A stretch of 47,047 bases of DNA, taken from NCBI RefSeq assembly GCF_028712165.1, contig NZ_JAQTQR010000011.1, positions 1-47,047 on the forward strand, in the 5' to 3' direction. Under the pieces are notes generated by a model. That model saw nothing but the letters and a program-made list of their open reading frames with translations. It was not told where the DNA came from and searched no databases. This document shows, in pieces, positions 1 to 47,047 of the stretch. This stretch comes from Sulfuricurvum sp. GTDB lineage: Bacteria; Campylobacterota; Campylobacteria; Campylobacterales; Sulfurimonadaceae. The translations under genes were made by a program, and so were the position numbers. Positions within the stretch are counted from its first letter, which is position 1. Each line of letters opens with the position of its first letter.

Positions 1-2
1 CT

Positions 3-680
3 CCCGAAACGGGACTTCGGGTACTCCATACCGTTCGGCAGATGAATCTGCCGATCTCACGGTCGGCATTTACGGCAGGAGAAACCGTCGTCGATTATCT
101 GGATGCATTCGATGTCGATCTCTTCCTCACGACCGATGTAGCCGATGCACAGCAGGTGATCGACAGCCGTACCTGCGCCGCCGCCGTCGTCAAAGCCCCG
201 CCCAAACAGATGGATTCGATCCCGGAGGGGCAAGTTAGGATCGCGTTTGACGGTGATGCGGTTCTGTTCGATGAGAGCAGCGAACTCCTCTTTAAACAAC
301 ACGGCATCGAAGCGTTTCATGCCGCAGAAGATGCAGCGCAGAATACGCCTCTGGGAGAAGGACCGTATGCGACGCTGCTCAAAAAACTCTCACGTCTCCA
401 AGACCGCCTCCCGATCCGTGTCGAGTATTCCCCTATCCGTATCGCCATCGTCACGGCACGCAACTCGCCTGCTGAGATGCGGGTGATCAAAACACTGCGC
501 GAATGGGGAGTCTATGTGGATGAAGCGTTTTTTCTCGGAGGGGTGGAAAAGAGCCGTGTATTAAAAGCGTTCAAACCCCATATCTTTTTCGATGATCAGG
601 ATGTCCACCTCGACAGTGCTTCACACGATGTGCCATCGGGAAAAGTACCTTATCACAGCGATTCATTGCTCAATAAATGA
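3..680 (+). CDS. 5'-nucleotidase (PF06189-like), 5' end outside window
   Basis: The reading frame is open back to the first bases of the window, and the residues before the first ATG (base 42) continue the family pattern, so the gene is cut by the left edge. The remaining part shows the SRSAFTAG and DVDLFLTT segments and the motif RIAFDGDAVLF with acidic residues expected to bind metal, followed by a late FFDDQDVHLD segment. These match the cytosolic 5'-nucleotidase family that dephosphorylates nucleoside monophosphates. About 225 residues are visible; the full family length is nearer 300. It ends just before a convergent pirin gene. Family assignment is firm; substrate preference cannot be read. 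Confidence 0.82.
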   Translation, partial: PETGLRVLHTVRQMNLPISRSAFTAGETVVDYLDAFDVDLFLTTDVADAQQVIDSRTCAAAVVKAPPKQMDSIPEGQVRIAFDGDAVLFDESSELLFKQHGIEAFHAAEDAAQNTPLGEGPYATLLKKLSRLQDRLPIRVEYSPIRIAIVTARNSPAEMRVIKTLREWGVYVDEAFFLGGVEKSRVLKAFKPHIFFDDQDVHLDSASHDVPSGKVPYHSDSLLNK

Positions 681-694
681 AAATTGTTTTGCTT

Positions 695-1411
695 TTACGG
701 TCTGTCCAACGGTACATCGAATAAAATCAAATGGGCATCTTTTTCTGCCCTGATTTCAAAAGTATCATCACAGATAACTTGAAGTTCATCGCGATGTTTG
801 AGCGTTTGCCCGCATACATTTACCTCTCCGTCAATCACCAATAGAAGTCTGCCGTGTCCCTTTTTGGTTGAATCCGACACAAGGGTATGTCCGGGAAATA
901 AACGGGCCGTCTTAATGCACACATCTTGATTTATCTGCATTGATTTTTTACGCCCGTCACCGCTCACAATGAGAGACCAGCGGTTCATTGTATCCAGACC
1001 ATTGCAATCGCGCTGCTGGTAATATGGCGGCAGCCCTTTTTCTTTCGGATGAATCCATATTTGGAAAAGTTCTACCCTCTCTGTCGACGATGGATTAAAT
1101 TCGGAGTGCTGAATACCGCTTCCAGCCGACATATACTGTATCTGACCGGCAGAAATGATACCTCGATTGCCAACCGTATCTTCATGTTCGAGCGAACCTT
1201 TCAATACAATCGTAATGATCTCCATATCTTGATGAGGGTGCATTTTAAAACCCCCTTCCGGTTCGATAATATCATCATTGATAACACGCAGGGCACCGAA
1301 TCCCATTCGATCACGGTTATGGTAATCGGCAAAACTAAAACTGAATCTGCTGTGCAACCAGCCGTGTTCAGCGGATCCCCGTTCATCAGCTTTATGAATC
1401 ACTGTTCTCAT
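695..1411 (-). CDS. Pirin family protein (YhhW-like bicupin)
   Basis: A 238-residue protein with the pirin N-terminal cupin: the HSRFSFSFADYH segment near residue 20, then MHPHQDMEIITIVLKG with the metal-ligand histidines and glutamate, and SAGSGIQHSE in the second half of the cupin. The C-terminal half is the second, degenerate cupin. Pirins of this size include E. coli YhhW, which has quercetin 2,3-dioxygenase activity in vitro; the physiological role is unsettled. The ATG is preceded by a G-rich ribosome site (AAGGGGG). It is a single gene, convergent with the nucleotidase and divergent from the PEBP-like gene. Confidence 0.88.
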   Translation of the reverse strand: MRTVIHKADERGSAEHGWLHSRFSFSFADYHNRDRMGFGALRVINDDIIEPEGGFKMHPHQDMEIITIVLKGSLEHEDTVGNRGIISAGQIQYMSAGSGIQHSEFNPSSTERVELFQIWIHPKEKGLPPYYQQRDCNGLDTMNRWSLIVSGDGRKKSMQINQDVCIKTARLFPGHTLVSDSTKKGHGRLLLVIDGEVNVCGQTLKHRDELQVICDDTFEIRAEKDAHLILFDVPLDRP

Positions 1412-1578
1412 TTTAACCCCCTTTTAGACAAGAGTTTGTACACCCTACCCCGATTTTGGTGTTGCTTTTATTGTTAATTTTATCATACTTATATAAATTA
1501 TTCCTTGCATAATATAATATAAAGAAACCGTTTATTTCATGATGTTACAATATGCATAATTTATCATAGGAGTTTTAA

Positions 1579-2121
1579 ATGCGTCTTTTATCTTTGATTA
1601 CAAGTATCCTATTGGCAGGTACAACTTCTCTGATAGCAGGAGAATTCACTCTGCACAGTAATGATCTCTCCGGCCAATTGACCAAAACTCAGGAATTCTC
1701 CGGATTTGGATGTGACGGACGGAATATCTCTCCCGAACTGCATTGGAGTGATGCCCCTAAGGGGACAAAAAGTTTCGCCGTAACGGTCTATGATCCTGAT
1801 GCTCCGACGGGGAGCGGATGGTGGCATTGGGTTGTCGTCAATATCCCTGCATCGGTGACATCCCTTCCGTCTGATTTTGGCAATATTGCAAAACCTCAAA
1901 AGCTCAATGTCATCCAAACCGTTACCGATTTCGGCAAAGCCGGATTCGGCGGAGCCTGCCCGCCTAAGGGCGATCATCCTCATCGTTATATGTTTACCGT
2001 CCATGCGCTCAATGTCGATCATCTCGATTTGGATGAGAAAGCCTCACCTGCGTTGGCAGGGTATATGATCAATGCCCACTCGATCGGCAAAGCGACAATG
2101 GTATCGTATTACGGACGATAA
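1579..2121 (+). CDS. Exported PEBP-like protein (YbhB/YbcL family)
   Basis: A 180-residue protein. Residues 1-21 form a signal peptide (MRLLSLITSILLAGTTSLIAG), so the product is predicted periplasmic. The mature part has the phosphatidylethanolamine-binding-protein fold markers: FGCDGRNISPELHW, the ligand-pocket DPDAPTGSGWWHWVV segment, and GGACPPKGDHPHRYMFTVHAL. These match the bacterial YbhB/YbcL group, whose ligand is unknown. A good ribosome site (AGGAG, 7 bases from ATG) sets the start. The AT-rich 167-base gap upstream is shared with the divergent pirin gene and probably carries both promoters. Confidence 0.9.
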   Translation: MRLLSLITSILLAGTTSLIAGEFTLHSNDLSGQLTKTQEFSGFGCDGRNISPELHWSDAPKGTKSFAVTVYDPDAPTGSGWWHWVVVNIPASVTSLPSDFGNIAKPQKLNVIQTVTDFGKAGFGGACPPKGDHPHRYMFTVHALNVDHLDLDEKASPALAGYMINAHSIGKATMVSYYGR

Positions 2122-2136
2122 TTCCTGCACCGTTTT

Positions 2137-4335
2137 CTAAACATCATACTCTTCACCAAGTTCAGAGCGAGTCAGTCTAAGCCGCTCTGCCAATACGGCA
2201 GCGAGTGAGAGCATAAAATGGAAAGATGCTTTTTTATGATGTTCGGAAAACAGATCGAAAGATTCGCGTGTTATACAATAGACATCGGTATCCGCTCCGG
2301 CGATGCTGTTGGTGTAATGCGGCACCCCTTCCAAAAATGAGAACTCTCCGAAAAAATTATTCTTTCCTACCGTACTGAGGTGAACACTCTTACGCTCCGG
2401 ATAGGGGAGCATAATACGAACCAAACCGCGTCGAATCAGAAATATTTCCCCGTTTCCTTCACCTTGGTTATAAATGACTTCCCCTTTTTTGTACGATCTA
2501 CACTCAACCAAACTGCGGATCTCATCAATCGTATCCGTTTTACGCCCTTTGAAAAGGTCAAACTCCCCTAATTCCAGAGGCAGCTCAGCACTGTCTTCGG
2601 CAATCGTTTCACCTATAATTTTATCTTCCGTCCATTCGATTGCATCATCAAGATCATCAAACACTTTGATCGGGCTCAAGTGTTTTAAAAGTCCGACATG
2701 ATTGAAATAACTCTCCACATCTTCACCTGTCGGTAACTTGTGAGGCAATCGGCATAAAAGGAGATAGCCCTCTTTATCGTGAAGAATATCTTTAATCTGC
2801 AAAAGAATATGGGCAGCCGTCAAATCAACCGTCTGAACCCGCTTCATATCGATAATGATGTATTTTTTGCTTTGTAAATCCTCGCGCAGCATCGTATAAA
2901 GCTGATTGGCCGTTCCGAAAAAAAGGCTTCCGTGCAGTTCATAGATAGAGAATTCATCTCCTTTTTCACGTAATATAGCATTCTCCTCCTTGCTTCGGAC
3001 GATTTTACTCCGAGCATCCGTTCCGTCTTGATGCCGATAAACAACCGAGGCCCCTATCTGCTGAATGATATACAAAAGAATCGCCAGCAACAATCCGACC
3101 CCGGCAGCAGCAATCAAACTAATGGTGAGGGCACTGATCGCCACTGCAACAATAATAAAAAAGTCCAAAGCCGTTTGGCGTGTTCGAAGGAGTTTGAAAC
3201 TATGACGGTCTATCATCCGAAATCCGACTACAATCAAAATCCCTGCCAATGCGGCAACCGGAATCCATGCGACAAACGAACCCAAAATAGCAAATGCGAT
3301 AATGGCCGTAATCCCCTCAATGAGCCCTGAAAGACGGGTCGTAGCACCGCTGGTCAAGTTGACCATCGTCGCCCCCATCATCCCCGATCCGGGCATACCG
3401 CCGACCAATGCTGTGAGGATATTACTCGAACCTTGCGCTATGAGTTCTCTATTCGAATTGTGAAACGAGTGGGTCATTGAATCCAACACGATGCAGGTTT
3501 TCAGCGTATCGATCGACAGTAATGCCGCTAAAGTCAATGCCGGAAAAAAGAGCAGATAGAAATCATGCCATGACAGATGCAGCATCTCTTGAAAATGGCG
3601 CATCAGAGAATGGATAAAATCACTGCTTCCTGCATTGCTTCCAAGCTCTCCGATGACAAACGGGTTGTTAGGCTGAAGCAAAGCAGGATCAATCATCCCA
3701 AGAGTAAAATACGCAACCACACCGACAGATAATGCAATTATAACCGCAGGAATGATCCGGAACAGTCGATCCGCATAGAGCATCGTCCCTATCGTTATGA
3801 GCCCTACAGTAATACTCTGCCATTGCCACAGGGCCGGGTATTGGAGAGATTTCCAAAAATGTACTCCCTGAGGAATACCCAAAAATTTGGGGGTCTGTGA
3901 TGCGACAATATACAAACCGACTCCGCTGAGATAACCGCTGACGACAGGAAAAGGCATGTATTTGATCAAGCGTCCCAATCCGACAGCACCGAAAAGTACC
4001 TGAAAGATACCGGCGAGAAGTGCGACGACCATCAGCATAACGATGATCAAATCAGGACCGAAATCAAGATTAGTGTAATTGAGGGCAAATGCGGATAAGA
4101 CTGCTGCTGCAGGGGCACTCGGAGCGGATATCAGGCGGTGTGTTCCCCCGGCCAACGATGCCGTGATACCAATCACCGCAACCCCTAAAATCCCGGCTAT
4201 CGCGCCGTAGGCACCGTAACTTTCTCCCATCGTTGCATAAATGGTCACACCAAAAGCGATAGCTGAGGGCATCGCCACCAGCATTGCGGCGGTTCCACCC
4301 CAAAAATCACCTGCAAAATTAGCTGTTTTAAACAT
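2137..4335 (-). CDS. SulP/SLC26 anion transporter with STAS and cyclic-nucleotide-like domains
   Basis: A 732-residue inner-membrane protein. Residues 1-430 hold the many membrane segments of the SulP fold (for example AMPSAIAFGVTIYATMG and GGMPGSGMMGATMVN). A STAS domain follows at about 465-570 (ELHGSLFFGTANQLYTMLRE, IIIDMKRVQTVDLTAAHIL). The last 130 residues resemble a cyclic-nucleotide-binding domain (YNQGEGNGEIFLI, FFGEFSFLEG). Known SulP proteins move sulfate, bicarbonate or other anions; the substrate is not readable here. The usual phosphate-binding arginine of the C-terminal domain appears replaced by His in VPHYTNS, so ligand binding is doubtful. The ATG at 4335 is chosen over the adjacent upstream TTG. 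Confidence 0.9.
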   Translation of the reverse strand: MFKTANFAGDFWGGTAAMLVAMPSAIAFGVTIYATMGESYGAYGAIAGILGVAVIGITASLAGGTHRLISAPSAPAAAVLSAFALNYTNLDFGPDLIIVMLMVVALLAGIFQVLFGAVGLGRLIKYMPFPVVSGYLSGVGLYIVASQTPKFLGIPQGVHFWKSLQYPALWQWQSITVGLITIGTMLYADRLFRIIPAVIIALSVGVVAYFTLGMIDPALLQPNNPFVIGELGSNAGSSDFIHSLMRHFQEMLHLSWHDFYLLFFPALTLAALLSIDTLKTCIVLDSMTHSFHNSNRELIAQGSSNILTALVGGMPGSGMMGATMVNLTSGATTRLSGLIEGITAIIAFAILGSFVAWIPVAALAGILIVVGFRMIDRHSFKLLRTRQTALDFFIIVAVAISALTISLIAAAGVGLLLAILLYIIQQIGASVVYRHQDGTDARSKIVRSKEENAILREKGDEFSIYELHGSLFFGTANQLYTMLREDLQSKKYIIIDMKRVQTVDLTAAHILLQIKDILHDKEGYLLLCRLPHKLPTGEDVESYFNHVGLLKHLSPIKVFDDLDDAIEWTEDKIIGETIAEDSAELPLELGEFDLFKGRKTDTIDEIRSLVECRSYKKGEVIYNQGEGNGEIFLIRRGLVRIMLPYPERKSVHLSTVGKNNFFGEFSFLEGVPHYTNSIAGADTDVYCITRESFDLFSEHHKKASFHFMLSLAAVLAERLRLTRSELGEEYDV

Positions 4336-4415
4336 CAAAGCAATCCCAAAAGTTTCTAAAATTATAAAAGAAATCTATTGTACCCAAAAACCGATATCAT
4401 GGTACAATCCCATCC

Positions 4416-5297
4416 ATGAAAACAGACCGTACCGATACCCGCAGAGGCATAACCTATATGCTGTTTGCCTCTTTTTTGTTTGCTCTTACCATGTTGTTTG
4501 CAAAACTCCTCTCAAGCTCGATGGGCTCGGTTGAGGTAACGTTTTGGCGCAACGCTATCGGTTTGATTGCGATAGGGATGTTTGTTCTTCGAAAACCGAT
4601 GCAAAATGTCGGCGGCAGACCGTTTACCCTCGTCTTTCGCGGAGTTATAGGAACCCTGGCTCTTTTGACATTTTTTTACACTATCAGTACTTCTACTCTC
4701 TCAAATGCCATTGTGTATGCCAAAACAGAACCTATCTTCACCTCGTTGCTCGCCTTTTTCCTGCTCGGTGAAAAATTAAAATTACCTGCCATATTTTCGG
4801 TATTCATCGGGTTTGCAGGCGTCGCGATGTTGAGCGGTATGAACATGGGGTATCTCCATATTATGGGAATTTTGACGGGGCTGCTCTCTGCATTGGCCTA
4901 CACGAGTGTCCGAAGCCTTAAAGCCTATTATGACGAGCGTACCGTCGTCCTCTCCTTTATGCTCTCCGGTGTACTCATCCCGGCGCTTTTAATGATTATT
5001 TCGGAATACACTACCTCTGAACTCTTTGCCTTTGCCCTCTCAAGATTTACCATCCCTCACGGTGTCGACTGGATTTGGATCATACTGATGGGAATTGCGG
5101 CAGCATATGGACAGATCTATATGACACGTGCCTATTTCTATGCCAAAGCGGGGATCGTCAGTACGGCAAGCTACTCCGTCATACTGTTTGCGACATTGTT
5201 CGGAATGATGTTGGGAGATCTCCTCCCGACGCCGATGGTTATTGCGGGAGGATTTTTAATCGTCCTTAGCGGAGTGATTCTTTCACGACAAAAATAG
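4416..5297 (+). CDS. EamA/DMT-family transporter
   Basis: A 293-residue inner-membrane protein with ten predicted membrane helices in two EamA repeats. The first repeat carries SSMGSVEVTFWRNAIGL and the second ends with GDLLPTPMVIAGGFLIVLSGVIL, both typical of drug/metabolite exporters of the RhaT/YdcZ type. The exported compound cannot be told. No ribosome site is visible; a TACAAT box lies at 4403-4408, only 8 bases before the ATG, so the message may be nearly leaderless. It is transcribed away from the SulP gene and convergent with the small membrane protein downstream. Confidence 0.88.
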   Translation: MKTDRTDTRRGITYMLFASFLFALTMLFAKLLSSSMGSVEVTFWRNAIGLIAIGMFVLRKPMQNVGGRPFTLVFRGVIGTLALLTFFYTISTSTLSNAIVYAKTEPIFTSLLAFFLLGEKLKLPAIFSVFIGFAGVAMLSGMNMGYLHIMGILTGLLSALAYTSVRSLKAYYDERTVVLSFMLSGVLIPALLMIISEYTTSELFAFALSRFTIPHGVDWIWIILMGIAAAYGQIYMTRAYFYAKAGIVSTASYSVILFATLFGMMLGDLLPTPMVIAGGFLIVLSGVILSRQK

Positions 5298-5304
5298 AAT
5301 ATCC

Positions 5305-5565
5305 TTACAATTTTTTTTCTATTTTATCAGCGATTGAATTCCCTAAACGATCCAATGGGGTATCATTCATTTGATCCTCAAAGCTTTTTGGATGAGTTTT
5401 AGTAGTGATATTTTTCTCAATATTAACTGTTTGATTCGACTCTTTTGAAACCTCTTCAGATACATTATTTTCTCTTGCTCTCTCTTCCAAATAGGAATCC
5501 AGAAAAAATGCTTTAAACATAAGCAAAACAATCGCCAAAATAATCAAATATACAAATTTCTGCAT
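5305..5565 (-). CDS. Small single-span membrane protein, unknown
   Basis: An 86-residue protein starting MQKFVYLIILAIVLLMFK, that is one N-terminal membrane span, followed by a charged tail rich in Glu, Asn and Lys. The reading frame extends further upstream to 5661, but GGAGAG lies 9 bases before the ATG at 5565, so this shorter start is preferred. No family is recognised. The gene is AT-rich compared with its neighbours. It sits between the end of the DMT exporter (7 bases away, convergent) and the MarR operon (divergent), so its promoter shares the MarR control region. Confidence 0.55.
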   Translation of the reverse strand: MQKFVYLIILAIVLLMFKAFFLDSYLEERARENNVSEEVSKESNQTVNIEKNITTKTHPKSFEDQMNDTPLDRLGNSIADKIEKKL

Positions 5566-5691
5566 TAAATCTTTCTCTCCAAATTCAATATTATTAATTA
5601 TAGAAGACATATTATCCAATATTGTTAAATAAACTAAAAAAAATAGATAGAAATAGAACAATTTAAGCTCTCTTAGAAAGAGAATATGATT

Positions 5692-5718
5692 ACTTATATA
5701 ATAGTTATTATAATAAGT
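5692..5718. promoter_or_regulatory. Imperfect palindrome, candidate MarR operator
   Basis: A 27-bp near-palindrome with arms ACTTAT / ATAAGT and AT-rich inner arms that match apart from one inserted base. It lies 49 bases before the marR-type start and upstream of the divergent small gene. An 11-bp direct repeat ATTTAAGCTCT occurs on both sides, at 5661-5671 and 5719-5729. MarR proteins bind AT-rich palindromes of this size and often repress their own operon; the link here is inferred from position. Confidence 0.5.
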
Positions 5719-5766
5719 ATTTAAGCTCTGCTGTTCTACAATCCCGAAAATTTAATAAGGATTGTC

Positions 5767-6204
5767 ATGAGTTTCGAATCCGACAAGTCAATAGGCTTTC
5801 TCATTGCGAAAGCACGAAATGTCCTCAAAAATGAATTCGAAAAAGAGCTCAAACCCTATTCTCTATCCTATGCTCACCGTATTATTCTCATTCGATTATG
5901 TGAAAAAGACGGTTTGACCCAAAAGGATTTGGCGGAAGATACCTATTTCGAACAGTCCAACCTTACCCTGATGCTCAATAAGTTGGAACTCAAAGGGCTG
6001 GTCGAGCGGGTTCAAAAAGAGAGTGACCGAAGAGCGTATCTCGTAACCATTACCCCTAAAGGGAGAAAGCTGAGAAATGCATTGGTTCAAATGGGTGAAA
6101 ATGTAATGGAAAGAGCGTTACACGGAGTCAATGATACACAAAAAACAGAACTTGCGAAATTGCTGCAATCCGTTCATGAAAATCTAAAAAGTACAAAACA
6201 ATGA
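5767..6204 (+). CDS. MarR-family transcriptional regulator
   Basis: A 145-residue winged-helix regulator. The recognition region is DGLTQKDLAEDTYFEQSNLTL (residues about 49-70 in part) and the wing is VQKESDRRAYLVTITPKG with the usual D-R-R-A. AAGGA lies close before the ATG. Its TGA overlaps the ATG of the outer-membrane efflux gene (ATGA), so it is translated as the first gene of the efflux operon. MarR proteins usually repress and are released by small aromatic compounds; this fits the AaeXAB-like genes behind it. The ligand is inferred, not shown. Confidence 0.92.
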   Translation: MSFESDKSIGFLIAKARNVLKNEFEKELKPYSLSYAHRIILIRLCEKDGLTQKDLAEDTYFEQSNLTLMLNKLELKGLVERVQKESDRRAYLVTITPKGRKLRNALVQMGENVMERALHGVNDTQKTELAKLLQSVHENLKSTKQ

Positions 6205-7622
6205 GATACAAAAGGCAACTTCTTGCACTGCTGCCGATTCTGTTACTGAGCGGCTGTGTACCAAAAATCAATAAAGCCGAACCGATTTCAGACAATACCG
6301 TCACAAGTGATATCGAAAAAAATATCACTATGTATGATACTGCCGATACTCAACTCGTACGTGATTGGTGGAGAGGCTATGGAGATACGCAGCTCGACAC
6401 AATCATTGCTGAAGCATTGTCGAATGCTCCGACACTTAAAAGCGTTGAAGCACGATATTCTCAGGCCAACAGTATCATCCAAAGCGTTGAGTCGCGCAAT
6501 ATGCCGCATCTTGCTGCAAAGGCAAGTGTTATCCGAGAACGCTTCAGCGAAAACCATATTTTCCCGGCACCTTTGGGAGGAAGCACGAACAATCAGTATC
6601 AGCCCTCATTGACTCTCGATTATGATTTTGACTTTTGGAATGAGCGCGGATCGCGAATACTTGCGGCAAAAAACAATGCGTACGCCCAAAAAGCAACGAT
6701 CGAAGCCTCCAAAATCGCTTTATCAAGCGCCATTTGTGAAACCTATCTCTCATGGAATTTTGATGAGCAAAAGCTGACTGTTTTGAGCACTTTGGAAAAA
6801 ACAACAACGGAAGAACTCGCCATCATCACCAGACAGCATCGCCTCGGACTGATCGATGCTACCGAAATCAACACTAAAAAAAGTGCCCTTTCCCAAATAA
6901 CACAACGGATAGCGGAACTCCATCGTGTGATTGAAGGGAAAAAAGAGAGTATCTGCGTATTGGCGGGGTTTCTCCCCTCTTATGCCGAAAGGATGAAAAC
7001 TCCTCATATCACCAATGCATTCAGTGCCCCTGTGCCGAAAGAGATAATGCTCAATCTCCTCGCACACCGTTCAGACGTTACTATCGCTAAATACATAGCG
7101 CTGAGCAAAAGCCAAATGATCGAGAATGCCAAAGCCAAGTTTTACCCTAATATCAGCCTCTCCGGGCTTATCGGGTTTACCTCTTTCAGCTGGGCAAGAC
7201 TGTTGGATCACTCCTCATACACTCCCTCTGCAGGTGTCGCTCTTTCGTTGCCGCTATTGGATTGGGGTGAGAGAAATGCGAATCTCCAAAGCAATGTAGG
7301 CGACTACAACAGCTCTGTATACGATTACAACCAAATCGTAATAAAAGCAGCGAATGAAGTTGTCGTATTGCTCAAGCAATCCAAACTGATCGAGTCCCAA
7401 CTGCAACTCCATCATGAGGATATGGATGCCCGCAATGCAAACGTAGCCATCAGTCGTAAAAAACACCAACTTGGATTGAGTAATAAGCTCCCATACCTTT
7501 CCGCCCAAAAGACAACGTTTGAGGGGGAGATTGAAACATACTCATTGATGGATACGAAGGCTTATATTCAAATCGAATTGATCAAATCTTTAGGCGCGGG
7601 ATATCGCGACACAAAAGAGTAA
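6201..7622 (+). CDS. NodT-family outer-membrane efflux lipoprotein
   Basis: A 473-residue TolC-like protein of the NodT/OprM type. The N-terminus is a lipoprotein signal with lipobox LLLSGC and the acylated Cys at residue 19. Two outer-membrane-efflux repeats follow, with the typical AEALSNAPTLKSVEARY in the first and RSDVTIAKYIALSKSQMIENAKAKFYPN in the second. It should form the trimeric outer-membrane duct for the FUSC/HlyD pump encoded next. It overlaps marR by 4 bases and precedes the FUSC gene by 3. Confidence 0.92.
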   Translation: MRYKRQLLALLPILLLSGCVPKINKAEPISDNTVTSDIEKNITMYDTADTQLVRDWWRGYGDTQLDTIIAEALSNAPTLKSVEARYSQANSIIQSVESRNMPHLAAKASVIRERFSENHIFPAPLGGSTNNQYQPSLTLDYDFDFWNERGSRILAAKNNAYAQKATIEASKIALSSAICETYLSWNFDEQKLTVLSTLEKTTTEELAIITRQHRLGLIDATEINTKKSALSQITQRIAELHRVIEGKKESICVLAGFLPSYAERMKTPHITNAFSAPVPKEIMLNLLAHRSDVTIAKYIALSKSQMIENAKAKFYPNISLSGLIGFTSFSWARLLDHSSYTPSAGVALSLPLLDWGERNANLQSNVGDYNSSVYDYNQIVIKAANEVVVLLKQSKLIESQLQLHHEDMDARNANVAISRKKHQLGLSNKLPYLSAQKTTFEGEIETYSLMDTKAYIQIELIKSLGAGYRDTKE

Positions 7623-7625
7623 TCG

Positions 7626-9776
7626 ATGCATGCTCTAAAACTCCCATTTATACTGCAAATGAGACAAGCATCCCTTGAGTGGCTTGAAACAGACGCACCG
7701 ATTCTCATTTATATGGTCAAAGCTACCATTGCCGGATTGATCGCCCTTTGGATATCTATGAAACTAAACCTTCCGGATCCCCGAACCGCTATTTTTACCG
7801 TTTTTATCGTTATGCAGCCTCAGAGCGGTCTGGTTTTTTCCAAAAGCTATTATCGCGTCGTCGGAACGATCGTCGGTGTAGGGATCTCACTGCTTATGAT
7901 GGGATTCTTTGCCCAGGATCCGATCTGGTTTATCACTTTCTTTGCGATTTGGATCGGTATTTGTACCGCGGCAGGATTCAAATACCGCAATTTTCAGGCG
8001 TATGGATTTGTTTTAGCGGGATATACACTCTGTATCGTAGCGCTGCCTGTTATCGAAACGCCGTTGGAAGTATTTGACATTGCCGTTTCCCGATTTTCCG
8101 AGGTGGTTGTCGGTATCATGTGTGCAACAATCATCAGTGATATCCTCTTCCCGCGCCATCTCTCCGACTCACTTCTCTCCGCTGAACGTGAACGTTTCGG
8201 AAATGTCCTCTCTACCCTTGCCGATCCTGATTCGATTTTCGGCACTAAAGAAGACGTACAAGCTCAGGCAACGAGATTCTCAAGCGGTGTCGTCGGTCTC
8301 AATGCCACCCGAATCAATAGCGCTTATGAGAGCGGAGCCGATCGAAAAGACCGCCAACATTCGCAACACCTCAATCATGAGTACATGAATTTATCGACAA
8401 CCTTCCACTCTCTTAAAAATATGGTTCGAGCCATTGAGCCGCAAACATCGCCGGAGATGATGAGCACTCTTATCGATTTGTATGCTCCGATTGCTTCAAG
8501 TCTGAGAAGCTTTCGCACCAATACCTTTTCAGCCGACGATCTGAATCGTATCATACAGGAGCTCTTAGAGGCAAAAAATACCATCGGTGAGCGTGTTAAA
8601 GTTGAACAAGAGCATTTAAAACCGGTTTTGGATGAAGATTCCTATGATGCTTTTACATCCACAGCCTATTTGATAATTCGACTCTTAAGTGAACTTCATA
8701 TCCATTGTGTCACCTACCTTTCACTACTCAAACACCGTTTATCGGGCAGTACTTCTACAGAATTAAGCCGTGTCGTACGCTTTTCAACCCATACGGACAA
8801 TGTCCTTGTCGGCCTTGCAGCACTGCGTGGCAGCGGCGTTTTGTTAGTAACCATGGGATTCTGGATCGCTACCGGATGGCCTTATGCAACGCAAACCATC
8901 ACACTCGCCGTCGTTATCGGACTGTTGATCGGAACCCTGCCGAGTCCGCTGGATGCCGTTATCAATTTTTTCAAAGGAGGAATTACCGCCGTCATTTTCG
9001 CAGCAGTGTACGATTTTTACATCATTCCGGAGTTCACCTCCGATCTGTTGACTCTGAGTCTGGTGCTGGCTCCGGTTTTGGCGCTCGTTGCATGGTGGAC
9101 AACTCAGCCCAAATGGAGCGGTTTTTCACTCGGTTTTGTCTTTTTGTTTATGTACGAATGTGCCCTCGACCCGTATTACAAAATCGATCCGACCAAATTT
9201 ATGGAGAGTGCACTGGCCTATTTGATCGGAATCGTTTTTGCCGGAGCAGCTTATCTGCTTGTCAATTTTTGGTCTTGTTCATTGACGCAGCAAAGGGTAG
9301 CCAAAATATTGAGACGCCAAATCGTAACCGTTTGTGAAGGGGAGTTGACGCTTCAGCGCAGTGCATTGGAGAGTACCGGACGTGATCTCGTACAGCAATT
9401 TTCGACCCAAGGACGCCTGAATATGCGTTCGAGCCGTCTTGTTTTTGAATGGCTGCTGTTGACGTTGGAAATCGGTCGTGCAATTTTGTCAATCCGACGA
9501 AGTCTGGAGCGGCTCTATCCTCACTATCGCCACAAAAGTATCGATAACGCATTGGAATCGATCCGAATATTTTTCGATACACCGTCTGAATCGGTACGTA
9601 AAGGATTACTTATCACACTGAAAGATTCCCTTCATGAACTGCGAATAAATGAATTACCGAATGAAAAAGTGCAGTCCAATCGATTACAAACAGTGATGAA
9701 TGAACTTGCGCTCATCCGTACCGTATTGTTGAATATTGATTCATTCCCTGTGGTAACGGAGGATTCATGCCGCTAG
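7626..9776 (+). CDS. FUSC-family inner-membrane efflux protein (AaeB/YccS-like)
   Basis: A 716-residue inner-membrane protein with two membrane blocks: residues about 25-180 (including LPDPRTAIFTVFIVMQPQSG, the usual FUSC signature) and about 385-560 (including GWPYATQTITLAVVIGLLIG). Each is followed by a soluble helical region. FUSC proteins such as AaeB export hydroxylated aromatic acids; a role in removing aromatic acids or similar compounds is likely here. Its end overlaps the DUF1656 gene by 10 bases, which indicates coupled translation within the efflux operon. Confidence 0.9.
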   Translation: MHALKLPFILQMRQASLEWLETDAPILIYMVKATIAGLIALWISMKLNLPDPRTAIFTVFIVMQPQSGLVFSKSYYRVVGTIVGVGISLLMMGFFAQDPIWFITFFAIWIGICTAAGFKYRNFQAYGFVLAGYTLCIVALPVIETPLEVFDIAVSRFSEVVVGIMCATIISDILFPRHLSDSLLSAERERFGNVLSTLADPDSIFGTKEDVQAQATRFSSGVVGLNATRINSAYESGADRKDRQHSQHLNHEYMNLSTTFHSLKNMVRAIEPQTSPEMMSTLIDLYAPIASSLRSFRTNTFSADDLNRIIQELLEAKNTIGERVKVEQEHLKPVLDEDSYDAFTSTAYLIIRLLSELHIHCVTYLSLLKHRLSGSTSTELSRVVRFSTHTDNVLVGLAALRGSGVLLVTMGFWIATGWPYATQTITLAVVIGLLIGTLPSPLDAVINFFKGGITAVIFAAVYDFYIIPEFTSDLLTLSLVLAPVLALVAWWTTQPKWSGFSLGFVFLFMYECALDPYYKIDPTKFMESALAYLIGIVFAGAAYLLVNFWSCSLTQQRVAKILRRQIVTVCEGELTLQRSALESTGRDLVQQFSTQGRLNMRSSRLVFEWLLLTLEIGRAILSIRRSLERLYPHYRHKSIDNALESIRIFFDTPSESVRKGLLITLKDSLHELRINELPNEKVQSNRLQTVMNELALIRTVLLNIDSFPVVTEDSCR

Positions 9777-9967
9777 ATATAACATTGTTCGGTATCCAAA
9801 TGCCGACCCTTTTACCTATTTTTGCACTCAGTGCCGTGTTACAGATTTTGGTTGATCGCGTCATGTCTGACACCGGTTTTTACACGTATGTTTGGCATCC
9901 TGGGCTGTTTCGTACCGCCGTATTTGTCTGTATTTTTACCCTTCCGTGTCTATTGATTTATCGTTAA
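9767..9967 (+). CDS. DUF1656 small membrane protein (AaeX-like)
   Basis: A 66-residue protein with two membrane spans and the N-terminal pattern PLDITLFGIQMPTLLP, as in AaeX/DUF1656 proteins that always sit beside FUSC and HlyD genes. A strong ribosome site (GGAGG) lies inside the end of the FUSC gene. The molecular role of AaeX is unknown; its position between the pump and the adaptor supports a part in the complex. HlyD follows after 9 bases. Confidence 0.88.
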   Translation: MPLDITLFGIQMPTLLPIFALSAVLQILVDRVMSDTGFYTYVWHPGLFRTAVFVCIFTLPCLLIYR

Positions 9968-9976
9968 AGGAACACT

Positions 9977-10879
9977 ATGAACAAGAATAACAAACGCACA
10001 AAGCTACTCCGATTTTTAATTACGTTTTCGGTTGTTTCATTGGCCGTCTTTTTAGGGCTTATGCTATGGCATAACTATATGAATTCCCCTTGGACACGGG
10101 ATGGTCGCGTTCGTGCCGATGTCGTCATGATTGCACCCGATGTCAGCGGATTGGTCAGTGACCTCCGAGTCAAAGACAATCAGGAAGTACATCAGGGCGA
10201 TATTCTGTTTCAAATAGATCAAGTCCGATTTCAGCACGCTTTGCACGCAGCGCAAGCCATAGCGCAAACACGTAAAGCAGAATATGAGATGAAAAAACAC
10301 CAATCAGCACGACGCAACGCAGCAGATGATGAAATTATCTCTGCAGAAAACCGTGACGATGCGCTTTATGATGCCCAAATCGCACATGCAAAATATGAGG
10401 AGGCAATGGCACAGGTCGAGACTGCGAAACTTGATTTGGAACGCTCCACTGTCCGTGCCCCTACGGATGGCTGGATATCCAATCTTCTGTTTCGTAAAGG
10501 CGACTATGTACAAGCAGGTGAGAAACGTTTAGCCCTCATTACCAGCGGCTCATTTTGGATATATGGCTATTTTGAAGAACATAAACTCTCATTGATTCAT
10601 GTTGGAGACAAAGCAAAAATGAATATGTTAGGAACAAAATACACGGTCAAAGGGCATGTTGAAAGCATCGCACGAGGGATTTCCGACCGCGATAATACGA
10701 CAGACGGAAGACTTTTGGCCAACGTCAATCCGATTTTTACCTGGGTACGTCTTGCTCAGCGCATCCCCGTTCGTATCCATATCGACGAAGTTCCTAATGG
10801 TTTAACACTTTCTGCCGGTATGACCTGCTCGGTCAGTATTATCCCAAACAAATCTGACAAAAGGAGTGCTGCACAGTAA
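9977..10879 (+). CDS. HlyD-family periplasmic adaptor (AaeA-like)
   Basis: A 300-residue membrane-fusion protein: one N-terminal span (about residues 12-33), then WTRDGRVRADVVMIAPDVSG and a biotinyl-lipoyl-like half, a short helical hairpin (about 85-150), the second lipoyl half (STVRAPTDGWISNL) and a beta-barrel region. This order is that of AaeA/EmrA adaptors, which join an inner-membrane pump to an outer-membrane duct. It closes the operon marR / nodT / fusc / DUF1656 / hlyD. AAAGGAAC precedes the ATG. Confidence 0.92.
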   Translation: MNKNNKRTKLLRFLITFSVVSLAVFLGLMLWHNYMNSPWTRDGRVRADVVMIAPDVSGLVSDLRVKDNQEVHQGDILFQIDQVRFQHALHAAQAIAQTRKAEYEMKKHQSARRNAADDEIISAENRDDALYDAQIAHAKYEEAMAQVETAKLDLERSTVRAPTDGWISNLLFRKGDYVQAGEKRLALITSGSFWIYGYFEEHKLSLIHVGDKAKMNMLGTKYTVKGHVESIARGISDRDNTTDGRLLANVNPIFTWVRLAQRIPVRIHIDEVPNGLTLSAGMTCSVSIIPNKSDKRSAAQ

Positions 10880-10884
10880 TAACA

Positions 10885-10926
10885 CTAACCGCAATGGCAC
10901 TTAGTCGCCTCTTTCGAGGCAGAAAA
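10885..10926 (+). repeat. Leader repeat copy A
   Basis: This copy carries CTAACCGCAATGGCACTTAG followed by a GCCTC-TTTC-GAGGC hairpin (10907-10920) and AGAAAA. It aligns, less closely, with copies B and C. It begins just after the hlyD stop and ends 26 bases before the ATG of the Cys-rich Sel1 gene. It could end the hlyD message or act in the leader of the next gene. Confidence 0.6.
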
Positions 10927-10952
10927 CAAAATAGATACAAAGGAAGTAAATT

Positions 10953-11261
10953 ATGAAAAAGGTACTTAAAATAGTTTCATCGTTGATGGTTGCAGGAGTT
11001 ATTTCATCATGTTATGCCGATAGTTATACAGACGGCAAAAAAGCTTTTGAGGAAAAAATGTATTCGAAATCAGTCGAAGCATTTACTCAAGCATGCAGTG
11101 AAAATAATTTTAAAGGGTGTTATGAACTGGGTAAAATGTATGAAAACGGCATGGGAGTAGCACAAAACAAATACGAGGCCGGTACCTTGTATGCACAGGC
11201 TTGTAGAGGCGGAGAATCATTAGGATGCAGCAATATGACCCTAAGCTATGATACTCCCTGA
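10953..11261 (+). CDS. Cys-rich Sel1-repeat exported protein (Hcp-like)
   Basis: A 102-residue protein with a signal peptide in residues 1-22. The end of the signal, VISSCYADS, could be a lipobox (ISSC) or a signal-peptidase-I site. The mature part has Sel1-like repeats with paired cysteines (ACSENNFKGCYELGKMYENG, then ACRGGESLGCSNM), as in the Helicobacter cysteine-rich proteins, where each repeat is closed by a disulfide. It is short, holding about two repeats. Role unknown; many relatives are secreted or periplasmic binding modules. AAGGAAG precedes the ATG, and repeat copy A lies immediately upstream. Confidence 0.78.
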   Translation: MKKVLKIVSSLMVAGVISSCYADSYTDGKKAFEEKMYSKSVEAFTQACSENNFKGCYELGKMYENGMGVAQNKYEAGTLYAQACRGGESLGCSNMTLSYDTP

Positions 11262-11270
11262 AAAATAAAT

Positions 11271-11618
11271 TCAGGCAGTAAGCTGTGCTATGAGTAAAGA
11301 AGCCCGAACAGAAGCTTTAAAAGATTTCATTTTCTCTTGAGTGATGATGGCCATAGCCATTTCACGCTCTTTTTTGATCTTTGCATAGAGAGATGCTGTA
11401 GGTGTGCTCCGAGCTTCACGGATCAAGGCATGAACACTTTCATCGAATATTTGACTCTCATATGGACTAAGAGCATCATAAAGTGCCATAAAAACGGCTC
11501 TCTGCTCATCATCCATTTTGCATGAGTCATCCGTGATCTTTAAAGCGACCGTAACGGAACAATCTCGGGAGAAAATATCAAGATCAGAAGCAACCTTTTC
11601 GATCGGCTTCACGCTCAC
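11271..11618 (-). CDS. Unknown 115-residue protein, last gene of nif-accessory operon
   Basis: The GTG start overlaps the ferredoxin stop (GTGA), so translation is coupled with that gene. The protein is soluble and mostly helical by composition, with an acidic N-terminal half and a basic helical C-terminal half (YAKIKKEREMAMAIITQEKM). Two cysteines (SRDCS and DDSCK) are not in a known cluster motif. I recognise no family. Its placement suggests a function linked to ferredoxin or nitrogenase cofactor maturation, but this is only context. Confidence 0.65.
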   Translation of the reverse strand: MSVKPIEKVASDLDIFSRDCSVTVALKITDDSCKMDDEQRAVFMALYDALSPYESQIFDESVHALIREARSTPTASLYAKIKKEREMAMAIITQEKMKSFKASVRASLLIAQLTA

Positions 11619-12010
11619 CCTACTTCTTCGAGATCTTCCGGCTCTTCTTGAACAACATGCCCGACACCGCGCATCTCATTCGGAATATCTTTACGATATT
11701 TTTTCTCTCTAAATGCCGGAGATTTAGGAACACCGTTTTTCTCTCCGAGTTTATACATCTCTGCATTTAAGAAATGCGCATCAAACTCTTTGGTATACGG
11801 CATATCCCATGTAATACATCCGATACTCGGACAAATCGCAGCACATTGTGGATCATCATACACACCGACACACTCGATACACTTCTCCGGTTGAACGTAA
11901 TAGCGTTTATTACCGGTAGGGTTGTTCATATCATCCACGATCGCATTGACCGGACATTGTTGCAAACACGCATCACATGTGATACAGGTATCATCAATAA
12001 TTACAGACAT
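11615..12010 (-). CDS. Two-[4Fe-4S] ferredoxin, nif-associated (second copy)
   Basis: A 131-residue ferredoxin. The first cluster motif is CITCDACLQQCP (residues about 9-20); the second has CIEC, then an eight-residue insertion, then CAAICP, as in Allochromatium-type and YfhL-type ferredoxins. The tail shares IGCITWDMPYTKEF with the paralogue at 12481-12855. Such proteins give low-potential electrons, often to nitrogenase or its maturation enzymes. The ribosome site AAGGAG directly follows repeat copy B on the same strand. It is separated from the upstream NifX-like gene by 76 bases that hold two hairpins. Confidence 0.9.
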   Translation of the reverse strand: MSVIIDDTCITCDACLQQCPVNAIVDDMNNPTGNKRYYVQPEKCIECVGVYDDPQCAAICPSIGCITWDMPYTKEFDAHFLNAEMYKLGEKNGVPKSPAFREKKYRKDIPNEMRGVGHVVQEEPEDLEEVG

Positions 12011-12023
12011 TTTATCTCCTTAG

Positions 12024-12075
12024 CAAATCTGCCCCAAAGGGGCAAGCTTTAGTGCCTTAGCGGCAAGCGTAGCTA
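12024..12075 (-). repeat. Leader repeat copy B
   Basis: Read on the minus strand it is nearly identical to copy C over about 37 bases (core GCCGCTAAGGCACTAAAGC), ending in a TGCCCC-AAA-GGGGCA hairpin at 12030-12044. It sits in the gap between the NifX-like gene and the second ferredoxin, with the ferredoxin ribosome site about 10 bases after the hairpin. Confidence 0.7.
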
Positions 12076-12095
12076 TCTGGATGTATTCAGATAGC
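12072..12095 (-). terminator. Perfect 8-bp stem at the end of the NifX-like gene
   Basis: GCTATCTG and CAGATAGC pair around an 8-base loop, and the structure spans the NifX-like stop codon. There is no T-run on the minus strand after it, so it looks more like an RNA-processing or stability hairpin within the operon than an intrinsic terminator. Confidence 0.4.
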
Positions 12096-12470
12096 GTTAT
12101 TATCTTTGGACGTGTGAACAATACGCTGTAACCACGGCGGCGGATTGCCCAGTAAGAGCTCTTGAAGTTTGACGATCGTCTCATCGATTCGATCGTTTTC
12201 TCCAGAGCGCATCGGATATATTTTTGATGCCAACACCATTTTAGAAGCGGTTGGCCCGATTTGAGAGCAGTACATAATGTCTGCTTCTTTGACCGTACTT
12301 ATTTTATAAGCCAGTTTTTCGTGTTCGTCTTCAATCGCATCTTGGGAACTGTCCAATGTTTTGACAAATTCGGCACTATCTTCGGTGATGCGGTAAAGCT
12401 CAAAACTCTTCGACCATCCAAAATGCTGATTGACAGTGATCCCATCCGATGAAGCAAACGCGATAAGCAT
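12087..12470 (-). CDS. NifX/NafY-like FeMo-cofactor-binding family protein
   Basis: A 127-residue protein with the dinitrogenase iron-molybdenum cofactor family domain (PF02579 type): IAFASSDGITVNQHFGWSKSFELY at the N-terminus in outline, then ADIMYCSQIGPTAS and the G-rich helix. Members (NifX, NafY, the NifB C-terminus) bind FeMo-co or its precursor. It lies 10 bases after the first ferredoxin gene, with AAGGA before the ATG, and therefore in the same operon as the ferredoxin and NifU-like genes. Which cofactor it carries is unknown. Confidence 0.88.
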   Translation of the reverse strand: MLIAFASSDGITVNQHFGWSKSFELYRITEDSAEFVKTLDSSQDAIEDEHEKLAYKISTVKEADIMYCSQIGPTASKMVLASKIYPMRSGENDRIDETIVKLQELLLGNPPPWLQRIVHTSKDNNAI

Positions 12471-12480
12471 GACTTATCCT

Positions 12481-12855
12481 TTAGACCGCTACTGCTTCAC
12501 GCGCTTCGCGAGCTGCAATAGAGATATCATCACGGAAGGTTTGCGGAGCAACTTCCGGAGTCAAAACACCACGTTTTTTACTTGAACCAATAACATACTC
12601 AGAACTGTTGACATAATAGTCATTGTACTCTGCTGTATACGGCATATCCCATACGATACAACCCTCAGTTGGACATTCCGCTGCACAGGCAGGTGTTTCT
12701 GCATGACCCACGCACTCAATACATTTTTCCGGTTTTACATAGGTATATTCCCAGTCATCACGCGGTGAATCGCCTTCACTTGCGATTGCTCCTACAGGAC
12801 ATACTTCGACACAAGCGTCGCAGTTGATACATAAATCAGTTATTAATACAGCCAT
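12481..12855 (-). CDS. Two-[4Fe-4S] ferredoxin, nif-associated (first copy)
   Basis: A 124-residue ferredoxin with CINCDACVEVCP and, after about 25 residues, CIEC with an eight-residue insertion and CAAECP. The C-terminal extension holds GCIVWDMPYTAEY and a further tail. It is paralogous to the gene at 11615-12010: both have the same cluster spacing and the WDMPYT motif. It probably donates electrons to nitrogenase or cofactor-assembly steps. It starts 3 bases after the Mop-like gene, so they are co-transcribed. Confidence 0.9.
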   Translation of the reverse strand: MAVLITDLCINCDACVEVCPVGAIASEGDSPRDDWEYTYVKPEKCIECVGHAETPACAAECPTEGCIVWDMPYTAEYNDYYVNSSEYVIGSSKKRGVLTPEVAPQTFRDDISIAAREAREAVAV

Positions 12856-12858
12856 AAT

Positions 12859-13311
12859 TTACTCCTTGGTGGCTAGATATAATTTGTCTTTGCAATTTTC
12901 ATACGAGGTTGAATCCAATACCGGAAGAAGTTTGATATCGACGGCTTTAAGCAGCAAAGTTACCGAGCACCCCTCACAAAGTTCCATCCGCTCAAACGCA
13001 TCGGTTGTTATGAGAGAATTGAGTTTCCCGCATGGGGTATCGACACTCACTTCACTGAGAACCAAACCCTTACGAAAATGTTGCAATTCTCCGCTCAAGT
13101 GATTTTCGATCGATACACTTCCCTCTTTGCTTCCGGTGCAAAGTGCAATTGCCGCTTCTTGGATACGGCACTCGACTTCATCACCGATACGAAGCCATTT
13201 CGGTGCTTCGGTTTTCAGCAGTTTCAAATCCGTATTGTTTACCCGTACGGTAATGCAACTGAAAAACTCATCGCTTTTGATATCTTCAACCCGTGCAACC
13301 ATCGCATTCAT
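12859..13311 (-). CDS. Molybdenum-binding Mop/TOBE-domain protein
   Basis: A 150-residue protein made of two TOBE-like units. The first, about residues 3-62, contains VARVEDIKSDEFFSCITVRV and LRIGDEVECRIQEAAIALCTG; the second, about 63-135, has SVSIENHLSGELQHF and CEGCSVTLLLKAVDIKLLPV. Such di-Mop proteins bind molybdate or tungstate oxyanions in the cytoplasm and store or buffer them. Between a NifU-like gene and a ferredoxin gene, a job in molybdenum supply for FeMo-co is likely. Binding residues were not mapped one by one. Confidence 0.8.
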   Translation of the reverse strand: MNAMVARVEDIKSDEFFSCITVRVNNTDLKLLKTEAPKWLRIGDEVECRIQEAAIALCTGSKEGSVSIENHLSGELQHFRKGLVLSEVSVDTPCGKLNSLITTDAFERMELCEGCSVTLLLKAVDIKLLPVLDSTSYENCKDKLYLATKE

Positions 13312-13320
13312 AACACCCTC

Positions 13321-14211
13321 CTACCAAAGATAGATAACGATTCTTTTATCAATAACGTTTTCGAATTGCTCTAAAATCATTCCTGCTGTGGAAGTCGGCC
13401 CAAGATGACATCCCGAACACGCTCCCAAATAACGAAGCCAGATTTCAGGAGTATCTCCGCTGACATAATTTACAAGTTCAACCCCGCCGCCGTCACTTGC
13501 AAGTATCGGAGCGAGATTTTCAGCAATGACCATTTCGACTTTGGCCCGTTGAGAAGATTCATCCATCATCCGAAATGCGACATTTATGTCGGACGCATCA
13601 TTTTGATTACTGACATAGGTGAGGAGAGCATGGGCCTGAGCTTCTCCGGCATGAGCCGCTTTGATCATCCATTTCATAGAGTTCACTATATCGTCGTTGC
13701 GCAACAAGATTCCGAGTTTCAGTTGTGCGGTCGGCATATTCGCTTCAGCCGCAACCGTATAATGACGGATTGACAGATCTTTATCCGCCGTTACACCGAT
13801 CCCATTTTCGTACATTCCGCCCAGATAAAACGATGCCGTTTCATGCCCCATGGATGCAGCACGTTCAAACAGAGTAAATGCGGTAGAAATACTTTTAGCG
13901 ACTCCGAATCCTTTGACATACATGGTTCCGAGGTTAACCATCGCATCCGGGTTAGTATGAACCAACCCTTCCCAGATCGATTTTGCAACCATATAATCTT
14001 TGCGATCATAGGCAGCAATCGCTTCCTCCATCAATGATTGTGCTTCCATATTTTTCTCCTCGTTTCGTTTTAAATTTCTACGTAAATCGCTCATAGCCTC
14101 GTCATAGGTATCACCATACCCTTTGACTTCCGGAAAATCACAACTATAAATCTCATAACCGTCACCCTCTTCATTACTGAAATAGTGATAATGGGTACGA
14201 AGTTCATCCAT
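13321..14211 (-). CDS. HicB-like / Sel1-repeat / NifU C-terminal fusion protein
   Basis: A 296-residue protein with three parts. Residues 6-52 resemble the HicB fold (DGYEIYSCDFPEVKGYGDTYDEA). Residues about 60-225 are Sel1 repeats (LGTMYVKGFGVA, LGGMYENGIGV). The last 70 residues match the NifU C-terminal Fe-S scaffold, with GACSGCHLGP giving the CxxC pair Cys265 and Cys268. A second start is possible at 14049, where GAGGAG lies close to the ATG, which would omit the HicB part and leave 242 residues. It heads the minus-strand nif-accessory operon. A scaffold that delivers Fe-S clusters and binds a partner through Sel1 repeats is plausible. Confidence 0.82.
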   Translation of the reverse strand: MDELRTHYHYFSNEEGDGYEIYSCDFPEVKGYGDTYDEAMSDLRRNLKRNEEKNMEAQSLMEEAIAAYDRKDYMVAKSIWEGLVHTNPDAMVNLGTMYVKGFGVAKSISTAFTLFERAASMGHETASFYLGGMYENGIGVTADKDLSIRHYTVAAEANMPTAQLKLGILLRNDDIVNSMKWMIKAAHAGEAQAHALLTYVSNQNDASDINVAFRMMDESSQRAKVEMVIAENLAPILASDGGGVELVNYVSGDTPEIWLRYLGACSGCHLGPTSTAGMILEQFENVIDKRIVIYLW

Positions 14212-14240
14212 CGTTAACTCTTTTATTTATTTTGAACACA

Positions 14241-14259
14241 ATCGGAGCAAAGCCCCGAT
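14241..14259. other. Hairpin in the divergent nif-accessory promoter region
   Basis: ATCGG and CCGAT pair with a GC / GC inner stem across one mismatch. It lies next to repeat copy C in the 198-base gap between the NifU fusion and the NifX-like gene. Role unknown; it could be part of a control site for both operons. Confidence 0.35.
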
Positions 14260-14314
14260 TTGCTACGCTAGCCGCTATGGCACTAAAGCTTGCCTCATAA
14301 CGAGGCAGAATTTT
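14260..14314 (+). repeat. Leader repeat copy C
   Basis: This copy carries TGCTACGCTAGCCGCTATGG, then CACTAAAGCT and the hairpin TGCCTC-ATAAC-GAGGCA (14291-14307), followed by GAATTTT. It shares with copy B a core of about 37 bases with three mismatches. It lies 96 bases before the ATG of the plus-strand NifX-like gene. The T-run after the hairpin is short and interrupted. Confidence 0.7.
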
Positions 14315-14409
14315 CATCTCTACTTTAAATTTCTACCTTGCAATTGCCGTTCTAAATGCTATGAATAAAAAATGCATAACCGTTTTAAAATACACACAAA
14401 GGAACAGCA

Positions 14410-14805
14410 ATGATCGCAATCCCTGTGGAATCCGATAATGGTACCCCTATGAGTACCAAGCTCTTCGGTAACGCTAAATTTTTTGCTATGGTTGAACCCT
14501 CCGGCAAGGAGTACACCATCATCCCAAACGAAGGCTGCGGTAACGGTATCCAAACGGCTAACTATTTGTTAGAGCAAGGTGCTTCGTCAGCTTTATACGG
14601 TTTTTTAGGAGACGGACCATTCCACGTTATGGTTCGTGGAGGAATGGACGTTTATTGGCTTGGAAAAGAGACGATGCCTCTGAACAAAGCCATAGAAACC
14701 GCACTTTCTGAGTCGTTAGTACACGTCACGACAGAAAATGCCGCGCTCTACCTTGATCCGGGCACTGCCGCCGGTGCGTGCGAATGCGGGTGTACCCATG
14801 ACTGA
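14410..14805 (+). CDS. NifX-like protein with Cys-rich C-terminus
   Basis: A 131-residue protein of the dinitrogenase iron-molybdenum cofactor family: MIAIPVESDNGTPMSTKLFG at the N-terminus, ALYGFLGDGPFHVM in the middle and a G-rich segment. Unlike the NifX-like protein at 12087-12470, it has an internal GCGNG and ends with ACECGCTHD, three cysteines that could bind a metal or cluster. AAAGGAAC precedes the ATG. The stop overlaps the next gene's start. It heads the plus-strand nif-accessory operon. Confidence 0.86.
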   Translation: MIAIPVESDNGTPMSTKLFGNAKFFAMVEPSGKEYTIIPNEGCGNGIQTANYLLEQGASSALYGFLGDGPFHVMVRGGMDVYWLGKETMPLNKAIETALSESLVHVTTENAALYLDPGTAAGACECGCTHD

Positions 14806-15025
14806 AGTTATCACATCCGAGATGGAAGAAATTCGTCGCCTAATCGCCGAAACCGTCGCTAAACGCAATGCCCTTAAAACCGAAATGGCACAATGGTACG
14901 AAGCACACAGCAAACGCTTTGAGCGAACCAATGAGCTCATCACTGTTGATTCGACGTTGAGTGAACTCGATAGCCATTACAAACGTTTATGGGATTATCA
15001 TAACGGCCGTTCAAGAGCGTCATGA
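14798..15025 (+). CDS. Small helical protein, unknown, in nif-accessory operon
   Basis: A 75-residue protein, strongly helical and probably coiled-coil (EMEEIRRLIAETVAKRNALK). The ATG overlaps the NifX-like stop by 8 bases, supporting this start over an upstream in-frame one. Small helical proteins of similar size (the Rop-like/CCE_0567 group) occur next to NifX in other nif clusters, but the HDLAE motif of that group is not seen, so I leave it unnamed. Its end overlaps the next gene by 4 bases (ATGA). Confidence 0.7.
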   Translation: MTEVITSEMEEIRRLIAETVAKRNALKTEMAQWYEAHSKRFERTNELITVDSTLSELDSHYKRLWDYHNGRSRAS

Positions 15026-15621
15026 GCACCTTTTCATCCGATGGACGTCTGCTTACCGATATCGGTGAAATCGACCAATATCGGCGGATTTTAGACAAAG
15101 ACAGCGTCAAAAGCGGTGAACCCCATTGGGCAAGTATGGGGAAAAATACGATCACCCTGTTTCAGGTTTTGATCGATCAGGATTTGACCCATTTGGTGAT
15201 GGTTCTTCGCCATTATCCCAAATACATTGAGGCGGTGTGTGAACATTTTCGTTATGCTTACAGTTACAGCGAAAACAGTGCAAATATTGACGCGGCATCC
15301 GAACTTTTGGAGATGGGCGAACCCTATTTCACACGACAATTTGTCCGTAATGTCATGCGAAAACTCCCTCGGATCGAGAGTGATGATCGTGATGCGTTAC
15401 AGACCTTTATCGATCAGATTAATGAGAATCAACACCGATGGCATCCGATTATTACGATGCATTATCGCGCTATGATTAAACATGCAATTAATCAATCCCT
15501 CCTCCATCCGCTGCAACGGATTGTTCTGGAGAAAAAAATTGCTTCGATACAAGAAGTGATCACCTATGATTACGAAGCGAGTGATCGTGATTCGAATCTT
15601 GATATACCGTATATGACATAA
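15022..15621 (+). CDS. Unknown 199-residue protein in nif-accessory operon
   Basis: The ATG overlaps the previous stop. The protein is soluble, helical and rich in His, Tyr and Asp (HRWHPIITMHYRAMIKHAIN), with one cysteine, and has no cluster motif or signal peptide. I do not recognise a family. It lies third in a tightly coupled operon headed by a NifX-like gene, which points to nitrogenase maturation or protection as the setting. Function otherwise unknown. Confidence 0.7.
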   Translation: MSTFSSDGRLLTDIGEIDQYRRILDKDSVKSGEPHWASMGKNTITLFQVLIDQDLTHLVMVLRHYPKYIEAVCEHFRYAYSYSENSANIDAASELLEMGEPYFTRQFVRNVMRKLPRIESDDRDALQTFIDQINENQHRWHPIITMHYRAMIKHAINQSLLHPLQRIVLEKKIASIQEVITYDYEASDRDSNLDIPYMT

Positions 15622-15640
15622 ACTTAAGGAGACTATTATT

Positions 15641-16126
15641 ATGAATGAAAAACTACGAAGTGAAGTTTTAAAACACGCACGAAACGCTTTTGAACGGGCA
15701 TGTACATTACATGATAATGAACGCATCGAAGTGTATGTTTATGATGGTGAGGTCAAAACAAGCGACGTTTTAAGCGAAGATGAAAAAATCGTTTACAGCC
15801 CAAACCGTATTTTATGCTATCAGGTATGGGGACATGATTACCTCGAAGATGAAATCAGTGCGTGGATCGATCATGCCCGCCAAGAGATCAGTCCTAAACC
15901 GCTTGAAGAGAGTATTGTCGAAACTCTAAACAACGTTGCCGCTGCAAAAGGTGTATCAAAAGACGAAGTGAGTTCATATGAAGTATTTGCCAACCTGCGA
16001 ATGGATCAAATCGAACAGATCGAACATGCCATTATCGAATACTGGTGGGACAACAAAGAGATCGAAAATGCGAAGTCATTGGCATTGCTACAAATCGACG
16101 AAGCCCTAGAGAGTATGGAAGGATGA
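15641..16126 (+). CDS. Unknown 161-residue protein in nif-accessory operon
   Basis: A soluble acidic protein. Features seen are an N-terminal helix with HARNAFERACTLHDNERIEV, a middle segment YQVWGHDYLEDEISAWIDHA and a C-terminal helical region around IIEYWWDNKEIENAKSLALL. No known domain is recognised. AAGGAG lies 11 bases before the ATG. Its stop overlaps the next start (ATGA). It follows the 199-residue protein by 19 bases. Confidence 0.68.
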   Translation: MNEKLRSEVLKHARNAFERACTLHDNERIEVYVYDGEVKTSDVLSEDEKIVYSPNRILCYQVWGHDYLEDEISAWIDHARQEISPKPLEESIVETLNNVAAAKGVSKDEVSSYEVFANLRMDQIEQIEHAIIEYWWDNKEIENAKSLALLQIDEALESMEG

Positions 16127-16350
16127 TCCTCACGCTCCGTTCTTTGGCGGATACCGTACATATCGATATTACCGCAGATCAGTTCAAACGTCTGCGCGAT
16201 CCGCAGATCACTAACGATGAAATTAGTGACATTGCCGCTTTATGCGGCTGTGATGCTGCATTATTAAAAGAATATGTTGATGATCTGAAACGTGCTATGA
16301 AAGAGACGATAGAGCTTGATGGATCGTGTGATTATTCCGATCATCTTTAA
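16123..16350 (+). CDS. Small unknown protein, end of nif-accessory operon
   Basis: A 75-residue protein beginning MILTLRSLADTVHIDITADQ. It overlaps the preceding gene by 4 bases, which decides the start. It has a CGC pair (ALCGCDAALLKEYVDDLK) in a predicted helical region and an acidic tail with one more Cys. No family recognised. It closes the plus-strand operon; a 70-base AT-rich gap with a promoter follows. Confidence 0.62.
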   Translation: MILTLRSLADTVHIDITADQFKRLRDPQITNDEISDIAALCGCDAALLKEYVDDLKRAMKETIELDGSCDYSDHL

Positions 16351-16382
16351 AAATATATTGATAATTTCCTTCTAATATATGA

Positions 16383-16388
16383 TATAAT
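16383..16388 (+). promoter_or_regulatory. -10 box (TATAAT) for the lipoprotein gene
   Basis: A perfect TATAAT in an AT-rich gap, 32 bases before the ATG at 16421. Campylobacterota sigma-70 promoters often show a strong -10 box and little -35, which fits. Confidence 0.5.
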
Positions 16389-16420
16389 TGAGAATTAATT
16401 ATATTATAAGGAATTATTTT

Positions 16421-17554
16421 ATGTTATCAAAACCTGCTTTTAACTTGCTAAAACTTGTAGTATTGTCATTCATTCTTGGCGGCTGTACATCAATAACTCC
16501 TCATGAATCTCTTAAAAATGCCTTGAATAAAACATTTGACACTACAGGGTATAACTATACTTCATCAACACGTATCACCAAAATAGTTTTTCCTAAAAAT
16601 GAGACCAATACCACATCAGAAGAGGAACAAACGGCTACGGAAAAGCTTTCATCTCTTTACGTGCAAAAAGGTATTAGTGTTCTTCGTGGATTTTCATTTG
16701 GACTAAACGGTGCTGTTGACTATGCTGATAGTATCAAATCAGAAGCAACCTATGACTTTCACTACAATCGTGACAATGTCGAAACTTCTATAAAACTCCC
16801 GTTTTTATTTGATTATTCTACAAAAACACTCTATATGGGAAAAACATTTTTAAATACTATCTTCCCTATGAAAGAAGAAGACGAAGGGAAGTTGATTCGA
16901 CTTGATCTTAACGACTCGTTCATTACTACCCTGATCAGTGAAGAATCGATGAAACAGTTTGACGAGGACAAAGTACGAAGTCTCAATAGTGCTATGAAAG
17001 AAGGAACACTCAAAGCATTCAGCGATATTAACGGATCATATTTCAAATACACACCTCTAACATCCGATGAAAAGCTCTCAGGCAGTATCCAAAAAATACA
17101 TATTTCACTTGATCGCAATCAATCGATTAAATTAGTATTAACTATCACCGATGCGATGATTCAAAAAATGTATTCCGAATCAATACTTTCAAAAGAGATA
17201 TACGGGTCCTATATGTTCTTAAGTGACCCAAAACAACTGACACACCTTATGGAAAATGTTAATGTCCGATTTGATTTCGATTTCGGTATCAATGCCAAAG
17301 GTCGAATCGCTCTAGTTGAATCCCTTATTAACGCATCGGATAAAGAAGAAAAATTTGCCCTCGGAATTGAAAATATTACTTCATTAAATAACTTCAACAC
17401 TCCACACTTCACACTTGATCCAAAAAGCTCCGGCAGCATCGATTATATGGAAGTTTTCCGGAGTTGGAAAGAGTTTTTCCCGGATAAAACTCCAACCGAT
17501 TCATTGCCTGAAGAAGAACAAATTAGTGACTACGAGCAAAATCTAACCATCTAA
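16421..17554 (+). CDS. Lipoprotein of unknown function
   Basis: A 377-residue protein. The ATG at 16421 has AAGGA before it and gives a proper lipoprotein signal with lipobox LGGC (FILGGCTS), whereas the in-frame upstream start at 16388 would lie at the -10 box. The mature protein has no further membrane span. Its sequence alternates beta-like stretches (SGSIQKIHISLDRNQSIKLV) and charged helices. I do not recognise the family. It stands alone between the nif-accessory operon and the TonB-like genes, with somewhat higher AT content than the latter. Confidence 0.72.
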   Translation: MLSKPAFNLLKLVVLSFILGGCTSITPHESLKNALNKTFDTTGYNYTSSTRITKIVFPKNETNTTSEEEQTATEKLSSLYVQKGISVLRGFSFGLNGAVDYADSIKSEATYDFHYNRDNVETSIKLPFLFDYSTKTLYMGKTFLNTIFPMKEEDEGKLIRLDLNDSFITTLISEESMKQFDEDKVRSLNSAMKEGTLKAFSDINGSYFKYTPLTSDEKLSGSIQKIHISLDRNQSIKLVLTITDAMIQKMYSESILSKEIYGSYMFLSDPKQLTHLMENVNVRFDFDFGINAKGRIALVESLINASDKEEKFALGIENITSLNNFNTPHFTLDPKSSGSIDYMEVFRSWKEFFPDKTPTDSLPEEEQISDYEQNLTI

Positions 17555-17590
17555 GAATCACATTTTACAGCCATCCCTATCCAAAAAATT

Positions 17591-17604
17591 CCAAATGGAT
17601 TTGG
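17591..17604. other. Short palindrome in the gap before the TonB-like genes
   Basis: CCAAATGGATTTGG is a 6-bp inverted repeat with a 2-base centre, in the 157-base gap 17555-17711. It may be an operator, but such a short AT-rich palindrome can occur by chance. Nothing else was recognised in the gap. Confidence 0.25.
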
Positions 17605-17711
17605 ATGTCCCAAATTCATCTTATTAAAAACAACTTCTTTCATTAGTAATTTCAAGGTACAATTCCCTCCATTGCGCACGGAAGTGCCTTATCTAAATAC
17701 TTTTTGAGACC

Positions 17712-18575
17712 ATGAAGCGAACCCAGTCTTTTTCTCTTTACGCATTAATAATCGCTTTATTGGTTCACCTCATAGTCATTTTATTGCTTATTTTATTGGA
17801 TCAGATCAAACCAAAACCCCGTCCGCCGGTTACTCCTCCCCCACTGAAAGAAGAACGTTTCAAACTCTCTCTAAAAGATATGCCGAGTATAAAGAAAGAG
17901 GCGATCATCAAAAATGATATTCCAAAACCTCCTGCCAAACTCCCGATTCCACGCGGTGAGCAGCTCGTTAAACCGCCTAAAAATGTCCCTCTGTTACCGA
18001 AAGCTCAACCTGTTACGCAGCCTCAACCTCCGGTGAAACAACCGGTCAGCGAGCCGATCCCTGTTCCGCCTGAACCTAGAAAAGCTTACGAGCAGCACGT
18101 TGCCAAACCTGTTGCTACCATCCAAAGAACTTCGATCAAGCAAAACCAGGGACTCTACGATATCCTCTCCAAACCCGATCCCTCAGCGCAGGAGAGACCT
18201 ACCCAAAGTACCACCAAAATCACAGATACGATTCAACGCCTCTACGGTGATAAATTTAACGATCTCTCTGCAGGGGAACAAAAATACATTATCGACAATC
18301 AAGAAGTAATGCGGCGGATTACCCAAGAGGTACTGGATCGTTACGGCCATTCTCGAATCCCTGACAATATCCGAACAAACGATACCAATATGATCGAGTT
18401 TTATCTCCATCCCGACGGCAGTATCTCTGATCTTCGTTTTCTAAAAAACAGCCAACTCTCTATTTTGGACGATACGACCAAAGAGGTGATCGAGTTAGCC
18501 TATGCCAAATACCCGCGTCCGCAACAAAAAACACTGATCCGTTATCGTGTTTGGTATAACCTTTCGGGATATTAA
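17712..18575 (+). CDS. TonB-like protein, first of a tandem pair
   Basis: A 287-residue protein: a short cytoplasmic N-terminus, one membrane span (residues about 10-30), a Pro/Lys-rich periplasmic linker (about 33-130, for example KPKPRPPVTPPPLKEE) and a C-terminal TonB-like domain with IEFYLHPDGSISDLRFLK and YPRPQQKTLIRYRVWY. TonB proteins pass energy from an inner-membrane ExbBD motor to outer-membrane receptors; no exbB, exbD or receptor gene lies nearby. The linker shape and C-terminal fold are clear. The partner is unknown. Confidence 0.82.
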   Translation: MKRTQSFSLYALIIALLVHLIVILLLILLDQIKPKPRPPVTPPPLKEERFKLSLKDMPSIKKEAIIKNDIPKPPAKLPIPRGEQLVKPPKNVPLLPKAQPVTQPQPPVKQPVSEPIPVPPEPRKAYEQHVAKPVATIQRTSIKQNQGLYDILSKPDPSAQERPTQSTTKITDTIQRLYGDKFNDLSAGEQKYIIDNQEVMRRITQEVLDRYGHSRIPDNIRTNDTNMIEFYLHPDGSISDLRFLKNSQLSILDDTTKEVIELAYAKYPRPQQKTLIRYRVWYNLSGY

Positions 18576-18602
18576 ATGCCTCATTTATCGTTATAATTGA
18601 GT

Positions 18603-19295
18603 ATGCAATCGACTAAGCCCTTTATGTTCCCCTCTTTTATTCTTGCCTTAGTTATTCATATAATACTGCTTGTCGTACTTTTTTTTCTCTTTCGGCAAAC
18701 ACCGCCGAGTAAACCTATTCACCCTGTATACGAAAAACGGATGGCTCTCTCGATATCCCATCCACACCTCTCACAACCTCCCATTACGGCGTTGATCCAT
18801 CCTCAAAAACCTCAAAAACTGCCCATACCCGACAAACAAAAAAAGCCTTTTCTATCCAAAGAAAAAATAACTGAGACCAATACGTCTGTAACGGTGCCAT
18901 CCGATAATAACACTAGAAAATTGACTCGTAACGATATAAACATTTTACCTAAGTCGATTCTTCACCATTACGGAGATGATTTTTTTGAACTATCAGCTCC
19001 AGAGCAGCACTACTTGCTTGATAATCTCCAAAAAATCCGTAGAATCAATGATATAGTCGGCAATCGATTGTTACAAACCAAATCTGATGAAGAAATCGAT
19101 ACAAAAGAGAACAATATCGTTGAATTTTATCTCCATCCCGACGGTTCTATCTCGGATTTGACATTGTCCAAGGAGAGAGAAGGTTCGTTACTCGATGAGT
19201 TGACATTAGAGACGATCGAACTGGCCCATACGCAGTATCCGCGACCTAAACAGACAACATTGATTCGTATTCGAGTATGGATACTTGTTAAGTAA
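18603..19295 (+). CDS. TonB-like protein, second of a tandem pair
   Basis: A 230-residue paralogue of the preceding gene: one span near the N-terminus (FILALVIHIILLVVLFFLF), a shorter proline-containing linker and a C-terminal domain sharing EFYLHPDGSISDL and YPRP.QTTLIRIRVW with the first copy. It starts 27 bases after it; an in-frame TTG at 18597 is an alternative start. No clear ribosome site is seen. The linker is shorter than in copy one, so the two may reach different partners. Confidence 0.8.
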   Translation: MQSTKPFMFPSFILALVIHIILLVVLFFLFRQTPPSKPIHPVYEKRMALSISHPHLSQPPITALIHPQKPQKLPIPDKQKKPFLSKEKITETNTSVTVPSDNNTRKLTRNDINILPKSILHHYGDDFFELSAPEQHYLLDNLQKIRRINDIVGNRLLQTKSDEEIDTKENNIVEFYLHPDGSISDLTLSKEREGSLLDELTLETIELAHTQYPRPKQTTLIRIRVWILVK

Positions 19296-19296
19296 A

Positions 19297-20229
19297 CTAT
19301 CGTACATTTAAAACAGCCAACGCACCTTTATAAATCGGCTCATCGATAAATCCGTAGCGCAAATCGCTAAATCCGGTTATACCGCGTGCGGCATGTTCTT
19401 CGAATAACTTTACGATCTCGTGACATCGGGCTATCTCGTGGTCACTATCTCCCAAAATCTCATGGATAAGCTCCACTTGAGCCGGAGCAATACACCCTTT
19501 GGCATCAAATCCCATCATTTTTTCCAATTCCAGCCAGTTGCGCAGTCCTTCACTGTTTTTATAGTCCTGATAGACAAACGAAACTGCTTTTACACCGCAC
19601 GCGCGTGAAGTGATCAAAAAATGGGAAAGGAGATGTTGAACGGTCGGATTTTCAGGAAGCAATAACGTTTGCGAAAGTCCCAAATCAGCAAAAAGATCAA
19701 GGATTCCCAAATAATAGGTCGTGATACGCGGGTCGATAGCAAGTTCGCTGAGTGCCAGCCACGCCTCTTTTGTTTCGATGGAGAGATGAACTTCGATCCC
19801 TTCATCCACCAACGTGAGGATTCGGCGTACATCCTGTACCGAACGGATTTTCGGCACACGGATAGCATCGGGCATGAAGGGATTAAGATATAGAATCTCT
19901 TCTACTCCCCCCTCATCGAGCGGATTAACGCGTACTACCAGTTTTTTTTCACATACCGGATTAGCGGCTAAAACAATCGCACACAAAACCAGCGCATAGG
20001 GTTTTTGCTCACGACTGACCCCGTCTTCGAGATTAAGCATTAAACATTCGCTGCTGAGGGTTGGGATTTTGACTAGATGTTTGAGATTATGGGTAGAGAG
20101 CATCATCGCCGAGCGAAACGACTGCGAATGGTTTAGCTGCCGGATTTGGGGAATGGCTAATTCCTTAAGCCCTTGCAGATTACCCGATTCTAAGAGATCA
20201 GTGAGTTTTTGGATGTTTTTGAGCAGCAC
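19297..20229 (-). CDS. HpcH/HpaI-type lyase, CitE-like
   Basis: A 310-residue protein of the citrate-lyase beta-chain/CitE-like superfamily: RSAMMLSTHNLKHLVK, the MLNLEDGVSREQK segment, VVRVNPLD, LSIETKEAWLALSEL with the metal-binding Glu, and GILDLFADLGL. Such enzymes cleave or form acyl-CoA or hydroxy-acid bonds with Mg2+. No other citrate-lyase subunit is present, so it is a stand-alone CitE-like enzyme of unknown substrate. The GTG at 20229 has AGGAG 7 bases before it; the ATG at 20244 would lack this. Both overlap the cytochrome gene. Confidence 0.82.
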   Translation of the reverse strand: MLLKNIQKLTDLLESGNLQGLKELAIPQIRQLNHSQSFRSAMMLSTHNLKHLVKIPTLSSECLMLNLEDGVSREQKPYALVLCAIVLAANPVCEKKLVVRVNPLDEGGVEEILYLNPFMPDAIRVPKIRSVQDVRRILTLVDEGIEVHLSIETKEAWLALSELAIDPRITTYYLGILDLFADLGLSQTLLLPENPTVQHLLSHFLITSRACGVKAVSFVYQDYKNSEGLRNWLELEKMMGFDAKGCIAPAQVELIHEILGDSDHEIARCHEIVKLFEEHAARGITGFSDLRYGFIDEPIYKGALAVLNVR

Positions 20230-20560
20230 GTTGAAACTCCTCACGATGAAGATAATAATAGAGAATTTGAATTTCGTTGTCCGTCAGATAGTAGCGAGGC
20301 ATCCCTACAATCCGGCTGTTAACTTTTTCATCAAATTCTTTGAAGGAAAGTTTATTGATCGGTTTTCCCGCAAATACTTTCATCTCTCCCTCATCCTTGT
20401 AGCGGGCGATCAGTTTCCCTTCTCCCGCTTCGCCGTGGCATAAATGACATCCCACTCCACGAGGATTATGGTACAAACCGCTCGCATATTCCTCTTTCGT
20501 TATAAACGAATCGGCATGCGATATCATGAAGGCTAAAAACAGAACAAAAACCCCGCGCAC
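20198..20560 (-). CDS. Small mono-haem cytochrome c
   Basis: A 120-residue exported protein with a signal peptide (about residues 1-17), one haem-attachment motif CHLCH (residues 38-42) and a later VGMPRYYLTDNEIQILYYYLH that supplies the likely axial Met and closing helix. It is a class I c-type cytochrome for periplasmic electron transfer. It starts with GTG after AGGGA. Its 3' end overlaps the CitE-like gene. The redox partner is not evident from neighbours. Confidence 0.85.
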   Translation of the reverse strand: MRGVFVLFLAFMISHADSFITKEEYASGLYHNPRGVGCHLCHGEAGEGKLIARYKDEGEMKVFAGKPINKLSFKEFDEKVNSRIVGMPRYYLTDNEIQILYYYLHREEFQRAAQKHPKTH

Positions 20561-20628
20561 TTGATCCCTTTAACCAATTATTAGTCTTTACTCGGTATCA
20601 TACCCAAAAACAATTTGACGGTGATTAA

Positions 20629-21489
20629 ATGCAAATACTTGATGGAAAAGCGCTCGGACAAAAAATCGAAGAAAAAGTCTCTTTAGGAGCCAAAGAACTC
20701 AAATCCCTTACAGGGAGAGTTCCCGGTTTGGCGGTGGTTTTGGTCGGACACGATCCCGCAAGTCAAGCGTATGTCGGAATGAAAAAAAAGGCGTGTGACC
20801 GTGCAGGATTTTACTCTGTCACTCACGAAATGCCCGAGGATATTTCCCAAGAAGCCATCATAAAAACCATCGAAATGATGAACCTGAACCCTAATATCGA
20901 CGGTATTTTGATCCAACTGCCTCTCCCTGCGCATATTGACACCACTAAAATCCTCGAAGTCGTAGCCCCGACTAAAGATGTTGATGGATTCCATCCGTAT
21001 AACGTCGGTCGTCTCGCCACAGGATTGGACGGATTTGTTCCATGTACTCCTCTGGGCGTTATGGAGCTTTTGTCCGAATATAACATCGATCCCAAAGGGA
21101 AAAACTGCTGCGTTATTGGCGCTTCCAACATCGTCGGAAAACCGATGGCGGCGCTTTTGCTCAATGCCAATGCTACCGTCGAAATCTGCCATATTTTTAC
21201 GGATGACCTTAAAAAGCACACTCTTGCCGCTGACATTATCCTAGTCGGTGCCGGAGTGATCAATTTGATCAAAGAAGATATGGTACGTGACAATGCCATC
21301 ATTATCGATATCGGAATCAACCGAGCACCCGATGGACGACTTGTCGGAGATGTCGATTATGATGCCGTTGCCCCTAAAACATCGTATATTACCCCTGTAC
21401 CGGGCGGCGTCGGACCGATGACGATCGCCATGCTGCTCAGCAACACCCTCAAAGCCGCCCAAATTCATGCCAAAGAAGAGAGTAAATAA
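20629..21489 (+). CDS. folD: FolD, methylene-THF dehydrogenase / cyclohydrolase
   Basis: A 286-residue bifunctional enzyme of one-carbon metabolism: it oxidises 5,10-methylene-THF and hydrolyses methenyl-THF to 10-formyl-THF. Seen are LAVVLVGHDPASQAYV with the catalytic Tyr and the following K in VGMKKKACDRAG, DGILIQLPLP, the binding segment KDVDGFHPYN, the Rossmann GASNIVGKPMA and PVPGGVGPMTIAML. Length is normal. It starts a plus-strand run; lepB follows 8 bases later. Confidence 0.96.
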   Translation: MQILDGKALGQKIEEKVSLGAKELKSLTGRVPGLAVVLVGHDPASQAYVGMKKKACDRAGFYSVTHEMPEDISQEAIIKTIEMMNLNPNIDGILIQLPLPAHIDTTKILEVVAPTKDVDGFHPYNVGRLATGLDGFVPCTPLGVMELLSEYNIDPKGKNCCVIGASNIVGKPMAALLLNANATVEICHIFTDDLKKHTLAADIILVGAGVINLIKEDMVRDNAIIIDIGINRAPDGRLVGDVDYDAVAPKTSYITPVPGGVGPMTIAMLLSNTLKAAQIHAKEESK

Positions 21490-21497
21490 CCCCCCAT

Positions 21498-22334
21498 ATG
21501 AAGAAAAAACTATTCCATGCCGCTCATCGCGCCTACCGCTTTTCTAATACCTGGACAGGGACGGTCATTATTGTCTTGTTCGTTATTTTCTTCGTTGCAC
21601 AGGCGTTTCGTATCCCCAGCGGATCAATGAAAGACTCCCTCCTTGTCGGCGATCATCTTTTCGCTAAAAAATTTGCCTATGGGATTTCGACTCCCCATAT
21701 CCCATTTTTAGAAATTCCCCTGATCCCCGGAACAGACGGACATATTCTCAACGGAGCTGAGCCTAAACGCGGAGATATCGTCATTTTCCGTTATCCGAAT
21801 AATCAACAGCTCCATTACGTTAAACGATGTGTCGCCCTTTCCGGTGATGAACTCTTTGTTAAAGACAAAGTTCTCTACCTCCACCCTCGTGAAGGGGACG
21901 AATATGCCAAAAAAGCGTTCCCCAATTATGAGCTAATCGAACAAGACGGAAAACTGTGGGTCAAAGATCCCTACACCAAAGAACATCCGGGTATCCATCA
22001 TGATGAACGTATCACGAAAGATGATCCGAACATTGCCTTTATCCAAAATGGGGAATACATCTTTGATTTTCCTCCGACAATCGTTCCTGACAAACAGTAC
22101 TTCATGATGGGGGACAACCGTGACCACTCCAATGACAGCCGATTCTGGGGTGCCGTTCCCTACGGCCTGATCGAAGGGACACCGTGGTTTGTCTATTTCA
22201 GTCTTGATGCTGATTACAAAGTACGTTGGGATCGAATCGGTAAAACACCTGCCGATTTGGAGCAAAAAGGTCCGTTAAGCCGTGCAATAGCCGAACGAGT
22301 ACGTGAAGACGCCAACGACCATGAACTCTATTAA
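21498..22334 (+). CDS. lepB: Signal peptidase I
   Basis: A 278-residue type I signal peptidase. One N-terminal span (about residues 18-38) is followed by FRIPSGSMKDSLLVGD with the nucleophile Ser, YVKRCVALSGDEL with the general-base Lys, and the signature GDNRDHSNDSRFWGAVP. The enzyme cleaves exported preproteins at the outer face of the inner membrane. It overlaps the M50 protease gene by 14 bases. The order folD-lepB is, as I recall, shared with Campylobacter. Confidence 0.95.
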   Translation: MKKKLFHAAHRAYRFSNTWTGTVIIVLFVIFFVAQAFRIPSGSMKDSLLVGDHLFAKKFAYGISTPHIPFLEIPLIPGTDGHILNGAEPKRGDIVIFRYPNNQQLHYVKRCVALSGDELFVKDKVLYLHPREGDEYAKKAFPNYELIEQDGKLWVKDPYTKEHPGIHHDERITKDDPNIAFIQNGEYIFDFPPTIVPDKQYFMMGDNRDHSNDSRFWGAVPYGLIEGTPWFVYFSLDADYKVRWDRIGKTPADLEQKGPLSRAIAERVREDANDHELY

Positions 22335-22998
22335 TCTGCTCGAAATACCCGCCGCTATCATCGCATTGCTGATTGCCATCATCGGCCATGAGATCATGCA
22401 TGGGTGGGTCGCCTACAAATACGGAGACACGACTGCAAAAAATAGCGGACGGCTCAGTATCAACCCTCTTATTCATCTTGACCCTTTCGGATCTATCCTC
22501 GTCCCTTTAATGACCTATTTCATCCCATTGCTTTTAGGTGCTTCCAGCGGCTTTTTATTCGGATGGGCAAAACCGGTTCCGGTAAATCTCCTGACCGTTA
22601 TCCGCAATGGCGGATATAACGCGGCGATGCAGGTGAGTCTGGCGGGAATCGTATACAATCTTTTTTTAGCCACCCTCATGTCAATCGTCCTTGTCGCTCT
22701 CCCACAACCGACGGAAGCCGATGGAATCGGATATCTTTTCCTCTATCTGTTGGTTATGAAACTGATGCTGATCAACGTCATATTGGCAGTGTTCAATCTC
22801 CTCCCGATACCAAGTTTTGACGGCGCCCATTTCATCAGCTATCTTGCGCTGAAATATAATATACGTGTCGTTGCCGAATTTTTCGCCAAAGCCGAACCTT
22901 ATGGAATGATTGTTATCATCATCATATTGGTTACTCCGCTTAAAATACCACTTGTTATGTGGCCTATTGAAGCACTGTTACATTTATTATTAAACTAA
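22321..22998 (+). CDS. M50 (site-2) membrane zinc protease
   Basis: A 225-residue multi-span protein with the metal-binding HEIMHGWVAY (HExxH) near residue 23 and NLLPIPSFDGAHF in the later helix, which supplies the third ligand. It belongs to the short S2P/rhomboid-unrelated M50B group without a PDZ domain; substrates are unknown. The ATG at 22321 lies inside the end of lepB; an upstream GTG at 22303 is an alternative. It precedes rpiB by 8 bases. Confidence 0.9.
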   Translation: MNSINLLEIPAAIIALLIAIIGHEIMHGWVAYKYGDTTAKNSGRLSINPLIHLDPFGSILVPLMTYFIPLLLGASSGFLFGWAKPVPVNLLTVIRNGGYNAAMQVSLAGIVYNLFLATLMSIVLVALPQPTEADGIGYLFLYLLVMKLMLINVILAVFNLLPIPSFDGAHFISYLALKYNIRVVAEFFAKAEPYGMIVIIIILVTPLKIPLVMWPIEALLHLLLN

Positions 22999-23006
22999 GG
23001 AATTGT

Positions 23007-23444
23007 ATGAAATTTTACATCGCTACCGACCATGCCGGGATTGATCTAAAAGATTTTAGTGTTGAACTGTTGCGCCAAAAAGGGCACGAAGTCATTGATT
23101 TAGGACCTTTTTCAAAAGAGAGAGTCGATTATCCTGATTACGCGGTAAAAGTATGCGAAAGTGTTCTTGCCGATCCAACTGCACAAGGGATATTGATTTG
23201 CGGTTCCGGAATCGGAATGAGCATGGCGGCTAATCGCTTCCACGGTATCCGCGCGGCACTGTGTCATGATGCCTATACTGCAACCGTTGCTCGTGGACAC
23301 AACGACGCCAATGTATTGTGTTACGGAGAACGTATCGTAGGTCAAGGGGTTGCAGAATCGATCCTTGATGCATGGATTGCAGGAAAATTCGAAGGAGGCC
23401 GTCACTGCGGCCGAGTGGATAAAATCGAAGCGATACAAGGATAA
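23007..23444 (+). CDS. rpiB: Ribose-5-phosphate isomerase B
   Basis: A 145-residue sugar-phosphate isomerase of the RpiB/LacAB family: IATDHAGIDLK, CGSGIGMSMAANR with the catalytic Cys, and CHDAYTATVARGHNDANVLC. It interconverts ribose-5-phosphate and ribulose-5-phosphate. AAGGAA precedes the ATG. It is followed by the coiled-coil gene after 3 bases and apt, an order recalled from Campylobacter. Confidence 0.95.
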   Translation: MKFYIATDHAGIDLKDFSVELLRQKGHEVIDLGPFSKERVDYPDYAVKVCESVLADPTAQGILICGSGIGMSMAANRFHGIRAALCHDAYTATVARGHNDANVLCYGERIVGQGVAESILDAWIAGKFEGGRHCGRVDKIEAIQG

Positions 23445-23447
23445 CGT

Positions 23448-23780
23448 ATGTTTTTAGAGTGGTCTTTGCTCACGGTTGTCACTTTAGGGGCACTTTTCTT
23501 TTTAGTCAAAATGTTCTATTTTCGGAGCATTACCGTTAAAGAACAACGTACCAGTGAAATGATGAAATTGACTCTCAAAGAGGCCGAAGTATTGATCCGG
23601 AAATATCAAATTCAGCTCCAAAGAGCATTAGGGAATGTTGATATTCTCAGCGAAGAACTTAATAACCTGCGGAATGAACTTAAATCGCTTAAGCAGCGCA
23701 ACTCTAAACACCGTTCCGAAACCGACCGACTCCAAAATAAAATCAAAGAGCTCGAAGGGCGTATTGACGCATTAATTTAA
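23448..23780 (+). CDS. Membrane-anchored coiled-coil protein, unknown
   Basis: A 110-residue protein with one span at residues 5-22 and then a long coiled coil (about 30-108, for example LSEELNNLRNELKSLKQ). Similar short N-in anchored coiled coils lie at this place in related genomes, but no function is known to me. It is coupled with rpiB (3-base gap). A small hairpin follows. Confidence 0.78.
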   Translation: MFLEWSLLTVVTLGALFFLVKMFYFRSITVKEQRTSEMMKLTLKEAEVLIRKYQIQLQRALGNVDILSEELNNLRNELKSLKQRNSKHRSETDRLQNKIKELEGRIDALI

Positions 23781-23790
23781 TGCAACCATT

Positions 23791-23806
23791 TGCCTCAAAT
23801 TAGGCA
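23791..23806 (+). other. Leader hairpin before apt (GCCT / AGGC type)
   Basis: TGCCT and AGGCA pair around a 6-base loop, followed by GAAAATTTT. It ends 25 bases before the apt ATG and resembles the hairpin part of the leader repeats at 10907 and 14291, but lacks their upstream core. Confidence 0.4.
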
Positions 23807-23831
23807 GAAAATTTTAGAAAAGGGATGGCCC

Positions 23832-24380
23832 ATGAGTCTCAGCATCAGTGACAAAGCTATTTTGATCAACGCTATTCGCGATATACCCGATTTTCCGAAA
23901 CCCGGAATCATTTTTAAAGATATCACTACCCTCCTCTCAGATGGAGAAGCGTTCGGTGTTTTAATGCAGCATTTGCGCGATCGTTATGCAACCTATGATC
24001 TCACCCACGTTGCAGGAATCGATGCACGCGGCTTTATCTTCGGTGCGGCTTTGGCACAGATGCTGGGTGTCGGATTTGTCCCCATCCGGAAAAAAGGAAA
24101 ACTCCCCTACACGACCGTTTCGGAAAAATACTCTCTCGAATACGGCGTGGATGAAGTGGAAATCCATATTGACGCTTTCTCAGGGGTTGAAAAACCGCGT
24201 GTCCTCCTTATCGATGATCTGATCGCTACCGGCGGAACGGCCTATGCTGCTGCCAACCTTATCAACAAAGTGGGTGCGGAGTGTATCGAAGCATGTTTTG
24301 TCATGGGACTTGATTTTTTGAGCGGACAATCCAAACTGCGTGATCTTGTTGAAGTTTATACTGTAATTGGAGTTGATTAA
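23832..24380 (+). CDS. apt: Adenine phosphoribosyltransferase
   Basis: A 182-residue purine-salvage enzyme that makes AMP from adenine and PRPP. The PRPP loop is [17 protein letters not shown], and [17 protein letters not shown] and [11 protein letters not shown] are typical. The ATG at 23832 gives the family's normal length; the in-frame ATG at 23790 would add 14 unrelated residues and overlap the hairpin. Its stop overlaps the trpB start (TAATG). Confidence 0.95.
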
Positions 24381-25579
24381 TGTACATCCCATCCCCCTCA
24401 AAATTCGATCCTGTTGATGGCCATTTCGGCATATTCGGTGGACGTTATGTCCCTGAAACTCTAATGCCGGCTCTGCTAGAGCTCGAAGAAGCCTATAAAG
24501 AGATCCGTTTTGATGAAGCCTTTTGGAAAGAAGTCGACGGATACCTCACCGATTACGTCGGTCGTCCAAGCCCCCTCTATTTCGCTTCAAATCTTTCCGA
24601 GGAATTAGGGGCTAAAATCTACCTCAAGCGTGAAGATTTGAACCATACCGGTGCGCACAAGGTCAACAACGTTATCGCGCAAGGACTCATGGCAAAACGT
24701 TTGGGCAAGAAAAAAGTCATTGCCGAAACAGGTGCAGGACAGCACGGTGTGGCTACCGCAACCATTGCCGCACTTCTTGGATTGGAATGTGAGATTTTTA
24801 TGGGAGCGAAAGACGTAGCCCGACAAGAGCTCAATGTCTTTCGGATGAAACTCCTCGGAGCAAAAGTACACGCCGTTGAAAGCGGTTCCAAAACCCTCAA
24901 AGATGCGATGAACGATGCCATCCGACACTGGGTCACTCATGCACGCGATACTTTCTATATTATCGGAACGGTTGCGGGACCTCATCCGTATCCGATGATG
25001 GTACGCGATTTTCAGGCGATCATCGGATGCGAAGCACGCGCTCAGATTCTTGAAAAAGAGAAACGTCTTCCCGATTACGTCATCGCATGTATCGGCGGAG
25101 GCTCCAACGCCATAGGCACGTTTCAGCATTTCCTTGAAGACAAAGAGGTTCGCTGTATCGGGATTGAAGCAGGAGGCTTGGGAGTTGAAACCGATAAACA
25201 CGGATGTTCACTTCTCAAAGGACGCCCGGGAGTGTTACACGGACAAATGAGCTACCTTCTCCAAGACGATGACGGTCAAATCCTTGAAGCCCATTCCATT
25301 TCTGCAGGGCTTGATTATCCGGGTATCGGACCGGAGCATGCATTTCACAAAGACAATGACAATGTCACTTATGACAATATTACGGACCAAGAAGCACTCG
25401 ATGCCTTTGTATGGCTTAGCCGAGCCGAGGGGATCATTCCTGCATTCGAATCGGCTCATGCCGTCGCATATTTGAAAAAAATGACCGATATCAAAGACAA
25501 ACTCATCATCGTCAATCTCTCCGGACGCGGAGACAAAGATATGATGCAGGCAAAACAAATTTTGAATTTCGATAATTAA
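24380..25579 (+). CDS. trpB: Tryptophan synthase beta chain
   Basis: A 399-residue TrpB of the usual TrpB1 type: [12 protein letters not shown], the PLP lysine in [22 protein letters not shown], the phosphate loop GGGSNAIG and [13 protein letters not shown]. It condenses indole with serine. It starts one base into the apt stop codon and is followed by dedA after 8 bases. No trpA or other trp gene is in the window; the partner alpha chain must be elsewhere. Confidence 0.96.
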
Positions 25580-25587
25580 GGCTGTCC

Positions 25588-26181
25588 GTGGAAGATCTGT
25601 TAATTGGGTGGCTTAGAGACTACGGCTACATCGTCCTCTTTTTTTGGAGTATTTTAGAAGGGGAAATGGGGCTTATTATGGCCGGTATCTTTTCCCACAT
25701 GGGGGATATGTCTCTTCCTATCTCAATTGCGGTCGGAGGATTCGGCGGATTTATCGGGGATCAGATCTATTTTTATATCGGGCGATTTAACAAACGCTAC
25801 ATCCATAACAAGCTCCGTTCCCAGCGCCGTAAATTTGCCATTGCCCATCTGTTGCTCAAAAAATATGGATGGCCGGTTATCTTTATCCAACGCTATATGT
25901 ACGGGATGCGTACCGTCATCCCTATGGCGATAGGACTGACCCAATATTCCAGCCGTCAGTTTGCCTTTATTAACTTTATTAGTGCTATATTTTGGGCAAG
26001 TATCACGATCATCCCTGCCTATTATTACGGTGATGCTATTCTAAATATCCTCAAATGGATAAAAGAGCACTGGTTTTTTGCCATCCCTCTGATCGCTTTA
26101 GCGGTATGGGGAATCATTAGCAGCATGAATCGACTTGAAAAAAATCTTTTGGAGAAACGCCGTGAACGTCAAACTGTATAA
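25588..26181 (+). CDS. DedA-family membrane protein
   Basis: A 197-residue inner-membrane protein of the DedA/SNARE-associated family: FWSILEGEMGLIMAG, GGFIGDQIYFYIGRFNKR, and QRYMYGMRTVIPMAIGLT with the conserved Arg. DedA proteins act in lipid scrambling (undecaprenyl phosphate or phospholipid) and membrane homeostasis. It starts with GTG. The 3' end overlaps pepA by 20 bases. Confidence 0.92.
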   Translation: MEDLLIGWLRDYGYIVLFFWSILEGEMGLIMAGIFSHMGDMSLPISIAVGGFGGFIGDQIYFYIGRFNKRYIHNKLRSQRRKFAIAHLLLKKYGWPVIFIQRYMYGMRTVIPMAIGLTQYSSRQFAFINFISAIFWASITIIPAYYYGDAILNILKWIKEHWFFAIPLIALAVWGIISSMNRLEKNLLEKRRERQTV

Positions 26182-27598
26182 TCAACTACTAGAAAAAATC
26201 GGAGCCGAACTTACACTCGAATTTGTAAGTTCCAAAACACTCGAAACCCATCCTCATCATGCACTGCTAACACAGGCTGGATTCAAAGCGGAGCACGAAC
26301 AGATTTGTGCCCTGCATGAACACCGTCTTCTCGTATGCGGTATCGACAAAGAGGAAAGCGATGAGCTCTATCGATCCGCAATGGCCGCAGCCATTAAAGC
26401 TGCTATGAACTATGCCTACACGTCACTCAAATGCGCGCAATACACTCCTGAACGCTTCTGTGCATTGATCGAAGGGGCTGTGCTGGGCAGTTACAAATTT
26501 GAAAGCTATAAATCCGAACCGAAACCTTCTCTGCTTACAGAAGTGATCTTTTCCCATGAAAACAATGACGGTTCATCGAACGATTTTAACGCATTGGAAG
26601 CCGTTTTACACCGAACCCTCATCATTGCCAAAGCGACCAATTACGTCCGTAGTCTGGTCAACCAAACTCCCGATGATATGACACCTCAACAGATGTCGGT
26701 TACTGCAGATGCGCTCGCGACAAGCAACAACCTCGAATGTACTATTTTGGATGTCAACGGACTCGAAGACGAAAAAATGTTTGCGATGCTCTCCGTCGGT
26801 CGCGGTTCTGCCCACCCTCCCCGCCTGATTCACCTCGCCTATAAACCTGAAAATCCGAAAAAGGTCATTACCCTCGTCGGTAAAGGTCTCACCTACGACA
26901 GCGGCGGGCTCAGTCTCAAAGCAGCTACATCGATGGTAACGATGAAAATGGATAAAGCCGGCGGCTGTGCCGTCATGGGAATGATCAAAGCGATCAGCGA
27001 ACTGGAACTCGATATCGAAGTACACGCATTCGTCGGAGCGGTTGAAAACATGATCAGCGGCAACGCTTACAAACCCGATGACGTTCTCCGTGCCAAAAAC
27101 GGAAAAACGATCGAAGTGCGCAACACCGATGCTGAAGGGCGTCTCGTCCTCGCAGACGTTCTCGGTTACGCTCAAGAGAATGTCAAAGCAGACTATCTCT
27201 TTGATTACGCGACCCTCACAGGTGCTTGTATGGTTGCTCTGGGGCCCTACACCACAGGAGTCATGGGACACAACGAAGAGCTCAAACACTCGTTTATCAA
27301 AGCAGGCGCTTCTGCGGGCGAATACTGCGGAATGCTCCCGTTCAACCGCCATCTCAAAAAACTGATCAAAAGCGACCTCGCAGACGTATGTAACGTCTCT
27401 AGCAAACCCTACGGCGGAGCGATTACAGCCGCGCTGTTCCTCGATAACTTCATCGATGAGGATATGAAAGAGAAATGGGTCCATTTCGACATCGCAGGCT
27501 CTGCCTACACCGAAAGCGCTTGGGATGTCCATACTTACGGCGGGACGGGTGCGGGTGTACGTATGACACTCAACTGGCTCATGGAACACTGCAAATAA
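26162..27598 (+). CDS. pepA: Leucyl aminopeptidase (M17)
   Basis: A 478-residue M17 cytosolic aminopeptidase that removes N-terminal residues from peptides with two metal ions. Seen are GKGLTYDSGGLSLK, MKMDKAGGCAVMG and the signature NTDAEGRLVLADVL. The GTG at 26162 is chosen because TTGGAG lies 7 bases before it; a TTG at 26135 has no such site. It overlaps dedA. A hairpin follows the stop. Confidence 0.95.
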   Translation: MNVKLYNQLLEKIGAELTLEFVSSKTLETHPHHALLTQAGFKAEHEQICALHEHRLLVCGIDKEESDELYRSAMAAAIKAAMNYAYTSLKCAQYTPERFCALIEGAVLGSYKFESYKSEPKPSLLTEVIFSHENNDGSSNDFNALEAVLHRTLIIAKATNYVRSLVNQTPDDMTPQQMSVTADALATSNNLECTILDVNGLEDEKMFAMLSVGRGSAHPPRLIHLAYKPENPKKVITLVGKGLTYDSGGLSLKAATSMVTMKMDKAGGCAVMGMIKAISELELDIEVHAFVGAVENMISGNAYKPDDVLRAKNGKTIEVRNTDAEGRLVLADVLGYAQENVKADYLFDYATLTGACMVALGPYTTGVMGHNEELKHSFIKAGASAGEYCGMLPFNRHLKKLIKSDLADVCNVSSKPYGGAITAALFLDNFIDEDMKEKWVHFDIAGSAYTESAWDVHTYGGTGAGVRMTLNWLMEHCK

Positions 27599-27606
27599 TC
27601 TTTTCA

Positions 27607-27625
27607 TTCCCGACTTGTTCGGGAA
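27607..27625 (+). terminator. Hairpin downstream of pepA
   Basis: TTCCCGA pairs with TCGGGAA around a 5-base loop, 8 bases after the pepA stop; the following stretch is pyrimidine-rich (ATCCCTTTCTC) rather than a pure T-run. Likely a partial terminator. Confidence 0.5.
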
Positions 27626-27672
27626 ATCCCTTTCTCATTTTCCCCCTCAGTCCCTTATCAACAACACTGTAT

Positions 27673-27678
27673 TATAAT
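27673..27678 (+). promoter_or_regulatory. -10 box (TATAAT) for ychF
   Basis: A perfect TATAAT 45 bases before the ychF ATG and after the pepA hairpin; it suggests that ychF has its own promoter. Confidence 0.45.
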
Positions 27679-27723
27679 TGCGCCAATACTTTATGCATCG
27701 AAACACTATTAAGGAAACACTTC

Positions 27724-28824
27724 ATGGGCTTATCAATCGGACTCGTAGGATTACCAAACGTCGGAAAATCGACCACTTTTAACGCACTTACCAAAGCACA
27801 AAATGCCGAAGCGGCGAACTATCCGTTCTGTACCATCGAGCCGAACAAAGCAACCGTTCCGGTACCGGATACACGTATCGATGAACTCGTAAAGATCGTC
27901 AAACCTGAGCGTGTTCAATACTCGACTCTCGATTTCGTCGATATCGCCGGTCTCGTAAAAGGGGCAAGCAAAGGTGAAGGTCTTGGAAATAAATTCCTCT
28001 CTAACATCCGTGAAACCGAAGTAATCTTGCAAATCGTCCGTTGTTTTGAAGATGATAATATCGTCCATACCGAAGGGCGTATCGATCCTCTTCAAGACGT
28101 TGAAATCATCGAAAACGAACTTATTTTTGCCGATATCGAAGTATTGACCAACCGTATCGAGAGACTTAAAAAACAGGCGAAAAATGAAAAAGATGCGGCA
28201 GCGATGATGGCATTTGCTGAAGAGTTGGCGGAGTTTTTGGCAGAAGGGAACCTTGCGCGTAACTTCCCAAAAGCCGATTCGGAAATGTACGAAAAGCTGA
28301 TGAATGAAACTCGACTTCTCAGTGCCAAAGAGATCATGTACGGGGCTAACGTCGATGAAGACGGCCTCACAGAAGACAACGAATACGTCGTCCGTCTTCG
28401 CGAGCATGCCGCTAAACACGGCTGTGAAGTCATCAAACTCTGCGCAAAAATCGAAGAAGAGCTTGTCGGTATGGAAGATGATGAGCGTGACGAGTTCTTG
28501 CGCGATATGGGAGTCGAAGAATCAGGACTCGAGCAGATCATCCGTAAAGGATTTGATAAACTCGGACTCATGAGCTATTTTACCGCCGGAGTCAAAGAAG
28601 TTCGTGCGTGGACGATTCATAAAAATACAACGGCTCCTAAAGCGGCTGCCGTTATCCACAACGACTTTGAAAAAGGATTTATCCGCGCCGAAGTCATCGG
28701 GTACGAAGACTTTGTTGCATGCGGTGGCGAAGCCAAATCAAAAGAAGCCGGAAAAATGCGTTTGGAAGGAAAAGAGTATATTGTGGCTGATGGTGATATC
28801 ATGCACTTCAGATTTAATGTATAA
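27724..28824 (+). CDS. ychF: Redox-regulated ribosome-binding ATPase YchF
   Basis: A 366-residue Obg-type P-loop ATPase: the Walker A loop [15 protein letters not shown], the G-domain segments [10 protein letters not shown] and [20 protein letters not shown], a helical insertion (about residues 120-200) and a C-terminal TGS-like domain (EVRAWTIH to HFRFNV). YchF uses ATP and binds ribosomes. The ATG at 27724 has AAGGAA 9 bases upstream; the frame stays open upstream only into pepA. Confidence 0.96.
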
Positions 28825-28837
28825 TAATTAAAATTAT

Positions 28838-28856
28838 TGCCTCTTATAGGGAGGCA
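28838..28856 (+). other. Hairpin between ychF and the next gene (TGCCTC / GAGGCA)
   Basis: TGCCTC pairs with GAGGCA around a 7-base loop. It ends 23 bases before the next ATG. The stem is identical to that of repeat copy C (14291-14307), but the upstream core is not present. Confidence 0.45.
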
Positions 28857-28879
28857 TACTTTGCCAAGGAGTGATTTAT

Positions 28880-29482
28880 ATGCCTCTTCAGTACGCCGGA
28901 CCAAAGCCTCTAATCTCAGCACACGGTATTACATTCGACCTAAACAAAGAAGATAAATTTGCCTATATTAGTATTGTTGCAGAACTAATTCAAGCACTCG
29001 ACCATAACTATCAGGCGAATGAACGGTATACCTATCTTGCAAAAGCAGAGCCGCTGAATGCTGACATCATTTTCAATCTTATCAAAAGTAAAGATACAAC
29101 TCTCGTCGATCAGATCGAAGAACGTCGTAAAATTGCGGAAAATGAAATTGCAGATGAGTTAAATCGGGCACATGAGAACAAAGTTCTTGGAGAAGAAGAA
29201 CGTGATGTTCTGATCCGTAATATCGAGTTAATGCGTAATTATCAGATTAACCGTTCAGTCAATAAAGCAGTCTATTATGCCGGAATCAATGTCATAGCCA
29301 ATGAGATCAAACAAGGGCACATTGATTACATCAAGGCTCCGATGTTCCAAAAGTTCATGCACGTTTTTCACTCCGTCCAAGGAGCTTTAAGCAAACTGCA
29401 TCCAGCGATCGACAGTACCATCGATATCCACGAAGAAGACGGTCATCTGCAATTACGTTTGGATATTATCTCGAGGAAGTAA
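28880..29482 (+). CDS. Conserved-looking cytosolic protein, unknown
   Basis: A 200-residue protein with no signal or membrane span. It starts MPLQYAGPKPLISAHGITFDL and contains helices with ERRKIAENEIADELNRAH; it looks like an ordered soluble protein. AAGGAG precedes the ATG at 28880 (an in-frame GTG at 28871 is less well placed). I do not recognise a family. Its end overlaps the convergent psd gene by 17 bases. Confidence 0.68.
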   Translation: MPLQYAGPKPLISAHGITFDLNKEDKFAYISIVAELIQALDHNYQANERYTYLAKAEPLNADIIFNLIKSKDTTLVDQIEERRKIAENEIADELNRAHENKVLGEEERDVLIRNIELMRNYQINRSVNKAVYYAGINVIANEIKQGHIDYIKAPMFQKFMHVFHSVQGALSKLHPAIDSTIDIHEEDGHLQLRLDIISRK

Positions 29483-30290
29483 GTCTTGCAATTATCTGTC
29501 CAAAGCGGACATTGTGCCCTGTAGAGATTCCGAGTTCCAGCATCTCTTTCTCGCACAGCATGACAATAGTCGAACCCATTCGAAAACATCCGAAATCATC
29601 ACCTTTGCTGAGATATAGATCTCTGTAGCTGTATTGACTCGGTGTTAATACGCTATTCGTTCGGATACGCGGTTCAAAACTCACTTCCATTTCACCGACA
29701 TTGAGAGCACCTACGAGAATCAGGAAAAAGCGTTTTCCCTGAGCACTTAAACACTCCAAAATAACCCGCTCGTTCTCGATAAAGAGATTCACCTGTTTTT
29801 TGAGTGAAGGGATATTGACCGGATAGAGTTTGCCGGGAATATGAACCGCATGAAGCACCTGCATATCGATCGGAGCATGGTAACGGTGATAATCGCGCGG
29901 AGAGAGATAAAAGTTGACAAATGTTCCGTTACGGATGCTTTTTTTCGAATCGCTTGAAATCCCCTCGCCCAATACACCATCAACACTGTAACTCATCCCT
30001 TTAATCTGCAATGCCAGATCTTCATTGATTGCTCCACACTCTGTGATCAATGAATCGCAAGGGCTGATCATATCGAGAGGATCGTGAGAAAACGATCGTT
30101 TATGACGAAACTTTCGGGTAAAGAGAGCATTCAGACTCGGATACGACTCAGGCGGCTCGAAATCAGACATATCCAATCCCATCGCCCGTACATAGGTGCG
30201 ATTGATCATATTTTGAAAAATTCTCCCATGCTCTTTGGACGCAAAACGTCCAAAAGTTTGGGACAAGGCCGAGGTAAAATGTTGCTTCAT
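29466..30290 (-). CDS. psd: Phosphatidylserine decarboxylase
   Basis: A 274-residue pyruvoyl enzyme that makes phosphatidylethanolamine. Seen are SLNALFTRKFRHKR, SPCDSLITECG, FYLSPRDYHRYHAPID with the catalytic His, and the self-cleavage site in CFRMGSTIVM (cleavage between G and S gives the pyruvoyl group). Length fits the short bacterial form. It is the last gene of a thiL-truD-psd operon: its start lies 2 bases from the truD stop. Confidence 0.95.
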   Translation of the reverse strand: MKQHFTSALSQTFGRFASKEHGRIFQNMINRTYVRAMGLDMSDFEPPESYPSLNALFTRKFRHKRSFSHDPLDMISPCDSLITECGAINEDLALQIKGMSYSVDGVLGEGISSDSKKSIRNGTFVNFYLSPRDYHRYHAPIDMQVLHAVHIPGKLYPVNIPSLKKQVNLFIENERVILECLSAQGKRFFLILVGALNVGEMEVSFEPRIRTNSVLTPSQYSYRDLYLSKGDDFGCFRMGSTIVMLCEKEMLELGISTGHNVRFGQIIARLTSSR

Positions 30291-30292
30291 GA

Positions 30293-31384
30293 TTACTCCT
30301 GAGTTTCGTCGGTTTGAATTGGGCGTTTAGCGATCTCTTCGATCAAAACGGTGGCATAACACCCTTTTGGAAGGGTAAAATGGAGTTCAAACCATGCCTC
30401 ATTCTCTTTATACTCCCCTTCGATCTCTTCGGGAAAAATCCATCCGTATCGACGTGCCCCGTCGATTCCAGTGGTGATGGTATCGTATTCTTTTTCAATC
30501 GTCTCCGCCAATCCGACGGCACGTGTCGCACGCTTACCGCTGAGAAGCCCGCTAACGGAAATATCCCGTTTATTAAAGCGCTCAATCTCCTCACTGCTCT
30601 CATAATGAAACAGTTTTCCATACGGGTAATGCATCATCACATCGCCATGGATCAATTTAAACGGGTGCTTTTGGGATTTCATCGTTTCGAGTTCTTCTTT
30701 TGGAAAAGGCAAAATTCTAGTCAATTCTTCAATTCCAAAGCCTTCAACAAGTTTGGACATCTCGATACGACGGCTCAACCAATCATTAAAAAGATAGCTC
30801 TGATACGCATTAATATAAAATTGAGACAATTTTTTATTACGCTCTTTTAGAGTGCCGGCTAAAATCGCTTCCCCTTTTTTATAATTTTCTCCATCCAATC
30901 CAAAACGCTGAAATCCGAAATAGTTTGGCATCCCCTGTTTTTTGATCATTTTAAGAGCCTCTTGGATCTTCATTGCAGCTGTCGGATTGACTTTTTTAAG
31001 ACGGATAAAAAAGCGATTCCCTTTGAGATGTCCGACACGTATTTTGTTATTATGATACGTTTTCGCAAGGATTTTGATCCCTTCATGTTCGAAATTTTCC
31101 AATACCGATTCAAATTTACGAGGAAGCGAAATATACTGTTTCGTCTGGGCATTTTTATCCTTTAGCCCTGCGTAACCGATATCCCGTCCTTTAATTCCCA
31201 AATGATTGCTGAAAATATCGACCATTTGCCACGTAGAAAGATTTTTTTTGCGTACATGCAGTACTAAATGTTCTCCATCTCCGCTAAAAGGATACAAAGG
31301 GATCTCATCAACCACAAAATCCCGTGCTGATTGGCGGAAATGAAATTCTATAGGGCTATGAGGTAAATAATATTGACGTTCCAT
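30293..31384 (-). CDS. truD: tRNA pseudouridine(13) synthase
   Basis: A 363-residue TruD. The catalytic Asp is in GYAGLKDKNAQTKQYISLP; further family segments are GHLKGNRFFIRL, MPNYFGFQRFG and FYINAYQSYLFN. It modifies U13 of tRNA-Glu. The ATG at 31384 has AGGAG 5 bases upstream; an in-frame start at 31519 lies inside thiL. It follows thiL by 7 bases. Confidence 0.95.
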   Translation of the reverse strand: MERQYYLPHSPIEFHFRQSARDFVVDEIPLYPFSGDGEHLVLHVRKKNLSTWQMVDIFSNHLGIKGRDIGYAGLKDKNAQTKQYISLPRKFESVLENFEHEGIKILAKTYHNNKIRVGHLKGNRFFIRLKKVNPTAAMKIQEALKMIKKQGMPNYFGFQRFGLDGENYKKGEAILAGTLKERNKKLSQFYINAYQSYLFNDWLSRRIEMSKLVEGFGIEELTRILPFPKEELETMKSQKHPFKLIHGDVMMHYPYGKLFHYESSEEIERFNKRDISVSGLLSGKRATRAVGLAETIEKEYDTITTGIDGARRYGWIFPEEIEGEYKENEAWFELHFTLPKGCYATVLIEEIAKRPIQTDETQE

Positions 31385-31391
31385 GAAACTC

Positions 31392-32216
31392 CTAAAAATG
31401 ATGACGCTTACAGCGATTGGTGAATCTTCCCCGTTGTACTTTGCCGACAACGGTAACAGGTGTTCGGGACACTGCGGCAATACGCCGAATTGTCGCCAGC
31501 TTGCGAGGAGAAAACGCAATCAGCATTTCATACTCTTCTCCGCTGCATCCGATTTTTTTGGCAATTTTATTCGTAAATCGAATCCCCATCCGATTCGTAT
31601 TGCACAACTTCTCGATATCACTGAAAAGCCCGTCTGAAATATCCATACCGGCTCGTAAATAACGGCGTGTTTGCCGAATAAACGATTGACGTAAACGAGG
31701 TGCAACAAAACGACTTTTTGAATGCACTTTTCCCCCGGAAAGAAGATAGTTCAGCTCTTTAGCCGAATTTCCTATCTTTCCGGTATAAGCAATCATATCT
31801 CCCTTTTTTAACCCACGACGCAAAAGAGGTTCTGTTGCATGGGAAACGATGGTAATCGATAAATCAAGCTTAGCATTGCCGATCGTATCTCCTCCGATAA
31901 TCTCAATACCGTATCCCGCAGCAGCTGCTTGCATCCCTCGTGAGAGTTCATCCATCTGATGAAGTGACATAGACTTTGGCATTGCAACTCCGAGCAATGC
32001 ATATTTTGGAGTAGCATTCATCGCAACCGCATCAGAGATATTGATGATCATCGCCTTGTACCCGATCTGATACGCGCTCAACCACTTCCGTTTAAAATGG
32101 ACATTTTCAAAAAAAAGATCTTTGCTGTAAATCCATTGTCCGATACATGCACCATCATCACCGATGTACTTCTGAGAAGAACGGAAAGTGGAGATAAAAT
32201 AGTTTTCAACATTCAC
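31392..32216 (-). CDS. thiL: Thiamine-monophosphate kinase
   Basis: A 274-residue ThiL that phosphorylates thiamine monophosphate to the diphosphate. Recognised segments are YIGDDGACIG, SDAVAMNATPKYALLGVAMP with the Mg-binding Asp, GGDTIGNAKLDLSITIVS, and MDISDGLFSDIEKLC. It is shorter than the usual 310-330 residues, as in other Campylobacterota that I recall. First gene of thiL-truD-psd; no thiamine riboswitch seen upstream. Confidence 0.9.
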   Translation of the reverse strand: MNVENYFISTFRSSQKYIGDDGACIGQWIYSKDLFFENVHFKRKWLSAYQIGYKAMIINISDAVAMNATPKYALLGVAMPKSMSLHQMDELSRGMQAAAAGYGIEIIGGDTIGNAKLDLSITIVSHATEPLLRRGLKKGDMIAYTGKIGNSAKELNYLLSGGKVHSKSRFVAPRLRQSFIRQTRRYLRAGMDISDGLFSDIEKLCNTNRMGIRFTNKIAKKIGCSGEEYEMLIAFSPRKLATIRRIAAVSRTPVTVVGKVQRGRFTNRCKRHHF

Positions 32217-32363
32217 GCCATGTATCCGTCTGTTAAATAAAATGATCTTATTATAAACAAAATTAGATTATGAAACCGTTAAAATCCATATTATAGATGT
32301 TTCTATGATAGAATATAGTCAAATAATTTATATAAACCCAATTTAACGGGAGACTTAATCAGT

Positions 32364-33530
32364 ATGATTTCAATTCGAAAAGTCTTTTTCAACCTAAAAG
32401 TAGCCTTACTTGTTCTAGGCATAGGCATAACAGTGTTAAGCGTGCAGCTCTTTCATATTTCACAATACGGTGAGCGTTTAAGTGCCTTAAAAAATCAGCA
32501 TTTGCTGATCGAAAAAATCATAAATACCGATTTGAGTGATCCAAAAATGGCATCGATATTGATTAACGGTGCCGTCTCTGAGATCGCCCTTTCCGTCAAA
32601 CTCTCCGGTCAGGAAGCACTTTTAGATGCATTTGTCACATCCAATGAAGAACAGGCTTCTTTACTCCGTTCTTTGGAACTCTCTTCTGAGGCTTTTCGTG
32701 ACAGTGCATTAATCTGGGGTGAATCTCTCGCTATATCACGTACTTCCGAAAACAGCAGAATGATGACTGCACGTTCAGCTTTTTTAGCCGATATTGACCG
32801 GATGATGGACTATCAGGTTCATATCATTAATCAATCCATTGCAACTGCTAAAACGACTGCAATATTATTATTTTTTACTTGTTTGCTTATGATCTTTTTT
32901 TATCGCTATCGCCTGAATCAAATCTATTCTGATCTTGATAAAGTATGCTCTATAGATATTGACGGTAGCAAGAAAGAGGCGAGTACACAAGAAGTTGACT
33001 TCATACTTAAACGACTCTTCCGACGATCTCGAAATACAATTAATCCGACCTTCACACACCCTTTAAGCGGACTTAATAATCTAATGGGGCTTGCCAGCCT
33101 TTTCAATACGAAAAAAACGGGTAAATCCGGGAATACCGTTTTTCTCGCGCTCTTTGAAATTGATCAATATGAATTAATTAACAGTACCCTCTCCAAAGAA
33201 GATATCGGAAATCTTTTTATAAAATTAGGTGAAATCATTTCTTTATATGAACAACCGTTGGATCTCATCGGCCATTTAGAAGATGACCGTCTGGTTTTCA
33301 TTATGTCTCGCAGCAGCAAACAAACTGCCTTACAAGAGTGTGAAACTATTGTGCAATCTGTCGAAGAATCCAGTTTTAATGCTCAGCTTGGACCGATAAA
33401 AATTACGCTAAGTGCAGGTTTCATCCTTAAAACTCCTGCAAAATCAATCGAAGAAACAATAGAAGATGCGAGTAAATTAATCGAAAAAGCCAAAGAAGGG
33501 GGAGGCAATCGCGTCGCTCAGCTACGATAA
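32364..33530 (+). CDS. Membrane protein with degenerate GGDEF domain
   Basis: A 388-residue protein: span at about residues 12-32, a periplasmic helical sensor-like region to about 160, a second span at about 167-184, then a linker and a GGDEF-type fold (about 230-388) that starts HPLSGLNNLMGLASLF. Where an active enzyme has GGDEF, this reads GHLEDDRL (303-310), so diguanylate cyclase activity is unlikely. It may bind c-di-GMP or act as a structural sensor output. GGGAG precedes the ATG. It stands alone between thiL and sdhA. Confidence 0.78.
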   Translation: MISIRKVFFNLKVALLVLGIGITVLSVQLFHISQYGERLSALKNQHLLIEKIINTDLSDPKMASILINGAVSEIALSVKLSGQEALLDAFVTSNEEQASLLRSLELSSEAFRDSALIWGESLAISRTSENSRMMTARSAFLADIDRMMDYQVHIINQSIATAKTTAILLFFTCLLMIFFYRYRLNQIYSDLDKVCSIDIDGSKKEASTQEVDFILKRLFRRSRNTINPTFTHPLSGLNNLMGLASLFNTKKTGKSGNTVFLALFEIDQYELINSTLSKEDIGNLFIKLGEIISLYEQPLDLIGHLEDDRLVFIMSRSSKQTALQECETIVQSVEESSFNAQLGPIKITLSAGFILKTPAKSIEETIEDASKLIEKAKEGGGNRVAQLR

Positions 33531-33573
33531 CTCTGCAAAACATTACGATTCTTCGTACCCTAAAATGTAACTT

Positions 33574-33594
33574 TTTCACCCATTATGGGTGAAA
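33574..33594. promoter_or_regulatory. Perfect 21-bp palindrome upstream of sdhABE
   Basis: Arms TTTCACCCAT and ATGGGTGAAA flank one central T. It lies 43 bases after the GGDEF-like gene stop and 136 bases before sdhA. The absence of a following T-run argues against an intrinsic terminator; a regulator site is the better reading. Confidence 0.55.
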
Positions 33595-33692
33595 GCAATC
33601 CTATTATTGTTACTATTTTGGACAACAAATCACTCTTTCTGCTCTAAGAGAGTTCTATAATCCTTTTTAATCTTGGACAAGGAGTGGCGCGC

Positions 33693-33698
33693 TATAAT
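33693..33698 (+). promoter_or_regulatory. -10 box (TATAAT) for sdhABE
   Basis: A perfect TATAAT 31 bases before the sdhA ATG; a second TATAAT lies at 33656-33661. Either could start the sdhABE message. Confidence 0.5.
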
Positions 33699-33729
33699 CA
33701 TCCACAGATTTTATCAACAAGGAAGGCGT

Positions 33730-35442
33730 ATGAGTATTCCCATTTATACTTATGATGCGGTGATTGTCGGAGCTGGTTTAGCCGGATGTGCGGCAGCTCG
33801 CGAATTGCAAAAAGCCGGTAAAAAAGTTGCCGTCGTCACAAAATTACATCCATTGCGCAGTCACTCCGGTGCAGCTCAGGGTGGAATCAATGCGGCGTTC
33901 AGCGACGCAGACAGCGTTGAGCTGCATGAGTTTGACACCGTAAAAGGGTCGGACTATCTCGCCGATCAAGACGTTGTTCAGTTTATGTGTGAAAAAGCCC
34001 CTGAAACGATCCGTTGGATAGAGCGTATGGGTGCCGCATTTAGCCGTAATGAAGACGGAACAATTGCTCAGCGCCCATTCGGCGGTCAATCGTCACCGCG
34101 CGCCTGTTTTGCAAAAGACCGCACCGGACTTACCCTCCTACAAACCATTTATGAACAAGCGTTCCGTGAAGGTGTGGAATTTTGGGATGAGTGGTATGTC
34201 GCTGATCTTTTATACAATGACGGAAAAGTGTACGGTGTCAGCGCCTACAACATCCGTAACAGTGAAAAAGCAATTTTCAATGCGAAAGCCGTTATGTTTG
34301 CCACAGGCGGATATGCCCGTGCATTTAAAATCAATTCAAATGCTCATGCGAACACCGGTGACGGTCTTTCACTCGTAGCACGTCACGGTCTTCCTTTGGA
34401 AGATATGGAATTTGTTCAGTTCCATCCCTCAGGACTTTCCGGAAACGGTGTTTTAATCTCTGAAGCGGCCCGCGGTGAAGGTGGAAAACTCCTTAACTCA
34501 CTCGGTGAGCGCTTTATGGAAAAATACGCACCGAATGCAATGGAACTCGCATCACGCGACGTTGTTGCCCGAGCAATTATCCAAGAAATTCGCGAAGGAC
34601 GCGGTGTCGGCCCTCGTAAAGATGCCGTTTATATCGATCTTGTCCACCTCGGTAAAGATAAAATCATGGAACGCCTTCCTGAACTTCGCGATCTTGCGAT
34701 CACATTCCTCGGACTTGATATGATCAAAGAACCGATTTTGATCTCAGCAACCGCTCACTACTCTATGGGTGGGATTCCGATGGATAAACACGGACATGTT
34801 CGCAAAAACAACTCTGAATTTGTCGAAGGGTTCTATGCAGCCGGTGAGTGTTCATGTTCATCTGTTCATGGAGCGAACCGTCTCGGTGCCAATTCAGTTC
34901 TTGAAGCACTGTTATTCGGACGATTTGTCGGAAAAACGATGGTTGATGAAGTAGACAGTATTACTCTTCATAAAGCAACGGAAGCCGACGCAAAACAAAT
35001 GATCGATGAAATGAACTGGGTCCTTACCAACAACGGTCAAGAGTCTGTGTCTGTTTTGCGTAATGAGCTTCAACAATCTATGACCGATAATGCCGGTGTA
35101 TTTAGAACGGCCGAGACATTGAGTGCCCAAATGGAAATTTTGAAAGATTTGCGTAATCGATACCAACATATCCGTATTGCCGACAAATCAAAAATTTTCA
35201 ATACTGAACTCCAAGAAGCGATCGAATTCGGTCACATGCTTGATTATTCACTCTTTATCGTTGCGAGTGCATTGGATCGACAAGAGAGCCGTGGAGCTCA
35301 CTTCCGTGAAGACTTCCCAACACGTGATGATGAAAAATTCTTGAAACACACGATGGCTTACATGGATGAAAACGGTAATGTCACGCTTGATTACATGGAC
35401 GTGACCCTCGGTCGCCATGAACTCAAAGCACGATCATATTAA
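33730..35442 (+). CDS. sdhA: Succinate dehydrogenase / fumarate reductase flavoprotein
   Basis: A 570-residue FAD subunit. Seen are the FAD-binding DAVIVGAGLAGCAAARELQ, HSGAAQGGINAAF with the His that normally carries FAD covalently, RAFGGQSS-like RPFGGQSSPRACFAKD, and HGANRLGANSVLEALLFG near the end. It oxidises succinate or reduces fumarate. The protein starts MSIPIYTYDAVIV with no twin-arginine signal, unlike the periplasmic MfrA form known in Wolinella and Campylobacter, so it should be cytoplasmic. AAGGAAGG lies before the ATG at 33730. First gene of sdhABE. Confidence 0.94.
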   Translation: MSIPIYTYDAVIVGAGLAGCAAARELQKAGKKVAVVTKLHPLRSHSGAAQGGINAAFSDADSVELHEFDTVKGSDYLADQDVVQFMCEKAPETIRWIERMGAAFSRNEDGTIAQRPFGGQSSPRACFAKDRTGLTLLQTIYEQAFREGVEFWDEWYVADLLYNDGKVYGVSAYNIRNSEKAIFNAKAVMFATGGYARAFKINSNAHANTGDGLSLVARHGLPLEDMEFVQFHPSGLSGNGVLISEAARGEGGKLLNSLGERFMEKYAPNAMELASRDVVARAIIQEIREGRGVGPRKDAVYIDLVHLGKDKIMERLPELRDLAITFLGLDMIKEPILISATAHYSMGGIPMDKHGHVRKNNSEFVEGFYAAGECSCSSVHGANRLGANSVLEALLFGRFVGKTMVDEVDSITLHKATEADAKQMIDEMNWVLTNNGQESVSVLRNELQQSMTDNAGVFRTAETLSAQMEILKDLRNRYQHIRIADKSKIFNTELQEAIEFGHMLDYSLFIVASALDRQESRGAHFREDFPTRDDEKFLKHTMAYMDENGNVTLDYMDVTLGRHELKARSY

Positions 35443-35452
35443 GGAAGAGACT

Positions 35453-36430
35453 ATGGATACGATAAAATCGCAACAAGTAACGTTTAAAGTTTTCCGTTTC
35501 AACGAAGAGACCGATTACCTTCCTTACTATAATACTTATACTCTCGATGTAACCCATGAAGAGGTTGTCCTTGACATTCTCAACCGAATCAAATGGGATC
35601 ATGACGGTAGTCTCTCTTACCGTCGCAGCTGCCGTCACGGTATCTGCGGTGTTTGTTCAATCAAAGTAAACGGTAAAGGTATTTTGGCCTGTAAATCACG
35701 TCTCTTTGATCTCGTCGATGTTTTTGGCAGCGAATTGGTTATTGAGCCGCTTAGCACTAAACGGGTCATCAAAGACTTGATCATTGATAAAAAAGATTTC
35801 TGGGACAAACATGCGGCAGTAAAACCGTACCTTGTCAGCGATATCGTTGAACATCCTGCGAGTGAACATCTTGTCAGCCCTCATGATGCTGAAAAACTTC
35901 TCGAAGCGGACTACTGCATTCAATGCGGTGCATGTCACTACTCATGCCCTGCCCTTGCAATCAATGAAGAGTTCATCGGGCCTGCGGCTTTCGCTGCGGC
36001 ATACCGTTTCTCTGCCGATGTACGTGATGATGCTTCATTAGAGCGTCTACATATCGTCAACGGAGAGGCCCAAGGGGTTTGGGATTGTGTCAAGTGTATG
36101 GAGTGTGCCGAGGTTTGTCCTAAAGAGGTCAATCCAATCGAAAAAATCACCAAATTGCATAACATGGTATTTGAAGCCAACATTGCCAAAAACAATGTAG
36201 CAACGCGCCATGCCGTCGGTTTTGCCCATTCTATCGAAAAACACGGTTTACTCGATGAGGGTGAACTCGTCCGTTATTCTGAAGGGAATATCGGTGTCCT
36301 AAAACACGTTCCTGTCGCACTTAAAATGTTTGCCAAAGGTAAAATCGTATTGCCATGGAATATGCCAAAAGCCGATAAATTAGATGAGATCAAAAAATTA
36401 ATCAAATCTTCATCAACAGTAAAGTTTTAG
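35453..36430 (+). CDS. sdhB: Succinate dehydrogenase iron-sulfur subunit
   Basis: A 325-residue Fe-S subunit. The [2Fe-2S] site is SCRHGICGVCSIKVNGKG with a later ILACKS Cys; then CIQCGACHYSCP and CVKCMECAEVCPKEVNP. Classical SdhB has a [3Fe-4S] site with one Cys fewer at the last place; here CxxCxxCxxxCP predicts a second [4Fe-4S] cluster, as in the non-classical E-type enzymes of Sulfolobus. The C-terminal extension (about 60 residues) exceeds that of classical SdhB. It starts 10 bases after sdhA. Confidence 0.94.
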   Translation: MDTIKSQQVTFKVFRFNEETDYLPYYNTYTLDVTHEEVVLDILNRIKWDHDGSLSYRRSCRHGICGVCSIKVNGKGILACKSRLFDLVDVFGSELVIEPLSTKRVIKDLIIDKKDFWDKHAAVKPYLVSDIVEHPASEHLVSPHDAEKLLEADYCIQCGACHYSCPALAINEEFIGPAAFAAAYRFSADVRDDASLERLHIVNGEAQGVWDCVKCMECAEVCPKEVNPIEKITKLHNMVFEANIAKNNVATRHAVGFAHSIEKHGLLDEGELVRYSEGNIGVLKHVPVALKMFAKGKIVLPWNMPKADKLDEIKKLIKSSSTVKF

Positions 36431-36440
36431 GGAGTACTCA

Positions 36441-37322
36441 ATGGAAAAATTAAAATACGCACTTTTTACCGGTTGTACGGCAAAAGAGAGTACGCCCGAG
36501 CAGATGATGTCGACTTTGGCCGTTGCAAAAAAATTGGGAATCGAACTTGTAGAACTAACCGAAGCTTCATGCTGCGGAGCTTCACATCTACAAGATTACG
36601 ATGACTTTTTATCTTTGGTTTTAAATGCGCGTAACATCGCATATGCTGAAAATCACGGTCTTACAATGGTTACCATCTGTAATACATGTCAGCTCAACAC
36701 TGCTATGACCAAACACAGATTAGATCATAATGCAGAGCTAAAAGCAAAAGTAAATGCAAAGCTCGCAGAAGTTGGATTGGAGTACAAAGGTACATCACAA
36801 ATTACCCACTTCTTATATGCCATTATCGACGATTTCGGTTTGGATAAAATCAAAGAGATGGTAACGACACCGCTCAGCCAATTCAATATTGCACCGTTCT
36901 ATGGATGTCACAATATCCGTCCATCAGAACTTCAAAACGAGTCTCACAAAAGCCCTGAAAGCGCTTACAAACCAACGTCACTCGATGATCTCATCGTTGC
37001 GTGCGGCGGAGTAAACGTGGATTATGAAGAGAAAAACAAATGCTGTGGTTTCCATGCTGAACTTCAAGCACCTCGTACAGCTGCGATCCTAACGGGGAAT
37101 GCTGTTGCCGGTGCGATGGATGCCAATGCCGACTGGATGGTCACTCCGTGTCCACTATGTCACCTTAAACTCGATACACAAACCCATCATGCCTCAATTG
37201 CTATCGGTCGTGAAGTCTCTCTTCCTGTACTTCATATGCAACAAATGGTTGGTTTGGCGCTTGGATGTACTCCGGCGGAGCTTGGACTAAACCACCACGT
37301 TACGAAAGTCGATTTCGTTTAA
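36441..37322 (+). CDS. sdhE: SdhE, heterodisulfide-reductase B-like membrane-attachment subunit
   Basis: A 293-residue protein with two CCG domains: Cys12, CCG (44-46) and CNTC, then YGCHN, KCCGFHAEL and CPLC. This is the HdrB/SdhE fold in which the CCG motifs bind Fe-S clusters. In E-type succinate:quinone reductases it replaces the haem membrane anchors, presumably attaching to the membrane by amphipathic helices and passing electrons to quinone. It lies 10 bases after sdhB and closes the operon. Confidence 0.92.
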   Translation: MEKLKYALFTGCTAKESTPEQMMSTLAVAKKLGIELVELTEASCCGASHLQDYDDFLSLVLNARNIAYAENHGLTMVTICNTCQLNTAMTKHRLDHNAELKAKVNAKLAEVGLEYKGTSQITHFLYAIIDDFGLDKIKEMVTTPLSQFNIAPFYGCHNIRPSELQNESHKSPESAYKPTSLDDLIVACGGVNVDYEEKNKCCGFHAELQAPRTAAILTGNAVAGAMDANADWMVTPCPLCHLKLDTQTHHASIAIGREVSLPVLHMQQMVGLALGCTPAELGLNHHVTKVDFV

Positions 37323-37332
37323 TACACTTTGC

Positions 37333-37351
37333 GAGGAGAGTTTTTCTCCTC
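37333..37351. terminator. Hairpin between sdhE and the convergent deaminase gene
   Basis: GAGGAGA and TCTCCTC pair around GTTTT. The stem lies between two converging genes and overlaps the deaminase stop by two bases; no long T-run follows on either strand, so activity as a terminator is only likely. Confidence 0.5.
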
Positions 37352-37787
37352 ACTCACCTATATCTTCATTCCAAAGAATCGGATTTTCACGAATAAACTT
37401 TTTCATCATATCGATACATTTTTCATCATTTATTATATCGATTGTTACACCGCGCGATCGTAACAACTCTTCTTCACCAACAAAGTTTTCGTTTTCACCG
37501 ACCACAACACGCGGAATTCCGTAAAGAGCAATTGCCCCAGAACACAGAGGACACGGTGAAAGTGTCGTATAAAGAGTACAGTTTTTATATATAGAAGCAC
37601 TTAGCCGTCCTGCATTTTCCAGTGCATCCATCTCACCATGCAAAATAGTGCTCCCTTTTTGTATACGACGGTTGTGTCCTCTGCCTATTATCTTCCCTTC
37701 ATATACCAACACCGATCCGATTGGAATTCCCCCCTCTTCCAACCCTTTTTCCGCTTCTATTATCGCTTCATGCATAAATGTGTCCAT
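37350..37787 (-). CDS. Cytosine deaminase, yeast Fcy1-like
   Basis: A 145-residue zinc deaminase of the CDA fold: ILHGEMDALENAGRL with the zinc His and catalytic Glu, and LSPCPLCSGAIALYGIP with the zinc cysteines. Several stretches closely recall yeast Fcy1 (GGIPIGSVLVY, RGHNRRIQKGS, LYTTLSPC, VVGENENF and the end WNEDIGE), so cytosine to uracil is the best guess, not tRNA adenosine deamination. The length, about 145, is close to yeast's 158. It stands alone and is convergent with sdhE. Confidence 0.85.
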   Translation of the reverse strand: MDTFMHEAIIEAEKGLEEGGIPIGSVLVYEGKIIGRGHNRRIQKGSTILHGEMDALENAGRLSASIYKNCTLYTTLSPCPLCSGAIALYGIPRVVVGENENFVGEEELLRSRGVTIDIINDEKCIDMMKKFIRENPILWNEDIGE

Positions 37788-37883
37788 AAATCCCCTCTCA
37801 TTTATTACATTATTCCTAAAAGTATATACGCCAATAGGATAAAATAGCGCATTGAAAGTTAAAACAATACTTTTTATTTACGT

Positions 37884-37906
37884 TGAACCCGTTTTAATAC
37901 GGTTCA
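37884..37906 (+). other. Hairpin in the leader region before the PP-loop gene
   Basis: TGAACC(C)GT pairs with ACGGTTCA with one bulged C and a 6-base AT loop. It lies 55 bases before the ATG in the 173-base gap 37788-37960. Role unknown. Confidence 0.4.
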
Positions 37907-37960
37907 CATTGTAGCATCGCTAAAATTCCTTCATTAAACAATCGTCACTAAGGGAAATAT

Positions 37961-39106
37961 ATGAGCGATTCTGTATGTATTATTTCTCACAACAATTCAG
38001 AACCAAGCCCTTTAGTCGAAGTAGAGTTTCAAATTACGGATAAGAGGTTTAAAATATATTTTAAAAGTGATGGAAACACCTTTCTTTTCGGAAATACAGA
38101 AGCCTTTTTAGCATGTGCTCTCTTACCGAGTATGAAAATGGGAGGAGGTCAAATACTCACTAAAGGCGAAGTAAGTCATAAATTTTTATCTTCATTATCC
38201 ACGATACAGGATATTTATTCTACATGGCAGCCTTCTTTTAAACGAGCAGAAATTATAGCTATACCTACGCGTCCAAATACTCCATCATCCCAAAAAAGAG
38301 TCGGTGCATTTTTCACCGGCGGTGTCGATTCTTTTTATACTTTCCTCAAACATCATGATGAGATTACAGACCTGATCTTTGCGCATGGTTTGGATATAAA
38401 ACTCAAAGATACCGTTCTAAGAGAAAAAGTTTCTAAAAAAATCCATGAGATTGCTTCAGAATTTGGTAAAAATGTCATTGAAATAGAAACCAATGCCCTC
38501 GAACTCTTTGATTACTATGTTAATTGGGGTAAACTCGGACATGGAGCTGCCCTTGCAGCAATAGGCCATCTTCTCTCTTCCTCTTTTCATCGCATCTATA
38601 TCCCTTCGAGCTATACATACTCACATTTATTCCCTTGGGGATCACACCCAATTTTAGATCCTTTATGGAGCTCGGAAACTCTTGAGTTTATTCATGACGG
38701 ATGTGAAGCGACGCGAGTGGAAAAAGTCGCTCTTTTATCAAAATATGACATTGCGTTACAGAGTCTGCGTGTCTGTTGGACGAATCCGGATAGTGTTTAT
38801 AACTGCGGAAAATGCGAAAAATGTATTCGAACAATGATCAATCTAAAAATAAATAACGCGCTGAGCCGATGCACGACATTTACGGAAGAGTTGGATATTA
38901 AGCAAGTTAGAAAAATAGTTGCAAATACGGAAGGAACACGTGCTTTCATCCAGGAGAATCTGGATGCGCTTGAAAAAAGCAATGATGATGAAAAACTGCG
39001 AAAGGCGCTTATTTACGTTTTAAACAAACCGGAAATGCCCCATCTAAAACAGTTTAGACGGAAGATAAAAAAACACATCAAAGAAATTTGGAAACGCATT
39101 TTTTAA
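37961..39106 (+). CDS. PP-loop-type ATP-binding protein with CxxCxxC motif, unknown
   Basis: A 381-residue protein. The pyrophosphate loop FFTGGVDSFYTF (TGGVDS at 119-124) is that of the adenine-nucleotide alpha-hydrolase superfamily, and CGKCEKCIRT (Cys282, 285, 288) recalls the zinc motif of QueC-like enzymes. The N-terminal ~100 residues are an unknown domain and the C-terminus is basic (KQFRRKIKKHIKEIWKRIF). QueC itself is about 220 residues, so this is not simply QueC. The gene is more AT-rich than its flanks and is isolated. AGGGAA precedes the ATG. Similar proteins in surface-polysaccharide regions come to mind, but I cannot support that here. Confidence 0.65.
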   Translation: MSDSVCIISHNNSEPSPLVEVEFQITDKRFKIYFKSDGNTFLFGNTEAFLACALLPSMKMGGGQILTKGEVSHKFLSSLSTIQDIYSTWQPSFKRAEIIAIPTRPNTPSSQKRVGAFFTGGVDSFYTFLKHHDEITDLIFAHGLDIKLKDTVLREKVSKKIHEIASEFGKNVIEIETNALELFDYYVNWGKLGHGAALAAIGHLLSSSFHRIYIPSSYTYSHLFPWGSHPILDPLWSSETLEFIHDGCEATRVEKVALLSKYDIALQSLRVCWTNPDSVYNCGKCEKCIRTMINLKINNALSRCTTFTEELDIKQVRKIVANTEGTRAFIQENLDALEKSNDDEKLRKALIYVLNKPEMPHLKQFRRKIKKHIKEIWKRIF

Positions 39107-39637
39107 TTATTGTTTCGGTCGGAATGCCTTGATAACCTCTTCATTACACTCCAAGTACGGTCCTTCGATCAAATCAATGCAATACGGTACAGCCGGAAAT
39201 ACGGCATCCAAACACTCACGAATTGATTTCGGTTTACCCGGAAGATTAATGATAAGGCTTTTGCCGCGAATCCCCGCGGTCTGACGCGATAAAATCGCCG
39301 TAGGCACGTATTTGAGGCTCACTTGACGCATCAGCTCACCGAACCCCGGCATCATCTTCTCACAGACGTTTTCCGTTGCTTCAGGGGTTACATCCCGCAA
39401 CGCTGGACCTGTACCGCCGGTAGTAACCACTAGACAACACCCCTCACGGTCACACAGCTCTATCATCGTCGCTTCAATCGTACTTTGAACATCTGGGATA
39501 CAACGGTACACGATCTCATGTTCCGATTTTAGATAATCTTTCATCGTATCCTGTATCGCTACACCGGAAATATCTTCATAAATCCCTGCACTGGCACGGT
39601 CTGAGGCAGTAATAACACCTATTTTGATCATTAACAA
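39107..39637 (-). CDS. mog: Molybdopterin adenylyltransferase (MogA/MoaB type)
   Basis: A 176-residue molybdenum-cofactor enzyme that adenylylates molybdopterin before metal insertion: ITASDRASAGIYEDISG, VVTTGGTGPALRDVTPEAT, and INLPGKPKSIRECLDAVFP. The first codon pair MLM gives two starts, 39637 and 39631. It overlaps bioV by 7 bases and touches the PP-loop gene's stop tail to tail. Present-day need for molybdenum cofactor (nitrate reductase, formate dehydrogenase) is not shown in this window. Confidence 0.93.
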   Translation of the reverse strand: MLMIKIGVITASDRASAGIYEDISGVAIQDTMKDYLKSEHEIVYRCIPDVQSTIEATMIELCDREGCCLVVTTGGTGPALRDVTPEATENVCEKMMPGFGELMRQVSLKYVPTAILSRQTAGIRGKSLIINLPGKPKSIRECLDAVFPAVPYCIDLIEGPYLECNEEVIKAFRPKQ

Positions 39638-40146
39638 TTCTCCTGTAAAAAATGGTTGGCTCTTTTGATTGAGGTGACAGTGGCATAGGGGAGAAAAAAC
39701 TCCCGTGCCCCTGCGACGTCGATCACCTGATCATCAACTCCCAAATAGACCTCAATCACTATCCCCTTGTTCCGAAGGGTTTGCATAAGTGTATCCGTCC
39801 ACTCAAAATAAAGCAGCTCTTGCAACTCATCACTATTGTTCTCTCCCAATGAAATCGGAGCCACAGGGGACGGGGCAAAACAGCTTGTTAAAAAACTCTC
39901 CAAATAACGCTCGGAATCTTTAAAATATCCACTCATCTGCAAACGGCGAAACGACTCTTTTTTGGTTTGAAAAAAAGCGGGAGAAAAAAGCTGAAGGGTG
40001 TCGATACGGTGCGTAGCCTGAGCCGCATAGAGGGCAGCTTTTATTGCACCATAGCTAAATCCGGCAACCGTGAATTCACTCTGTTTTAGATAGTTGTGAA
40101 AAAATACCTGATCATCAGAGAGGGCAAACCCGCTATAAAATCTCAT
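39631..40146 (-). CDS. bioV: BioV-type pimeloyl-ACP methyl ester esterase
   Basis: A 171-residue small alpha/beta hydrolase: FTVAGFSYGAIKAALYAA with the nucleophile Ser, IDTLQLFSPAFFQ, VYLGVDDQVIDV with the acid Asp and ANHFLQ with the His. The sequence pattern matches Helicobacter BioV, which makes pimeloyl-ACP in biotin synthesis in place of BioH. It is shorter than BioH (about 256) because it lacks a lid domain. It overlaps the FtsH-like gene by 14 bases. Confidence 0.8.
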   Translation of the reverse strand: MRFYSGFALSDDQVFFHNYLKQSEFTVAGFSYGAIKAALYAAQATHRIDTLQLFSPAFFQTKKESFRRLQMSGYFKDSERYLESFLTSCFAPSPVAPISLGENNSDELQELLYFEWTDTLMQTLRNKGIVIEVYLGVDDQVIDVAGAREFFLPYATVTSIKRANHFLQENC

Positions 40147-41794
40147 TCATTGTTGCTTTTGCTAGAGTTTTGGATATTTGCTCATACTCATCCAAGATGG
40201 CTTCAAATTTGGAAACAATCTTTTCGTGCCGTTCCAATAGAATACTCATCTCGCTATAGAGGCGATCTGTCAGTTTTGTTTCATCTTCAGTCTTTGGAAG
40301 AACGCTACTTCCCATACCGTACTCATACACCATTGAATGCACCAAATCTTTGGCTACGGCAAGATCATGCGAAGCGTTGCTCGCATGTTCTCCGAAACGC
40401 AGATGCGATGCTGCAATTCCTGCAAGATGCACTCGTATATGCGCCTCTATTTCATGGCACAGTTGCGGTTCTGCCGTAGGCGGTGTAATCGCATCGTTGG
40501 TGAGGGTGATCTTTTCATACGGAAGGTCAAACCATGTAGCGGCAAATACTTTTCCGGCCTGATAACGGACCTGATAACGTCGCTGTTCATCGCTCAGCAT
40601 TGCTATTTTTTTCTTCCCGAACATCACTTTGTCTTTAACTGCCAAGAAGTGTTCAATTTTTACCTGAATCTCATTTTGGCGCATACATAACAATGCCGCT
40701 TCGTTCACCAATGCCGCCAGTGAAGCCCCATTAAAACCGACCGTCATTTTTGCTACTTCATTGATAGAAAGCTCATGAGGAATTGTTCGAAGATATTTAT
40801 TCAAAATTGCTTCGCGCTCGGTTGCGGTAGGAAGTTCTACAAAAATACGGCGATCAAAACGTCCTGCACGAAGCAACGCCGCATCCATGACATCGATATT
40901 ATTGGTCGCCGCAATAACGACGATACCGCTGGTATCTTCAAATCCATCCATTTCGGTCAGGAGCTGATTAAGTGTTCCTTCCCGTTCATCGTTGCGTTCG
41001 CCGCCGCGCTTTTTTCCGACGGCATCGATCTCATCGATAAAAATAATAGCCGGAGCATTTTTCTTGGCGGCATTAAAAAGTTCGCTCACCCGTTTTGCCC
41101 CCATACCGACATAAATCTGAACGAACGAAGCACCGCTTTGATAAAAAAACGGTACGTCTGCTTCGGCAGCTACCGCTTTGGCAATCATCGTCTTTCCGAC
41201 ACCCGGAGGTCCAACAAGTAAGACGCCGCGGGGCATACGTGCACCGAAACTGTAATAACGTTTCGGATTACGTAAAAAGTCGATAATCTCTTCGAGTTCT
41301 TCTTTGACATCGCCGATACCGCCGATATCACTGAATCGTACTGTCGATTTAACCGGAGTGACATTGGTTGAGGGTACTTCAGCCTCAGTAGGCGCTTTTA
41401 CAACTGGAGATTCTATCGGGGTATCATCTTCAAAACCGAGTTTACTTTTCCATGCCCAATATCCTGCTCCGCCGATGAGTGCAAAAAAGAGAAAAAACCA
41501 TCCCCATCCATTTCCACCTTTAGGTTCAATAACAAGATGGGAGGTAAGAGAAGCAGGCAACTGTGATGAAGCAATCTTAACAACTCCGTTCTCTTTTGTC
41601 GCAAAGTAGGTAAAATCGCCGTCACTAAACGCTTTTTCAATCTGGTTATTTTCGATCAGTTTGGTAGCCTGATCGAGAGTCACTGCATTTCCGCTGTCAC
41701 GTAATAATGCAAAAAGCAGTAAAAGGATAACTATTGCACCTGATGCGGCAAGGATGAGCTGATTACGATTAAAATTTGGCCATGTTATATTCAT
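40133..41794 (-). CDS. FtsH-like AAA ATPase with degenerate protease site
   Basis: A 553-residue membrane AAA protein: spans at about 14-31 and 93-113, a small periplasmic domain between them, Walker A GPPGVGKT (195-202), pore loop [12 protein letters not shown], Walker [11 protein letters not shown], second-region [21 protein letters not shown]. Where FtsH has HEAGH, this has YQAGK (411-415), losing both zinc His and the catalytic Glu, so it probably lacks peptidase activity. The later [12 protein letters not shown] retains an Asp. The ATG at 41794 has GAGGTG before it. In an operon between mtaB and bioV; as I recall, Helicobacter has a similar gene. Confidence 0.88.
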
Positions 41795-43016
41795 CGAGCA
41801 CCTCATATGTATCCAGTTTGATCCAGTCGCCACTGAGATCTTCACTGCTTTCGATTATTACTTTATTAAAGAATTGATCATATCCGACATTTTTACCCGA
41901 TTCGCTTGTCTCAACCAATACGTCCAAAGGTGTAGAGCTCATCGTATTACGAAACGAACGATTATTGGATTCAATCAAATGCGTGAGCTCACTCATTCTC
42001 TTTGCCGAAACTGTTCCGTTCACTTCAGGTTTCATTGTAGCACTTGGAGTTCCATCACGTTTGGAATAGGTGAACGGATGGATATGGGTAAGATGAAGCT
42101 CACGGATATTTCGCATCGCTTCTTCCCAAATCAACTCACTCTCTCCGGGATGTCCGACAATAAAATCGGTTCCGAGCGCAAATCCTTTGGCATTCAGTAT
42201 ACCGAATAATTCTACATCGTTGGCAAATCGGTTACGACGGTTCATAAGTCGAAGCATTGAATCCGAACTGTGCTGAATCGCGATGTGTAGATGCCGTTCC
42301 AACCACGGTTCATCCAATATTTCACGGAATGACTCATTAATTTGTATCGGTTCGAGCGATCCGACGCGGATGCGGCGGACGCCACGGATTAACGACATTT
42401 TTTTCATCAGTTCGGCAATATTACGTCCTTCCCCCTGCCCGTAACTCCCGACATTGGTTCCGGTCAGGACAAATTCGCCAAAGCCGTTGCTCGCTAGTCG
42501 TGAAACCTGCTCCAAAATTTTTGATTCGTCCATACTTCGCGCATCACCGCGTACATAAGGGATGATGCAATAACTGCAGCGGAAATTGCACCCCTCTTGG
42601 ATTTTAATAAAAGCGCGCGATTTTCCGACGAACTCATCCACGATCGCATCGTCAATATAGTTTAAATCTCCAATCTCATAAAAACGGCTCTCACTGGATA
42701 AGAGGGTATTAATTTTCATCTTTTCAGAAGGTCCGAAAACCCCCTGCACTTTTCCGGTACCAAAGAGACTTTCCCCTTTTGTATGAGCACCACAACCTGT
42801 CAAAAAGAGTTTTTTACCTTGCTTGTCAATCTGGTTGATATAGCCGCGGACACTGACATCCGCACCATTGGTTACCGTACACGAGTTAACAACAACAATA
42901 TCGGCTTGACTCTCATCTTCCGTCACTTCATAGTCACTCAAAGCGCTCATCATGACCTGTGAATCAAATAGATTCGTTCGACAGCCAAAGGTTTTAAAAT
43001 AGACTTTTTGTTTCAT
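41769..43016 (-). CDS. mtaB: MtaB-like tRNA methylthiotransferase
   Basis: A 415-residue radical-SAM methylthiotransferase: N-terminal VYFKTFGCRTNLFDSQVM with the first Cys, VNSCTVTNGAD and FLTGCGAH for the auxiliary cluster, EGCNFRCSYCIIPYVRGDAR for the SAM cluster, and a short C-terminal TRAM-like region. MtaB makes ms2t6A at tRNA position 37; the related MiaB and RimO differ in motifs, and MtaB fits the sequence best. It overlaps mscS by 4 bases and the AAA gene by 26. Confidence 0.88.
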   Translation of the reverse strand: MKQKVYFKTFGCRTNLFDSQVMMSALSDYEVTEDESQADIVVVNSCTVTNGADVSVRGYINQIDKQGKKLFLTGCGAHTKGESLFGTGKVQGVFGPSEKMKINTLLSSESRFYEIGDLNYIDDAIVDEFVGKSRAFIKIQEGCNFRCSYCIIPYVRGDARSMDESKILEQVSRLASNGFGEFVLTGTNVGSYGQGEGRNIAELMKKMSLIRGVRRIRVGSLEPIQINESFREILDEPWLERHLHIAIQHSSDSMLRLMNRRNRFANDVELFGILNAKGFALGTDFIVGHPGESELIWEEAMRNIRELHLTHIHPFTYSKRDGTPSATMKPEVNGTVSAKRMSELTHLIESNNRSFRNTMSSTPLDVLVETSESGKNVGYDQFFNKVIIESSEDLSGDWIKLDTYEVLDEYNMAKF

Positions 43017-44656
43017 AATTCTTCAATCGGCATAGGGGATGTAGAGGTGGCTTTAGAGGTATAAATCATTTGTGTAGGGTAGGCAATCGTAATATCATCC
43101 TCTTTATTATAGGCATCTACTATCTCAGCTGAGATTGTACTGCGCAATGTCAAAGTAGCATACGCATTGGTCAAATACCACGAACTCACTTTCATCCCGT
43201 TCGGCTCAATAAAGGTAAACACACGAGGTTCGACATTCGTATTTTTCAAGCTGTAACGATCACGAAGTTTATTGAGCTGTTTACGGGTAATATCGGTATA
43301 CCCTTTTGAATACTTACGGCAAATTTCTTTGGCAAGATGAGACGCTTTTTTATGGTTTGAATCAAAGGTAATGACAATATCAATTCCGTCCCAAACCGTT
43401 TTGAGAGAACCATGTGTGTAGTTCGCGATTAAAGAAGTAAAAATATAGTTGTTCGGAACAAAAATAATACGTCCGCCCCGACGGTTATGCATTACAGTGG
43501 TCAACGTAATATCTTCCAATAAGGTTATCCGTTGCAGTGAAACGTCTAATACGTCTCCCAAATAAATCATTCCATCTTTTTCTACACGGATACGATCTCC
43601 GACGTGAATCGAACCTCCGACAACGATAACAAGCCATCCCAAAGCTGACATAAACCAGTCACGCATCGCGATTGCAAGACCGGCAGAAGCAAATCCGAGA
43701 ACCGTTGCCAAATAGCCTACATTATCAATATAGCTAAACATCAGAATCAGAATGATCAAAGTGACATTCACAAATGTTAATATTTTGTTTGCGGTATAAA
43801 AACGTTCATTATCCACAATGTAGCGTTTGATCACCCGTTTGAGTAAAAATGACAAAAAGAATAAAGTCAGAATAACCAACCCTATATTGAGCAATTTATA
43901 AAGCTGATCTTTGATCTCTTTGTTGATTTTAGCTTCGGTCGATTCAATCCGCTTTTCATAGACGTCGGCTGTAGAGATCAATGTGTCCAAAGCGAGTTTG
44001 AACTTCTCGACCTGAAGAAGCGTCGCTTCCAGTTCTACTTCATAATCGCCTTTCGGATTGAGACGAATCAAATCTTTATAGACGGCGACCTGACGTTCCA
44101 ACAGCGAAATGAGTTCTTGTAATTCATCTTCTCGAAGAACATAATCATGATATTGACTGTTAAGGCGTTTGACATAAGAGACACCGGTTACGATTTCAAA
44201 CGGGTTGGTAATTGTAGGAAGGGTTCCGGCTTCATCCGGTTTAAGCAATGAAACGAAAGGAGAAGTCCCCTGCGCTTTCAGCAGTTCTACCTGATCCGTC
44301 AGAATTTTTTCTTTCGCTTGAAGTGCTTCAGATTCCAGCTTACGTTCAACACTCGGATTATAATCTTGGAGCTGATCAAGTCTGGACTTTACCTCACGAA
44401 GACTTTTTCGTGCTTCTTGGTATGCCATGAATGAGTTATAGCTTTTGATCCAAATACTGCTGTCACGCGAAAGTTCTTTTTTGATTTTGGAAAGCTCGTT
44501 TTGCGCATTTTGGAGCTCAGCAGCTTTTGCCGATTCGTCAAGCTTAGCTTGAAGTGCCTTTTCCTCTTTTTGTTGTAATTGCTCTTGTTTTGTTAGCGCA
44601 TCAAGCGTTGTCGTAAAAGTAAAAAATACCAGTAAAAAAGTGACTAGAATTTTCAT
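43013..44656 (-). CDS. Large MscS-family mechanosensitive channel
   Basis: A 547-residue protein with a signal-like N-terminus (1-20), a long periplasmic coiled-coil region (about 20-245), three spans (about 255-275, 290-310 and 320-355) and the MscS core: LGFASAGLAIAMRDWFMSAL, VGGSIHVGDRIRVEKDG, RRGGRIIFVPNNYIF. It should open under membrane tension to release solutes. Small MscS is about 286 residues; this has an extended N-terminal part. It overlaps aroB by 4 bases and mtaB by 4. Confidence 0.9.
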   Translation of the reverse strand: MKILVTFLLVFFTFTTTLDALTKQEQLQQKEEKALQAKLDESAKAAELQNAQNELSKIKKELSRDSSIWIKSYNSFMAYQEARKSLREVKSRLDQLQDYNPSVERKLESEALQAKEKILTDQVELLKAQGTSPFVSLLKPDEAGTLPTITNPFEIVTGVSYVKRLNSQYHDYVLREDELQELISLLERQVAVYKDLIRLNPKGDYEVELEATLLQVEKFKLALDTLISTADVYEKRIESTEAKINKEIKDQLYKLLNIGLVILTLFFLSFLLKRVIKRYIVDNERFYTANKILTFVNVTLIILILMFSYIDNVGYLATVLGFASAGLAIAMRDWFMSALGWLVIVVGGSIHVGDRIRVEKDGMIYLGDVLDVSLQRITLLEDITLTTVMHNRRGGRIIFVPNNYIFTSLIANYTHGSLKTVWDGIDIVITFDSNHKKASHLAKEICRKYSKGYTDITRKQLNKLRDRYSLKNTNVEPRVFTFIEPNGMKVSSWYLTNAYATLTLRSTISAEIVDAYNKEDDITIAYPTQMIYTSKATSTSPMPIEEL

Positions 44657-45714
44657 CTGCTCAGATTCACACTCTGAAAGGTTGAAAGAACTTTTTTAAC
44701 CGCAGCAGGCTCGATTGCATCGGTGATTTCTACCGCTCCAATCCCACGCGGAAGAATAAACGTAATGGCACTGTCCGCACTTTTTTTATCCAAGAAAAAA
44801 GCTTGATAAAATTTTTCGACATCGGATATATCATACGTGAGCGGCAGAGCGTATTTTGATAAAAGCTGTTTAACCCGCAACGCTTCTTCAGGCTTCATCA
44901 ATCCGGCTTCACACGCCAAGTCATTTGCCATTACCATACCGATTGCGACGCTCTCGCCGTGCAAATAGGTTTCATATTTTGTTTCATTTTCGATTACGTG
45001 ACCGAATGTATGTCCATAATTCAAAGCTGCACGGAGGCCCTGCTCTTTTTCATCTTCTTCGACAACACCGGCTTTTGTTTCAACCGCTTTAGCGATTGCA
45101 TATTGGAGATTATCCCCTTCACGCAGATCGTTCTTTTCTAGCCACTCGAAAAACGGTGCATTAAAGGTCACTGCCATTTTGACGATTTCAGCAACTCCTG
45201 CTCCGAATTCACGCGCAGGAAGAGTCGTTAAAAAACTAGGGTCAATGTAGACGGCACGGGGTTGGTGAAATGCTCCGATCAGATTTTTTCCGAAACGGTT
45301 GTTTATCCCTGTTTTTCCTCCGACACTTGCATCGACTTGACTTAATAATGTCGTCGGAATTTGTATGAAGTCGATGCCGCGATTATACAAGCTGGCACTG
45401 AAACCGCCCATATCTCCGATCACTCCTCCGCCAAATGCGATTAAAAGCGATTTTCGATTCAGACGGTGATCAAACATTCGCTCCAAAACGGATTCAATGC
45501 TCTCCCAATTCTTGTACTGCTCTCCGTCAGGAATCGTAATAATATAAATTTCTTTTGCACTAAGTCGTGACAAAAGAGTTTGCAAGTGCAGTCCGGCTAC
45601 TTTCGGATTGGTTAGAATCGCAACTTTGCCCTCATGCTTTATTTCGGGCAAAGATCCGATATGAATAGAGTAAGAGTCATCAATAACACGTTTGAGGTTG
45701 ATAGAAATCGTCAT
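44653..45714 (-). CDS. aroB: 3-dehydroquinate synthase
   Basis: A 353-residue AroB, second step of the shikimate pathway: PDGEQYKNWESIE, the NAD-binding AFGGGVIGDMGGFSAS, FIQIPTTLLSQVDASVGGKTGIN, and YGHTFGHVIENETKY with HGESVAIGM giving the metal ligands. Length is normal. It starts the operon aroB-mscS-mtaB-AAA-bioV-mog, all overlapping. A 75-base gap separates it from the RCK gene. Confidence 0.95.
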   Translation of the reverse strand: MTISINLKRVIDDSYSIHIGSLPEIKHEGKVAILTNPKVAGLHLQTLLSRLSAKEIYIITIPDGEQYKNWESIESVLERMFDHRLNRKSLLIAFGGGVIGDMGGFSASLYNRGIDFIQIPTTLLSQVDASVGGKTGINNRFGKNLIGAFHQPRAVYIDPSFLTTLPAREFGAGVAEIVKMAVTFNAPFFEWLEKNDLREGDNLQYAIAKAVETKAGVVEEDEKEQGLRAALNYGHTFGHVIENETKYETYLHGESVAIGMVMANDLACEAGLMKPEEALRVKQLLSKYALPLTYDISDVEKFYQAFFLDKKSADSAITFILPRGIGAVEITDAIEPAAVKKVLSTFQSVNLSR

Positions 45715-45789
45715 AAAAAAGCCTGATGATTAAGTTGCAAGTAATTGAATCAATAATACAGGAATGTGACTTAAAAGCCTCTGTGACCG

Positions 45790-47047
45790 TTATATTTGTG
45801 TTGGGATAAAAAGCTGATGGTAATGTCCCAATTTACAATAAAGGACCTCCGGATCGGTTGAGAAGAATACATGAATCGGGTTCATAAACATTTTAGAGGT
45901 AAACGGTAAAACATGGAGAAAGTTTTCTCTCTCCCGCAACTCTCTAATCGGATTGCTTTCTTGTTGAGAAACATGAATCGATTTGGAAAAAATAGCTGAA
46001 AGGTTATTAAAATGTTCAATAACTTCATGCTTATGAGATCCCTCTTCGTTAATATAATCTATCAATTCCAGATTAAATCCGAATTGCGAAGAGACGTCAA
46101 AAATCGTCGTTGAAATATTTTCTATATGCCCCTCGTCACTTAAAATAACAACACTCTCTTTCAATGAGGAGAAAGATCGTTCAGCAAGTTTCAATACCGG
46201 CACATTTGCAGCATAGAGCTTTTTGCGGATTGAGGAAGAGGCAAAAGCCCTATGAGAAACCAAAAACAAACCGATGTGATATTTTTTTATATCATTAAAA
46301 ATCATCTCTTCATCCGGTTTTCCGTCGTAACAAATATCAATAGTCATATTATCTTGGGCAGAAGCTTTCAGCATTCGCAATACATCAATATCACCCGGAT
46401 TAATAACTTTGACGATAAGAGGCTGTCGCAGCTTTTTTTGGATAAAAACACTGCGTCGAACCAATGCCATAATCGATGAAGATTTTTCAATACTCATATC
46501 AATATAAAGATAAAGCTTAGATCCAAACGGTGCAGGAAACTGTCCAAGTTCCCGTTTAATCGCTCGATAAATTGATCTTAATACCGAAGGTTCTCCGACC
46601 AACACCAGCGTATCATTAGGCTGAATCATTTTATTATCACTGGGGATGATTAACTGCCTATTACGATAAATAGCAGCAATTTTCCAATTTTTTTGCTCTA
46701 TAGAGCCGATATGACGATATACAAATGAGCTTCCGAAAGGGACGATAACTTCCATAATTTCCCCGGAACCCAGTCCGATATTTTTAGCTAAAACAGGGAT
46801 GTTAGGGAGATAGTCAATCAAATTTGCAGCAATGAGTTCTTGCATATTCACCCATTCGATATCGTCCTCTGGACTCGCCGCATTCCACAAATCCAATGCA
46901 ATGATACGAATGGAGGGTTTATACATTCGTATATTTTTAATCGTATGTTCTAAATCGTTCGCATTTTCCATTACTAATACGACTTGCCAAAAATCCATTT
47001 TCAACAAATTGGAAATTTTGTAAAAGCTGGTGGTATCAAATTGAAAA
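45790..47047 (-). CDS. RCK/TrkA-type nucleotide-binding and C-domain protein, 5' end outside window
   Basis: At least 418 residues; the frame stays open to the right edge, and residues before the first possible starts continue the fold, so the gene is cut. Visible are the end of an RCK N-domain (LVMENANDLEHTIKNIRMYK), a TrkA-C domain (about LGSGEIMEVIVPFGSSFV to DTLVLVGEPSVL) and a C-terminal part of about 250 residues that may be a second, degenerate nucleotide-binding fold. Such proteins gate K+ uptake or channels, but no membrane segment is in view. Function is inferred from domains. Confidence 0.75.
   Translation of the reverse strand, partial: FQFDTTSFYKISNLLKMDFWQVVLVMENANDLEHTIKNIRMYKPSIRIIALDLWNAASPEDDIEWVNMQELIAANLIDYLPNIPVLAKNIGLGSGEIMEVIVPFGSSFVYRHIGSIEQKNWKIAAIYRNRQLIIPSDNKMIQPNDTLVLVGEPSVLRSIYRAIKRELGQFPAPFGSKLYLYIDMSIEKSSSIMALVRRSVFIQKKLRQPLIVKVINPGDIDVLRMLKASAQDNMTIDICYDGKPDEEMIFNDIKKYHIGLFLVSHRAFASSSIRKKLYAANVPVLKLAERSFSSLKESVVILSDEGHIENISTTIFDVSSQFGFNLELIDYINEEGSHKHEVIEHFNNLSAIFSKSIHVSQQESNPIRELRERENFLHVLPFTSKMFMNPIHVFFSTDPEVLYCKLGHYHQLFIPTQI

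Follow-up and report, generated by a model that had tools for sequence, protein, structure and literature searches.

A nif-linked accessory module in Sulfuricurvum and its putative connection to a MoxR AAA+/DUF2201-VWA machine

Our analysis of a 47,047-nucleotide stretch of Sulfuricurvum sp. DNA (the window, which is contig C34 of a 2.72-Mb genome that is 99.94% complete) suggests that two divergent operons form a nif accessory module and that one of their products, 15022, acts as a subunit of, or client adaptor for, a machine that is dedicated to nitrogenase and composed of a MoxR AAA+ ATPase and a DUF2201-VWA protein. We hold this reading at about even confidence; the nif link of the module is strong. 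The gene structure, the purifying selection, the restriction to nif genomes, the conservation of the promoters, the paralogy of 15022 and its joint presence and absence with the MoxR-VWA genes were all obtained directly by computation. Genes without a family name are called by their first coordinate in the window.

Organization of the two operons

The operons occupy positions 11271-14211 (minus strand) and 14410-16350 (plus strand) and are separated by an intergenic gap of 198 bp (14212-14409). An earlier note had described divergent nif-accessory operons containing five unrecognised small proteins, and every gene was located as claimed (Table 1); the tight coupling it had read from overlapping stops and starts was confirmed as 4-nt, 8-nt and ATGA overlaps. 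Its "NifU fusion" needs a narrower description, since the NifU-type domain is real but consists only of the C-terminal Nfu domain, carried on Sel1 repeats. The 14410 protein has a Cys-rich C-terminal tail, CxCGC[TS]H, that is present in many orthologues. Judged by 15022, the genome is closest to Sulfuricurvum MAGs (88-90% sequence identity). The rest of the nif set of this genome lies on other contigs, with nifD on C53, a NifE-like gene and a second nifX copy on C43, nifB, nifV and a PF05082 gene on C76, and pieces of NifA on C20 and C109.

Table 1. Genes and putative promoters of the two divergent operons
Feature	Position	Strand	Evidence or remark
Sel1 repeats + C-terminal NifU/Nfu domain protein, 296 aa	13321-14211	-	Pfam Sel1 61.9 bits, NifU 38.5 bits
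TOBE/Mop domain protein, presumed molybdate binding, 150 aa	12859-13311	-	PF03459 28.5 bits, TIGR00638 39.7 bits
2[4Fe-4S] ferredoxin, YfhL-like, 124 aa	12481-12855	-	Fer4_7 38.6 bits; kept in orthologous loci
NifX-type protein, 127 aa	12087-12470	-	TIGR02663 110.7 bits (cut-off 112), PF02579 59 bits
Second 2[4Fe-4S] ferredoxin, 131 aa	11615-12010	-	Fer4_7 32.7 bits
11271, 115 aa, GTG start, no known family	11271-11618	-	4-nt overlap with second ferredoxin gene
Putative sigma54-type (-24/-12) promoter TAGAACGGCAATTGCA, minus-strand operon	14339-14354	-	Motif search, conservation
Putative weaker sigma54-type promoter ATGAATAAAAAATGCA, plus-strand operon	14361-14376	+	Relaxed pattern only
Divergent NifX-like (Nitro_FeMo-Co) protein, 131 aa	14410-14805	+	PF02579 29.4 bits
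14798, 75 aa, no known family	14798-15025	+	8-nt overlap with 14410 gene
15022, 199 aa, no known family	15022-15621	+	ATGA overlap with 14798
15641, 161 aa, no known family	15641-16126	+	
16123, 75 aa, no known family	16123-16350	+	ATGA overlap with 15641

Coding status and family searches

The five genes 11271, 14798, 15022, 15641 and 16123 gave no Pfam match above cut-off, and the first four gave none against NCBIfam (a search that covered those four) or against sequence profiles of the PDB. Between Sulfuricurvum orthologues the pN/pS ratio was 0.06-0.27 for these four genes (0.06-0.25 for 14798, for which 26 loci were aligned) and 0.31-0.52 for 16123. Purifying selection thus acts on all five and, because their ratios span 0.06-0.52, we regard the five open reading frames as true coding genes.

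Sigma54-type promoters in the intergenic gap

The gap contains two back-to-back motifs, TAGAACGGCAATTGCA and the weaker ATGAATAAAAAATGCA, each of which conforms to the sigma54 (-24/-12) type. Among 26 orthologous gaps a plus-strand site was found in 22, a minus-strand site in 22 and both in 18, against expectations of 0.03 and 0 in Markov-shuffled gaps; ATGAATAAAAAATGCA itself is missed by the stricter pattern used on the orthologous gaps and is therefore uncounted there. Across the whole genome a stricter pattern gave 12 matches, compared with 5 for the reversed control, and the matches just upstream of starts belong to nifH, nifB, a NifU-like gene, a Tpx-like gene, the gene of a 74-aa Cys-rich protein and the minus-strand operon. 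The motif lies approximately 35-73 bp upstream of the nifH, nifB and nifU starts. Because the motif count is not significant within the window alone, the assignment of TAGAACGGCAATTGCA as a promoter rests on position and conservation. No NifA upstream activator site (TGT-N10-ACA) was found in the gap. Another candidate, TGGCACTAAAGCTTGC on the plus strand near 14278, was dropped in favor of the conserved sites because its spacer is one base too long and it lies inside a 33-nt repeat. Since the promoter type is common to nifH, nifB and nifU, we predict from the sequence motifs that both operons are co-expressed with these genes from sigma54 (NifA-type) promoters.

Restriction to genomes containing nitrogenase

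The phylum-wide survey covered 11271, 15022 and 15641 in 249 Campylobacterota genomes, 37 of which have a nifD match (33 of these above the family cut-off). The gene 11271 was found in 12 genomes (by a profile search), 15022 in 9 and 15641 in 10, and every one of these genomes has a nifD match; a tenth 15022 match, in G239, comes solely through the approximately 235-aa paralogue described below and was left out of the count. The co-occurrence with nifD gives hypergeometric p values of 1.4e-8 to 2e-11 for the three genes, which are optimistic because the genomes are related. Homologues residing mainly in genomes without nitrogenase, the outcome that the earlier note had set against its own proposal, were looked for and the opposite was found. 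Its suggestion that the five may be nitrogenase factors is supported, as far as the nif link goes, by this distribution for 11271, 15022 and 15641 and by the promoter type that the operons have in common with nifH, nifB and nifU; a role in assembly or protection is a possibility. For two of the five the evidence reaches further, tying 15022 to a nif-restricted MoxR-VWA set and 11271 to a nif-linked ClpX.

The module's contig differs from those carrying nifDK, nifEN and nifB, and unrelated genes surround it, as would be expected of hitch-hikers that sit beside nif genes and have no role in nitrogenase function. We consider this very improbable, given that the restriction to nif genomes also holds in the Sulfurospirillum-type G206, in which the genes are distant from nifD, that the sigma54 promoters are conserved, and that in G224 a fragmented nifD is accompanied by module genes fragmented likewise. 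A search of a plasmid collection with 15022 gave no match. Because 15022 is found in just 9 of the 37 nif-positive genomes, it is dispensable for nitrogenase in general; the proposed machine would be optional, present in about a quarter of nif-positive genomes and perhaps tied to habitat, for example to oxygen or metal supply.

Association of 15022 with a MoxR-VWA gene set

On contig C55 of the same genome a MoxR-type AAA+ gene is followed by a DUF2201 VWA gene, the gene of an approximately 235-aa protein and a NifO/ArsC-like gene of the TIGR01616 family. Profile alignment of 15022 with the approximately 235-aa family (hhalign, 99.7%, E 4e-27) identifies the two as paralogues by sequence, a relationship that is new here. 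The partner pair has AAA_5 and DUF2201 domains, and at L041 it carries a Walker A motif (GSPGIGKS), a Walker B motif (ILFLDEL) and a MIDAS motif (DRSMS), all of which concern the C55 partner genes and not the window.

The gene order AAA, VWA, approximately 235-aa protein, 15022 is found in L033, L035, L068, L072, L077 and L079, and in Arcobacter-, Sulfurospirillum- and related genomes 15022 lies within the MoxR-VWA operon or a few kb from it (the same six loci, L071 and L075). In the Sulfuricurvum group 15022 belongs to the operon seen in the window, and the MoxR-VWA set is a few kb off in L050, L053, L066 and L067. Once a twelfth match at chance level (G235) is set aside, 11 genomes encode the approximately 235-aa protein; each of them is nif-positive, and 9 of the 11 also have 15022; the exceptions are G239, whose contig begins just before 15641, and the decayed G224. 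The type B MoxR-VWA set, the approximately 235-aa protein and 15022 share one common genome set, and four genomes that keep other module genes (G133, G176, G217 and G163) are without 15022, the approximately 235-aa protein and the type B VWA gene. In a tree of 43 DUF2201 proteins the type A and type B clades, with 100/100 support, have members solely from nif-positive genomes, and a mixed set of housekeeping copies falls outside them. The common genomes and the shared operons make 15022 a candidate for a stable component of the machine. Two observations count against this reading: in the window 15022 does not adjoin the MoxR genes, and in nearly all loci no sigma54 motif was found directly upstream of the MoxR genes.

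The structure model of 15022 is all-helical, and its comparison by Foldseek and VIA gave no clear match and no known adaptor, which is not proof of a new fold. Every homologue listed ends in an invariant DRDxxLDIPYM followed by one residue; this end belongs to a region modelled as disordered and would fit a docking tail.

Redoxin-like genes occur nearby in several loci and the Tpx-like gene bears the same sigma54-type promoter, so that the small proteins could instead be stress factors, not adaptors, that shield nitrogenase, or the proteins assembling it, against oxygen or oxidants. We judge this quite improbable: 11271 and 15022 show no redox motif beyond a single conserved Cys in each, the genes sharing their operons encode proteins that handle metals and cofactors, and 15022 is tightly linked to MoxR-VWA.

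11271 and the nif-linked ClpX

The 11271 protein has an invariant Cys33 in a DDSCKM motif. Its homologues follow clpX in L037, L039 and L040, where the clpX stop overlaps or touches their start, and come after 15022 in L033, L076, L078, L080 and L081; the clpX gene concerned is the nif-linked second copy, and a second ClpX was found in 22 of 37 nif-positive and in 0 of 6 nif-negative genomes tested. As cited in PMC3916325, ClpX/ClpXP controls NifB and NifEN levels in Azotobacter vinelandii. These results are consistent with proteolytic quality control, in which 11271, and possibly 15022, would be specificity factors for a second ClpX that removes unwanted NifB/NifEN, as is reported for ClpX2 of A. 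vinelandii. We consider this unlikely, as 15022 tracks the MoxR-VWA set and not ClpX, a second ClpX being present without 15022 in many genomes and 15022 without a second ClpX in the Sulfurospirillum-type G056 and G206. The 11271 protein itself is a candidate adaptor for a nif-linked AAA+ machine, with which both of its settings (beside ClpX and beside 15022) are compatible. ClpX2 of A. vinelandii and the NifA-regulated clpX of Azoarcus resemble the copy described here in linking a second ClpX to nitrogen fixation, whereas the passages covered in PMC3916325 mention no small coupled gene like 11271.

Proposed mechanism and comparison with known systems

In the mechanism that we propose, the module would supply metal and cofactor handlers (Mop, two ferredoxins, NifX, the Cys-tailed NifX-like protein and the Nfu domain) together with 15022, and C55 would supply the ATPase, the VWA protein and the approximately 235-aa protein as a second adaptor. 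The adaptors would deliver to the MoxR ring one of the proteins of nitrogenase assembly (apo-NifDK, NifEN or NifB), whose remodelling at the expense of ATP would allow a metal cluster to enter or a damaged one to leave, on the NorQD pattern; 11271 would be a further adaptor serving the nif-linked ClpX or the MoxR machine. The physical complex, its client and the metal step are what we infer.

MoxR-VWA systems can also activate enzymes instead of metallating them, as CbbQO does, and this counts against a metal step. The NorQD pair drives metal insertion (PMC13036017, PMC9976466) and the CoxDE pair serves cluster assembly (PMC4240915). Judged by family, the proteins encoded alongside 15022 are handlers of molybdenum, Fe-S clusters and FeMo-co-type ligands. 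Taken together, these metal roles and partner families make a nitrogenase-dedicated MoxR-VWA machine for cluster insertion, activation or repair the reading we consider most likely. The narrower proposal, that some Campylobacterota insert or repair nitrogenase metal clusters through a dedicated MoxR-VWA pair with 15022 and the approximately 235-aa protein as adaptors, in an ATP-driven step outside the known nif pathway, is tentative and rather doubtful.

One near comparison is NorQ-NorD, which inserts FeB into nitric oxide reductase and likewise pairs a MoxR-type ATPase gene with a VWA gene in linkage to the accessory genes of one metalloenzyme; here, however, the VWA protein belongs to the DUF2201 type, the set has two additional members (15022 and the approximately 235-aa family) and the presumed client is nitrogenase. 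CoxD-CoxE-CoxF, which assembles the MoCu cluster of CO dehydrogenase, is similar at the level of the gene set in having a MoxR ATPase, a VWA protein, a third component and a molybdenum enzyme, but its target is different. The rubisco activase CbbQ-CbbO is also a MoxR-VWA pair devoted to one enzyme, although it activates a finished enzyme, and we know of no third subunit resembling 15022 in it.

To our knowledge, no remodelling ATPase of the MoxR type is dedicated to nitrogenase assembly in the established pathway. Within the literature covered on MoxR and nitrogenase, DUF2201 and nitrogen fixation, and Campylobacterota nif operons (preprints and most subscription papers lying outside it), nothing similar is described. 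Nitrogenase assembly is a target for crop and synthetic biology; if the proposal is true, a nif-confined MoxR-VWA pair that has adaptors of its own would introduce a new type of step, be it cluster insertion, activation or repair, and families nameless in Pfam and NCBIfam would gain their first functional leads.

The remaining genes of the module

By operon and promoter 14798, 15641 and 16123 are nif accessory genes, 15641 by its distribution as well. The position of 14798 recalls the small nif genes of the NifX-associated families PF05082 and TIGR02935. An assignment to PF05082 (Rop-like) was rejected, as 14798 has no Pfam match and aligns at 0.3% (hhalign) with the PF05082 members of the phylum (n=20); the genome encodes both families elsewhere, its PF05082 gene lying at C76:6682, apart from 14798. 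A fixed position beside the NifX-like 14410 in approximately 19 loci suggests that small proteins of the module may be cofactor or metal carriers acting alongside NifX and Mop without any AAA+ machine, most plausibly in the case of 14798 and 15641; we think this rather improbable, since the alignments of these two show no conserved metal-ligand cluster.

The 15641 protein has a highly confident alpha/beta model (pLDDT 91). This fold found no clear counterpart in Foldseek or VIA comparisons, which again does not prove it new; against the C-terminal domain of Fe/Mn superoxide dismutase the best VIA Z was 5.2 (rmsd 4.2 over 96 residues) and the Foldseek E was 0.26. Homologues of 16123 were seen only in Sulfuricurvum, at 8 loci besides the window, and the protein has a conserved CDY[ST]DH tail.

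Joint decay and placement of module copies

The nif genes and the module have decayed jointly in genome G224, where only fragments are left of nifA, nifB, the MoxR-VWA set, the ferredoxins, nifX and 15641. The homologs of 14798 and 15641 in genome G176 are broken by a stop and a change of frame, and this interruption reflects either decay or an assembly error. One module-bearing contig (locus L055) is assigned in its record to Candidatus Cloacimonadota; because its 15022 homolog is 59% identical to that of the window and has the same neighboring genes, this contig was probably mis-binned.

Features within and beside the module

The type A MoxR-VWA pair, distinct from the pair linked to 15022, is a second one restricted to nif genomes and adjoins the module in several of them. 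Within the module, the NifX-like protein ends at its C-terminus in a conserved CxCGC[TS]H[DE] tail, a possible metal-binding site. A 33-nt inverted repeat has one arm in the space separating the NifX gene from the ferredoxin gene and its other arm inside the divergent gap, and no further copies occur within the window.

Coordinates of the features (bare numbers are window positions)
Feature	Position	Remark
NifX-like gene	14410-14805	
Inverted repeat	12041-12073; 14262-14294	arms 94% complementary
Fragmented module (L032)	G224:C1:1414000-1433000	
Interrupted homologs, G176	L029:10801-11549	
Type A MoxR-VWA pair	L029:11546-13749	further loci L133, L130, L132
Cys-rich protein gene (L086)	G000:C53:22534	74 aa
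Tpx-like peroxiredoxin gene (L083)	G000:C20:2121	

Other genes behind sigma54-type sites

The Cys-rich protein (MEHHVVIEKLCSC...GGGCGCKH) is encoded by a gene starting 34 bp downstream of a sigma54-type site that resembles those of nifH and nifB. The same promoter type precedes the Tpx-like peroxiredoxin gene, which adjoins the N-terminal part of nifA.
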